Below are positions 1-64,000 of a stretch of 64,000 bases of DNA, piece by piece. The stretch is from Dacryopinax spathularia (lineage: Eukaryota; Basidiomycota; Dacrymycetes; Dacrymycetales; Dacrymycetaceae): positions 1,640,085-1,704,084 of the forward strand of contig JBBPFI010000008.1 of NCBI GenBank assembly GCA_037974965.1, read 5' to 3'. The translations under genes and the position numbers were made by a program. The notes under the pieces were generated by a model. The model had not been told where the DNA came from and made no database searches. It saw nothing but the letters and a program-made list of their open reading frames with translations. Numbering within the stretch: the first letter of the stretch is position 1; each line of letters begins with the position of its first letter.

Positions 1-1660
1 CTCGTCGAACAACTCGTAGCCTGACGCTGATGTAGTGGAACACGTTCACCCACTGTAGCCGGACGTCGATCTCGTCGAACCACTTGTAGCCTGACGCAAG
101 TCAGTTGTAGCCTGACGCTGCTGTAGTGGAATACGTCGATCTCCTTGAACAACGCGTAGCCTGACGCTGCTCTAGTGAAACACGTTCACCCGCTGTAGCC
201 GGACGTCGATGTCGTCGAACAACTTGTAGCCTGACGCAGGGCAGTTGTAGCCTGACGCTGCTGCAGTGGAATAGGCCTACTCGCTGTAGCCGGACGGCGT
301 TCTCGTCGAACATCTCGTAGCCTGACGTTGATGTAGTGGAAGACGTTCACCCGCTGTAGCCTGACGGCGTTCTCGTCGAACTTCTCGTAGCCTGACGTTC
401 ATGTAGTGGAACACGCTCACCCGCTGTAGCCAGACGTCGATCTCGTTGAACCCCTTGTAGCCTGACGCAGGTCAGTTGTAGCCTGATGCAGCTCGAGTGG
501 AACACGCTCACCCGCTGTAGCCGGACGTCGTTTTCGTCGAACATCTCGTAGCCTGACGTTGATCTAGTGGAACACGCTCACCCGCTGTAGCCGGACGTCG
601 ATGTCGTCGAACAAGTTGTAGCCTGGCGCAGGTCAGTTGTAGCCTGACGCAGCTCGAGTGGAACACGCTCACCCGCTGTAGCCTGACGGCGTTCCCGTCG
701 AACATCTCGTAGCCTGACGTTGATGTAGTGGAACACGTTCACCCGCTGTAGCCTGACGGCGTTCTCGTCGAACATCTCGTAGCCTGACGTTGATCTAGTG
801 GAACACGCTCACCCGCTGTAGCCGGACGTCGATGTCGTCGAACAACTTGTAGCCTGACGCAGGTCAGTTGTAGCCTGACGCAGCTCGAGTGGAACACGCT
901 CACCCGCTGTAGCCTGACGGCATTCTCGTCGGTTGTAGCCTGACGCAGCTCGAGTGGAACACGCTCACCCGCTGTAGCCGGACGTCAATGTCGTCGAACA
1001 ACTTGTAGCCTGACGCAGGTCAGTTGTAGCCTGACGCAGCTCGAGTGGAACACGCTCACCCGCTGTAGCCTGACGGCATTCTCATCGAACATCTCGTAGC
1101 CTGACGTTGATGTAGTGGAATAGGCGTACCCGCTGTAGCCGGACGGCGTTCTCGTGGAACCACTTGTAGCCTGACGCAAGTCAGTTGTAGCCTGACGCTG
1201 ATGTAGTGGAATAGGCTTACCCGCTGTCGCCGGACGCCGATCTCGTTGAACAAGTTGTAGCCTGGCGCAGGTCAGTTGTAGCCAACGCTGCTCTAGTGGA
1301 ACACGCTCACCCGCTGTAGCCGGACGTCGATGTCGTCGAACAAGTTGTAGCCTGGCGCAGGTCAGTTGTAGCCTGACGCAGCTCGAGTGGAACACGCTCA
1401 CCCGCTGTAGCCTGACGGCATTCTCGTCGGTTGTAGCCTGACGCAGCTCGAGTGGAACACGCTCACCGCCGTAGCTGGACGACGTTCTCGTTGAACAACG
1501 TGTAGCCTGACGACCGTCAGTTGTAGCCTGACGCTGCTCTAGTGGAATAGGCTCCACTGCCGTAGCCCGACCGTTTTGGCGGTGAACAGGAGATTCGCAC
1601 TCGGCTGGGTTGTAGCCAGACGTCCTCATATCGTAGACAAATGCGTTTTCTGCCCTGGAT
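1..1660. repeat. Interspersed GTAGCCTGACG repeat array (left array)
   Basis: About fifty copies of a GTAGCC motif, more than thirty of them the full GTAGCCTGAC, all on the plus strand. Neighbouring motifs are mostly spaced 39, 31 or 21 bases apart, giving three unit types: a 39-base unit carrying GTAGTGGAACACGTTCACCC, a 31-base unit carrying GTCGTCGAACAA, and a short 21-base unit. They follow each other in changing order. Open frames run through the array on both strands only because the units lack stop codons. The array continues to the window edge, so its left end is not seen. The same motif recurs inverted near 19.4-19.7 kb. Confidence 0.9.
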
Positions 1661-2488
1661 TGCTTGCAGCCTGACGCGCATCACCGCGAGCCAAATACGC
1701 GTTCCATACGGTCCCTCGCTCGTCTCCTGGCATTGTCGCGTCTTCACCCTCTCTCGTGCCCATCAAACCGCATGAGCGCCCATACCACCCGACTCAACGC
1801 ACGACATCCTGTCTCAGGCAGGCGCACGGAGCCACCTGCTGGCCTTTTCCAAAGTCGACGGCTTCGAAGGGTCTCTGTGGGGAAAAACACTCGCATCAGT
1901 GGCGCGCCAAGGGAAGCTCTCACCGCTGAAGGGCTCGCCAGCGTTCGCCTGCTCTTCAATTGATATCGTCACCGGATGGCAGAGATATTGAAGCATCCTC
2001 CTGGCTTCATCAACCTGGAATCGTACGCCATGACTAGTCTTCCTGGACATCCCCTAGTATACTAATAAGACGTAGACCAGCCCGTTGGCAGTGCGGGCAC
2101 AACTGTTGCGCGCCGCCGTCACTGGCAGGGTAGCTTGCAATCCAAGGAAGGACGTTGACGATGGAAACATAATTACTTTGGCCGGCGATGTTGGGGTCAT
2201 TGGGTATACCTTTGTTCTCCCTCCTCGGTCATCACGGTGCATTACATGCGGCATATGTGGGCCTTTCTTCTGACAAAGGCACAGGGCCGCAACGCAATCC
2301 ACGCCCTGGTGCTTTGACGCTGACAGAGCCTGTGGACCCCAACCGCATTGTCGGGGTCCAACGGGACCTATTCGTCCTCATCCGTCACTGACGGTCTATG
2401 ATCTGCCGCCACTCGCAGAGACATCAGAACTCTGTTCATTGACTGGTTCGCTTTCACCTCTTGTCTGTTCTTTGCTCTGATCGGCTCT
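1661..2488. other. No supported gene
   Basis: Between the left array and the first candidate gene. Several frames of 60-100 codons overlap on both strands, but none joins to a neighbour with good splice sites and none resembles a known family. Confidence 0.5.
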
Positions 2489-4223
2489 ATGCCACCAGCT
2501 GCTCGTTGTGTTAATGGGCACACGTACAATCAGACTCGTAAACGACGGCTCCTCAAGGTCAAGCCGATCGATCTCGCCACCACAGGGTGCGCATATATGC
2601 ATACATCAAATCTATGGTACATTACTGACGCCCATCGCCAGACCACCACCTCCCATAGGTGGTTTCCAGCCATATGACACCTTCAGTGCCTATGCTTTGC
2701 AACAAACCAAGCCTTTGAATACCGTTCCTCGTTGGCGACTCCCATCGCTCTGGCCGGAGGATGATGTTGCCGTCGTCCCTCGTACCGCGACTGCGAAAGT
2801 CTTGAACATGCAGCCGATCCAGCGACTACACAACACTCGCCATCCAACGGATACAGCGCCCTCCCTCTCGCAGGCGACATCTCACAGAGCCAATGCCCAC
2901 CCTACCCCACGTCCATGTGTCTCTACCCCGAAGGGGAGAGCAATGACGTCTGGCTACAGGCCGCCCCATACCAGCGTGGACCCCTTTTGGGACGAACACG
3001 GTCCTTCTCGGCAATGGCCCCAGTCCACACAAGACAATCCCCTGGATAGGCCGGTCGTCCCTGTGGCGCCTACCGCGAAGGCGATGCCCCCCCTGGACCC
3101 GCTTGTCGACGGTCCCTCCCCATGGGCGCGGTGTCCGGAGGATGCGCTATACGAACGGGGCCTTATGGATGATTGTTCAGAGTTAGGTGCGACCGAGGGT
3201 CGTTCCCACAACTACACCAGAGGGCCCATTCGTCAAGATCCGGTGGACGAAGATAACCTCCATCATTGTTGGCCGACCATGGACGAAGATCCAGAAGACG
3301 CGAGCATGGCTCCCGGAGGCAGCGCTCGACACGACCAGCTACCTCCGAGGTCGTCCCCCTCCCCACCTTGTCGCTCCCCCATACCCAGGGCTCCTGTATC
3401 ACCCCCCACCGCCCCCTCCACTCCTTCCCCACACCGCCATACACCAACCCGCTCCTCTTCCCCATCACCCCGTCAAGACTCCCCACCCTACAAGCCTGGG
3501 AAGCCTAGCGTCGGAGGCGAACATTCGATATCCACCCTACTCACTACGCGTGAGAGTCAGTCCCAGTCATCCGCGTCCTCCCCACCGCAACGGAGGAAGC
3601 AATGCAAGAAGCCGCGGTCATGCCGACCAACTGCCTCACGCCGTAGTAGGCGATCGCGCGTCGTTAAGCTTCAGGGTGAACTACGTGCATACTGTTTGGT
3701 TGGTAATCCCTTTCATGGAGATCGGGTCATTTGATTAATGCCCCCCATTGCAGAAGGTAATGAAGCACCTCAAGTTCGCCGTAATGGGGGTTCCGATGCA
3801 TGCTTGTATCCCCCCGTACATGCCGAACCCACCACACTATCAAGGGCACGAAGTCATCTTACCGGATATGAGACAGGGCCGCAACGCACCTGTCAATCAG
3901 CGTTTTCAAGACGCATTGGTCAGCCGCACCCTGGACTTCATCATGGTTAGCCCCGTACACAGCTCGGTGAATGTCGCATTGCTGATGGACGCCATCATTC
4001 TAAGGCTGACACCAGCGCCAATGCGCCTGCCCAGAGTAAGCGTGATGAAGTGACTGGTGACCTTCTCCGCGCTCTGTGGAGGCGTAGCATGTGGGATTCA
4101 GTGTTTGCCAAGTGGCGGGCGGAGAACGATCCTGAGGCGCGGGCGAAGCTACAACGGAAGCAGGCAGCACACAGAGAGAATATGGCGAAAAGTCGGCAGG
4201 CGAAGGTACGCAACGAGTGGTGA
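2489..4223 (+). CDS. Candidate gene of unknown function, exon structure uncertain
   Basis: The 3' part is the best supported. An exon starting at 3757 (KVMKHLKFAVMG) runs to 3950, an intron of about 50 nt ends in CTAAG near 4003, and a last exon ends in a basic, Arg/Gln-rich tail (ENMAKSRQAKVRNEW) with the stop at 4221-4223. A GTAATC...TTGCAG intron at about 3702-3756 links it to an upstream Pro-rich exon in phase. Further upstream a long Pro/Ser-rich frame from about 2508 needs at least one more frame switch between 3190 and 3600, which I could not place. The basic C-terminus could bind nucleic acid, but no domain is recognised. First gene inside the left array. Confidence 0.4.
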
Positions 4224-4771
4224 TGAGGATGAACGTACTCGCTTAACCGACCCTTAGCGCGACCGCTTGCCGGACCAGTCAACGTAGTAGGCCGTCCCGA
4301 CTTCCGAAACCTGCCAGTTTTGAAGTAGGCTGGGTTTTGTTGTGCGCTTGGTCATTGTTATTGTAAGCATACCTTGTACCTTTGACTCAGAAAATTGAGC
4401 TGCTGCCGAATGAAAAGTAGTGTTTGGCTGATCATTTACAGCCGTGACGGCCTGTCAATGATCGCAAGGCCGAGAGCGGTCATGCTGTCCAATTGCCATC
4501 ATCGCACGGATGTTCACCCGGGGGCGGATGAGTCTGAGCACGTCCGCTGGCGCTCGCGCCTAACAGCGCGGAGTAAACACATCTGATCCCGGCTCGCTCG
4601 GCCGACGACCCTGAACGCTGCCCATAGTCACCGGTACGTTTTGGTTCCGTCGCCATTCCAGAGGACCTCACTGTCTTGCCCGATCCTCACCTGTCACACG
4701 CCCCGCATCCACTCTATCCCGGCAGCCGACTTAGCTCCCTCGGGTATCTGTTCATCGTTCTGACACACATC
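4224..4771. other. Intergenic region
   Basis: About 550 bases between two plus-strand genes. I see no coding exon with matching splice sites, no RNA gene and no obvious repeat; the promoter of the next gene presumably lies here. Confidence 0.5.
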
Positions 4772-6252
4772 ATGGCCGCCCCTGCACCCGCGCTTGGCGC
4801 TCGCTCCGCCTTCGACTGGACGTTCGTGCGCGATCTGTTACAGACTGGAGAGGATGATACCGAAGTACGCCGCTTTGATTGGTCTCTTCGCTCTAACCCA
4901 CGCTGGCAGACTATCCTCGCCACACTCCAATCCTGTGCATCCAAAATACAGCAACGATGGCCCGCGGCGACCTCCCTCTTCCATAATCTCATTTCCCCGG
5001 CTACTCTCGCAAGAACCACAACGGCGAACCCCACAGGTGTACGGTACGCACGCTGATGGATTTCGCGGTTGGCCTGCTCTCATTGCCGGACAGGCCATCG
5101 TTCGACTGGAATTACTATCGCTCGACACAACGTTGGCGCGAGGCCTTGCCCCAGTTGATCCCCTTCTTCACGGATTCGTCCATCGTGAAGGTGCCGATTC
5201 CTCTATGGGGAAGCCAGATGGTATACGCAGATGCGATCGGAGCCATCGGTGCGTTGTTGTGTCACTGTTCTAGTATCTGCGATAACAAGGGATTAGGCTT
5301 CTTGCTCTCGCACGCGCATCCACCTGATTCACTGGCAGCCAGTAACGCGCTGCTACTGGCGACCGCCCATTGTTTGAAGCGGCTCTACCCTCTCGGGGGC
5401 AGACCGCACGTGTTCGCGATGCCGTTTATGGACGAGGCCCTTTTTATTCAACGAGCCCTAATACCGATCGATGTTACCATTCCTCCGTCGCCAAACAAAG
5501 ACAAGCCGCCCATCGCCCCAAACGACCCCGACCGCCTCGTTCATGTGCAGTCGGCCAAGGAAGCGAACCACCATACACGCATGGACCTGCTGAAGTCGCT
5601 GGTGCCGGCCAGCGACGTCGAAGAGCTCAAGAGGTGGACTAAGCGCGGTTATGAGGAGGAGTGGTGCTGTGGCGAACGTGCATCTGATAGCGGGCCGGAT
5701 GAGCTTTGGTGCGCTGAGACCAAAATCGGTCTGTTGTTAGTACTATTCGTCGCTGCACTGAATACAGCCTGACCTCGTCCTAGCATGGTCCTCCTTGCCA
5801 AAAAGGCCAGCCCCCATGTGAGGCAAGCGTTCCATGGGAAGACTATCGTCATCAACTGCTTGGGCGAAGCTGGTCTCGACGCTGCCTTGGAATCGCTTGC
5901 TGCAAGTACACAGAATCTCGACCCTGATGCCATTGCGGCGCTCTTTGGGGCTGCAATTCGCGATTCCTTTGAAGGGTTATTCATCCCCGTCTGCTTTCGT
6001 TGCAAACTCTTCATCTCTTACGCACACTCCCTGCTCGTCAAGCAGCACTGTATTCTGAAGTTCAAGATCTACGACAGGATGGACGACGGCACGATCCGCG
6101 AGGTGGACTGGGTACCCTGGACGCTGCACCAGATGCGTGGCCCTTGGAAGCCCGACGATATCGCGCGGCGTGCACAGCCTGCAAGCGCTCAGAGAGCTGC
6201 GCCGGCCAAAGGGCACGTGGCTCAAGGCAATCCTTGGACGCGTCTTCGCTGA
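4772..6252 (+). CDS. Unknown protein, three exons, about 451 residues
   Basis: Starts at ATG 4772. Intron 1 is 5044-5093 (GTACGC...GGACAG, 50 nt) and joins the frames in phase. Intron 2 is best read as 5709-5783, which ends in a clear CTGAC-plus-CCTAG acceptor; an alternative, 5740-5805, also keeps phase. The N-terminus contains two short related stretches (FDWTFVRD and FDWNYYRS), suggesting an internal duplication, followed by a helical middle region and a Gln/Ala-rich basic tail. No family recognised. It lies between the inverted motif arrays and is transcribed away from the left array, like the gene upstream of it. Confidence 0.65.
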
Positions 6253-6396
6253 GTCCCGTGTATGTGGGACGGTACAGGCTTCCAGACTGTAGAACATTTG
6301 ATAGCATCCAACTGTATGACACAATAGAGATGTACATAGCAGGAACAGTGGCCGGAGGCGCCTCACTCATCCAACCGGAATAAGCATACCTAGCAC

Positions 6397-8683
6397 TTAA
6401 CTAGATCTGGATACCCAAGGGTGTCCATAACCGAGTCTCGTCCAGATATTGCGTGCACGCTCAGAGGCGATCGACGCGTCCGGAAGCTTGGCAATCATGG
6501 CCTTCAGCATGGTTTCGTCGAGTTTGCGCGAGTCGGCGGCGTCCAGGACAGGCACATTCAAGGTAAAACGTTCGAAGCCTTGAGGGGCATTTGCCAGCAT
6601 GGGATCGAAGCACTGGTCCCATGATGTACACATCTGGTAGGGTAACCGATAGCGAGCGGCGTTGTCGTCCTCCTCCTCGTAGCAGTCCAATCGGAAGAAT
6701 CTCGGTCCAATGGAGTAATCGACCACCACTACCCAAGAACGCACGTCGGCGCCGGCAGTCATGGTTACCAGACGCGCGGTTGGGGCCACGCCATACCCAT
6801 CTCTTAATACGGATCTGATGTGCAGGAACATTTGCAGAATGGACGCGTCTCGGGGCTGGGCAAATGTATTTGCCGGCAGTTGTTGGGGGCTAATCGGGAT
6901 TTCGTCAGCGACCAATGCTGCGCGCACACGAGCTTCGACTGGGGTAGCTGTAACCAGGCTAAGGTCCTGTGAGAGGTCCAGATTCAGTATCTCTCGTAAA
7001 CAGCGACACTGATCCTGGGTCAGCTCACCGGAGGTAATGTGGAGCGAATCTCCCCGCAGGTGACAGAGCGTAGCGGACAGTCGGAAATAGCCAAACGAGC
7101 AGGGGCAGGTGGGGGCGCGACTTCAGTGTCGGTGAGGCATATGTATGTCCAGGTCGCGGAGCCGTGGTGACCTACGATGGCTGTAGAGCCTGCCACGCTG
7201 ATGAAGCGGGCATGGCCAAGCAGATTATCCTGCTTGGCGCCGAGCGCCACCAAGGTCATGTCGGCCTTGGCATAGATAGGCACGTCAACTCCTTCAGTGG
7301 CCCCGCCGATGGGGCACGCCCACAACTGCCACGCCTGGTTCAGCTCCCGGAAGTTGAGCAAAAAGAAGAACACGTCGTCAGTGCTAGAAAGTGTCATAGC
7401 TGAGGGATATGCCGCCATCGCCGTGTCCTCGCTACCGAAGGTTGGGGCCTTGGGTGACCCATCCATGCCTTTGGGACTGGTCCAAGCCTTGGGCAACAAG
7501 ACGATGCCAAATTCGCTGAAGTGAAAGCGTGAGGCCGGCCGACGCATCTCCATGACCTCGTGGCGCTCCACAGCCGGCGCCGGGAGGTCATCCGTGGTTC
7601 CCATCGCATAAACATGCACCTCGGAGGAATATTGGATGGCCATCTGGGCGTGCGTCGTGAGGGTGCGGACCGCCACATTGAGGGGGGTTTCCGGCAATTC
7701 CCACCAAAGGGCGGGCGCGACAGGACGGGCCTCGGTGGTTTGAAGCGCGTCAAGATCCCAAACTTCCACAGCCGCCGTCAAGTTGTTGGTAAGGAACAGC
7801 GCCCCGGGCACGAAACTGCCCCACCAGCGACTGGGTGCCTGCGACATTGATCAGTATACCCAGGCCCTTCCCGGGAGCAAATGCAGCGTACTAGGGCATC
7901 CGAACGCAACCGTCTGACTGCACCATCACGGCGGGAGCGCGCATGTAAGTCGGGTTGGCCGTTGCGATGCGAACAAATAACCCATTGCTCGTTGCAAGTG
8001 ATGAGGCCGGTACTGCCGTCAAAATCCGCGGCCGGTGTGCGTCTGAGCCCGTCCGCGGAAAATTCATAGGCGAAGGTCCGATACTGCGTCTCCGTAGGGT
8101 CATGGGGCTCCCCATGCACCAGATCGAGAGATACGAAGATGTGGGTCGTGTTGGTTAACGGTGCCGCCGCAAAAGTACAACCAAGGACGGTAACTGGGGT
8201 TCTCGACGAAGAACTCAGCAAGTTGTCCTGCCAGACCGGTCGGATGTCGTCGATGCCCAGTTGGTACAGTTGCAAGCAACCATCGAGCCGGACTGCAAGC
8301 GCATATGTGGGCGAAAGTAAATGAAGACTGGAGAGACCATGGTTTCCGGAATCTAGGGGTACCAGGAAAGGAGCCCATGAGTGCATCCTCGCCGCCGGGA
8401 CCGGTTCTCCACCCTTCCACCAGCTCTCCTCCCACCGCTCGGACTGCACCAGCGTGCCATCCGAAGTGCGCCCTGCCGTCGAGGACTGCGACGACAGCTC
8501 CTCAGTGTCCGCCAGCGAGTGGGCCGGTGATCCGTGGGTTCCCGTTTCTCTCAGCCGCTTGCGCGGTGGTGAGGGCGTCGTAGGTGCTTTGTTCTGAGAC
8601 TGAGTTTGGTCGAAGGACAGATTGGGCCTGACCATACTGCGTTTCGCCCCAGTGTCGGTCATTGGAGAGCGTGGACTATTCAT
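6397..8683 (-). CDS. Unknown protein, three exons, about 727 residues
   Basis: Minus-strand gene starting at 8683. Intron 1 is 7839-7891 (GTACGC...TCGCAG, with CTGAT branch) and intron 2 is 7015-7064 (GTCACC...CCCAG, with GCTGAC branch). Both are about 50 nt and keep phase, giving 264, 258 and 205 codons. Residues 1-110 are low-complexity and polar. The central 400 residues alternate hydrophobic strands with turns (for example AVEVWDLDAL and VEVHVYAMG-like stretches), which resembles a beta-propeller, but I see no regular WD signature. The C-terminal 200 residues are mixed alpha/beta. No family can be named. It is convergent with the plus-strand gene ending at 6252. Confidence 0.7.
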
Positions 8684-9179
8684 GTTGTGGATGGGAAGGA
8701 GGGATGAAGTGGTCCAACGTGACTGTGTGACGGTCTCTTGATACCGACGAGGAAGACCATGTGGCGCGTCAACACGGAGGTAATTAAACGTAACATGGTA
8801 TGACTAATAAGAAACTTCCACTTGCATCCAGTAACTAGTATAAGTAGAGGAGTTGGCAGTGAGTGCCTTCTCCCGCACAGGGGCCGCGCGACCCCCATGA
8901 AGTAGTCATGTAAATGTCCTCAGTGCAATTGCCATGTCCCTCGCTCCACCCTCCTTCGGCCCCGTCTTGCTCGTACTACTCATGGAAAGTTGGCCCAGTG
9001 GCGGGGACATCGACACGTCATGTGGCTGACAGAACCATACCGGAAGCATTTGAAACTAAGTGGGTGATAACCGGGATAATCATCGGCTCCGCTGCATGAG
9101 CTCCCTTCTGCACTTGAGCACGCATCATGAATATAACTTTCGACCCAGTCCTTGACCTGGTCCCGTTCTAGGCATTTTC
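8684..9179. other. Intergenic region
   Basis: About 500 bases upstream of the 727-residue gene and downstream of the F-box-like gene. Short frames only; nothing supported. Confidence 0.5.
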
Positions 9180-10795
9180 TCAATGAGCGTTCGGCAGCGA
9201 GGCGACGAGTCGCTCCGGCTGAGGATGTCCCTCCTCCTCCATAGCCCTGATCCCGGCGATCATGGCTTTAACTCGCTTCCATCGCGGGTTGTGACGGTGA
9301 CATTCCAAGGTAAGCCCAGGCCACGCGTGCAAGAAGACGAGAGCCGCGTAGTGGTCGCACCCAAACATGGGTTTCTCCGCGATGAGAAGGATCGGCGCCT
9401 TGCGGGACAGCGGATGGGGCCAGCCCACTTTTTGTAGGAATACAACCAGTGAGACATGTATGCGCTTGAGTTGTGGGCAGTTGCGGGTCAAACGCGCAAG
9501 GCCCGCAATTGTGATGTTGCGTGGTTCCATAAAAGATGAACCGCCGCCTTCAATACGCCATACGTTGTGGCTCAAGCTCTGCCATTGGATTGTCAGGCGT
9601 TGTAAGGCAGGCCAATGAGATGCGAGATCAACCAAGTCGTCATCACTACACACGAAGGCAGCACCGATGTCAAATCGAAACTGGAACTGGGTGAGACAGG
9701 TGCATGCCTGCAGCGGGTGGAGTGACTGGACGTTGCCCTCAAGCGCGGCCACGTTGTTTTCCAAGGCAGGCGAAAAAGCGAACCGAAGAGCATGGATTTG
9801 AGGTTGGGAGAGGGAGACAAACGTTGCCAGCTGGTGAACTTCAGTAGGGGCTTCCCTAATGTGGCAGTCCACTGCCAATGACACTAGCTCGACCTTGATG
9901 GCTTGCAGAATGGCAATCACGTCAGATATCGTAGTGTCATCGATAGCGAGCTCTCTCAAGCCCCGGCTCGCAGCAGCGCTGGTCATTGCCAGCCGCGTTT
10001 GAAGCTCTTCCTGCAAAGCCGTGCCTTGGATCCGTAAGGCAGTGACACTCGGCCGAGTGAGCACGTAATCCAGGATGCCTGGCGAGAGCGAATGTATGCT
10101 GAGGGACACACTTCTCAACCCCTCCAACTGGGTCATGCCCTGTTGCCATGTGGATTCGAGGCCCTGAAGAAGGTTGTCGTTGCTGTGTGGGTTCAAAAGG
10201 GCGACACTGGATAGGTGGGCAGCCTTGGCGCAGATCAGCGGCAGAGTGTGATGAAAGTGCTTTCGCCAGTCTTCCAGAGATGAAGCATCCGGGAGGCCGA
10301 CAGTAGATGTGAGGACGAGGCAATTCGTAGCGGGCGACAGCATTAAGGGTATATACTTCAGCAGCGATGCGTCACAACAGCTGAAGTGAAGCTCCACTAG
10401 TGCGGGAAAGAGATCCTCATCGACGGTACACTGCTGACGAATGAGTCCGAGGGCCAAGACGAAGCAGGCCTCATGCTCTTCCTCCAAAACCACTTCGAGG
10501 TGCATTAGGCTGGTGCAATAGAAGTGAGTTCGAAGGACGGTCTGAGAACGCTCGCCAATGTTCTCATCAGCATTCAAGCACTGTTTGAAAGACCTACCTT
10601 GGCGCTCGGGCGTTCTGGTGCACAGAGCATCTCTGCGATGCGCCACACATGCTGCGTCTGACCCGTCCGCCACATATGGCGCAGAGCCAGGGGAAACCTG
10701 GCTATCGCCAAATTCCGAAGATCATCGTGCTTCAGATACTGCAATATGGACAAGACGAGTTCTGGTACAGCGAGTGCGGACCTTGTATGCGCCAT
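9180..10795 (-). CDS. F-box-like protein with leucine-rich C-terminal region
   Basis: Two exons, 10795-10598 and 10550-9180, with a 47-nt intron (GTAGGT...GGCGAG, GCTGAT branch), encode about 522 residues. The N-terminus (VPELVLSILQYLKHDDLRNL, residues about 9-28) has the Pro-Glu-Leu and spaced leucines of an F-box, which in known proteins binds Skp1 in SCF ubiquitin ligases. The rest is rich in spaced Leu/Ile with patches such as CPQLKRIHVSL, typical of the irregular leucine-rich regions after fungal F-boxes. It probably recruits a protein substrate; which one is unknown. It sits inside the accessory island, with a HECT-like ligase gene 12 kb to the right, so two ubiquitin-related genes lie in the same island. 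Confidence 0.7.
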
Positions 10796-10984
10796 GATGG
10801 TTCGAACGAGAGAAGTGTCGCGTCAGGGTGCGAAGCTGCGCCGCGCGTTCCAGTACAGCTCACGTGCCCGACAGTGACTAGCGTTACCATGTTATTATAT
10901 CGTCATAATGGGCGTACTTCAAGCTCTGCAACAGGATTCTACCCCATATGTATCGGACGCACTACACCCGAGCAAACGGCTGGT

Positions 10985-13576
10985 CTACAAAGTGCTGGTC
11001 GACGAACCCACCCCGAGCCATTGCAACACAATGTCTTTATACTGCGTACTCATGACTCGCTTCGCCTGCCATTGACCGCCAAGAAAAATATGAGGGGGAA
11101 CTACCACGGGAAGTGAGCACATGTAGACCTAGCGACCCGAGGTACTCACTCGAGTGGAACTGTGCATTGCGAAACAGACAACGTCGCCTTTTATGGAGTT
11201 CTTGACACGCTTGACACTTCGAGTCCAGAAAGCCGAAGCAGATCTTGAAGCCAATGCAATCTTCATATGGTTCTGGATCCCGCACGCGGCAAGCCTCACA
11301 CATACTGTCTCCCCGGAGAACCTGAAGTGGAAACATGTGGAGTCAGCTCCTGCTTGTCCTGGAGTCTGGGGGCTAGGGTACGCACGTAAACTGGCCAGGG
11401 CACCACACTCCCCACATGATCGATGACTATCCACTCGTGTGGCGTTTCGTCCCCACACAGGCGCACGCGATCCCAGCGGACGACAATACGCGTGGCGTTG
11501 CACCTGGCTTCGTCGCCTGGCACCGTAGATAGCCACCTGGCGAGGGACAACGATCCTTTCTGTACATCCTGAGACTCAGGCCGCGGAGATTGAGGCCGTT
11601 CACTCTGTGCCGCAGGGTGATCCGCAATTTCGTGGGTCAGGTCATCCAGCTCGGGTGCCTGGCCCTTCCCCTCCATGGAATGTGTCGATTGAGGAGTCAT
11701 GGTGCGTTCTGTGGGCTCCAACCGCTCTTCTAGTCGTAAGTCGCTTGCAGCCCGGTACCATATCGACAGTGGTACGACCGCGCAAGCAAGCTCTGGGCCG
11801 CAGGAGTAGCGCTCAAACAGTATAATGGTATTCTTGCAGATCAGACGTGCATGCGAACGAATGGCAGGAGGAAGTTGTGCCTCTTCGGTAACGTTATGGC
11901 GGGACAAGATAGTTCCCTGCATAGGCAGTGCAAGCAGTCTCGTCAGCACCGCCTCCAGAATACCAGGTGAGGCCGATTCCTACCAGCAGCTCCCAGTGAT
12001 ATCGCAACCACGAGAGAAGGCCGTCCCTGTCATCAAAACGAGCCGCACGGGGCCCGACTTCTAGCATCTCTAGCCACCTGGAGGTCACCCTCTGGTCCCA
12101 CAGCATTGTCTCCCAATTGGATGTGCCGATCCGACCATATGGTAGCAGAGCGCGATCCGGGCCCAGTCCACAAGGAATCACCCGCAGCGGGAGCATAAAG
12201 GGCACCGTGTAGTGGAGACACCAATCTGCGGCGTGTTGGATGTACTCAGCGAGCATCTTCTCGTAATATCGCCTTGGTCTCGACCTCGTGAGCACCGAGG
12301 GTAACAGGAATTCGAGCTCAAGAACAGTCATTATTCGCATCCGTTCACACGTTCAGCAGCACACCAGCCACTCACCCAAGCATGGCCCAGCAACGTGCAG
12401 TACCATTGGCCGGCATGCAGATTGTTATAGTCGTGGACGGGGCCATTGAGATGATAGGCCGAAAGAAAGTGGGTCCAACGATCCTCTTGACACTGTCGCG
12501 CGAGAGCGCACATGTGGTCGCGATCGATATCGATTGGGTGCGCAGGGGCTAAGGGCACGGATGGGCAGGTAAGCCTGCGAAGAAGATGGGGAAAACGACT
12601 GTGCACAGCATCCAGCACGGCGGGAGGGATCTCTTGATCGGCGGGGAGCCCATGCCGTATTCCGGTGACGACCTGCCAGTCTACCATGTATGCGTAGTCT
12701 TCGATGAACTGCAGTTGCAACCGGGCAGTCATGGTCAACGAATATTGTCGGAACCGCGAGCAGATCCGCGTCTAACGGCGATGGCTCATGAGTACGAATA
12801 CACCTCGAGCGGGCCTTTGGCGGCACGATGGTAGCTTACCCAAACCCCGCTCAGAGCGCCCACCACAGCTTTGCCCTGGCTAACATTGGAACTTCGCACG
12901 GATGGCCTAGCCGGTAGGGGATCGATGATTTCCAGCGCCCTGTACCAGAAATCATCAATGTGCACCGCAGCCCTTGTGGGCCACGTAAGTGGCATTGAAA
13001 GATCTGCACGCATGCGAGGCTGCAGTACCAGACAGGCGTCCTCTCGGGGTTGAAAGCCGGCGCCCATAGCGAGTTGACCGTAAGCGGTGGACGAGTTGGA
13101 CAAGCACATTGGGTACTGAGCGCGCATAACAGGTGACATGAATTCGGGATCCAGCGAGAACCGGACGAGCGGGCGACTTTGACCACGGGCCGAATGTTCG
13201 ATACATTGCCCATAGCGCAAGCATGCGGAGACGCGCTCGTCCAGTAAGACAGACCGAGTATCGATCAATTGACGCTCAGTTTCCACAGTGATTACCTACA
13301 TCACATGTCAGTATCGTACGCGCCGGGAAGTGCTTCACGTCGTACTAGGAGCCTTCCCCAACGCTCGAGGTACTGACGGGCGCGAATGACATCCGTCGCC
13401 AGGGGTTGTTTGCCCAAAGTGAGAACGAGCAGGTCAAGGTCCTCATCCAGATGGTTTCTCAGCTCGGTGTCTTCAGGCAGCGTAATGGGTCCTTCGAACA
13501 GCATCGGCTGTAGCTGAGGCCCTGTAGCCACTGGCCAGACGGCGGTTCTGCTTACCTGCGTCATGCCGGGACTCAT
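10985..13576 (-). CDS. Unknown protein with cysteine-rich C-terminal motif, seven exons, about 744 residues
   Basis: Exons 13576-13346, 13295-12840, 12771-12376, 12316-11984, 11916-11386, 11321-11150 and 11100-10985 join in phase through introns of 50, 68, 59, 67, 64 and 49 nt; the sum is exactly 745 codons. A further 42-nt GTAAGC...CTCAG segment (13514-13555) may be spliced or kept without changing frame. The first 590 residues resemble no family I know. Residues about 656-700 hold seven cysteines spaced CX2CX10CX5CX7CX2CX8C with a basic HKRRRC end, suggesting a zinc-binding module that could contact DNA, RNA or protein. If the island is a mobile element, this is the best candidate for a repeat-binding protein, but that is inference. 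Confidence 0.7.
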
Positions 13577-13778
13577 GGGCCGCAGTCATGCATAGCAAAG
13601 AGAGCCGATCGCCCGCGGCGCGGTGGTAGGGCGCGTTGGTCACGTGAGGACGCGGAGGGTTTCGAAGCACAGCCAGCCATCAATATCTTTATACTTCACA
13701 CTACAATGTCCCAGGGAACATTCATGCCAGACGCGATCAGAGGGATTAGAATATTAGTGTACGAGCCGTCGGTCAGTG

Positions 13779-15358
13779 TCATGCCGCAACCCCGGGCCAG
13801 TGCCCTGCAATCTCCTCGCGCAACCACACCGAGGAGGTCTGCCGAGCCGTCAACATATGAAAGCGAATGATGACGGTAACATACCGTGTACTCCATATAG
13901 TTTTGGACACGCTCCACTACCCCATCCTGTGGGTTCCTGAAAGTAACCATGACTTGCAGTTTAAGGCAGCCGGCGGCGTTGATCTGGAGGGAAACTTTCT
14001 TGCCTATGCGCGCCGCATTCGTAGCCGCGCGGAAACAGGAGGCCGGATAGCTGCGTACAGAGGTCACAACCACATCCCAAGACCTCCCGCTGCCTCTAGA
14101 TACGCACCGAAACGGCATGCCATGAGGCCCTACCCACTCCATTTTCTCCAGTGCGCCGGGCCGTTCAGGATGGAAAGGCAGCACATACTGCAAGGCAGTT
14201 CAACAGATTTCTGAAGTAGGAAGAAGAACCCCACCTGGCTGGAGCTCATCCCAGTGTCACCACGAGCCGATAGTTTGAGCTGGTGTCCCACCGTTGATGC
14301 GTCGGCTTCAGGGAATACATCTGCCATCACCGCATGCGGGATGGTGCGGACTGACACCTCGATCACCGGCGGGGCATCCACTCTCAAAAGAGTGTCCACG
14401 ATGTCCAGGTAGCGCTCGTTCGACATAATAACGCACAGAATAACCGGCCTGAGTTTCCTTTAGTCTTCTGCCTTCATCCACTCTCCCGTCGGCGGAAAAG
14501 ATTACGTACGCCTCATTAAAGGACAGGACGTTCTTCGGGCGAGGCTCGTGAGTATTGAGGCACGCTTCAGTCTGGCTGCCGGGGCACCCCAAGGGTGTCC
14601 TTCCCAAGACGAGTCAGCACAACGCCGCCAGCGTCATCTGAAGAGGACGCATACATGATGAGTCGCAGCGGATGACCGTAACCCGTCCAGGAGAGGTGCA
14701 AACTGGTCTCGGCGCCCCAGACCCTCTCCTGCACACCACCGCCGGCATATACGTCCAAGGCGCCCAGAAGACGACTGAAAGCAATATCGAGCCCATACCC
14801 CGCGCCCCCATGTCCTTCGTCCAAACGAAAGTTGGAGAACGTCTCGCCATACATATAAGTCGAACCTGCATATATGCGTCCCAATCAGACTGTGTGAGGG
14901 CTTCACGGCGACGTAACCGGGCTTACAGACATAGGGGGCACCATCCGGCTGGATTTGGAAATGAAGACCGACGGGGTCGAGATGGAAAGTGACCCAAGGG
15001 CACTGAAGAGCGCACAATCAACGCCGCGCAGGTGCGTCGAAGGCAACGCAGAGCGGACCTGCTTTTCACTTGTCTCCATAGCTTTGAGCATGAGGACCAT
15101 GGGCATAACACTGGCGGTTTCGAGGAGGAGAGCGGGCATCTGGTGGAGCAGTGAATACGGACCAGAACAGCCGACGAGAGGACTCACACTGGTAGTCCGG
15201 GCGGGGTGGTGGATGGCAGGATAGTAGGGATAGCCAGGGTTCAGCGAGAGTCGCGTCGAGTGATTGGCCGCGCTGCATCCCGGGAGGGTCAAGGGCCGGC
15301 GGCGGAGCGACGGGCCAGCATCTGTAGAAGGCGCTTGTGCTGTGTTGTCGGCTGGCAT
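13779..15358 (-). CDS. Unknown protein, seven exons, about 421 residues
   Basis: Exons 15358-15059, 15002-14927, 14865-14588, 14544-14510, 14448-14235, 14187-13885 and 13838-13779 join in phase (422 codons including stop). Introns are 43-61 nt; several have clear GTAAGC, GTACGT or GTATGT donors. The start is the first ATG of the open frame and is followed by a polar leader. The middle of the protein contains alternating Gly- and Tyr-rich strands (GAGYGLDIAFSRLLGALDV). No domain recognised. It is preceded on the other side by a 1.5-kb gap and followed 200 bases later by the cysteine-motif gene on the same strand. Confidence 0.65.
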
Positions 15359-16886
15359 GCGCCCCGTCTGCGCCGTCTGACGTCGCCGTCGTTATTGTAG
15401 AATGTGCTCGTTAATGAGAGGTGTAGACGATGGGTTGCAGCGGAGGGCGATAGATCAATCAGCCACTAATCAGCGCTGGTGGGCATTGCGGGAAGGAAGT
15501 TCGGCGTCGGTGGTATCGCCATAGCCTGCACCAACGCTGGGGGCGATTTCAGACTGACGGTAAGCTCCCACCACTCAATGCGCCCTCGCATCTGAAGGGT
15601 GAGGGAGGCAACGATCTCTAGGAGAAAGGCTATCAGGCAGGAGCACTGATAACCACGTAGAACCACTTACACCGAAAACCGCCCAAATGGTATGCTCACA
15701 ATCTTGATCCTACCCAGCTCAAGAGACCACTTCGAGGAGTGGTCTCGCGGCTTCCATAACTGTTCGCCGTCCGTTCGCTATGTTGCACAAGCTTGCTCAC
15801 CCTATCCAGCACACCCGAATAATCGTCAGGAAGGGATCGCAGCACCGCGAGGGGCCGATGCATCACACGAATGTCATAGGGCAGGCGTCTCAGAGGGTAT
15901 TGAACCAGTATTCTCCTGTGATTACAGGAGTCAGCGGTCTTCGCTCATATAGAGCTATTCGCCATGGCGCACCTGGTGTGGTCCATGGTCGGGGACGTCC
16001 GGGGAGGGGGCGGGCTGTCGACTGGACTTCTGCAGCACGCCTGCGTGAGGCACGGTGGAGAGTGAGCGAGTTCCAATGCCGCGAAAAGGCTTGCGTCGAC
16101 TGGAGACGTGTGAAGGATGCAGCCAGAGGGAGGGTCAGTCTTGGCGGTTGCTTTAAGCATTATCAAAACACGGTACAGCAGCCCGCCAACATGGCCGCTC
16201 ACCACGCGAAGGTAAACAACGGAAGCTGATTCGTTATCTGGCTCCGACAATACTTATTACAGTAGTATTCCGTGATCTTTTGTGAAAGGCACCAAGGGTA
16301 AATACGTGGTGCTCTTTACGTCAACATCACTGAGTGCTGTGGACCAGCACTCGTTTAATACACATAGGAGCGCCTCGCCAGACAACGTCCTCGCAAGCCG
16401 ACCGGCTTTCTGCATCCACGGTGACATTCAGTAAAATGAAATTTCCCTGTCGAGCCATTCCACCTGTCTTCGCATCATGGCGCCTTCTCACAACATCTAT
16501 AAGGTCTTGCTTTCCGTTGCCCTCTTGGCCATCTTGTCCAGGACGGCAGAGCTCGTTGTGGGCTGATCAAGTTTACCGCCTGCACGGGGTCCGCTGCTCA
16601 TGCGCAACGTCGGTCGAATCGTTGGGGTATGTCTCAACCGAGCAATCGGATTGGGCAATCGAGCCCCGCGTGTTCTTATCTGCCTGAACGCTAGTACTTC
16701 CAGGCGTCTGAGGAATGCCCGCGTTGTATCCACGAAGCCACATGGATTCGTATCGACGCCGTTCTAAGGTTGGATCACCCAGCGCTGCCGGGCCGCGTGA
16801 CCTGGAGGCAGTGAAATTGCAGCCGTCCATCGCGCGAACCCGCTCAGCCTCGCCCGCAGTTCGACCAAACAAACCCCTTTGATATT
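15359..16886. other. Long intergenic region with a short hairpin
   Basis: About 1.5 kb between divergent genes. Overlapping short frames of 65-150 codons occur on both strands without good splice junctions. A perfect hairpin with 9-bp arms (GAGACCACT / AGTGGTCTC) and a 6-base loop lies at 15723-15746. The region should hold the two divergent promoters. Confidence 0.5.
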
Positions 16887-19175
16887 ATGCCCAGGCACAG
16901 ACCGACAGCCAACGTACCTCGAGATGTGCCTCAAACTTGCAGCCGCAGTCGTGCTGCTCTCCTGCAAGCCGAAACACACCATCTCTCAAGACGCCGCCCA
17001 CCTTCGCCGGCACGGACTCGACGCTCTGCACGCCTTGCAGAGGTGCGCGGTGAGCACGACGTGGAGGGTATCAGTACAGAGCCCAATAACCGGATGGGCG
17101 CTCCTCCACCATCCGACGTGCGGCACGACGACTCGCCCATGACCGGGGCGGATCAATGGATCCAACACGATAGCATCGACCTCGTCGGGGAAAGGGAGCC
17201 ATCTGCGAGACCTGGCGAGGGGGTTGACGTGATGGTCACGGGAGGCACCGTGGAAGACGGAATGTCGACGCCCTCGACCGGGGCGGTGTCTGATCCGCCA
17301 AACGGACCCACCACGCCGGAATCACTCAGCGTTGAGCGACAGCTATACATCACAGACAGCAACACTTCGCCGTCCTTCGAGCCAATATCGCATCCACAGA
17401 TCCTTAATGACCCCAGCCCAGCTAATGCTGTTGACGATTCCTCCCGGCCGGTGAGCGGTGCCGCAGCGGACGAACCAATGTCAGCCAGTGGAGAGGCGGA
17501 GCATGGTGATACGGTTGTGAGTTTCAGGTGAGATGACATGCCACCGCGCGTGATACCTCAGACTCACAGCCAAAATGGAGTGGAATGCCACCGGAAGGGA
17601 GCGAGTCCGTGACCCTCGATAGTGGGGATTTGCTATGGCCGCAAGGCTCGGAGGCCGTCAATGAACCGAGGAGGTCCGCAAGCACCTCAGTCGTAGGGGT
17701 TGCCGGCCCGGGTGAAGGGACGGGGACAGGTCTGACCGCCGCCGAGCATGGTGAGTCCACTTGCTGCGCTGGAGTGAGCGCGAAGTTGATATAGTTGTCT
17801 CGATGCAGCGGCATCGTGCTCCGTGTTCCTCTTTGTTTGCGCCAATGACGCTCGTGAAGCCACCATTTATGCGCGAGGCAATATTTGGAAGGGCGATATC
17901 CCAGATAATGCGCCGGCACTCGTGATGCTACCGAAGCTTTTCGGTGCTGGCCCTTCGAGATCGAGCACGACGTCACATATTGTTCGCCAGCACGAGTTCA
18001 CCCAATTCCTCCAATCCAAGTACAGTCATTTCATTGTCGCGACGACCACAGTGCCCGCTAGGGAGCGGTATGGGCCAAATGCGTGGTGGCATCAACGTGG
18101 ATACAAGACCCTTGGAGTTTTCGCAGATCTGCTGGCGCAAACGAAGCCGAACAACACTCACATCGCCCCGATGGATTGGGATGATCCCCGATCTCAAGCA
18201 TTCGTGTCAGGCGTGAGGGATCAATTGCCCATGGAGCTTCTCCGTGGGACCTCCTACATCCTGTATCTGGTGGCATTATCAGATGTTCAGCCCCGCGAGG
18301 CCTGGTCGGACGAACCCCCTGCGATGCTGTTACCGCTCGCCGAAGTTCCAAGGCGCTCCCCTCTGCGGTGCAGCGTGTCTCCGACGTCGTCGACCACTGC
18401 GCGGAGGCGGAGTCCAACAGGAGTGGCTCGAAACCAAGACCAGAATTTGGCTTCGTCTGAACCAGTTCCAGCGCCCCCGGCTGTAGCAAGTACGACCCCA
18501 TCGTCCTCAAACGACCGATTCGGTAGACGCGTTCTACAAGCGAGGAGTAACCCGGACTTCAATCGACGGTGCGCCTGTCTGGATGAAGCTTATCCCACGA
18601 TCGTTACATGGATGGAAAAGGGTTGGCGTGACCGCCCTTATATGCAGGGAATTGGATGGTTCTGTGAGCGGACCAGACACTTTCTCAATGTTTGCGAGGA
18701 TCTGGGTATGAGCCTTTTCGTCAATCCCGATGCTCGATATGTGTATCGTAAGCGAGCCGATGATGGTCAGGAGGAGGAGATTGGGATCGAACCGGATGAC
18801 ATCGCCGCATGGTTGGATGTTGAAGGGCGACGCAACCCACAGCACCAACGGGCCGTCAGTGCATGCACGTACGTCAACCACAAGGGAGCCTACCGGCGGT
18901 TCAAGAGGTGCTGGGAAGGGGAGCGAATGACATTCGAACTGAGCAGGCCCCGCTTGCATGAGTTGAAAAGTGAGCAACCGGACCTCCACGCCAAGCTGAC
19001 GCTACTTGCTGTTTTGGGCTATTGTCTAGCGGTCGAGGACAGTTCGGACCGTGAAGCGCTCCAGACAGGTGCGCCTTCCCTCCCTTTGAAATATTTGGCA
19101 GGCAAATGGACGCGGAACCATGTTGAAGTGCTGTTACGGCAGCACTTTCCTATGTATTCTTCATCTGGAAGTTGA
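16887..19175 (+). CDS. Unknown protein, three exons, about 725 residues
   Basis: Starts at ATG 16887. Introns 17517-17569 (GTGAGT...CTCACAG) and 17751-17808 (GTGAGT...GATGCAG) both keep phase, giving 726 codons. The first 250 residues are acidic and Pro/Ser/Thr-rich, probably disordered. The remaining 470 residues look globular, with a Trp- and Arg-rich central part (WWHQRGYKTLG, MDWDDPRSQ) and a C-terminal helical segment (YVNHKGAYRRFKRCWEG). No family recognised. The long third exon, which is open on its own from 17823, is only part of the protein. It ends 196 bases before the first inverted GTCAGGCTAC motif, so it is the last gene inside the possible element. Confidence 0.7.
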
Positions 19176-19370
19176 TCGGTGCCGAGAAAGGAGCGGAGGG
19201 CTGCGGCAGTCCGGGTAGGCGATTAGTCAAAAATGATCAGATCAGTTAGCGCCCATGTGCGCATTTGCGGCTGAACCGCCTTGGACATGGGGTCCTCACC
19301 GCTGTGCATGCCAATGATGAAGCACAGGGATGTGTTGAGGGTGAGAGCGAAGCATGAGGAGACAGTCTAA

Positions 19371-19720
19371 GTCAGGCTACGATCAGCGACGGTTGATGCA
19401 AGAGGGGATGAGTCAGGCTACAAATGACAAGGCAGCATGTTCAATGGACACGACAGGCTAAGCTTGAAACCACTCCCGGCCCTCCCGTCCGGCTCGATGG
19501 CATTTGGGTTCGGTCAATAAGTCAGGCTACCATGAGCAACATGCTAGGCCTCGTCGAGGGGTGAAGTGACGAGGCACGCGTGCTCGTGTGCGTCTCTTTC
19601 CCTGCCCCCCTCCGCGATCGTTGCTGTACGGCTACGGCTAGGGTGGAGGTCTCAGCGTCAGGCTCCGCCTAAGTCAAAGCGCCAGCCCGTCCGAACTCTG
19701 TCTCGGACGTGTCAGACTAC
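19371..19720. repeat. Inverted GTCAGGCTAC motifs (right array)
   Basis: Exact copies of GTCAGGCTAC at 19371-19380, 19412-19421 and 19521-19530, with degenerate copies at about 19451 (GACAGGCTAA), 19658 (GTCAGGCTCC) and 19711 (GTCAGACTAC). Each is the reverse complement of the GTAGCCTGAC core that fills positions 1-1660. The spacing is looser and the array is shorter and more decayed than the left one. Confidence 0.8.
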
Positions 19721-19967
19721 CACGAGCATGGTGTGGGTAGATATTGCGTCCGGTTAAGCGTGCCCGTGGAGACGAGGGAAATAGTGGTATGCACGGCGCT
19801 GGACAGTGTATATGCCTAGCGATCACGCCCGAGAAGGTCATATATTCTGTCGTTAATACAAGGCAAATGTCCGTTGGGCATTCCCTCCTTGGATGTTCGA
19901 CCTCCCATGGCGCAGCCTCGCGCGCCCCGGCAGGAAGGAGGCACGATTCTTGCTATCGATGGTGTTG

Positions 19968-21946
19968 TCAGGTCGCGTTTGTGAGCGCGTCGCCCAACGT
20001 GAAAGGCATCCTCCGCACCTCAGGACGCGGCTTTATGGTGCTGCGGCTCCACTCCGCCACAGCGGGATGGGGAACGAACTTATGCTGTCGCATCAGCGAT
20101 GGGACAGGGACACAAATTAGTGGTCGAACCTGGTCGAGAGTAGCATTAAGGATCTGTAAACCATCCAGTGTCGTACAACGAGTAATAGCAGAGTATGCCA
20201 GACCTGTGAGACGTTAAACGCGGAAGTGCGATCATGAAGGCAATGTACCTTTGCCAAAGCCCTTGAACAGATCGACTGTAACTTTCGGAAGCGTTGCGCC
20301 TTGTGCTTTGTGCACGGTGAATGCCCAAGCTAGACTCAGGGGAATCTAGGTATGTTGTCAGGAAGAGAAAGCCGTAACACCGCGGGGGTTAGAGTAAAGA
20401 AATGGGCGTCTCTACGCACTTGAGTGCGGAACGCAATGACTTCGTCCTCGATACGAAATGACCAGGTGCATGGCTGAAGAAGCAGGAGCTCAGGGGCGCG
20501 GGATGATCGTCCGAAACGGAACTCCACCAGTGGATAGATAAGATCAGCGGGGGTATTGTTTGAGGAAGGACCGCCAGAAGGGTAGTCCTGATAGCGGGGC
20601 TGTTGCGAGTAACCTTCCGAGAGCAGCCACTGCGCGGCGGTTAGGAAGGCCCGAACAATACCAAGACTTCCGTTCACAAGGTCGCGCTCGAAAGACACAT
20701 TGCGGAGGAGCATGACCTGAGCGCCGACTTTCAGATGCAGTTGGGAAGGCGCTTGAAGGCCACGCAGGAGCCAAGCACGCTCTGTTGGGCTGCGTGTACC
20801 GCCATCAACCGCGTGGAAAGACCGCACAGGCAAATCGATTCTGTCGAGGTAATCCGCATTCATCGCATCAACGTCTGCGCGAAGGGGAAAGCTAGCCGCA
20901 AGGCAAGAGTGAGCAATTAGGGAAAGAGACCGAACGAGCCTACTATCTTAGCTTACAGATGAACAGGCTCCACGCCATCTGCACAATTGAGCGGCCTGGC
21001 CAGCTTTTGGAGCTCGCGAACAAGGTGAGGAGAAGACACACCACACCGTAGCTGGTGCAGTAAATGAACCAGCTCTAATCCGAGTTAACGGTTACAAGAT
21101 GCTCCGCGAATCAGAACAGGCACACGAGCGCTCACCTGGATCACTCTGCCGGAACACCTCGGACAGCACGCAGACATGGTGCACACATTGAGGCCAGTGA
21201 GCTGCTTGGAAAGCGTACTTCGCCAAAGCGCGACCCTTGCTGATAGGAGGAAGCTGGAAAAAGTCGCCAGCTAGGATGAGCTACATTGCATTAGCGCATC
21301 CCTTGGTTGTTGGGGATGACGAAGCGGGCACTGACTTGAATACCGCCAAATGGGGCGGTGGAGTGCCTCAACTGCTCTACAGCAGCTTTGAGAGCTTCGA
21401 ATAGTGAAGCACTCATTAGAGATACTAGATAGTGATGCCAGATTAACAACGTACGTGGGCTGGATAACGACCGCGCAAACCTTCATCAATGAACCACGCT
21501 TGCGATTGCATGACTCGTGCCTGCGCGTCCGGTCGCTTGCGGATCTCATTGATCAGGTCGTCTTTGCTACCATCGGCAATACCTATACCACAGAAATCAT
21601 GCAAAGTGGTTCCTCCGAGCTCGTAAGCGGCACGTCCTGTCATTGCGCATACGCCCACTGCGTTCCGGGTCGGATGCAAGCGGTGCATATACTCAACAGC
21701 CTTTCTCAGCAGAAAGGTCTTGCCGGTACCTAGGATGAGGTTCAGAATCACGCAAGGAGGGGCAAAGGACTGTGGGCGAATACCTGCGGATCCGGTAATG
21801 AATACGTTTGCGCCGGCAGATATCAGCTGGAGGACGTGGTTCTGCTCTTTCGAAAGCGGAGAGGATAGATCCTGGGTTGCGATTGAGCTGGACACCAAGC
21901 AAGTCGCTACAAGAGCACGGAACTGAGGATGGGAAAGCCGTTGCAT
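19968..21946 (-). CDS. PIF1-family DNA helicase
   Basis: Eight exons (21946-21784, 21729-21481, 21424-21336, 21280-21136, 21074-20957, 20891-20420, 20345-20249, 20203-19968) join in phase to 522 residues. Superfamily 1B helicase motifs appear in order: Walker A GSAGTGKT (about residue 53), [20 protein letters not shown], Walker B-type [31 protein letters not shown], and the C-terminal [13 protein letters not shown] and AYSAITR motifs. PIF1 proteins are 5'-to-3' DNA helicases acting in telomere and replication-fork maintenance, and PIF1 domains also occur in Helitrons. No replication-initiator (Rep) domain is seen, so this is not a standard Helitron protein. The first intron interrupts the Walker A coding sequence. 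All motifs are intact. It lies next to the right motif array and runs in the same direction as the HECT-like gene. Confidence 0.9.
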
Positions 21947-22211
21947 CCATCATGAGTGTGTGACGCAGATGAATGCACTTGTGCCGAGTGGCCGGGCGAA
22001 CGTAAATCAGGAAGAGTCCAAGCGCGCTGGGCGCGTCGCTAAAATGAGTCAAGGGTGCGGTCATCGTAGCCCTCAGGGCCAATCTTTCGGACCAACAAAC
22101 ATGGATGAATTACGGCAACAAGGGTTATCGACCTTCTACGGAAGGAGACCACAATATTTTCATAGAGAATAAAACAGGGGGGAGGCGAAGCTTGGCGGGA
22201 TAGGGGTGATA

Positions 22212-25200
22212 TTAGACCATGTTGAAATTGGGGCGAGATTCCAGTAGCAGGGCGTGAAGGTGGCGATCGAAAGGCACTAGATCTTCCTCATTTTGGGCCA
22301 GACTCAGTAACGTAGACCCGTAGAAAAGGGTGAGTTGATCAAAGCAAACGTGTGTGGTGATAGACGAGTCCGGCTGGTGCTGTCGATTGATAATACGCGG
22401 GCGAAGATGAATCTGAGAATGATAAGGAATGACGGCAAGCTGGGACGCGCGCATGCAATCGCACCTGAATTTTTTCGCCGTATGCTAAGCGGACATGCCC
22501 ATGACTGATGTACGTCATATTGTGGATGCGGATTTCTGGCTTGCTCGTGGCTTGGATACGTGACGCCTCGTCAATGCCATGGGTCTCATACAATGCCTCC
22601 AGCTGTTCGGCGAAGACATCGTCTCGAGAAGGTGGATGACCCGGCGTTCTGAGGTATCGTATGACGGCTTGCTGTATATGACGCTGATCGCGGCTATAGA
22701 ACTCGCTACCCTTCCATTCGATGTGGTTAGCGGTGAAGTTGAGGGGTTGCAGGGCCGGGTCACGATAAATCGCCCAGATCCATGACTTCAGCGCCATAGC
22801 GGCCTGAGCGGTGAACATCTGTATGGCGAGTCACAATAGGAGTAGCCACAAAGTTTGCGCGACGTACCCCAGAGAGGCCGAGAATATTCCATCCATCAGA
22901 AAAGGCATCGAACTCCGCACTGTAGGGTGTGGCCGGTGATCCAAATGTACATTGACGAAGGAGAGCCTTATATATGCGGTGGTGCTGATCATAAGTCATC
23001 TTGAGAGTGGACAGGTCGGACGGTAAATCCTGCAAATACGACGATATGAGTGGGTCTGGAACAGCAGGCGAGACAGGAGGCGGGCAGCGAGACGCACCAG
23101 CTCCAGTTGGTATATTTGGCGGGTCAATGAAGGATCGCCGATAGAGACCGAAAAAGAACCCATGGAATCGGGAGAGTTGGCGCCGTGAGGGGAGGCTGAC
23201 CTGGAGTCCTTGGAAGAGGGCAAAGCTTGCCATTGCGAAAGGATGCGTGCTGCCTCTGGGGAAAAGGTGCGGATGAACGGGAGGTCTTCGCATTCTTCGA
23301 GGGCCACGTTGCCATGGACAGCGGTAGCGACATATAGAAGGTAGGGGGAAAGATTCAGGGGTGGAGTTGCTGTGTAAACTGTCCATAGAAAAGCGAGGAT
23401 ACCCAAAGCACGGAACAGTTGGAGACGGTCGTATGGAAGCGTCGTGTCAGGGTTGACACGAAATGCGCGCCAACCGTCAGGAGTATCGACCAGGCATGGG
23501 GCCAGTTTGGCGGCAAGTTGAGATAAGGCGGAAGCGAGAGCGGCACGCGCGGGACCAGAGCCATACGTCACCAGCAGGCCGAGGTCTTCAGGATATCTAG
23601 GTACATGGGTACTGGGGGAACGTGTGTATCAGTGAGATGCTCAATGGCGTCTGGCGAAATGCGCACATGACAACTTGATAATATTGTGGCGCAAATTGGG
23701 CGACATAATACTGCAGATTGCGGAAGTGGGAAGCGGCAGGTTCAGAGCCATTTTCCCGATCGGCCAGATGGATGAGAGAAAGAAGAGAAGTAAGCATGCT
23801 TTCTCCAAGATGTTCGAATGCCAGAGGGGTGTTAGCATGGCCGGGTGGCTGCTGCGCAGTGAAGATATGGCGCCCTGTTGGACTGCGCAGGTCTTCCGGT
23901 CCACCCGGACCGTTAACTGCCAGAAGCAGGGTAGGGAACAATCGTTTCGCACGGCCACGCCATGCGGTCAGGGCAAGCTCTTGGTCGCCTCTAGGTGGGG
24001 CCCAAATGGAAGGGCCCACGGGCACGTCGGGATCGATGCTATAGCCACCAATCAGAAAGCGGGAGGGCACATTGCTAGCTCCGTCCTCAGAATCGGAAAG
24101 CGACCAAATAGAGGGGCTACGAGGAGGAGGGCGAGCGAGGCCAGGAAGGTCGGTGCTATCTGGCGGAGGAGTCGGAACGCGCGGAAGGTTGCCCTGTCGG
24201 GAGGGAGAACGGGGGAGTGGCTCGAGGGACATGGGCGCAAGCGGGGAACCACGATTCGGGACGGGAGGAATCTGGTTAGGCACCTCCGGCCCGTTGCTCG
24301 AGGTGGAGTGGCTCTCCCGAGCACTCGCAATCAGGGGAGACGGATCGCGGAAGGATGTGATAGGGGCAGAGCTGTCGGGACCAAGATTGAAGGCACGAGA
24401 AGGAGAAGGCGATTCCGGAACGGTCGCTGACTAATATCGCCAATCAGTAGGGAACACGACTGATTGAGAAGAGGCACAAACATTCAGACGAGAAGGGGCT
24501 GTCGGAGGAAAAGGAGAAGGCGAAAAAAGCGAGTTCGAAAAGGTTGACGAAGGGGTGAAGGACGGCGAAATGGGTGCCGTAGAAATACCCGGGATAGCAT
24601 GAATAGCGGGCGCCATTTGCTGGGCGACGGCGCTTGGTAGCGTCGGCGGAGACACCACACAGACGGGTTGTAGACAGTCCGCGTGCATGTGTGGGATGCC
24701 GGGACGACTATGTTCCAGCTGGTCGAGGGCGACACGGGGAAAACAGCGGTGATAGCCAGGTGCTCGGCTAAGTGTTGTGGGCAGGGGTCCTACCATGGCA
24801 CCGAAACGGGGAGCTGTGTAAGGTCAGCGCGTGGGTCGAATATGGAGGTGGGTGAACGAGAACGGACCAAGAAAGATGAGCAAGGGGGCACGGTATGATA
24901 CACGAGGATCCAGCCATTTCTTGTAGATTGCCTTAAACTGTTTCAGTATCGGTTGGAGACCGTCAAAGCGAGGTACAGGGGCATAGGGGCCGGGTATGCC
25001 ATGCGATCTGCGCCCGGGTATGATAAAGTGAAATTCAGAGTTGGGATAAGGGGGATCCGCGAGCGAGGAACCGCTTGAAGGGAAGAGCGCAATGGGATGC
25101 GATTCAGGGGGTTCAGGCAGAGCCAAGTTGTGCTGTTCAAGGTGCGAGATCAGATCGGATCGAAATTGCGAAAATTTAGAATCGGCAGTGAGTGTGAGGC

Positions 25201-26232
25201 GGTGCAGGAGACCGAATTCTTCAAAGCGATTGAGCAATTGTGTGAGCTGAGGAGGATTGAGCCCTGATAAAGGACAATCAGTCAGAGGGAAGACAATGGC
25301 GTCTCCTGAAAGCTGGAAAATAGTTAGAGAAGGCAGAGTTAACGGCAATTGGGTGCGGTACCGGGACGGGTAGGAGAACTGCGAGGACGGCGGTTTCGGG
25401 AAAGGCAGGAGTATTGAGATAACGTTCCGGGGGACGAGCAGTCGCCGTTGGGTCCGCAGTGCGGCCGAAAGGTGCAGCTGGTGATGTATCGACAGGGATG
25501 CGGGATGCGACAAGACCGGATGACGGGCGCCTGGCGATAGCGGAGCGGCGCGTGGAGGAGCCCTGTTGCGAACGCGAATGCCGGGCTGCTGCCTCGATAC
25601 GCTGTTGATTAGCGTTGGGGGTTGTGTGTTGCAGGCGTGATTGGAAGGGAACGCCCCCAATTCGCTGTGGGGAGAGGCTGAGAAGAGCCTGAAGAGGTGC
25701 GGGAGGTTGGACGTGAGAAGGACTTGCGTGGACAGTCAACGAGGGCCTTTGAGCGGTTGAAGCGTGCTGGGCCACGGTTGAAGCAGGCTCAGAATCAGTA
25801 GCGACAGAGATTGAAATGGCAATGCCACTCGGATAGTGATGAGAATAAGGCACACCGCAGAGTGCGCCACCAGGAACGGGGTTCACGCAGAGCAATTCTT
25901 GCGGCCAGTTGGGAGCAGGCTGAGCTCAACGGCACAAGTCAGCGAGGTACAGACGCTAAAGATAGATGGCGGCGCACGTTATAGAAGTATTTGCAGGATC
26001 CTACAGAGCTCTGGAAACGGAGGGGCTTGGGATGGCGATGGAGTCTGAGGGCACAGGTGCAGACGCAGAGCGTGTCGGGCGTGAAACGGCTCGGCTCAGG
26101 CGGCTGTAGAGGACGTGAGCTGAGTGTGATGGACGATGTGAAGGAGGTACTCACACTGCAGAGGAAGGTCTCACAGTGATCGCAATTGGTGCAAGAGAGC
26201 GACGGCGACGACAGGGTATGTTGGGAGGACAT
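22212..26232 (-). CDS. HECT-type E3 ubiquitin ligase candidate with N-terminal cysteine cluster
   Basis: About ten exons, joined in phase from ATG 26232 to the stop at 22212, encode roughly 1,200 residues. The N-terminus has a cysteine cluster (CTNCDHCETFLC, then CVCTC and LCGVPYSHH) that may bind zinc. A long Pro/Ser-rich region follows. The C-terminal 450 residues resemble a HECT domain: a GPARAAL start, the LFRALGILAFLWTVY and LSPYLLYVAT helices, LEECEDLP, and near the end TTHVCFDQLTL, which matches the catalytic-cysteine loop (THTCFNxLxLP) of HECT ligases. HECT enzymes pass ubiquitin from E2 to substrate through that cysteine. Similarity elsewhere is weak, so a structural comparison is needed. 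The N-terminal introns and the 30-base intron near 24431 are least certain. Confidence 0.6.
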
Positions 26233-27521
26233 GAGTAACGAATATGGAGGGTGAAGGTTGCGGCAGCCAAACGAGTGAACGACAAACCGATGTAAACAGA
26301 AGGTATGAACGCGTCCACTTGCACAGCGTGAGGGGGGGTATCAAATGGATACACACGGCAGGCGGTCCGGATGTTTGATGGATCGGTCACGGAGGAAAGG
26401 AGAGATGATGGGAACGAGGACACCAGACGTTGGTCGCAAGACTGGGATACACCGGGTGCCTGGGCCGGAGCTGGGCGAGACGGATGTATATCATGGGTCT
26501 GAGCGAGTGGGAATCTGAAAGTTGAAAGATGTGTGGAATTGAGAAATGTGTCGAGTTGAGATGCAGTGGAAAGGCAGGGAGGAGAGAGGAGTTGTGTGGT
26601 CGGGGCGAGTGAGGGAAACGAGTGGGCAATAGGGCCTACATTGGGGTTGATGGGGGCGTATCAATGGCTTTCAGTGGATGTACGGGCATTGTAGTGGAAG
26701 TCAGGGGGAAGTACGGGTCTTTAAGGGTCCATAGTGGAAACTAAAGATTATCTCCCCGGACCCTAAATATTGTCCCATCCTTCTAGTCATAGCCGACTGG
26801 AATGCAAAATCAGCTGGCGACCAACTGCAAAGCCGTCTTCTACCGAGCGTTGTTCACTTCGCTTCCACTGCCCACTATGATTGTATACTACTGTCGCTTT
26901 CTGCAGCTACGCTGAGCTATTTTTGACCGATCTTGTCTTCCAATATCTGCATTATCTAAGTTGCGTCAGATGCCACGCATCGCTTACGAACCGGGACCCT
27001 CCGACAATGCGTACGGGAATACCACGCGATTTTGGCTTTGGTAAGCCATTGGTCATGTGGGGTTCCTACGACCCGGTACCCTGAAGGTGGAAGCCACGGT
27101 GAGCCCCATCGTGCTGCACAACAGACAACCACGAAGCACCATGTTCTTCCCCTTAACCGGGTTTCGGTGCGATTGGGAGAAAAACTTGGCAACGGACTAT
27201 AGTGGACTATGTAGTCATCTGCGCCCGAGATGGCTTCCGGATCTGCAAAACTGCAGAGCGACCCGACTTGAGACTAGCATTCAAACGGCGAGGTTCGTGC
27301 GAACACGAATTACCACACAGTCATCAGATCGGCGCTTCCGAGGTTCTTTGTAGGCTCAGAAGTCTTGCAAAATCTACTGCTTCTGCCGACTCCTGCCGGC
27401 CAATCGACAGCTGAAGATCCCTTGCGGATCAGTGGAATCGTATTTAAGGCACAACGCCAAGCCGAATACATGCTGTAATAAAACTCATCTCAGTTCGTAG
27501 CCTTCGAGGCAGCCAGCAACC
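26233..27521. other. Intergenic region, boundary of accessory island
   Basis: About 1.3 kb. Short overlapping frames on the minus strand up to 26.6 kb may belong to a 5' untranslated region of the HECT-like gene. Around 26640-26740 a degenerate local repeat (CAGTGG...GTACGGG) is seen. No gene is supported. The next genes have ordinary metabolic functions. Confidence 0.45.
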
Positions 27522-28660
27522 ATGGATGAAGATATGACAGTGCTCATCACTGGAGCGCCTGAGTTCCTGGGCTCCGCCATCGTCTTGCGAGCCCTTGCTC
27601 GGGGATACAAGGTCAAGGGAGTCGTCGTGCGTTCTACTTCCTTTTGGCTTCTTCTCGCCCTTCATTAACGAAGAATAGGCCACGCAAGAGGAGGCGAACG
27701 CGTTCCTTCGCCAGCATCCCCAGAAGACCCAGAAGCTTCGATTTTCCATCGTTCCGGACCTCACCGATGAGGCCGCTCTTCTGGCAGCGACGATCGATGC
27801 TGACTACATCATCCATACGGGATCATCAGCACCAGAAAGTTCGAAACCGATCCCGGACGTACTAAATAATGCCATCGAATCCACCCGCACAGTCTTGCGC
27901 GTCGCATCTCAGCGCCCGGCAATCAAGCATGTCGTTATCACCAGCAGCGAGGCTGCCGTTACTCATCAAGATGCCGGTATAACCACCGGAAAATTATACA
28001 CCGCGGAGGACCGGAGCTCGGTGACATGGGAAGACGCGCTCCCAGCGAAAGACCCAGTCCTCGTGGCCGAGCTCTCAAGATTGTTTGCGGAGCGGACTGC
28101 ATGGGATTACGTGGAAAACCAGCAGCCCCACTTCAGCATCACAGTTTTCTGCCCGGCACGGATTCTTGGGCCACCAATGCAGCCCATTGCTAGCCTGGAC
28201 AAGCTGGACGAGTCATCAGCATATATTTGGAACATGTTGAGGAGCGGCGCACCGGAGATCCCGCCAACGCTCCGCCCACTAATGATCGATGTCCGAGATC
28301 TGTAAGCCCCTTTTTCTTGCCTGCTTCACCGCGGAGAGCACGGCAAGCTGACTGAGTCGGTGTAGAGCTCAGCTGCACGTGGACGCACTGCCAAACCCAA
28401 GCGCTAAGAACCAGAGGTATCTGGCAGCAGGAGACTCCGCAAATGGCGAGGACATCGTCTCCGCGCTCAAGGAGGTCTGCCCGGAAATTACCCTCCGGCC
28501 CGCCAGCGGCCCCTACCGTAACCGATCGTCTCGCTACACTTTCGACACTTCCAAAACTGAGCTGGATTTCGAAATCGAGTGGACGCCGCTGAAAAAGACC
28601 ATCGCCGATACGGTGAAGGTGCTGCTTGAGAAAAAGAACCAGCTTGCGGTGAAGCCGTAG
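27522..28660 (+). CDS. SDR/epimerase-like NAD(P)-binding protein lacking the YxxxK pair
   Basis: Exons 27522-27626, 27679-28301 and 28366-28660 give 340 residues. The N-terminus (VLITGAPEFLGSAIV) is a Rossmann dinucleotide loop of the extended short-chain dehydrogenase/NAD-dependent epimerase family, but with Glu-Phe where GxxGFxG is usual. TSSEAAV (about residue 124) matches the conserved Ser strand. Where the family has YxxxK the sequence reads VAELSRLFAERTAW, so both the catalytic Tyr and Lys seem absent. The downstream shape (FCPARILGPP, substrate-pocket segment, C-terminal helices) follows fungal ketoreductase/dihydroflavonol-reductase-like proteins. It may bind a nucleotide without normal reductase activity. 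Convergent with a FAD monooxygenase gene; the pair could belong to a small oxidative pathway, but no substrate can be named. Confidence 0.8.
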
Positions 28661-29343
28661 GGAGGCGAGTGATGTCTCAGACCTCCCCGCTATTTCTCCT
28701 TGTGTATTCCTGTCCACCTGTATCTCCGTAACCCTCTTTCATGCAATCGATATCCCTATTTTCCTTCATGAGAACCAGGAGAGACGGTGGATATGTGACA
28801 TCCGGTCTCCCGCCTCTGTAGTGTCACAGGGTTGCTCTGAATATTTACGTGCAATATGCCTTTCGGGAGCGCCCATGCTAACATTTCGTTCGACTTGAAC
28901 CGCTCCAGGAGATTGGCCACCAGTCCCCGCTTCAAGACGAACAAACAATGCAGGTCACCGTTACTTGTCTTCTGCAAGGACGGGTCTGCGTGGCCACGGT
29001 GCGCAGGCAGGAGCTGGCTCAACTACAGTAGCAGCTCTGGACAGCTGCAGCAGACGGCCAAGGCAACCATGAAAAAGTCTCTGCCGTACAGACCGCACCT
29101 TCCGCCACCTCGGCATCCGTCCTCCACGTGTGCGGAGCGTAATCCCGTCTTCTGCCCTCTTCTGGCCTGATTGTGAACGTGACCGGTAGCGTGCCGCCTC
29201 CTGGCCGCGTAGTGTGTTCCTGGCCACAGTTTCGGATGGCGCTCTGTTCGACGATACCGCGGCGTGGTCATCTGTATCAGAATGGAGAGTATTGTTGTAT
29301 TCGCAGCCGCCGTGCCGTTCTATCCAGTCCTGGCTTGTCAGAT
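28661..29343. other. Convergent intergenic region
   Basis: About 680 bases between the 3' ends of two convergent genes. Nothing coding is supported. Confidence 0.6.
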
Positions 29344-30760
29344 CTAAATCTCGCTCTCCCCCACAAAGGGTCCCTGCATCAACTCCATCCTCAGCTTAGC
29401 AGCAGCAGGATCCGTCCCATCACCTTGCTTCAGCAACTCATCCCTCTTCTCGCACGCTTCCCTGCCCGAGGTAACCCTCCGCTCACCCTCGATCTTCGCC
29501 TGCCCTACGGAAAGAGTGACGATGGGGATCCGGATACGCTCGTACTCTGTGAAGGCTGCTTCGATGCTTTCGTTTGTGAGCGGTTGGGCGCGGCAGAGGA
29601 GGCGGACGATGTGATAGCAGTCTTCCATTGCCTGTTCCTGATATCAGCGGGCATTCCAGGCAGAGAGGGGATTGGCAGACCTGATTAGCTCCCTGCCCGA
29701 AATGCGGACTAGTCGGGTGCGCCGCATCCCCCAGCAAGACGGCCCTCCCCTTATGCCACACCGGTAGGATAGGCCTCTCGTACAGCCCCCATTTGGTGAT
29801 AAACTTTGCGCTCTCGATCAGCTGCTTGGGCCCATTGTCCCATTTCGCAGGCTCCAGGTTCCGGACCATATCCCTCACGTCGTCCGCCTTGATCCTGCGC
29901 CAGTCTTCGGCCGCGGGGTCGGAGGAACGGAACGTCGTGGCCCAGACTATGTCTGTGCCGCCGAAGGTGCCGCACAGGAAGTGGACGCCGTCGCCGAGGT
30001 ATTGGCGCATGGCAGGCTTGGAGGTTTTGAAGACCTCGGGTTTGGGTGAGATGCCTCCGATCTGCGCAGATTGGTTCAATTTACAGTTTTCGCAAAACGA
30101 CAGGGTAAAGGTTACCTGGGTCAAGCCCATATAGATAGCATCCTCCTTCCCGAACAGCGCGCTCCGAACACCGCTATGCAGCCCATCGCACCCGAACAGC
30201 AGATCCCCCTCGGCCTCCGTTCCATCCTCAAAAACAGCCGTCACCTTCTCCCCCTCCTGTCTAACATCCACGAGCTTCTTACCGAAATGGATCGGGATTC
30301 CCCTCTCCCTCGCGGAGTTGCACAGGAACTCGCAGTATTTGGGCCGGGGGACGGCGACGAGTGGCCAGCCCATGAGCTTGGACAGCTTTCCGGGGCCGTC
30401 AGAGCGGGCGAGTTCTTCGCCGCCGCGGAGTTGGGAGTAGGTAATGGTTTGCTCTGTACATGTGCCTAGGGCGATCACGTCGTGTGCAAGACCGAGGATG
30501 TTGAGGACTTTCAGCCTGATGCCCCTTGTTCAGCCGGAATCCTTGTACGATGGGGCAGTGCGTACGTCTGAGGGCTGAGACCGAGACCTATACCGCCTAC
30601 TGGGACGTCAGGCGAGCGCTCATAGATCTCCGGGTCGAATCCCTTGTGCTTCAGGAGCATGGCAAGGACCGGCCCTACTAGCTCGTCAGCCTCTGTAGAG
30701 CAGCATATATGCCGTAGACTAACCCGCGATACCAGAGCCAATAACGAGACACTTTGTCAT
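29344..30760 (-). CDS. FAD-dependent monooxygenase
   Basis: Five exons (30760-30724, 30674-30566, 30515-30116, 30061-29681, 29637-29344) give 406 residues in phase. It has all three flavoprotein hydroxylase fingerprints: GSGIAG (residues 9-14) for the ADP part of FAD, GCDGLHSGVRSAL (about 157-169) as the DG motif, and LLGDAAHPTSPHFGQGANQ (about 291-309) as the GD motif. Such enzymes (salicylate-hydroxylase/UbiH-like) use NAD(P)H and oxygen to hydroxylate aromatic or polyketide substrates in the cytosol. The first intron splits the codons right after GSGIA. A decayed copy of this gene with the same intron position lies at 56.66-57.24 kb. The chemistry is clear; the substrate is not. Confidence 0.9.
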
Positions 30761-31363
30761 CTTTGCGTTACAGAACTGTCAGAAGTATAATGTTGTCCGA
30801 GTGGGTATTTCGGAGTAGTGTTGAGGGGAGGACATCGTCCTCAACGGCGTTTATATGCTCTCAGCCACAGGCACCGATCCCTTCCCATCGTCGATCCCCA
30901 CCTCGCACGGACTCATCGTGCCACGGCACCACCAACCCTTCCACGACGCTCCAGCAACACCGACCCAGCCTTCCAACCTTCCATCAACCAATGCCGACCT
31001 GATTCGTCGTCTACGTGACTGCGTGGCACGACGGCAGAGCTGGTAGACCAAATGAAAAGGATGTCGAAGATGTCGATCTGTGGGAGAGAGCGGCTCATGC
31101 TCACCCGCTGTTGGCCGGCCGGACGCGCGTAGGGGACGCGTTTGTGCGCAAGGGTCTCCGGAAGGGCGTCTATTTCCGGCATGTCCCTGAGTGATGTCGT
31201 CATTGATGGTACATACCGACTCCGACGGCAACGAGCGCAAGCAGCTCAAGATTTCATTCATTATTAGGGATATGCTATACAGCTTGTGCGGTACAAGTAC
31301 AGTTGTTCAATATTTCGTGAAAGACGGCCCACCATGGGTGTAACAAGCATCATTAGTGGGAGC
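30761..31363. other. Intergenic region, possible small minus-strand gene
   Basis: About 600 bases. A minus-strand frame from 31261 to 30851 (136 codons, with a GTATGT donor and CTCAG acceptor inside) could be a small gene, but resembles nothing and is GC-rich and low in complexity. I do not call it. Confidence 0.3.
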
Positions 31364-33705
31364 TCATAAGCCCGCCAGTGTTTGGACGATGTCGACCTGC
31401 GGTACACTGATAAGCCCACATTCGGTAATAGCAGAAGAATGACTCACAACAGGCGGAATAGCACTCAGAACGATACAAGCCACTCCATAGATCACGAAAG
31501 CCAAACTGCTAATGGCCGCCGCCCGCGGATTACTCCCCAGCAGCGCAGCGGTCGAGATCGCACTGGCCGTACATCCAAGCACGATCCCAATAGTGATGAA
31601 GTCCTCGTCTTTTACTCTCAGCCAGCGGAGGAGTGTTGGGCCGGCCATGGCGCCCAGGACACCGGTGAGGATACAGAGGACGACGGTGAGGCCGGGGTCG
31701 CCCTGGAGGGTCGCTTCCATGGGGATGGCCATGGGGGTCGTTACCTGCGCATCTTGGGGTCAGAAGAACGTGGAAGGGAAGTGATTGGGGAGAAGCGTAC
31801 AGAACGAGCGGCGAATGCGAGGCCGCGGGAAGGGGCGAGCTGGATCGCTCTGCCTACTAGAGGGTAGATGAACATGCTTAGCACGGCGAGCGGGATCGTC
31901 GTGCTGAACATCTCGAATGCGTGCCGTTTCTATCACTTCCTGTCAGCACTGTACCAAGGGCGAAGTCCAAGAAGTGAACATACCAGCTCCATTCGATACC
32001 GATACATTGGCATCGCCAAGCTCACAATGCTCGCATCCAACACGGAGTAGAGAATGTCCCCAGCCCCAGGAGGCGCGACCTTCCCCGTTTTGCTCGGGTC
32101 AAACAGCACCAAATACCGGCTGCCAGTACTATAGCTCCCCAAGCTTCTTTGAATATCCCAGCCCTTGATCGCGCCCAAGCCCCAGATACCCAGGACAGTC
32201 AAGACGGAGCACGTTATTATGGGGTGCAGGAACCGGCGGATCCAGGCGGGGACGAGGAGGACAGAGAAGAGGAACGCGAGGATGTTCAGTGAGAGGAAGA
32301 GCGGAAGGGACTGGTCGGTCAGGTAGAAGACGGGGAGGCCGATGAGGAAGAGGATGGTGTACACCATGGTGGGGAGGAGCGGTACGAGTCGAGCGGCGAG
32401 CAGCTCTTCAGGAGATCGAGGTGTCTCATACGGTCTCAACCGCACATTCTTGGACGCATCGTTTGAAGGTGGAGTATTAGGCCGTACGAGCGTTGCCTGA
32501 CTTCCCGCGGCGGAGAACCCGGGGGTAGCGGTACCGATCGGAGTGTCGCGTCCACTTTCCGGTTGGTTTCGAGTAAGGTCGAACGCACTCGCACTGCGGC
32601 TCAGACTCAAAGGGGACTCCAGCGCCGCCTCGTCGACTTCCAAATCCGGAGCTCGGGCAGGATATGGTACACCATGATGTTTCCTGATCGCAGCCGGCGG
32701 CGGGCGCGTCAAGGTCGCAGTGCTCGCCATCGGGCTGAAAGGCGTGTGCTGCCCATCCCTCTCCTGATCCCAAGCGGGTGCAGGGCTAGAGGGGCTTGGT
32801 TCCTGCTGTGCGGCGTTGATGCGCTCGGAGAGCTCATAGCTCTCCCCGCCGGCGCCGGCCTGTTCGTCCTCGATAGCATCTGCGATCGGGTCATCTTCTT
32901 CCATGCCTTCCTCCTGTCTTGCCTTGAAAGGTGACAGGAACATGAGTAGTTTGACGATACTCCATGCTGAGCTCATTGAACTTTTGTTCTAGGCAACAAG
33001 GTAGTTTAGACATACCTAGCACGACGAAGACGACAAAGGAGATAAGAAACAGCAATATGATCTTGACGATCTCGATACCGCCGATGGCTACATGAGCTTC
33101 CTCAACCGGAAGGAGGATGAAACTCGGGCAGAAGAACATCTGAACAGCACCCGATCAGCCGCGAACTGATGACGGGCATAGGAAGCGCACGTACGGATAT
33201 CCATTTCAGCAGAAAATCGGATGTGGGTTCGAGGTATCGTAGGGGCACGCTCGTCTTCTGTCGACCGAACACGGCCGATGACAACAGTAAGGATAGGAAT
33301 GCTATAAGCATCGCTGCCACGCTCGGCGGAAAGGAGAACGGAAGCCTTGCTGAATATACCGAGACATCATTCAGTAAGAAATGCCAGGCTCACAGAGCGG
33401 GCTGACGCACAAATGAACTGATTAACTCCCCACACGAATACAAGCATCCCAAGCACCACCAGCGGAACGATTATCCAGTCGGTAAGCAGTTTCCTTTTGC
33501 TTTGCTTCACCGCAATAGCGAGAGCTTTCGGGAACAGTGCAACATTCGCTCGCAGGCGCGCCATGTTGCGACTGAGTCTGTTCGCCATAGATGGACTGAC
33601 CAGCACGCCTGGCTGATAAGTGGCGGTACGCAATCGTTCAAGAGAACGATTATATTCTGGTGCGCCGGCCGGATGAGGACGAGAAGCATGCAGTCGTGCT
33701 ATCAT
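31364..33705 (-). CDS. LrgA-LrgB fusion membrane protein (PLGG1-like family)
   Basis: Six exons (33705-33411, 33349-33195, 33139-33016, 32966-31984, 31929-31801, 31744-31364) give 688 residues. The N-terminal third has hydrophobic helices (IIVPLVVLGMLVFVWGV, MLIAFLSLLL, IILLFLISFVVFVVLG) and a PxxxxL...FLLKW layout like LrgA. A hydrophilic linker of about 170 residues follows. The C-terminal half has many membrane segments and the LrgB signature RSVTTPMAIPM, then GVLGAMAGPTLLRWL. Bacterial LrgA/LrgB (holin-antiholin-like) and the plant plastid glycolate/glycerate transporter PLGG1 share this fusion. In fungi the location and substrate are not established; transport of a small organic acid is a reasonable guess. 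Intact, no missing segment seen. Confidence 0.85.
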
Positions 33706-34444
33706 GAGACTTGAAGTCGCAGCTGTCCGTTGAAGTCAATAATAAGTCGGACAGGAAGTTTCGACGAACAGCGCACTTATATACAGTGCTATCCCTGCTT
33801 TTGCCCAGACCCATTTTCCACTATCTTCTCATCCTGAAATAAAATCAGTGGAATGCTGTATGCGAATATGAAAGGCGTTGTTGTTGTTGAGGTGGAGAGA
33901 TTGCGGTTCATCCCGACCTTGCCCGAAGTGCTGGGCTAGGGTCGTTATGACGTAAGCCTCCATGGGCGCTAATCTTGAAACCTCTGTCTGATCAGAACAC
34001 CATTGAAGGCCAGCAGTGCAGCATACATTATCGTTTGAACCTCAAACAACGGCTAGCGTGTCAATACTTCGAAGAAACTATGCTCCAAGTCCGGATTGCA
34101 ACGGCAAGTGAATCAAATGCATGTTGTCCCTTGCATGTTGTCTCCCGCCTGCAGTTACATGATATCCTTGGCGCAAGACGTCTGGCTGTCCGGGAGCTGG
34201 CAAGGTACGATGACATTCGCGCTACTTTCGGGCGAATCCTGATGGTATTTGCAGATGTCGAGATGCCTGCTAGACGCGCAAACGCATCTTCGAGGGGCAG
34301 GTTCTGTCCAAGGCAGTGCATAGAGCGCATCAGTCTCCTAGTGAACTTGCCCTAAAGTGAGACACGTGGCCTGCAACTCTCTCCACGGGCTGCCTCCGCG
34401 TCGGTGACTCGTACGGCATCCTCCTCTCCACCACATTATCAGAC
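33706..34444. other. Divergent intergenic region
   Basis: About 740 bases between the divergent LrgAB-like and F-box-like genes. No further gene is supported; the two promoters are expected here. Confidence 0.5.
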
Positions 34445-35602
34445 ATGGCTTTGCTACCAGACGACCTGTTATGCGTTATATTTCAGTGGACCCACGCCGA
34501 AGCTGTTGCCAATCTTCTGCACCGGAAGAACGGAGGATTAGACTGGCAGGAGGCAAGATCCTTGCTGTCACTGCTGCGCTCGCTCTGCCGCGTTTGTCGT
34601 CGCTGGCGGCGTCTCGCGCTCTCAATCTCATCATTGTGGTCTTGTCTTCCGATGGAGGAGAAGCTTCTGTGGATGCAAGATGGACCCCTCGATACAAGAC
34701 TCAAGACAAAAAGACAGCGGGATTTCACCCTGAAGGATTTCGTCAGACGGTCCGGCGCTCAGCCGCTCACGCTGATTGTGGACTACCGCTTTGCGAAGAA
34801 GCCTTCGCCCTACATGACTCTCAGCTACATGCACATCTATCAGCGAATTCGCACACTCGACATCACCGTTCACCGCCCGGCCTCGCTTGACAGCCTCGTT
34901 CAACGTGATTTGCCCGAATTGCAGCATCTGCGCCTTCGAGCAGCGCATTTAACTGGATCAAATCATTGGGACTGGCTGTGCCTGCACGCTCTTCGACTGC
35001 TTTCACTCAAGATGGATGACTGTCGTATCGCATTCGGCGTACCTGTCACGCCGCTATCCGCTCCGCGGCTGGAGCATCTGCGCGTGGATGTTTCCGGGCG
35101 ATCAAACGTACAGCTGCTCCTGGACAGCGACATGCCGTGTCTTCAGAAACTACACATAATATCTCGCCACTTCCCTAGCTTCAGTCAGCTTCTACCGGGC
35201 GATTGGCCCCTATTGCGGCATTTGACGCTGGAAGGCACGATGTATGAAGGAAGAGGAGGCGGTTTTCTGCAGGCATGCTCAACGATCGATCGACTCACGC
35301 GTTGCGGCAACCCTGATCTACCTCATTACGAGACGCTGGACTGGTACATCGAGGCATTGACGGATTTTGACGGCGGCCTTCTGCCGAATCTCCACCACCT
35401 GGAACTACAAAGTGGTGTCGTCAGCCTTGAGGCATGGCAAAAACTTGTGGATTTCAAGGAGCGTGGACCACACCTGCAACTGGAGACCATCGCCTTGGAT
35501 TCGATTATGTTGCGTATCGGAGAGGGTGAAGAGGATATTCCCATGGCAGCTTGCACTTTTTCTTTCAACAGCCCCAACGATGGTGGCCCGGTGTCACTGT
35601 AA
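34445..35602 (+). CDS. F-box-like leucine-rich protein, paralogue 1
   Basis: Intronless 385-codon gene. The N-terminus (LLPDDLLCVIFQWTHAEAVA, then LCRVCRRWRRLALSISSLW) is a fungal F-box in which the usual linker between the first and second helix is lengthened by about 25 residues. After it, leucine-rich segments (LPELQHLRLRAAHL, APRLEHLRVDVSG, WPLLRHLTLEG, LPNLHHLELQSG) repeat at intervals of 50-60 residues. By analogy, the F-box would bind Skp1 and the leucine-rich part a substrate for ubiquitination. About half of its residues match the gene at 36426, in the same order, so the two are tandem duplicates. The last 15 residues differ from the paralogue, which suggests a shifted end after duplication. 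Confidence 0.8.
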   Translation: MALLPDDLLCVIFQWTHAEAVANLLHRKNGGLDWQEARSLLSLLRSLCRVCRRWRRLALSISSLWSCLPMEEKLLWMQDGPLDTRLKTKRQRDFTLKDFVRRSGAQPLTLIVDYRFAKKPSPYMTLSYMHIYQRIRTLDITVHRPASLDSLVQRDLPELQHLRLRAAHLTGSNHWDWLCLHALRLLSLKMDDCRIAFGVPVTPLSAPRLEHLRVDVSGRSNVQLLLDSDMPCLQKLHIISRHFPSFSQLLPGDWPLLRHLTLEGTMYEGRGGGFLQACSTIDRLTRCGNPDLPHYETLDWYIEALTDFDGGLLPNLHHLELQSGVVSLEAWQKLVDFKERGPHLQLETIALDSIMLRIGEGEEDIPMAACTFSFNSPNDGGPVSL

Positions 35603-36425
35603 TCATCTGGATGTCCTGATAACAGACCAAAATTCACGAATGATACGTACTTAGATAGGCAGCACCGGAAGGACGTATTGCTAATGCAGCGCACGAAGCA
35701 ATCAATGCCAACATGGGCGACGGGTATAGTATGTCTGTAATGGAGCTTCACAGTGGGTCTTGAGTCCGTGCCTTAGCAAACCTCCACTTGATGAAATGGC
35801 ATGCAGACTGTCGATGCCCGCGTGGCTTGAGCAGGATAGAAGAGCGCCAAGTAGGCTCAGTCTGACCTTGTCCCATTTGGTGGTGCAGGCTCTCAGCCTC
35901 TCACCAACAAACCGTAAGTCTCTGTGGGCTGCCAAGCTGGGAACTTTTGTAATGTGAGCGCGATGACTCGCCGAAGTGATAACATCGCAGTTTTCATCAT
36001 TAGCCGTCGCTAAGAGGGCAGACTGCATCTAGCGCAGTTGAAGCGAAAGGAGCCGTTCTGTCCTCATGGCCTCTCACAACCTGAGACAAAATCTGTGAGT
36101 CACGGTCCAAGATTGAGCCAGAGAAGTTGGGATTGGGAACTGCTGATAAGCTATAGCCACTCTCTCGAGACGAAGTCCAGGTGTAGGTCCAAGTCTGCCT
36201 TGGATTTATGCATTCGCAATTCACGCTGCAGAATGAGTGAAGGTGGAGCAAACGCGCGCATTCACTCGCCTTCGTCTCCCCGGGAACCTGCCCTGAAGAG
36301 AACTGGCCGATTGCGGCCTGATGCTTCCGTCGTTTCAAGTAAATATATACGACTGACTCGGACAAAAGCCCTCAAAGCAGCAGCAACTGGTTCAGCACCC
36401 TGCAGTAACCACCAGAATCCGGGCA
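35603..36425. other. Intergenic region between tandem paralogues
   Basis: About 820 bases. No gene supported on either strand. Confidence 0.5.
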
Positions 36426-37734
36426 ATGTCCTTCATTCCAGAGGATATCCTGTGTATTATATTCGAATATGCCCACGCCGGAGCTGCCTCGGACGTTCTG
36501 AACGAGAAGCCGGGACGACTTGACTGGCAGGCTGCCGAGTCTTTACTGTCGCTCCTTCGCTCGCTTTGCTCTGTCTGTCGCCTCTGGCGGAGCGTTGCCC
36601 TCTCTTTGTCCTCGTTATGGGCAATCCTGCCAACTGGAAGCAAGGTGCTATGGACACACGATGCGCCGTTCGATGGAAGGCACGTTCGCTTCACCCTGCA
36701 AGATTTCATCAGATGGTCCGGTCGTCAACCGCTTGCAGTGGTGGTGGATCCCCGCACTCGGAAACGGACATTTCCTTACAATGCTCTCGGCTACATGCAA
36801 GCTTGCGACCGGATCGTCATGCTTGATATTACCGTTCCGCGGTCCAAGGCATTTGACGGCCTCATTCACGGCGAATTGCCGAGATTGCAGCATCTGCGCC
36901 TTCGCGAGGCGCATTTTGCTCACTCAAGACACTGGGATTGGCTCGCTTTGCACGCTCCCCGGTTGGTTTCCCTCCGGATGGACCACTTGCGCATCGCCTA
37001 CTCAGCGTCTGACGCGCTTTTGTGGTTCCCGTTGCTGGAGCGACTGCACATCGACGTGTCGTCGAGGTCAGATGTACAAGCGCTACTAGATTGCGAGATG
37101 CCCTCCCTTCAGCAACTCTACATCGTCATACTCTACTTCTGCGGCTTCAACAGGCTGATTCCGCCAAGTTGGCCAAGGCTGCGGCATCTGACCCTGGACG
37201 GCTTAATGTGGGAGGAAAGACCGAGTCGCTTTCTACAGGCATGCTCCACCATCGAACGGTTTACACGTTGCAGCAAACCTGGCGCGAGCCCCTCCCAAAC
37301 CCTGGATTGGTACCTTAGCACGACTTGCAGCGCTCGCTTCTTGCCGAATTTGCGACATCTCGATCTACAGAACGGCGTTCTCACCCTTAACGTATGGCAA
37401 GAACTCGTGGACCGCAAGAAGTATGAGCCAGCCCTCGTTTTGGAAACGGTCACTTTGGACTCGGTTATGCTGCGTATTGCGGAGGGTGAAGCGGACATAC
37501 CCTTGATATGGATCAGGCCGTTGAGGAGCTGGACGATGTTTTGGGAGATGGACCCATACGGGAGTGGGGTCGTGCTCGACTGTGGTGATGTGAGTGGCTG
37601 CCGCTTCCCTTTTCTCCCTCCGTTTCTCTCACCATTATCCCGCTGCCCGTCTCCTTCGTCCTCATACTTTCCTCCTCGTGTTGCATGGTGCATGGGGCTC
37701 ATCACGCCCCCAGGTCCCCGCTGACAGAGTCTAA
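36426..37734 (+). CDS. F-box-like leucine-rich protein, paralogue 2
   Basis: Tandem copy of the gene at 34445. It has the same F-box (FIPEDILCIIFEYAHAGAAS, LCSVCRLWRSVALSLSSLW) and the same leucine-rich layout (LPRLQHLRLREAHF, FPLLERLHIDVSSR, WPRLRHLTLDG, LPNLRHLDLQNG). The open frame runs to 37724, but its last 45 codons are Pro/Ser-rich and odd. A GTGAGT donor at 37590 with a CCCCAG acceptor at 37713 would instead give a six-codon last exon ending at 37734 (394 residues), which I prefer. That 124-nt intron is long for this window. Role as for paralogue 1: probable substrate receptor of an SCF ligase. Confidence 0.8.
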
Positions 37735-38122
37735 TTAGTCAGCAGCGCCTCAATCGTTCCTTTAGGGCCCAGGTATTCGGACTGCCATGTACACAATGAA
37801 CCGTTTATTAAGCATGTTGCGATGTGCAACATTTCGTGTCGCATCATGAGGACGGCGATTTCTTGCAGCCCTGGAATCCTTGCAAGAACAGTGGTCAAAT
37901 TTGGACAGACCATCTCCTTTCCAAGGACCACCCTCAAAGACGCTGGTGGATATTGTCCGGCGCAAAGAGTTGGATGAGGGCTTCCGAATCGTTCCCCCAA
38001 CCCATGCTGCTCCAGGAACGCTAGGTTACAACGGCTGTACACCCAACTTGGTCCACAGATTTTGTGTGCTGTAGGGGGAGGATGGGCCTTGCAGATGCAT
38101 AATGATGCAGAACCATCAGCCA
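37735..38122. other. Intergenic region
   Basis: About 390 bases; nothing supported. Confidence 0.5.
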
Positions 38123-38508
38123 TTAGCGGTCTCTCGGCTCTTCCGGGACCATGTCTGGCGATATCATGGACTCCCGGAGGAAGTTATCAGTGATCGGGGC
38201 CCCCACCGCCTCCTCTGACTCCAACTCATCGCTAGGCAAGCGCGCTTTTGCTTTGCCCTTCCCCTTCCCCTTCCCCTTCCCCTTCCCCTTCTTCTTCTTC
38301 TCCTTCTTCTTCTTCTCCTCCAGGCACACTGCTGGCCCTTCTTCCTGATCCGTTACCAGCTCGCCGTCAGAGTTCAGCTGGAAGGTCTCCATCGGTTCCG
38401 CCTCGGGCTCAGAGTCGCTGGTAACGGTCGACTCCTCAATCTCATCTGTTTTGTCTGAATCGAGGTAGCTGATCTGGGCAAGCGGTGACGAGCTGGGCAT
38501 TTGGTACA
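38123..38508 (-). CDS. Possible small acidic/lysine-rich protein
   Basis: A frame from ATG 38508 to the stop at 38123 encodes about 128 residues. It is acidic at first (SDSEPEAEPMETFQLNSDGE), then basic with EKKKKEKKKK followed by alternating Gly-Lys encoded by a GGGAAG microsatellite, then acidic again. A GTAAGTGTG...TATCTAG intron seems to end just upstream at 38516, so a 5' exon may exist, but I could not join one in frame. The composition fits a nuclear or ribosome-associated disordered protein; nothing more can be said. Confidence 0.35.
38258..38330. repeat. CCTTCC/CTTCTT microsatellite
   Basis: Six or so tandem CCCTTC hexamers followed by CTTCTT-type triplets. Read on the minus strand they encode Gly-Lys and Lys-rich runs of the candidate gene there. 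Confidence 0.9.
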
Positions 38509-38519
38509 TGAACCTAGAT

Positions 38520-39893
38520 ACAAAATATCGTGTTAATCGCTTAGACGGATGAGGAGATATCACACTTACGAGATGGGGTAATGGACAACGAGTTACCCAT
38601 TATCCCTGCCTTGCGACACGCCTTGAGTCACGCCTGTCTCACAGTATCGGGCTTGGCCCAACGAATGCCATCTTCCACATAGATGCTTGCCTATGGCCAC
38701 TCAACCAGTGCTTCTATTACCTATCTCCACCGATTACTGGTGATAGGACTAATGCCGGTGTGTCTATCGACTCCATACCATCCGATGGCCCCAGTTTGGG
38801 CATTGCTTTTGTCAACACACCGGACCAGGACATCGAGATGGCAGATTCGGAGGATGCAGGTCGAGGAACTTCAGGTGCACAGGGGGGCGTTGTAACAAAA
38901 TGCAGGGAAACGGTCAAGTTTATGTCAAGTTTTTGTCCAAAAGTAAAAGACGGCAGTCATGTCCCACTGCCCGTGCCTGAGCTCAAGCACCCTCACCCTG
39001 GGTGGGACGTTCCTGTGGGAGAGGAGGACAAGCCGGTGGGGCACCTGCACTTTCTGCATGACATTCTTGCTCCCTGGGGCATGCAGGCAGAGTGCAGCAA
39101 TCTCATTGGTGGAGAGGGGCTCGATGCGTGCGCTTGAGTTGATGGACGTCCCTCCGGAGCATACACGAGCACCCAACCTGAGATTTGGTACCAATCTGGA
39201 CCACCAGACATAAAACCTACAGAATCGCTCAGCATAGGATCAGAGCGAGTTCGCGCAATCACTCACGGGCTGCCCTCTCACCTGCACCTCAATGTATGCG
39301 CCTAGTCTGCATGCGGGCCATAACCCAGACATCCTGCACAACCACTCCCTGCGCATCCACCTCCTGCAACACATCTGATAAGCGAGCTGGTGTGCGTAAG
39401 GGGAGAGACGTGCATTGAACTCGAGCAACGTCCCATGCGTAATAACAAGCATAGGTACAGGACATGCGACAAGCAAGTCGAGTTGATTCATGTCGACATG
39501 CGCTGACCTGCAAAGGTCGGAACGCAGGTACGGCTGGAGGTGTTGTGATTGCACTGCAAGGGTGCAGGAGAACGTGGTACAACTTTCCCAGGCTGGGAGC
39601 GGATAGTTGGCTGCGCGTGGGGTATGGTGCCGGGTATGCTGACATAACATGGCTGATGGCTGAGTTGGCGGCTCGTCGGGAGAGAGTATGCTCTGCTTCA
39701 CCATACCCCTGACACCATGTACTGTGTCTGTCAATGGCTCCAGAGATGGACCCCCGGCGTGCACTGTGATTGTGCGCATGTCCCGGTACGAGGGGAACAA
39801 ATTCGCGAAGCCTCGGGTGGCCGATGGCGAGAGGCCTATTTCCATGATTTGCCACAAGATCCCGACAGAATGCTCATATTGGCCCACCGTCAA
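38520..39893. other. Unresolved stretch with open frames on the minus strand
   Basis: A 217-codon minus-strand frame (39893-39240) ends at a GTGAGA donor, and shorter frames continue down to about 38925. They could be exons of one gene, but no junction set gave a convincing protein and no family is recognised. It could equally be a decayed element. Confidence 0.25.
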
Positions 39894-42800
39894 TCTCAGC
39901 CCGCCAGGAGACTAGGCTCGTTCTCGGCGTCCAAGTCCTCCTCAGCCAAACCTTGCCAGAGCCGCAATTATGAGGACAAGATGTCAGACCTCAATCGTCA
40001 ATTTCGGCCGTACTCAAATTTCCACTGGACGTTCAGCCCTCTTCTATGTAACATATCTCGGGCTGATTGCTCGTTACCCGAGCCACCGTTGGTGGTACTG
40101 CACTATCGCTAGTGCACATTCTCGCTCTACGTTTCTCTCAATCTGGTTCACTGCGGTCCATCTGCCCAGTCCTTGCAATGCGTCAGAAGAGACGATGGAC
40201 CATCTTCGTAGGCGCTTCTGAAAGCTGGCCGGTTCCACACACATTATCTTCAGGCTCTGCAACAACTATGGAGCCAGACGCGGGCCGTTGTCGGAGGATC
40301 TTTCCACGAAACGACGAAAGCAAGCCATCCGGAATGGGCGACAGTTACAATGTGTTTCAGTTTTCTGCATAAGGCAATCATCACGCTTCGAAAATGCTCA
40401 GACTGCAAATCAAGAAACGAGGCACATTCTCTCTATGGAAGTCATACCGTGCTCAGACCTGCAAATATTGCCGCTTTGGCATCTTCACCCGACTGCAATA
40501 GATGGATTCAGGGAAGGCAAACGGTTACCCGTGCTGCGGTCGAGACGACGTCATCACCATCCTTAAGGACATCTGTCGCCAATTGGCCGTTCAGAAATCA
40601 CAAAGTATCCCAGTCGCTTTCCGACTCTCATGAAACCAAAACAGCAGCAACGCTGAAGGCTGCTGTACTAATTTGCAACCCTATGAGTCTAGCAGCCGCT
40701 GACTCTGAGACCTGTGGAGCATTGACGACACGTCCCCTAGTACTACTGCTGTCACTCTATTCCCCACAATAAGCTCGGCAGCCACAGCATGTACCTGTCA
40801 CCGGCGATCCCCTACTGAAAGGGTACGCATCCGACACGCACGGCGAAGAGACGCAAATACACAGGAGCCGATAACGTTCAAACAATCCCCGCTACCCCGG
40901 ATTTTTCATTTCGCTCGCCGTGCTCGATAAGGTTACAAGCTTCGCACTTTCCCTGGGGAAATTGACTTCTTGGAGCAAGCTGCGTTTCACATGGGATGAT
41001 GGGGGCTTGGGTCCACAAGACAAGGGTCTCGCCGCTCGGTCGAGATGACATTCTTGGTGCCTCGGCATGCGGTTGCTATTACGGAAAGTGCCTGAAATTG
41101 GAAGGGGTCATCAGAGGTTCAGTCTAGGCTGCAGCGTCGAGACTCGAGTCGACCAAGTAACAGCGGCAACCATCAGCAGATGGAACAGGTTTCCCTCGTT
41201 CAGAAATCGTCAAAAGCGGAAGTTTCCATGATGGGCAACGTCGCTCATTCGATCGTAGACGATATGGAAACAACGACCTCGCTTGTGCAATCCTGCTTCT
41301 GATGGGTATTGACAATAGGGATTGTAATATCCGCCGCCCACGAGCGCGCTTCACACAAAGACCACGCGAGCGGAGCAAGAACTGCGGTTGCGCTTGTGCT
41401 GGGTGTTGGTTGTTGGAAAGTGGAAACAGACCGGTCCCTCAGCTCTCGGCACGCAAGAGCTCCACTATACCCACATTGCTGGGCTGTACTGCCAGGTCCT
41501 GAGAGCCAAGCGAGCGAGCGAGCCTGTGCGCAGCGAGCAAGAGCAAATGTTTACGGCAAGTCTGATCCTGAACAGTCACATGACGACTCCATTGTCAGCC
41601 ATAACGGCACCATCTTAGTAAACCGCTTCCAACAATAACCGCTCACGAGACGGGAAAAGAGAGAAAAAGAGGGAAAAGAGCGCAAGCGAGACCCCTACAT
41701 ACGTGATCGACTCGAAGGACCACGTGATGCTCCATCACGGGAAGCACCGAAGCGGTCGGAAGAAGACAACCATTGTCCATTATCACATTATGATAATCAT
41801 TATCGCGCTTCTTCTTCTTTTTCGCAAGCCTATCTGTCGTTGTTCTGGAAGGTACTGGAAAACGGTTCATGCGCCCGATCAGGGGACGAGCGCGTGAAAT
41901 CCATGCTTGAGGGTTTCTGGCGACTACCGCTGATGACTGCTGGCCGAACGACCGTGCTCGACCTTCCCGAAAAACAGCGCATGACCCGACTGGCCGCCAA
42001 CGCATCCTTGTTGATTCGCCCGCCCATGCTTGAGGGAGGAGAGATAAGGACCCAGCCAGCGAAGGAAATGCCCGCGCTTTTCGTGGAATACAGGCGTTTC
42101 CGCTGCCAGGCGGATGAACGAGATGGGAGATGGGCGCTGATTCCCTGGGTTGTTGACTGGACCGGAATGGCGAGGGCGATAAGCGAGCGAGCGAGCCAGT
42201 GAGCAAGCAAGTGACAGGTAGATGAGAGATAGGGCTGTTCCGCTTCTCTCAGCACTGAACAAAGACGGGATTCACGTTCGGTCCGTTGGCCATGACCGCT
42301 ATCAACCGCTCCTTCCCAACTTGCCAATGTCCGACTTCCCGGAACCGCCCTAACGCCCTAACAGCCCAGCAAACCCAATATCCCGCTCAGCCAGTTCCCT
42401 CCCAGCAACTAGCAACGTGCTCATCCTCCCAGCGCAACTCCGTCAACAACCACCAAGGAGACAGAACAAGCCGGTCCAACCCGACCGAGCTGTCTCCCCT
42501 CCCCAACCAGCAAAGCGGAAAGTTGCAAGAGAGGGCGAGAGGGAAAGCGGCAGCATTCCCCCTTTCACTCTTTCGTCTTCGGAACGCGTTCCGCTCAGCC
42601 CGCTCAGGTTCGGAGCGGGTCCGGTCGGTCAGGGCTGCAAGGGCTGAGCAGAGGGCAGTGCCAAGCCAAGTTGAATCAGGTGACTGGAGACAGGGTCGTG
42701 TCGCGTATGACTTTGAGGACTTCGAGATGAAGGTTAAGGGTCTGAGACAGCCTCGCGTAACCTGGCGGTACGGTCGACGAGAAGCTTGTCGAGGGTTGAC

Positions 42801-45310
42801 AGGCCTCAGGTGTAGCTGGGCAGTAGGCGGGAGGGATGGGATAGGATAGGCAAGAGCAGCGGAACGAGTTGACAGACGGGAGAACCTCGGCTTAGGGGAG
42901 TTCTAGAAAGTCGTATACAGAGTGTAGCATATGCAAAGCCGCAGAGGGAACGCAGACTCGAGCAAAACAGGCCAGTACGCCGACGATTCATAGCGGGTCG
43001 TCGACGCCCATAACGCGAATGGCAGCTTCCCCGAGCAGTCCGAGCGATCCGAGCGATCCGGCTCACAAGCCGCACTTTCCGAGCAGCCTTCCACACTGGT
43101 CAAGCAATAAGAAGAAGCGAGCGCCAGGAAAGACGTACAAACGGGGCAGCAAGAAAACCTGTAAGTAGTGTAAGCCGATGACAGCTCGTCCAAACGAACA
43201 TTTTATGGGCGCCTAACTTCCTCCCCACCTCCGTAATTCTCAGCGTTGTCCCTAGTGGGGCAAGTGGCATATGGCTCGTGGGGCACCACCTGGAGCAAGG
43301 CTTCGGGTTGGGGAATATTTTGCATTCCTGGGTTGTTGGGACTGCGGGACTGTGGGACCGTAGGGGACTCTTTTGAGTGGGCTGGCAGCTGTCAGAGAGC
43401 TGTCATTCGTGTGTGCCACACCGCTGCTAGCCGATACACAGAAAGAAAGAAAAGCAACCAGAGGTGAGAGGAGAGAAGAGGTGACTTCGTCTCGACGCAG
43501 TCTGAGGCGGGGGAGGGGGAGAAATTCTGCAAGAGCGCAAGGTAAGACATTCTTGCGGTATGCGACGGGGGGTCTGGAGCGGCGGCTGTGCACTTTAAGG
43601 ACCTAAGAAGGCAGATCATGGCAGATGGCAGATGCTTCCGCCCGGCGGACGTGGCGCTTCCCTCCAGGGCTTCTTCTTTATCATTAGCAGGGCTTCGGCA
43701 CAGCCAAGCAATTGAGCATCACGGCCCAGGTTCAGGTAAGGCACCGAGCTTGTGAGCTTGTGAGCATTTGAGCGTGCGTGTGGTGGGTGGTGCCGATTGT
43801 TGCCGACCCCTTTCTACAAAGCGGGTCGGGCTGGACTGTGAGGGTACTTTTGAGGCCGGCCGCGGCCGGCATGGGACGTAAGATGCTTGTCAGCGCGCCC
43901 CGAGGCCCGTGTGGGTGCGCCGGCGGACGGACTCGGCGGGCTGGGCACTCAATGCGGACGGAAGGTGAGGGGGAGTGAAAGGAGAAGTTTGGATGGGCGC
44001 TTGTTCATTTTAAGATTGTGAGATTACGATACGAGAGATTATTCTGGTCTGGTTCGCCGAGAGATAATCAACACCCACCTGATTCTGAGAGAGGGAAAAT
44101 TTGATGAGAATCGCGCGAAGTCGACTTAGGCGGTAAATCTGAGGGGAAGGTGGAATTCCGGAGAACCCAGGCATGTTTGGGGAAGAAGGAAGATTTTCAT
44201 TACGCGCTTGGGGGTGGACAGCGAGTACGATTAGGGAGATCGTGTGTGCGGGTGTTGGCGATGGGATGCGAAACCTGGGGAAGATTGGCGTGCGTGCGTG
44301 TGGATGGGTGGTGCGCGCGAGCTTGTTTTGTGCTGGCGCGGGAATGGGCGAGAGGGACTGGGACTGAGATGGGGAGGCGAGGTCGGCACGGAAGGACTGG
44401 GAGGGAGGACGGGACGTCATGCACGGCGCGGCTTTTGTTTAAAAGAGGGCAAGATGATCACGGCATTATGGGATGCTATCTGTTACAGTACTAGAACGAG
44501 ATTACGGATGAGGACTCGCTGATGAGCTGATGAGCTGATGATGTGCGGGTGCGGTGATGGGCGAGACAGCGAGACAAAGGAGCGGGAACAAGTGGGAAGA
44601 GGGAAGGAGGTGCCGACTGTGCGAGAGATGTGGCGCCGAGAGCGGTTCGATGTGATCACGCTCTGTTGGTCTGAAATCCGGATCCGCGCCCTCTGTCCTT
44701 CCTGCTTACGCTCCCGCTCCCATTCCCTCTCTTCCCCTTCCCCTCCCCAACACCGTCCAAAACGTGGACAGCGTTCCCACTCTCTCTCACACAGTGACTT
44801 CCCTTCCGTCGCCAAAGGTTATCTATATCCACTCGCTCAATCAGCCTTTGGGTTAATCCCTCCCCCCCCATCCCATCCCATCATCGTATCCCCAACACTC
44901 CTCACTCCTCCCCTCTCCCTCGTCTCCCCCTTGCCCCCCTTGTTGTGATATCTTTATCAGCAACAGAGCACAGCAACACACGTTCACGTTCGTCATCGCA
45001 TACGCACGGAACCACAATCTGAGCGCCCATTTCGCCCCTCGGCACTCCTCTCCCGCTCCATTCCGCCACTTCCATCTCCTTCTCTCCAACTTCTTCCCTC
45101 TTCCCTGCCTCGGCGTACAATCATACTTCTTCCCGTTACTATATCGAACGCGACGACACGAGTATAAGAGGGAGAACAGTGCACAGCCCGGCTAGGTTTT
45201 AGCTGAGGTGAGTTAGCCAACCACCCATATACCCTCTCCCACCACCGCTCCCCCCCTCGCCGACTCAACAATCTTATCGTCCCCCCCTGCTATCCTCCCT
45301 CGCAACCCAA
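39894..45310. other. Gene-poor stretch of about 5.4 kb
   Basis: Many frames of 60-190 codons overlap on both strands, none with a recognisable domain or good splice sites. A perfect 16-base GC-rich palindrome (GCCGGCCGCGGCCGGC) lies at 43855-43870. From about 44700 to 45300 the plus strand is strongly pyrimidine-rich (TCTCCC-like tracts), typical of a fungal promoter and long 5' leader for the CBM21 gene that follows. GAGC-rich runs occur near 41510 and 42180. Confidence 0.5.
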
Positions 45311-47863
45311 ATGACACTCGTGCTCAACCCTTCTTCTCACTACAGCACAATGTCTCTCACAGAGGCATCCTCCTCCTCATCATCGTCCACCATCACTCTC
45401 GGCCCGCCTCCCCCGCCCGCACCAGGCCAGTACGCGAGGAACCACCGCCGGTCCCGCTCGTCAAACTTTTTCAGCGACGAGCGGACACAGGGCGCTTTCC
45501 AGCCTCTGCCGACGCTGCCACGGAGGAGCACACATACCAGGAGGTCGTCCACTCCCGTTCCTGCGGCTGACCTGAGATCGGACTCGCCTTCGCCGGATAA
45601 TGCGTTGGGGTTGGTGTCGGGTCCCGGGGATGCTGGTGTAGGGGCCGGAGTAGGGGGGGAAGAGCTGGAGAGGCCAGCGACGCCAGCTGACTCATCCACC
45701 GTCCCTTTCCCCTCTGTTGGTCCTCTCTCGCCTGACCCTGCAGGTCCGCCAGAGAGACCAGCACCACCGCTCGTCGCCCCCTCCTCGTTCTTCTCCCAGC
45801 AGGCTGCCGAGCCACGCTCTGCAGTCCAATCCCAGTCGCAAGCAACGCCCGGCGTGTCCACCCCTGCACCGACATCGCCCAAGTCTGCACCTGAGCCTCC
45901 TTCACCCAAGTTCACACCGACCTCATCCCCCATCACGCTCAAAAATGGCCGACCGCTGAAGCCTTCGCTCAAGTCTCGCTCGTACTCCTCGCCTCATCTC
46001 TCCTCCCTGCCGAACCACACCCGCGCCCTCTCTGCACCTGCAACACCGAACTATACCCCCAAGAACGTTCATTTTGCAGGTGAGAAAGAAGGCCTGGAGC
46101 ATGTCGTCCTTTTCCTGCGCGAGCAACGGCCTATTGCGGTGAGTCACGGCACGCCGGAGGACACAGAGACCGAAACGGAGACGGACAAGCCTGGTGGATA
46201 CCCGTTCCCGCGAATGGACACCCCTCCTCCGCGGGACAAGGTCCTGCTCGACCCAGCCAAGACTTCGCCCGTGCCCAACCCGACCTCCCTGCGACTGCAG
46301 AACGAAGCCGAACGCTATCCCGTCATGCTCGAGTCCCTTCTCCTTCCCCAAGCTTCCCCGCTCGTGATGCGAGGGACGGTCATAGTCCGCAACGTCGCCT
46401 TCCACAAACAAGTCGCCGTCCGGTTCACGCTCGACGACTGGCAAACGATCTCCGAAGTCTCGGCGAGCTACGTGAACCATCTCCCTTCCCTCCCGCCTCC
46501 ATTCAGCGCCCATTCGCCCCTCACCCCACTCGACAGTCAGGGGTGGGACAGGTTCGGCTTCCAGATCCGGCTTGAGGACTACGAGCGCAAGATCGAGGAA
46601 CGGACGCTGTACCTTGTTATACGGTACTCGAGCAACGGGCAGGAATGGTGGGACAACAACGACGGCGCCAACTATAAAGTCCGGTTCGTGCGTGCTCCCC
46701 CTTCCGCGCCGAACACGCCCTCTTCCGCGCCGTCCGGCTCGGACGTGCCTGCGCCCGTGTCGACGCCCACGCCTACTTCGCAGCCGGTCTTACCCGGTAG
46801 GAGCGCAACCCCAACCCAGCCAATGGCGACCTTTGTTCCTGCTTCTGACCCTCCGCGCCGCTCGAGCTCGTTCAACCAGCTCAACCTCAAACTGCTCAAC
46901 TACGCCTCCCCCTCCGCTTCCAAAGCCGACGCCAACCGGAACCTCACCCCCAAGGCCTCCCTGGCACTGGCCAAAGACGCAGAGAGGGAAGAAGAAGCCG
47001 ACAAGCTTGAACAGGCGTCCAAGCTCGCCTCTGCCGCGGCGGTCGAGAAGGTCTCCACGAGCAAGAGGGGCGCGATGCCTTCCCTTGAGCTGGGAGCGGA
47101 GTTCGAGGCTGAGAGAGCGGAGAGGGAGAATAAGGAGAACGTCGCCCCCGCGCCCGCGCCTGCGTTGACCTCGTCCGTCCTGAACCCGATCAACAGGATC
47201 GGCTCCCCCGCGCTAGAAGCAGAGCGGAACACCCCCACCCCTCGGCCCGCCTCGCCCCGCACGACACCCGTCGTACTCCCCCCTAGACCAGACAGCCCCT
47301 CCAAGATGCCCGTCCCGTTCCCCGGCGCAGGGACGAGAAGGATCCGCATGAACGGCACCAACTCGCCCAGCTCGTCAAGTGACGAACTGTCCAAGCTTGT
47401 CCAGCGCCGATCTAGGTTTGCAGGCAGTGGCGGCTCGGGCTCGGACTCACCAAGGCTGAGTTCGTCGCCTCGTCCTAGCTCGCCCAGGCTTTCGTTGAGC
47501 GACGGTTCGACCACCGCTACCCCCTTAACACCGTCCAACGCACCTTTGCCCATCCCCATGCCCACCGACCAGACTCAACCCCAGCCTCGCAGGAAACTCT
47601 TCACCGTCGAACCAATGACACCCCCTTCCTCATCCGAAGGCAGCCCAACCCAATCCATGCCCTCTTCCCCCCTCCAAAGCCCGCCCCCCAGACTGGACAG
47701 GAGCGAGCGGAGCTACGAGGAGTTCTTGCAGAAATACTGTTTCTTTAGGGGGCCGAACGAGTTGGGCGGTGCTGGTGCTGCGGGCGGGGCGGCGGGGATG
47801 GTGGGCGGGAATAGGAATGGGGCGCCTCCTGCCGGGAGGGGCATCGGTGTGGGGCAGGGCTGA
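45311..47863 (+). CDS. CBM21 protein phosphatase 1 regulatory subunit (glycogen-targeting type)
   Basis: Intronless 850-codon gene; a second in-frame ATG at 45350 (MSLTEASS) is an equally good start. A type-1 phosphatase docking motif of RVxF type (KNVHFA) lies near residue 250. Residues about 335-460 form a CBM21 glycogen/starch-binding domain: GTVIVRNVAFHKQVAVRF, the signature DDWQTISEV and EWWDNNDGANYKVRF. The rest is Ser/Pro-rich and probably disordered. Homologues (yeast Gac1/Pig1/Gip2, animal PPP1R3) bring phosphatase 1 to glycogen and activate glycogen synthase. The C-terminal motif RSYEEFLQKYCFF is followed by a Gly-rich tail. A starch-degrading amylase gene lies 2.5 kb downstream, but both are common genes and the proximity may mean nothing. 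Confidence 0.9.
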   Translation: MTLVLNPSSHYSTMSLTEASSSSSSSTITLGPPPPPAPGQYARNHRRSRSSNFFSDERTQGAFQPLPTLPRRSTHTRRSSTPVPAADLRSDSPSPDNALGLVSGPGDAGVGAGVGGEELERPATPADSSTVPFPSVGPLSPDPAGPPERPAPPLVAPSSFFSQQAAEPRSAVQSQSQATPGVSTPAPTSPKSAPEPPSPKFTPTSSPITLKNGRPLKPSLKSRSYSSPHLSSLPNHTRALSAPATPNYTPKNVHFAGEKEGLEHVVLFLREQRPIAVSHGTPEDTETETETDKPGGYPFPRMDTPPPRDKVLLDPAKTSPVPNPTSLRLQNEAERYPVMLESLLLPQASPLVMRGTVIVRNVAFHKQVAVRFTLDDWQTISEVSASYVNHLPSLPPPFSAHSPLTPLDSQGWDRFGFQIRLEDYERKIEERTLYLVIRYSSNGQEWWDNNDGANYKVRFVRAPPSAPNTPSSAPSGSDVPAPVSTPTPTSQPVLPGRSATPTQPMATFVPASDPPRRSSSFNQLNLKLLNYASPSASKADANRNLTPKASLALAKDAEREEEADKLEQASKLASAAAVEKVSTSKRGAMPSLELGAEFEAERAERENKENVAPAPAPALTSSVLNPINRIGSPALEAERNTPTPRPASPRTTPVVLPPRPDSPSKMPVPFPGAGTRRIRMNGTNSPSSSSDELSKLVQRRSRFAGSGGSGSDSPRLSSSPRPSSPRLSLSDGSTTATPLTPSNAPLPIPMPTDQTQPQPRRKLFTVEPMTPPSSSEGSPTQSMPSSPLQSPPPRLDRSERSYEEFLQKYCFFRGPNELGGAGAAGGAAGMVGGNRNGAPPAGRGIGVGQG

Positions 47864-49170
47864 ATTCTGGCAGAAAGCGGCCACGAATGATCTGAAGAAC
47901 CGATCTTTCCCGTGTACAGCGGTCTCAGGAATGGACCAAATCTTCCCTCAACGGGAGACGACGACACGAACCCACGATTTCACACCTTTACGAAAAGCGA
48001 CTTGACCGTCAAATCCACCTTGTTTCAACAGCAAACAAACACGGCCATCCCACCCCAAAGCTCAACCTCATCCTCCTGTACATAGCTCCGAAAATCTCTA
48101 CACGCCGCAATCTCTTTTCATCCTTGCAAAGTTCCGCTCTCCTCAAGGTTCCGATATCCAGCCTTTCCCGTCACGTTTCTTGTTTCTCATTTTCCCTTTT
48201 CTCATTTCTCAGAAAGCGGCGTTTCTATTCTTTTCTTTATCCCAACAACACATTGTATGCCCCAACAACCCAAAAATGTCCGGACTGCTGTGCTTCCCAA
48301 ACCGACCGTATATACATCCCATCCCCTCTTCCCCTCTACAATTTTCTCCTCTTTCCTCTCTCCTCTTCCCTCTCACATCCTGTGCTGCCTGTCTGTCGCG
48401 ATTGGTTGTTACCCTGTTGTCGTCATGGATCGTTTGGGTGGCCGGTAGTTGGCTGTGCAATAGACTTATTCTTTACTTCATATCGCGTGCTAGATGATGC
48501 AAGTCCAAGCACATCATACCTCATCTCCTCGCCTCTGCCTCGAGGCGGCGACCAGGAAGGTCCCGACTCCTGTCTTACATCAAGTCATGCGGATTTGTCG
48601 CCACGCAGAATCCGTTTCACGCTCGCAAACGCTGACCTGAGCCAAGCTGACGTCTTTCAGCCAGCCTCGCCGAAAGCACCATATCAAACGAAAAGATATG
48701 AAACCTCGCCTGCCTCGCCCCTTGGGCCATAAATGAATCCCTTGCTAATAAAGACACAAGCCGGCGGCACGAAGGCCACTGCCGACGGAGGCATGCCCGG
48801 CCAGATTGCGCTTGGCTCGAGCACGTCGACGCACGTGTAGGCGGACGCAGAGGGGAGCGCTGATATGCCTTCTTTGGTAGGTGGAGTGACGTTGATTGTC
48901 TGGTTGTCAGAGCCTGACTGCGCTCTTGGCTTGGTTTATCTTTGCCTTGCTGCAGGATTAGACGATAGAGACGTCGCCGAGAGTATGGGGCAAGGTTTGG
49001 CAGTTTTACGAAATCTGTGGGGTCATGCTTTGCTTCTTAACGTAGAAGATCGGAGCCTCGTGAGCAGAGCCTCGTGAGCTGACATTCTCCACCAGAAGGT
49101 GTCGATCAGAGAGACAGTTGCACATTGTTCACCATGACAGCATTAAACGCCCATCAAGGATTGTACGCGT
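47864..49170. other. Intergenic region
   Basis: About 1.3 kb including the probable 3' untranslated region of the CBM21 gene. A 202-codon plus-strand frame at 48124 is low-complexity (Phe/Ser/Pro-rich) and not supported. Confidence 0.55.
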
Positions 49171-49800
49171 TCATATTGTTGATCGACCAGGAACGAACGT
49201 CCAGCCGTCTGCTTGCAGTACCTCCACAGCCTTTTGTGCATTGTCTTCCGTCACCAGCACATAATCCGTATTCCTGTGGAGGACACGTCAGTAGTGCGTT
49301 GCCGACGCGTGAGAAAACACCAGACGCGTACCACGTCGAGATTGCAAAGATCGGGATCTTGGCGGCTTTCAATGGCTCGCTCAGAGCATTCAGTATGCCG
49401 GTCAGACCTGAATCCAGCCATGAGGTACAATCGCATGGTATACGAAGCACGGAGATAGCATACTATGTTCCATGGGACCTTGTACTTTGAGCGCTCGCCA
49501 AACAACATCGATCCCTTCTGGCGCCACGTCGAACTTCCCACGACTATGAGAACCTGTAGACTAGGACAGAATGGAAAGAAAAGGACTTACTTCGGAGCTG
49601 GCTACCTCCACGTCGGTCACCACAGAGATCTCTTCCTCGGTGCGAGTAATCGAAACGAAGATTGTATTGACCGAGCCTGCGGTCAAGAGCGAGTTCACCA
49701 AAGCTGCTGGCGGCTTAGACGAGATTGGCAGCTTGTATACACGTAATCGGCCTTCGAGCACGATGAGATGCAAGGCAGCGCTATCGGAGGGAGGCGGCAT
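49171..49800 (-). CDS. ACT-domain protein (CASTOR-like ACT_7 family)
   Basis: Exons 49800-49591, 49560-49464, 49407-49332 and 49273-49171 give 161 residues in phase. The N-terminal half (LHLIVLEGRLRVYKLP, then FVSITRTEEEISVVTD) and the C-terminal half (WRALKVQGPMEHSLTGIL, IPIFAISTWNTDYVLV) are the paired ACT repeats of a small fungal and bacterial family related to the arginine sensor CASTOR1. ACT domains bind amino acids and act as sensors. The start at MPPPSDS is chosen because the ACT fold begins ten residues later. The first intron is only 30 nt (GTAAGT...GTCCTAG) but keeping it would bring an in-frame stop. Function in this organism is unknown; amino-acid sensing is the family expectation. 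Confidence 0.8.
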
Positions 49801-50341
49801 GGTCGGATCGAAGGACGCAGGCTGCCCGATAACTCCAGCCGTGGAAGGGAGTGTACGTTTTAAGAACCGCAGCTCAACGAGCCAACATCCCTTGACATTG
49901 TTGACTGCAGACAACCATTGTAACTTGGACCAATTAGTCAGCTTGTTCGTCTTCGGTCGTCTCTATTGGTGATTTGTAAGCTGCAAGGAGGCCGCCAAGC
50001 CGTCTTCTTCGGCATTCTGTTACGAAACAGGGATCCCTGGCCTCTTTCTGCGTTACAGTTGCTTGTGGCACAATTCGGCACACTTCGATCATGCTAAGAA
50101 TAGTCTGCTGCGATACTTGCACGACTTGCATCAACCTCTCTGGCGACCATTCAAGCACACAGTAGCCCAAGCCCGTCTGTTGCTGTTCCTGGGCAAATTC
50201 GCGACCACGTCATCTGGCGAGGTAGCTCACATTCCTTACGATCGGTCTGCAAACAGCAGCACGTGCCGTCACATGCCTGCGCGCAATGGACAATCGCCTG
50301 CCTCGCAGGCGTTCTCTTCTCGCAAAGCAACAGTCGCAACA
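49801..50341. other. Divergent promoter region
   Basis: About 540 bases between the divergent ACT-domain and amylase genes; no further gene seen. Confidence 0.5.
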
Positions 50342-52964
50342 ATGTCCTTCTTCTCTAGTCTGGCTGCAATCTTTCTTGCTTGTTCACCTACATCTGGCTA
50401 CACACATAGACACACTCGTTCACCAACAAACTATCGCCGTTTGGCAACAGCTGAGAGAAATGTGATCGTACAATTGTTCCAATGGGACTGGCAGAGTGTC
50501 GCACAAGAGTGTGTAAACTTTATCGGCCCAGCAGGTGCGTCGTGCGATGGGTTCAGAATCTTGGCCTGACCGCGACCAGGTTATGGCTTTGTACAAGGTG
50601 ATTGCGACTGTGCCGGTATCGCATAGGACCTGACAGTCCTGTAGTAAGCCCGCCCAGCGAGCATATAGCCGGACCACAAGTGAGTAAATTACACCATGAA
50701 ATAGTGGTTGCCTGACCTCCAGCAGTGGTGGACCGACTATCAACCTGTGTCGCATAATATAACGTCGAAGCGTGGCGACCGCGACCAATTCGCTGGAATG
50801 GTCAAAGCTTGCAACTCGGCCGGTGTTCAGGTCATTGCTGGTAGGAATCTCTAGTCTACAACGAAACGCCTTTGATGAATGTTATAGACACGATCATCAA
50901 TCACATGTCTGGTCAAAACTCTGGTGAGCTTCTCGATTCTTAGCGCGTTTCGGTATTAAGATATTACAGGTGTCGGCATTGCGGGGACTCCCTTCAGTAC
51001 GTCTTGCCCAGCGGCCGGAAGCAGGTTAGATCTCACATGGAATAGCTCATTACTCGTATCCGGGTCTAGAATATGAGGTATATGCACAATGACTCAGAAC
51101 CGCGCTCGGTCTAACACTGGCTGTTATAGAATTTCCATCACTGCGGTATGCATCCATTCATCATTATCATCATTATCATAAAACTGATGCGTTATGCAGG
51201 TCTCGAGCCCAATGATGTTATTGGTATGTCCCGACATCAGATTCAGATCATGAGCCATCGTTCAATGTTGTATCAGTCAACTACAACAATCGACTGGAAG
51301 TCCAAACCTGCGAGCTCCTCGGTTTAGCGGAGTAAGTGCTGTTCTACCAGTAGGAGCGATCTGATCTAACCGCATCAATAGTCTGGATACTGGTTCCGAC
51401 TACGTTCGCGACCTCCTGGCATCGTACGCCAACGATCTTGGTAGGACAAAAACCAAGTTCAAGTTCTAGGCTGATCGGACGCTGCAGCGTCCTTGGGCGT
51501 GACCGGGTTTCGCCTAGACGCATCCAAACGTGAGCTGCACGTTCGGAGGCGTTCCCCATTTGCTGAACCCCCGTAGATGTATCAGCTTCGGACGTCGCCG
51601 GGCTTGTCGGTCGTTTCACAGGAAGCCCTTACATCACTCAAGAGGTAGGAAGGCACTTGACGGTATACAGCACGTTTGCATGTGTTCTGACATCGGAACA
51701 GGTGATCTACGGCTATGGGGAGCCTATCTTGCCTAATGAGTACACTCGGAATGGTTGGTCATCCGTCTTTATTCTTTGGTATAAGCTAACCCGAACCCAG
51801 GCGACGTGCAAGAGTAAGGGCGCACACCCAGGCAGGATGACAGTACTGAGGGGTATGCCCAGATTCCGTTACACGTCTGCACTGAAAGATGCTTTCCTCT
51901 CGACTGGCATTGCGTCCTTGAGGTCGCTGCCGGGTCAAGGCGAGTGCACGTCTTTCCAGCACGCTACTAGTCAACTGACAGGGGTACAGCCTGGGTATCG
52001 TCGTCGGCTGCTAATGTCTTCGTTGTAAGTAACATACCTCTCCGAAGCCACTTATGCTTACCTGTATCAGGCAAACCATGACACAGAACGGGTGGGATAT
52101 AAGCTCGCCAGTTCCATTCCACTACTGATTCCGATGCAGAACGGTAACTCTCTGAACTACAATTCGCCCTCCAACACTTACTGGCTTGCTCACATCTACA
52201 TGTTGTACGTGTCTACGCAACTCGCCAACATATGGTTCGCTTACCAATGCAGGACTTGGCCTTTCGGAACCCCGACAGTACTGTCGAGCTATGACTTCAC
52301 GGATGTAGACGCTGGCTCACCAAACAATGGTATGCGAATCTGTTTGGTGTGAGGCATCGGTTGATTGTCGTGACCAGGCGCTGCAACTTGTTCAGGCTCG
52401 GCAGGAGCAAATGGCTGGTAAGCCGCCTTTGTCTTTTTCGAGAGTTAGACTAAACAGAATTATAGGTTGTGCCAACATCGTCATCCCATGATCGCCAACA
52501 TTCTTCCCCTACACAACGCCCTCATCGCCTCCGCGACCCTGGACAATGTCGTTACCGGAACATCGCAGCAACTAGCATACGGACGTGGCCGAGTTGGATT
52601 TGTGGCTATCAACAATGACGATTCTGCTTGGTCGGCCACGTTCAACACACTGCTTGCCGATGGCCAATACTGCGATCTTATCAGCGGAACTTCTTCTGGC
52701 GCATCTTGCTCAGGCTCGAGGTGAGCCCAACCCCCAACGTGACAATTACGTCTTTGCTCACGTGTATGCAGCTACTCCGTCGCATCCAAGTCATTCTCAG
52801 CAACCATTCCCCCGAGATCAGCCATCGTGTTATACGCCGGGTCTCGTGCGGTCGCACCAGTCCTCTCTCGATCCAAGCAACCTCGTCATGCTGACACTTC
52901 AAGGGTTGAACTGCTAACTCGGGGTCTGGCGGCAGGGTCGAAACGATCGGCTCAGGGGTTCTAA
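50342..52964 (+). CDS. Secreted alpha-amylase (GH13) with 21 small introns
   Basis: Starts at ATG 50342 with a signal peptide ([15 protein letters not shown]) and the beta-1 strand [10 protein letters not shown]. Twenty-two exons join in phase to about 515 residues, ending at TAA 52962-52964. The four GH13 regions are present: [15 protein letters not shown] (nucleophile Asp), ITQEVIYG (acid Glu) and VANHDTER (third catalytic Asp). [20 protein letters not shown] precedes region I. The C-terminal beta domain is seen ([22 protein letters not shown]). The enzyme cleaves internal alpha-1,4 bonds of starch outside the cell. Intron 16 (about 51941-51987) starts with GC (GCGAGT), a GC-AG intron. No starch-binding domain follows; the tail of about 35 residues is Ser/Arg-rich. 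Without splicing the locus looks like a broken gene. Confidence 0.92.
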
Positions 52965-53270
52965 CCTGGCTGTATTCCACTGATATCCGCATATGACCGG
53001 ACTAAAACCATTCCCACACATACATACCCCTTCATGCTGCGTATAAACCACATAATATGAAGTCGTACATCGTTTCCGCCATGGAGAGAGGTCAATCCAT
53101 TGAATACTCAGCAGCGTCGAAGAAGAAGAGGAGCAAAGGCGTTAGACAGGAGCTCAGAGTCAGGCCATGGCCCATGGCCAGGGGCGGATAGGGGCTATCG
53201 TGACTGGACCATAATTGACGATCAACACCCTTTAGACTTTCATTCCGTACCTTGAACCTCACCGACCATC
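52965..53270. other. Short intergenic region
   Basis: About 300 bases, same-strand genes on both sides; probable promoter of the next gene, nothing else seen. Confidence 0.5.
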
Positions 53271-53772
53271 ATGCCAACCACCATTCGCAAAGGCAAGATA
53301 ACGTCTGCTGCTGAGTGGAGAGAGCAATACGAGGAGTTGGAGCAGGATCAGGCGGAGCATGCCAGTGACCAGCCGGACGCCGATGGGGACGACAGCTCAA
53401 CGATCCCCGCTGCCCAGGTGAACATGTCGCAACTCTTGTCGCATGCGAAGATCAAAGGTGCGGAGCAGCGGATGTGTTATACTACGGTCGCTAACATTGA
53501 TGTGGTAGAGGAGAAGCTGCGGTCCGGGTAAGGGCCTCCGACTAAAGTTGCTGATGAGACCCGGCTAACGCTGCCCTATCCTCAGATACGACTTCATAGG
53601 CTCACCTGCTTCGAAGGTCGTCGTTGCTGAGGACAAGAAGGGACGGTATGTCGGAGAGACCGAGGATGAAGACTGGGTCGATCTGAAGGAGCCGGACGAT
53701 CCTGAGCGGAAAGATTACTCATGCGCTGTAAAAGGGACGAAGCCCGGGCTGGTTCAGCAGGTCGAGGCGTGA
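53271..53772 (+). CDS. Unknown small protein, 147 residues
   Basis: Two exons, 53271-53527 and 53586-53772, with a 58-nt intron (GTAAGG...CCTCAG, GCTAAC branch). The product is acidic in residues 20-45, with a helical section (MSQLLSHAKIKGAEQRMCYT) and a C-terminal part containing GETEDEDWVDL. I do not recognise a domain. The clean splice sites and phase make it a convincing gene. Confidence 0.75.
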
Positions 53773-54246
53773 TCAGAAGCATGTAGATTGCGGTTCTCGA
53801 CAAGAAAGTTGAGGAGTGAATGCGAGTTAGACATGAATAACGTGTAGACGCAAATGAATGTATGAACCACCGGCCAGTCGCGCTCATCGAGAAAATTTTG
53901 ACGAACACGACGATAGGCACTAAGACGTCCGCAAAAGTAGTCTCTCCTGCTACTTCGGCACGACCACAGTCTAGAGTAGGACATGGATCGTAATTTGACA
54001 TGAGAGGAGTGGTGAGACAATTGCGAACCGCGAAACGCAGAAAAGGGTCAACGGTGGTCCGTGCGCACATAGTATAGGGCCGGTCCCGCTCGCGTACGAA
54101 GCGCGATTTCAGGTGAATTACATTCCATCCTATCCATTAAGTAACACATACATTTACAGAGGTATAGCATGCGAGGTATTCTATGGTCCATAAGAATAGG
54201 AAGTCGTGAAGTTAAGCTTCGTTGGCGCATCATATACAAAGGGTGT
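53773..54246. other. Convergent intergenic region
   Basis: About 470 bases between convergent genes; only spurious minus-strand frames. Confidence 0.55.
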
Positions 54247-55814
54247 TTAGTCCGGTCGTGCCTCGTCCTGTTCCGGTATGGCTGGCTGTCGATCGACCAT
54301 CGGTGTCGGTGGTTCCTGCGACACTAACGCGGCCGTATCATGTTCATCTCCAGCATCGGTATCTTCATCAGTGTCCGGGCCTTCCTCCTGTTTCTCGAGC
54401 TCTTCCACCTCTCCAGCCGTCAAGACACGTACAACCCCGCCGCCTGATTTGGCACTCTTCTCGATGAACTCCTTCCCTTCCTCCACAGCTCCCTGACCAA
54501 GACTGAGCATATCCTCCACTAGTGCCTTGACCCGTTCCCACGTTGGGTCGTCAATCTGGTCCTCGTCTTCCTCGTCCTCGTCCTCCAGATCCAGTTCATC
54601 CGCCTCCCATGTCGCCTTGAGTGACTGGAACGTTCGTGGCGGAAGCGCAAGCCGGGATTCTCGCAGCTTGCGGCGCAAGTCTCGAATCTCCATCGCCTGC
54701 TTATGTCGTTCGCGTTCCAGTGATGCGGTGAGCTGTTGCAATGAGGCCGTCTGAATCTCCAGGTCTGCAATCTATACCGAGCTCAGCTGTATTCTCGTTC
54801 TAGTTCATGTGGATGCCCACCTTGCGATTCGTCCTCGCCTCCGCCCGCTGCTCAGCCTCCTCCTCTGTCAGGATGCTCCCCTTCCTCTCATGCGTGGGGC
54901 TCGTCAGACTACTGCTTGTTGTATCCGCATCCTCCTTCGGCGAAAACATTGGCGGTGAGGACAAGAAGCCATTCGTCTGCTTGATAGGCGTGTAGAACGG
55001 AACAGGGGTCGTGCCATTTCGCGAGATAGGCTCTTCCTCCTCTTCTGGGCTCATAGGCAGCACACGTGTCACAGAGCGTGTCACAGAGCCATAGCCACTT
55101 TCGACAGAGACGGATGACTGAGATGAGATGACGGAGGACGGCGGAGAGTTCCTGGCTCCTTCAACGGACTTCACGGGAGTCGGAGGAAAGGTGTTGACTA
55201 TTGGGGGTGCAGGTCGAGGCGGTGATGCGGGCGGTGAACTTGGCTTCGACCTTGGTGGGACGGTGGCAGCAGGCGATGGGAGCGACGCTGGAGGTCGCAG
55301 TCCAACTATAGAATTGGACCTGGTATGGTGGAAACTCGGTCGGGTATGCAGAGTGGGCGGAGTACTGGAACTGGATTGCGGAGGCTGCGGCTTCGCCAAT
55401 GAGGAAACCTTTGCCTTGACTTTGATTGGGGCATTTGGAGGAGTCGACACGAGTGTTGTTGATTGGCTCGCAGTTCTCTGCCTCGGATAGGTTGGGGAGA
55501 CAGGGCTTGAGTGGATGCCCGCCGTATCGCTCGTGATGGGCGACAACGATGCCACGGGTCGGTCCTGAGATGAGAGCGGTCTTCTAGCGGGGTTAACCAC
55601 GCGTGCAGAGACATTGCTCGACGACGTTGTTGCCGGCGGAGATGGTCTGGGGGAGGGAGCACGTCGCACTTTCGCGACAGAGGACAGCGACGCCTTTGCA
55701 CGCAATGGTGGAGTCGAAGCATTACTGGTCGTAGTTGGTGAAATGACCTGCATATATTCTCAGTAACACTCTTCCCGCCTCTTTCTGTATACTCACCTTT
55801 GGACGTGATGACAT
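54247..55814 (-). CDS. Proline/serine-rich coiled-coil protein, 489 residues
   Basis: Exons 55814-55797, 55747-54821 and 54771-54247 join in phase; the first exon codes only MSSRPK. Introns are both 49 nt (GTGAGT...TATGCAG and GTGGGC...GTATAG). Residues 7-290 are a Ser/Pro/Thr-rich disordered region with many SP and TP sites, possible targets of proline-directed kinases. Residues about 295-350 (EEEAEQRAEARTNRK, then ADLEIQTASLQQLTASLERE) form a coiled coil. An acidic stretch (LDLEDEDEEDEDQIDD) and a short helical C-terminus follow. It may be a cytoskeletal or signalling scaffold, but no family can be named. Confidence 0.75.
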
Positions 55815-56663
55815 TACCACGACGCTGTTTGCGCGCCGATTGAGGTATCAAAAGGTATCGTGGGGACAAGTACAAACGAACACTTGGACAGAGTCGCGAA
55901 GGGACCGTTGCGCTTGGCAATGACAAGTCGCGTTCAACCGTCACAGCAAGTGGCGCGTCACATACGGGACATCAACTACCGCTTCGCGAATCCACTCTGA
56001 TAATTTGCTATTCTGCCGACAGAGTGGTTCTTACTCTTTGACGACTTTCTTTCTAAGATGCGTTGTCAAAACGGTTTATCAACATCTGAAGTTCTGGGAG
56101 CGGGGAAGTTCGTGTTCGATGTGAACCACCCGCGGCTGCGGCTTAACAAGAAGCCCCACCCCATCTGCAGCTGTACCGTGGGGTCGCTCGCAGCCACATA
56201 TCTAGATCTCTGACGACATCATACGAACAACAAACCTAAGCCAGGAGCCGCTTGTCTTACAAGTCGAGAGCTCGCGGACTATCTATGCATCGACCATCTG
56301 ACAACGCGTCCCTGGAAAAGGCGTACGATCGGCCAGGCGCGGTTGGCTCGAGCCCGTCCTGATACCAACTCGCCTAATCCATCCTCATTCTACCAATGTA
56401 CGAATGCGCCGCAGTGCTGCATTCCTGTGGGGATCAAAATAAACCTCCGAAGGACTGGTTGCACACTGCTGGAACGATAGCGATTGGCTCTTAAATGGCC
56501 GTCTATCACAAAATGAAGCACGCAGTACCGACGATAGATCCAGAAGCGGTGGTCCTCTCAACCGTATATAACGACTGCTGGCCGGGAGAAAGGCATTTCA
56601 GCAGTATTCCAGACGGCCAAGTGATCACAATCCACTTCGTATCCACTTTGTACTCTCCGGAAG
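55815..56663. other. Intergenic region, start of subtelomere
   Basis: About 850 bases with no supported gene. Confidence 0.5.
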
Positions 56664-57240
56664 ATGACCAAGTGCATTGTTATCGGTTCCGGTATTGCTG
56701 GTACGTATACTCCTCCGGCATGTCGAAGATACTAACCTGGTGCGCCTTGTAGGACCTGTTCTGGCCATGCTTCTGAAGTAGAAGTGCTTCGAGCAGGATC
56801 TTTGAGCGCTCATTAGACGTTCCGTATGGTGGAATTGGTCTTGGAATTACCGCTCAAAGGTACGTCTTGCCGCACATTGTGTGCCTATGTTTGAAGCTGA
56901 CGAGTCATCAGCCTGAAGATCCTCAATATCCTCGGTCTCGCAGAGCAAGTTGTCGCCCTTGGCATACCCATCCAACGCACATCACCTATTCCGAACTACG
57001 AGGAGGCGAAGAACTCGCATCCTCGATTGCACCCAACCTCAAAGATGTCCAACTGGCTCGGTTGGCCCCGTCTTGCCCTCTGTCCCCCTATATACTGCGA
57101 GTATCTGTGCAATTCCGCATGCCAAATTCCTGACCCTGGCACCCCGCATCAATGGGACCGCCTTGAATGCCTGGTCTCAACCGAACATAATCCTGTGGAA
57201 GCAGCAAGTGTTGGTCAGTGTTTGCGTGCTCTCATCCAGT
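56664..57240 (+). pseudogene. Decayed copy of the FAD monooxygenase gene
   Basis: ATG at 56664 begins MTKCIVIGSGIA, followed by an intron (GTACGT...TTGTAG) and GPVLAMLLK then a stop codon. The gene at 30760 on the opposite strand starts MTKCLVIGSGIA, has an intron at the same codon and continues GPVLAMLLKHKGF. Further matching pieces (LKILNILGLAEQVVALG; THITYSELRGGEELASS; SNWLGWPRLALCPP and YCEYLCNSA) follow in the same order but in different frames. The copy ends about where residue 100 of the intact gene would be. It is a truncated, frameshifted duplicate, moved to the subtelomere or left after the other copy moved. Confidence 0.9.
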
Positions 57241-57549
57241 TGGTGCGATCCATGAGTATGATCAAGCATGACTGATGATTCTAGCTGGCTAAGTCTTACT
57301 TTAGGTAAAGCTTTATTCTACCCAAAACTGAGTCCTTGGGGACCAGGTATGCTTGTAGCCTGGCCTGGCAGCAATGACCTAAGCCATGATATGCAGGCAA
57401 AGCCGCCATGCCATATCATATTGCTCAGGAAGTCCACCTCGATATTGCTGGAGAAACAATCACCTTCCGAAATCTATAGGTATATTACAGTGGGTTCGGG
57501 TTGGGTTTGCATACATGTATGGGTTTATACAGTGGCTTCCAGCATCTTA
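57241..57549. other. Intergenic region
   Basis: About 310 bases between the pseudogene and the minisatellite; nothing supported. Confidence 0.5.
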
Positions 57550-57739
57550 GTGGTGTCGTTCTGGCGCGAACGGCCCCACCAAGGGGTGGTGGTGTCGTTC
57601 TGGCGCGAACGGCCCCACCAAGGGATGGTGGTGTCGTTCTGGCGCGAACGGCCCCACCAAGGGGTGGTGGTGTCGTTCTGGCGCGAACGGCCCCACCAAG
57701 GGGTGGTGGTGGCGTTCTGGCGCGAACGGCCCCACCAAG
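57550..57739. repeat. 39-bp minisatellite, five copies
   Basis: Five nearly identical 39-base units. Each holds a 30-nt near-palindrome (GTGGTGTCGTTCTGG then CGCGAACGGCCCCAC) plus a nine-base spacer. Thirty-nine is divisible by three, so the plus strand codes a 13-residue repeat (SFWRERPHQGVVV), which I regard as accidental. The palindrome is the same one found at the 5' ends of four introns in the two genes to the right. Confidence 0.95.
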
Positions 57740-57996
57740 TAAACCAGGGCAATTGCACTGGCAATCATGCTATCAGCCGACACATCAACTGGTGACTCTC
57801 GCTTCAGAACTGCCCCACTTGGTACACTTGAAGCTCATGGTAACCTTTTTATCTGCAGGTATCTATATGGTTTCAGCACGTCTTCTGAAGGTATCCTGCT
57901 ACATTGGTTGAACATGTGCTATGCTGACTGTTGAAGCAGCAGTATGAAGTACACCATGTTGAAGGTAGTACTTCGACAAGAAACCGTTAATCTAAT

Positions 57997-60900
57997 TCAC
58001 CACGCCGAGTTTGCAGTTGACCCAAATCCCCTGCGTCGCTTCTCAGCTGCAATCCTTGATAAGAGCTCTGCCTCGGATTGTTTGCGTTTTGATGAGCCTG
58101 AAGGAACTGCTGTGGCTTCACGAGTATCTGCCAAAGTGACAGCAGTGGCTGAAAACGAGCTTGGAGGCGGTCGAAGTAAGTTTTGTGCCTGGTACCATTG
58201 CATTTCCTTTGTTCCCAGTAGCTCTTCCAATACCCTTGCATAGTCCGCAGCAGACCAAAGACGCTGCAGCATCAACCAATCCTCTACTAGATCATCACGG
58301 GACTTGAATCGGTAGTTCCCTGCCTCAGGACAGCCACCTGAGAGCAAGCGAGTGTCGGTGCCAATCACTTGATAAAGACCAAGGTTGCAGAAAAGAGGTA
58401 AGCTAAGGCCTTTGTTTGCTGTAATGAAAGGTGTCAGTGGACATATATCATTGCTATAAACAATTGTACTCACAATGAACCTTTTCTTTGAAGTGATCCA
58501 AGGGCACCTTGGTTTTCTTGAGAATCAGATGCTCCATGTTGTGATGCCAATAAACACAATAGAGCAAAAAAATTGAAATGATAGGACCAATTTTCGTTTG
58601 ACCTTTGCGACGCTTTTGTTTGGCTGCACTTTCCATGTCATCTTTGACGACCAACCGGTTTTGTTCGATGCGGACCTGAAAGGGTGTCGTGCAGTCGGCC
58701 TTTGCAGCGGGAGTTGGTTTTTCATAGTGATAGTTAGGATGAATGCGTGCCAAAAGGGTTGCAAGAAAGATGAACAATTGATGCACCGGGTCTTCCAAAT
58801 TGTCTTCAAGCACTTTGCGAATCAATGTGAATGCCTTCGCATAATCCATGCCTTGCGCTTGAACCCCTTTGCCGCTACACAGATTGCTGATTCCTTCACG
58901 TATCTCTTCTGACAATCGTGTACGGTGAAGTGCAATTGAATAGAAGTTGAGATTCATCGGGTCTTGTGCAAACCATTCTTCACCCGATTCCATGTTAAGG
59001 CGCTGTTGACGTTCAGCATGTGCTTCAAGTGCTTCTTCTGGATCCTCTGGTTCTGAATCTTCTTCATCTTCTTTGACAGTCGCTTTCCTTGGACCAGGCT
59101 CAGACTGGTAGGTTACGCGCACCCAGTGTCTTGGGTTTGGGTATGCCCCGCTGATTGCCCATGGTAGAAGATCAACATGCTCATCAGCAAAAGCACGTTC
59201 GAGACCTTTGTGGATCCATGTGCTGAAGTCCCCACTGAGTGCAGTGGCATGTTGTGGTTCCAACATTGTAATTGCAGCACGCAATGTTCGCACTGCCGGA
59301 CTATGCGGTGATGTGACCGGTACCCCAGGAGGATCCAGTTCTTTTGCTTGACGCCACAGGTTGCCAGTTATGGTGCTGATTGCAATCGTTTTTGATGCTT
59401 CTGACCATGGGAAACTGGGCTGTGCGGGTGTTCCAGTGCCCAATGCAAGTAGGATAGCACGATGACCTTGCTTGCGGTCCCAGCCACCTGGTTCTTCACT
59501 CCACCGTTTCAATGCTTGCAGTTGCCGTTCAAACATGGCTGCCCTTGCCAGTGCTTCATCTGGTGTCAGATCACGCTGACCTTCTGCAGCTCGTTTCAGC
59601 CGCCGAAGTTGCGCTGAACCCCGGGCCAAGATGTGAGGCTTGATTTCAGCCAGTAACCCCTGAATAACCTGTTTGCAGGCTACATTGCGGCGGTTGAGAG
59701 GGGTATCTTTGGTTGTGTTGTAGAGCCGATCCATTACAAGCTGCAATGTTGCCCTCTGCACATACTCCTGCTGGAGTGTCAGTCATTGACAATTCCATAT
59801 TCCATCCACACTCACTTCAGCAGTAGTGACACCCCAATTCTTCAGAGCTGCCCAATATCCAAGAAGTGGGAAACCGGAGCCATCACGACGTTGTGGCCAC
59901 ATATTGGCAGCAATCGACATGCGGCTATGGACCTTATCGCAAGGCCAGAACTCTTCAGTGGTTGTTGGGAAGCCGGTGAGGCGAAACTGCTCTCGCATGC
60001 CGGATGCAAGGTACACTTGACCATCCATCACGATTTGGTTCCCAGACTGCGCAAGGATGATGTTACGTTCACAAATGGAAATGGCTTCCACCACAGTCCA
60101 GCGTGGAGGATGAATACCATGATTACTTTGTTCCAGGAGATCACTCCACAGCCGCTCAAGTGTAACGTTCCATATGTAAGCCGATGAGAGCATCAATTTT
60201 GGCCATATCTTTCAAGCCACCATCAGCAATAGCAGGTAGGCAAAGCAGACACACATACTCCATACCGGAATGGCAATAAACCATCCCTAAAAGCACCTGC
60301 TTGTTTGAAATAAGCCAGGGCGATTGTGCTCAATACCCCAACAATGCCTCTGTGAATGTGTCAGTATAGGGCCGTGACACGCAGTATAAACACAGTGCTC
60401 ACTTGATGTTTCGCTTGGCTTGAGGGAAAAGATGCGGGAACATGACATACTCTGACTCCGATCGGACGCCTATCAAGGTGTCTCCATTCAACAATCGCTC
60501 TGCGACACGCCAATACGGTGTTTTGCGGTTAATTCGGTTCATGAGCTGCCGTGCAGCCAGGCCTTTGGCACCATTTTGGCCAAAGCCCACAGCAGCTGCG
60601 GTGGTGCGGCCCAGCCGTAGATCATTCCGGTTCTGTGCGGTTGCTCGAAGCTTGATCTTGGGACAAGCATAGATCTGATAGCTGGCTGCACGAACCGGTA
60701 CTGGACTGTTACCAGCCTCTTCCCCTAGCACTTTGCTATTGATGACCTCCAAGTCGGTAGCCAAAAAGTTTGGCAGTGTATCTGACTGAATGTTGCAAGC
60801 TGTTTTTGTAAATGCAAGTGGAAACATCTTGACTTTGCGCGGGAGGCCATTTCGCTGCTTGAATTGCTTCATAAACCGTTGGCTGTCTGCTACAATCCCA

Positions 60901-62333
60901 ATGGGACGTCCTTCACTATCGGTGGCCCTGTTTGAGGAATCAGAACAGGGGTTCACTGGTGCGGCTCGGACCAGAACGGCCCCACTTACTCCTGAACCAC
61001 TGCAAGGGCAACAGTGAACCGTCCAATCTTCTCCATACTGTACTTTGATTCCCATAATACTTGCATTTTCTCCCAAGATTCACGAGTGAGCTCAACCTCA
61101 ACGTTTTGGCCATATTTCAGGATGACGAGAAATGGCTCAAAATCTCCAAAATAGTTGTCAGAATCACGCCATGGTGCACGTCTGGCCCAGCTCTGATAGC
61201 GTGCGATCCAAGTTTCATTCAGCAACCGTAGCTGATGGAGATCAAGGTGCACTTCTCCCAATTCCCTGCCTTTAGGTTAGCACAGCTCTCTGATGTCACT
61301 AATCGAACCCACAGATATGATGATACACTCTCATCCATGAAGGCAAACTCATCTTCGCAGAAAATCGAGTGTTGTTGCATGGTGCTGAGAGCATGACATA
61401 GGAATGTGCGAAACTGCTTCATCCGTCGCTCGAAGACAGAAGAGGTTGGCACACCCGGGCGTCTTCTCATTGCTTCATCCTTATGCCGGAAAGCAAAGCC
61501 ACAGAGGCGATTTTGGCATATTCCAACATGAAAGTAATGCCCCATCCATGGAAACCCAATCAATGCATGCTTGTCTCGCAATTTGCGCTTGTAGTCCTTG
61601 GGGTGAATGGTGAGCCAAACATCATCTGATACTGTTCCATCGGGTGGTAGCGCTGCATCCCAGTTTGGCATTGCTGAGATAGCACCAATGCAGTCCAGGA
61701 AAAGCCGTGGTTTCTGCCATTTGATGTTGGCTGCCCATTCCAATGGACGATAGACGGCTGGCTTGGTCTCGTCCAGGAGGTTGATTTCAACTTGCTGGTT
61801 GCGTAGCCATTCACAGTCTGTAGAATGCTGATCGAACTGTTCGTTGAACCATGCCGCAGAAAGGGAGAGAGCATTGTCTTGCATTGTGCGGGAGCCATCA
61901 CCGTCATCTTGAAAAAAGGTTGCATCGGCTTGCGTGGGAGCATCCTCATCATCAACCAAGCGGGGATCGACTTCATCATACTCAGGTGTTGTGTCTCCAA
62001 CTCCAGCTTGATCTTGTGAGGTACTTATCACAGCGCCGTGTAACAAGTCCTCCTCAGCATCTGAGTTGTACTGCAGGTCATCAGGAAACAACTCTGCATC
62101 CTCTTCAGGTTCGCCGTCTAGATCACTATGATCCTCTTCAAAGTCATTGTTCCAACCATTGATGCTGGACATTCTGCCATCGATATCTTGCAATCAGTGG
62201 TGCTGTTCTAGCCAGAGCGGTCCCACTTACCTGGATACACCCCACTGCTTAAGTAAGCAGTTGCGAACAATGGTGCAGTTCCGAACACTGGTGATGATGG
62301 TGGAACAGGAACAAGTTGCACTTGGGCACCCAT
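57997..62333 (-). CDS. Large unknown subtelomeric protein, eight exons, 1,325 residues
   Basis: Exons 62333-62231, 62186-61313, 61265-60990, 60927-60403, 60349-60259, 60208-59816, 59767-58474 and 58418-57997 join with every phase consistent (3,978 nt, 1,326 codons). The start, MGAQVQLVPVPPSS, follows three regularly spaced E-boxes. Residues about 40-130 are acidic. The middle contains conserved-looking globular stretches (HALIGFPWMGHYFHVGICQN, FRTFLCHALSTMQQHSIF, WPKLMLSSAYIWNVTLERLW). An acidic insert (EDEEDSEPEDPEEAL) lies near residue 990, a hydrophobic segment near 1155 and a basic, probably nuclear-targeting tail (KRKQ...EKRRR) at the end. No known helicase, nuclease, transposase or polymerase motif is visible. 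Introns 1 and 3 carry the 30-nt palindrome. Probably a telomere-linked gene family. Confidence 0.8.
60928..60989 (-). repeat. Palindrome-bearing intron (62 nt)
   Basis: Intron 3 of the large subtelomeric gene: GTAA, then GTGGGGCCGTTCTGG/TCCGAGCCGCACCAG (60956-60985), then a TTCTGATTCCTCAAACAG end. The right arm is the most diverged of the four. Confidence 0.8.
62187..62230 (-). repeat. Palindrome-bearing intron (44 nt)
   Basis: Intron 1 of the large subtelomeric gene: GTAA, then GTGGGACCGCTCTGG/CTAGAACAGCACCAC (62197-62226), then a very short CTGATTGCAAG end. Confidence 0.8.
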
Positions 62334-62582
62334 CACTCGAATTGCATGGACTTACGCTCTTAGGTCACATGACAATCACGTGAGGATCACGTGATCTTTG
62401 AAGAGGCTTCACAAACAGTACACACTGCTTTGGCGGGCCGAAACCACATTTTTATTTTTTCAGGCATAAGTTGTGCTCTTAAGGAGCACAACGGCTAGCT
62501 ACAAAGAATACTCAATCATCACCATGTTGGTGAATACAAACTTGCAGGCAACAGGTGGAAGATATACAGAGAGAAAGTCTTT
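62334..62582 (-). promoter_or_regulatory. Promoter region with three E-boxes 11 bases apart
   Basis: CACATG at 62366-62371, CACGTG at 62377-62382 and CACGTG at 62388-62393 begin exactly 11 bases apart, about one turn of the helix, 33-60 bases upstream of the ATG at 62333. Each sits in a TCAC-TGA-like palindrome. Basic helix-loop-helix factors bind such sites. The spacing suggests binding on one face of the DNA. Confidence 0.5.
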
Positions 62583-63866
62583 CTAAACAATCATATCATC
62601 GTACGGCAACATCTCAGAAGCCTGGGTGTCGGGAATTTCCTGTGTCGAGCGTACTGTTGAAGCCTCGTCATCGATGAAAGGATTGCGCTTGCGCTTTGAA
62701 CCTGCTGTCATCAGCATTAGTGGGGGCGTTCTGGCCAGAACGACACCACTTACCAGGTGTACCACGTCCATCTTGACTGTCATCCTCATTGGATGAGCTC
62801 ACTGCCTCAGACTCAGATTCTGGCCCGCCATCCTCCTCAACATTCTCAGTGCTCTTGATGATCTTCTTGGCACGTTTGCCCTTTGAGGTCTTCTGCTTGA
62901 TGGCCTTTACCACAACGCCACGTGTCAGGTCACTAAAACGCTGAGAGAAGTGCTTGCGGATGGTGTCGTCCACTTCAATACCTGGTGGAAGGTGATTCAA
63001 GGCGTACTCTTCCACATTTTCTGCCCAAGCCTTGTAAAGGGCCTCTGCCTCGCTTTCCTGCTTCTCCATATTGGCACGGCGAGTCTCGGCTCGGGCCTCT
63101 TGAGCGGATGCCTTCTTGTTCTCATACGTCTCGGGGACCTGGATTAACAGCATGTCGGGATATGTTGGGTCCTTGAGGTACTTGGTCCGGACCAGAGTAA
63201 GGTATTCGTGCCAGATCTTCACAGACACAATGTTGCGGAGGTACTTGTGTTGGAGGTGGGCCAGTTGCAGTCCTGGTGTGAAGAAACCAGTCTCCAACTC
63301 ACGCTTGCCTTTAGCACCCTGCCATTTGGTTGTCATCGCAAACCAGCGGAAAATAGCCATGAGCTTGTCCGGGTTGGTTGGACGGGGCTCTACCATGCGC
63401 CAGACGCGTTGACTTGATAGGGCACGCCCGAGCTCGAGAACTTGCTTTTGCCAAGCTTCCTGCTCCTTGGCATTGAAGGTGTCACTGTACTGAACCAGCT
63501 TGAGGCTAGTGGTGGTCATGTCGCTAGCCACTCCTGCATTCGTCAAGACAGAGTGCAACGTTTTGGCAAGCTTCTCCATGTCACTGAGCTCGTCATCGAG
63601 GTTGATGTCGGCCAAGAGCGCCTCAACATGCTCAATCCAGTGTAAATCAGCATCACGGTTGTGGCCTTGGGCCCTGAGGAGTGAGCCTGCCCATCCCGGC
63701 TGGCGTCCTTTCCCAGTCACACATCCTGAGCCAGGACCATGTGAACAAAGGAAGAAGTTGGCAAAGGATCCCAACTAGAGAGGAGAATTGGTGAGCACTG
63801 GTGCCGCTCTGGCTAGAACGCCCCCACCTGAATCAAGGTAGGCAAATATTCATCCCACCGGGCCAT
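62583..63866 (-). CDS. Telomere-abutting unknown protein, three exons, 393 residues
   Basis: Exons 63866-63828, 63774-62754 and 62704-62583 join in phase (394 codons). The first codons read MARWDEYLPTLIQ. The protein has a helical middle region (WHEYLTLVRTKYLKDPTYPD; AQEARAETRRANMEKQESEA) and ends in a lysine-rich segment, an acidic patch and KRKRNPF, so it is probably nuclear. No family recognised. The ATG is five bases from the telomere repeat, and the frame remains open into it for only a few codons, so either the gene is cut at its 5' end by telomere addition or the telomere is part of its promoter. Both introns carry the 30-nt palindrome. It reads in the same direction as the large gene 250 bases downstream. 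Confidence 0.75.
62705..62753 (-). repeat. Palindrome-bearing intron (49 nt)
   Basis: Intron 2 of the telomere-abutting gene. GTAA is followed by the palindrome GTGGTGTCGTTCTGG/CCAGAACGCCCCCAC (62720-62749; 13 of 15 positions pair), then CTAATGCTGATGACAG as branch and acceptor. Confidence 0.85.
63775..63827 (-). repeat. Palindrome-bearing intron (53 nt)
   Basis: Intron 1 of the telomere-abutting gene. Here the GT of the donor is the first two bases of the palindrome (GTGGGGGCGTTCTAG/CCAGAGCGGCACCAG, 63798-63827), followed by a pyrimidine-rich TCTCCTCTCTAG acceptor. Confidence 0.85.
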
Positions 63867-63870
63867 TTCG

Positions 63871-64000
63871 GGGTTAGGGTTAGGGTTAGGGTTAGGGTTA
63901 GGGTTAGGGTTAGGGTTAGGGTTAGGGTTAGGGTTAGGGTTAGGGTTAGGGTTAGGGTTAGGGTTAGGGTTAGGGTTAGGGTTAGGGTTAGGGTTAGGGT
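63871..64000. repeat. Telomere, TTAGGG repeats
   Basis: About 21 perfect tandem TTAGGG units reading outward to the end of the sequence, so this is the true right end of a chromosome. The G-rich strand is the plus strand, as expected for a right-hand end. Confidence 0.99.

Follow-up and report, generated by a model that had tools for sequence, protein, structure and literature searches.

A near-palindrome all but confined to one chromosome-end-associated, mobile-looking element family and located in the spacers of some of its introns

Telomere-associated retrotransposons possess a defined 3' end and a 5' side that faces the telomere and is variably cut; Spm/En DNA transposons carry sub-terminal and internal protein-binding repeats. 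The element family F1, one copy of which is located in the window (the whole stretch of 64,000 nucleotides of Dacryopinax spathularia DNA analyzed), is similar to the former in its defined 3' end and its variably cut 5' side directed towards the telomere, and to the latter in a short, family-specific motif that is repeated near the element end and in non-coding parts; it deviates from Spm/En in that no known transposase domain was found in the element and in that its palindromes fill introns from the 5' splice site to the branch point. With MoTeR (PMC7367193), FoTeR (PMC12857005) and Drosophila HeT-A (PMC5537684), as far as described in the accessible parts of these papers, F1 has the chromosome-end location and tandem repeats in common, but it contains two genes with introns, and no reverse transcriptase Pfam match was found in the large exons scanned (a very diverged one may have escaped the scan). 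The accessible parts of a Volvox report (PMC2670323) describe short palindromic repeats across intergenic and intronic DNA of the organelles; in contrast, the F1 case is nuclear, with one palindrome per element family and an overlap with spliceosomal signals. Introners, according to excerpts of three studies (PMC9860276, PMC7789003, PMC8469720), resemble the F1 palindrome as short repeats shared by several introns, in their inverted-repeat symmetry and in the supply of splice-site bases. Papers describing such elements were not found in the open-licence literature, to which the search was confined (subscription papers not covered).

As the first-pass annotation had proposed, four introns of the window start with a shared 30-nt near-palindrome, which is preceded by GTAA in three cases (GTAA+GTGG) and begins directly with GTGG in the fourth, five further copies form a minisatellite, and the other introns of both genes lack it (present in 4/9, absent from 5/9 introns of the window; Table 1). 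At up to 6/30 mismatches to the consensus, 9 sites were detected in the window versus 0 in 20 block-shuffled windows; loosening of the cut-off to 9 mismatches added a single weak site at position 14155.

Table 1. Features of the F1 copy and the adjoining telomere in the window
Feature	Position	Strand	Description
F1 3' terminus (CCACTGTAATATACCTATAGAT)	57472-57493	-	10 genome places, flanks differ
39-nt minisatellite, five palindromes	57550-57739	.	start 77 nt from element 3' terminus
Gene 2, 8 exons	57997-62333	-	62231-62333, 61313-62186, 60990-61265, 60403-60927, 60259-60349, 59816-60208, 58474-59770, 57997-58418
Gene 2 intron b	60928-60989 (62 nt)	-	GTAA + palindrome 60956-60985
Gene 2 first intron	62187-62230 (44 nt)	-	GTAA + palindrome 62197-62226
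Gene 1, 3' part only	62583-63869	-	exons 63828-63869, 62754-63774, 62583-62704; coordinates mapped from C21
Gene 1 last intron e4/e5	62705-62753 (49 nt)	-	GTAA + palindrome 62720-62749 + branch motif
Gene 1 intron e3/e4	63775-63827 (53 nt)	-	palindrome 63798-63827 begins at 5' splice site
Telomere repeats TTAGGG	63871-64000	.	sequence

The 5' part of gene 1 is missing in the window, where telomere repeats follow; in other copies, F1 extends past this point and contains four more palindromes there. In the window copy, gene 2 has an open frame of 1326 aa once its introns are removed, and the gene 1 3' part is likewise open; the full-length copy on C21 comprises a gene 1 of 811 aa and a gene 2 of 1326 aa. 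Its introns, predicted from open frames and splice/branch motifs, are bounded by GT..AG and contain a CTRAY branch motif in 12/12 cases; six of the twelve, one of these in the 5' UTR, harbor the palindrome. Nine of the ten F1 termini were identical and one differed by one mismatch; the families F2 (n=5) and F3 (n=3) likewise exhibited precise termini joined to varied targets. Empty sites were retrieved for 9 of 18 F1-F3 termini, and the target ended in AT in 9/9. With its precise terminus, varied targets and 5' truncation, F1 has the properties of a telomere-associated mobile element, and its sequence arrangement points to mobility. This agrees with the earlier view of the palindrome as a repeated, probably mobile subtelomeric sequence that supplies 5' splice-site bases.

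The distribution in the genome did not bear out the accompanying proposal that the palindrome makes introns genome-wide. At up to 3 mismatches, 74 sites per strand were obtained (reversed pattern: 0), 73 of which lie inside F1 copies (68 in the F1 copies or fragments retrieved, five in C17:1-1600); the remaining site, on C12, is positioned downstream of a dehydrogenase-like gene, and frame evidence for an intron was sought there and not found. Single-arm matches at up to 2 mismatches were more frequent than in the control (205 vs 89), and none of the 9 outlying single-arm loci scanned contained a convincing second arm (two had a 9-mismatch site). Genome-wide introner activity was therefore rejected from these pattern searches, introns with similar sequence being found in the two genes of one element family only. 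A pattern search for possible relatives in viral contigs gave 94 matching stretches, of which 0 were confirmed. Within F1, the palindrome is placed solely in non-coding slots, i.e. upstream, in the 5' UTR, in some introns and in the array near the 3' terminus: in C21:902-8644, 8/8 copies are non-coding though coding sequence makes up 83% of the region (probability 7e-7 under uniform placement).

The other families possess palindromes of their own. F5 contains seven copies of a different 30-nt palindrome (shuffles average 0.08, the query being one of the seven), whose four genome matches at up to 3 mismatches are all in F5; an assignment of the F1 and F5 palindromes to one sequence was rejected, their similarity being no better than to shuffled palindromes. 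The F2 palindrome was found at 67 sites per strand (control 0), and a hairpin scan, which also lists unrelated hairpins including one inside F4 gene 2 (L049 4974-5007), revealed yet other palindromes in F3 and F4. In F2, F3 and F4 the palindromes are located outside the genes, and none was seen in the introns examined (b in all three, e3/e4 in F2); placement in introns may thus be limited to the F1/F5 clade. Based on these observations, it appears rather probable that the near-palindrome serves as a DNA site private to F1, a two-gene, chromosome-end-associated, mobile-looking element family. The palindromes would be family-specific sites to which a protein encoded by the element probably binds, most likely the putative gene 1 product, and protein and site would change together between families. 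Between F1 copies, palindromes and other intron bases did not differ significantly in conservation (3/210 vs 21/653, p = 0.23), and selection on the palindromes was rejected on this result.

As regards the encoded proteins, the gene 1 N-terminus of F2 aligned weakly with DGQHR/DndB/ParB-like proteins, below the curated cut-offs (TIGR03187: E 0.0045, 16.8 bits vs cut-off 58.85; PF14072: 11.1 bits vs cut-off 29.1), and the DGQHR match was present in 1/3 gene 1 N-termini. PDB sequence searches yielded no significant match (lowest E 1.4 and 1.2), and no domain was recognized in the scanned sequence of gene 2. A GQHR/GHHR motif occurs in gene 1, and a ParB likeness is visible by eye.

Alternatively, the palindrome might be a selfish short repeat that spreads in the tolerated non-coding DNA of the element and has no binding role, a reading that is possible but rather doubtful. 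It would account for the placement in non-coding slots only, the occurrence of both orientations (4 vs 2 in introns) and the different sequence in each family, and the Volvox organelle repeats, so far as the accessible text describes them, offer a precedent (PMC2670323). However, of seven introns common to F1 and F5, the same three are palindromic in both (p = 1/35, a modest value, with intron homology judged by eye), and in F1, F2 and F3 the palindromes cluster about 80-150 nt from the defined 3' end; both features suggest placed rather than random sites.

An introner-like process limited to this one element, in which new introns arise by insertion of the palindrome, is considered unlikely. 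In its favor, bases of the 5' splice site are part of the palindrome: the site reads GTAA(A)+GTGG or GTGG in 6/6 palindromic introns modelled, the GTGG end completing GTAAGT, and at the other end, in the 62705 and 62187 introns, the branch motif takes its first base from CCAC. The start of this motif lies at 34-37 in five of the six palindromic introns and at 47 in the sixth, compared with 33-39 in palindrome-free introns; the palindrome therefore replaces the spacer and does not lengthen the intron. Moreover, the F1 intron C21:1758-1805 (outside the window; 48 nt, of which the palindrome makes up 30) has no counterpart at this place in the F5, F2, C16 and C22 copies, whose frames read through in a gappy alignment; it is a candidate for a real intron gain, and the palindrome may have created an intron at least once. 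The age comparison, which covered 60928, 63775 and 62705 (the gene 2 N-terminal part with 62187 did not align to relatives), speaks against this origin for the introns compared: intron b (60928) is found at the same position in phase 2 in F1, F2, F3, F4 and F5, and intron e3/e4 (63775) at the same position in phase 0 in F1, F2 and F5, i.e. in diverged relatives lacking the F1 sequence, an outcome that by the first-pass annotation's own criterion counts against its intron-creation claim. Both introns are older than the F1 sequence that fills them. Intron e4/e5 (62705) has an F5 counterpart in phase 1 with F5's own palindrome; it lies in a low-complexity stretch. TAA/TRA flanks of some introns coincide with, and are explained by, splice motifs, so that no target-site duplication is established; the genome-wide pattern search found no copy in the introns of other genes. 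In its near confinement to one family, in the greater age of the two testable introns and in having no demonstrable target-site duplication, the F1 palindrome differs from introners as portrayed in the excerpts cited above. As a private DNA site, the palindrome would stand in for the spacer that separates the 5' splice site from the branch point in F1 introns; since its ends overlap the splice signals in this slot, it is predicted to be spliced out rather than to make introns.

That the palindrome acts as an RNA hairpin, regulating splicing by masking the 5' splice site and the branch point, is very improbable. Such a stem would begin at the 5' splice site and end close to the branch point, and the arms pair far better in register (77.8%) than when slid (at most 53.3%); of the hairpin form proposed earlier the palindromic arms were retained, and perfect pairing was not, columns 5/26 being mismatched in 8/9 copies. 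Folding was better than in shuffles for two of six F1 introns (z -2.1, -2.5) and F5 intron b (z -5.6), but unremarkable for the other four F1 introns (z -1.3, -0.43, -0.17, +1.21); pairing and covariation between the arms were below shuffles, with no covariation detected, and palindromes occur outside introns too. The hairpin was rejected on the lack of covariation and the mixed folding; both orientations, the 5/26 mismatch and the missing covariation fit a DNA site better. Simple recent duplication, with the intron similarity due to segmental copies of one subtelomere, is refuted despite the 97-100% identity of the F1 copies on C4, C5, C6, C8, C14 and C21, as a single copy has the palindrome in several introns that look unrelated in the rest of their sequence.

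Tentatively, the families might represent a new superfamily, namely eukaryotic chromosome-end elements with two genes and no recognizable transposase or reverse transcriptase, with a similar 3' terminus attached to AT and a ParB/DGQHR-like protein that would recognize a family-specific palindrome of ~30 bp, protein and palindrome diverging together and the palindromes being built into spliceosomal introns in one clade, which would yield naturally matched pairs of protein and site. Attachment to chromosome ends appears to take place without any known transposition enzyme. Should the palindromes be protein sites, the families would provide a natural set for studying the co-change of a DNA-binding protein and its site. 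The F1 case separates introns created by a mobile sequence from pre-existing introns into whose interior such a sequence has moved, two things that look alike in sequence scans; as two sister elements contain unrelated palindromes in the same introns, this turnover is testable.

The 30-nt near-palindrome with which four introns at this end of contig C8 begin (genome of 29.2 Mb in 24 contigs, telomere repeats TTAGGG) was confirmed as described in the first-pass annotation: GTAA precedes it in three of the four introns, and the neighboring minisatellite (39-nt unit) holds five further copies. Altogether nine palindrome sites were present in the window versus none in 20 block-shuffled windows (six or fewer mismatches to the consensus). 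The surrounding two-gene element, here termed F1, was matched whole or in part on C4, C5, C6, C14 and C21 at 97-99%; the C21 copy extends beyond the point where the window copy meets the telomere and contains two same-strand genes that, once spliced, read cleanly as 811 and 1326 aa, gene 2 of the window copy being likewise open. GT..AG borders and a CTRAY motif were found in all 12 listed introns of the C21 copy.

Coordinates of features in the window and in other stretches of the genome
Feature	Position	Remark
Degenerate tandem array	window 7-1571	GTAGCCTGACGC-type units, periods 31-231 nt
F1 copy	window 57472-63869
Minisatellite	window 57550-57739
Intron b, gene 2	window 60928-60989	palindromic
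Intron 62187	window 62187-62230	palindromic
Short tandem duplication	window 62257-62293	18 nt; within first modelled exon of gene 2
Intron e4|e5, gene 1	window 62705-62753	palindromic
Intron e3|e4, gene 1	window 63775-63827	palindromic
Additional palindromes	C21:929, C21:1129	upstream of gene 1
Intron 1758, C21 copy	C21:1758-1805
Satellite, ~171 nt	L037 (C21) 1-560; L035 (C14) 5488-9249	upstream of gene 1; single 1253-aa minus-strand open frame
Interstitial telomere repeats	L037 8647-8753; L036 from 7416	after 3'-truncated F1 copy, then other subtelomeric sequence
Palindrome outside F1	C12:166151-166180 (L054 1952-1981)
F5 element	L034 (C6) 4102-10000	terminates at an F1 terminus
Relatives of gene 1 N-terminus	C2:1115349, C2:2532236, C9:439528	well inside chromosomes

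According to the C21 models, gene 1 has three palindromic introns and gene 2 has two, and a sixth lies in the 5' UTR. None of the eight palindromes in C21:902-8644 fell into modelled coding sequence, which makes up 83% of this stretch (probability of 7e-7 under uniform placement). The branch motif starts at positions 34-37 in five of the six palindromic introns (47 in intron b) and at 33-39 in the six palindrome-free ones; the palindrome thus replaces spacer and is not added to it, with intron b as the exception.

The first-pass annotation had regarded the palindrome as a subtelomeric, introner-like family creating introns; introners are treated in PMC9860276, PMC7789003 and PMC8469720. In the genome-wide search, a degenerate 30-mer with up to three mismatches occurred at no fewer than 74 places per strand (reversed control: 0; all such pattern counts are lower bounds), and a recount on the genome DNA assigned 68 to F1 copies or fragments, five to C17:1-1600 and one to C12. 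The latter, the sole F1-like palindrome found outside F1 copies, lies about 200 nt past the stop of what we read as an alcohol-dehydrogenase-like frame, and the frames gave no evidence for an intron at the site.

Related elements allowed the age of the introns to be compared. Exon 6 of gene 2 was matched at 43 places in the genome, the identity falling as low as 24%; the matches were sorted into F1 (window), F2 (C1 type), F3 (C2/C17 type), F4 (C16), F5 (a second element on C6) and F6 (C18); relatives of gene 1 adjoin gene 2 in F2, F4 and F5. Intron b occupies the same place in phase 2 in F1, F5, F2, F3 and F4, intron e3|e4 is in phase 0 in F1, F5 and F2, and intron e4|e5 has a phase-1 counterpart in F5 within a low-complexity stretch; the F1 palindrome is absent from all three introns in those relatives. 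Creation by the palindrome is therefore contradicted for b and e3|e4, which are older than the palindrome in them, and is unlikely for e4|e5. No alignment with any relative was obtained for intron 62187. The introner claim might hold for intron 1758: it looks F1-specific and may represent a gain, since the stretch it interrupts is an unbroken frame in F5 and F2 as well as in the copies on C16 and C22, the local alignment being gappy.

F5 carries a different 30-nt palindrome (GTTTGAACATCCAAC/CTTGTTTGTTCAAAC) in introns b, e3|e4 and e4|e5 and upstream of gene 1, with seven sites, the query among them, at up to nine mismatches (shuffle mean 0.08); genome-wide, with three mismatches, all four places lay in F5. 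By our reading, seven introns are common to F1 and F5 (a, b, c, c2, e2|e3, e3|e4, e4|e5): each element carries its palindrome in the identical three and lacks it in the remaining four (chance 1/35). The F2 palindrome CCATCACGAGCTCGCGCGCGAGCTCGTGATGG adjoins the genes (at least 67 places per strand, control 0; placement relative to gene 2 seen in the stretches L041, L042, L043 and L047). Hairpin scans gave GTTAGTATACGTCGC/GCGACGTATACTAAC for F3 and GGTGGGACGACGCGCATGTGCGTCGTCCCACC for F4, although these scans also return unrelated hairpins, one of them within F4 gene 2. No palindrome was seen in the introns inspected, i.e. b of F2, F3 and F4 and e3|e4 of F2.

As to the hairpin form, the arms pair in 77.8% of cells in register and in at most 53.3% when slid; the in-register value is below the 80.5% of shuffles among copies; columns 5/26 are unpaired in eight of nine copies, and two-sided changes across the arms are not commoner than in shuffles. 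Intronic palindromes occur in both orientations (column 5 is G in four, T in two), and folding was clearly better than in shuffles in only two of six F1 introns, F5 intron b being strongly so. We take pairing, orientation and folding together to favor a DNA-level site over an RNA hairpin for F1. Organelle palindromes are treated in PMC2670323. The F2 gene 1 protein matched the DGQHR domain weakly (E 0.0045; 16.8 bits, cut-off 58.85), as it did DndB (E 0.2); by eye, gene 1 appears to have a GQHR/GHHR motif and a likeness to ParB. F5 gene 1 (L034) shows an in-frame stop or odd intron shortly past the GHHR motif. The scanned pieces of gene 2 had no Pfam match reaching cut-off, and neither of the two exon-6 proteins that were searched had an NCBIfam match at cut-off.

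The F1 3' terminus CCACTGTAATATACCTATAGAT occurs ten times with ten different flanks (one has a mismatch); the terminal sequences are TATAGAT in F3 and GTAGGAT in F2. After exclusion of matches that were other termini or minisatellite pieces, an empty target was retrieved for nine of 18 termini, with AT at the junction end in all nine (one at 88% identity) and GAT in six. The distance between terminus and palindrome cluster is 77 nt in F1, about 145 nt in F2 and about 130 nt in F3. The point of 5' truncation varies among copies: telomere repeats adjoin it on C8 and C12, and on C4, C9 and C17 the adjoining sequence is of another kind. The C14 and C21 copies are without the 3' terminus and joined to telomere repeats. 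The interstitial telomere repeats look as if a capped end had later been extended. Telomeric retrotransposons are treated in PMC12857005, PMC7367193 and PMC5537684.

In our reading, the palindrome belongs privately to the F1 element, with copies near the 3' end, ahead of the genes and in some introns, and would most likely be bound by an element protein; this binding, the splicing of the introns and the mobility of the element are inferred.
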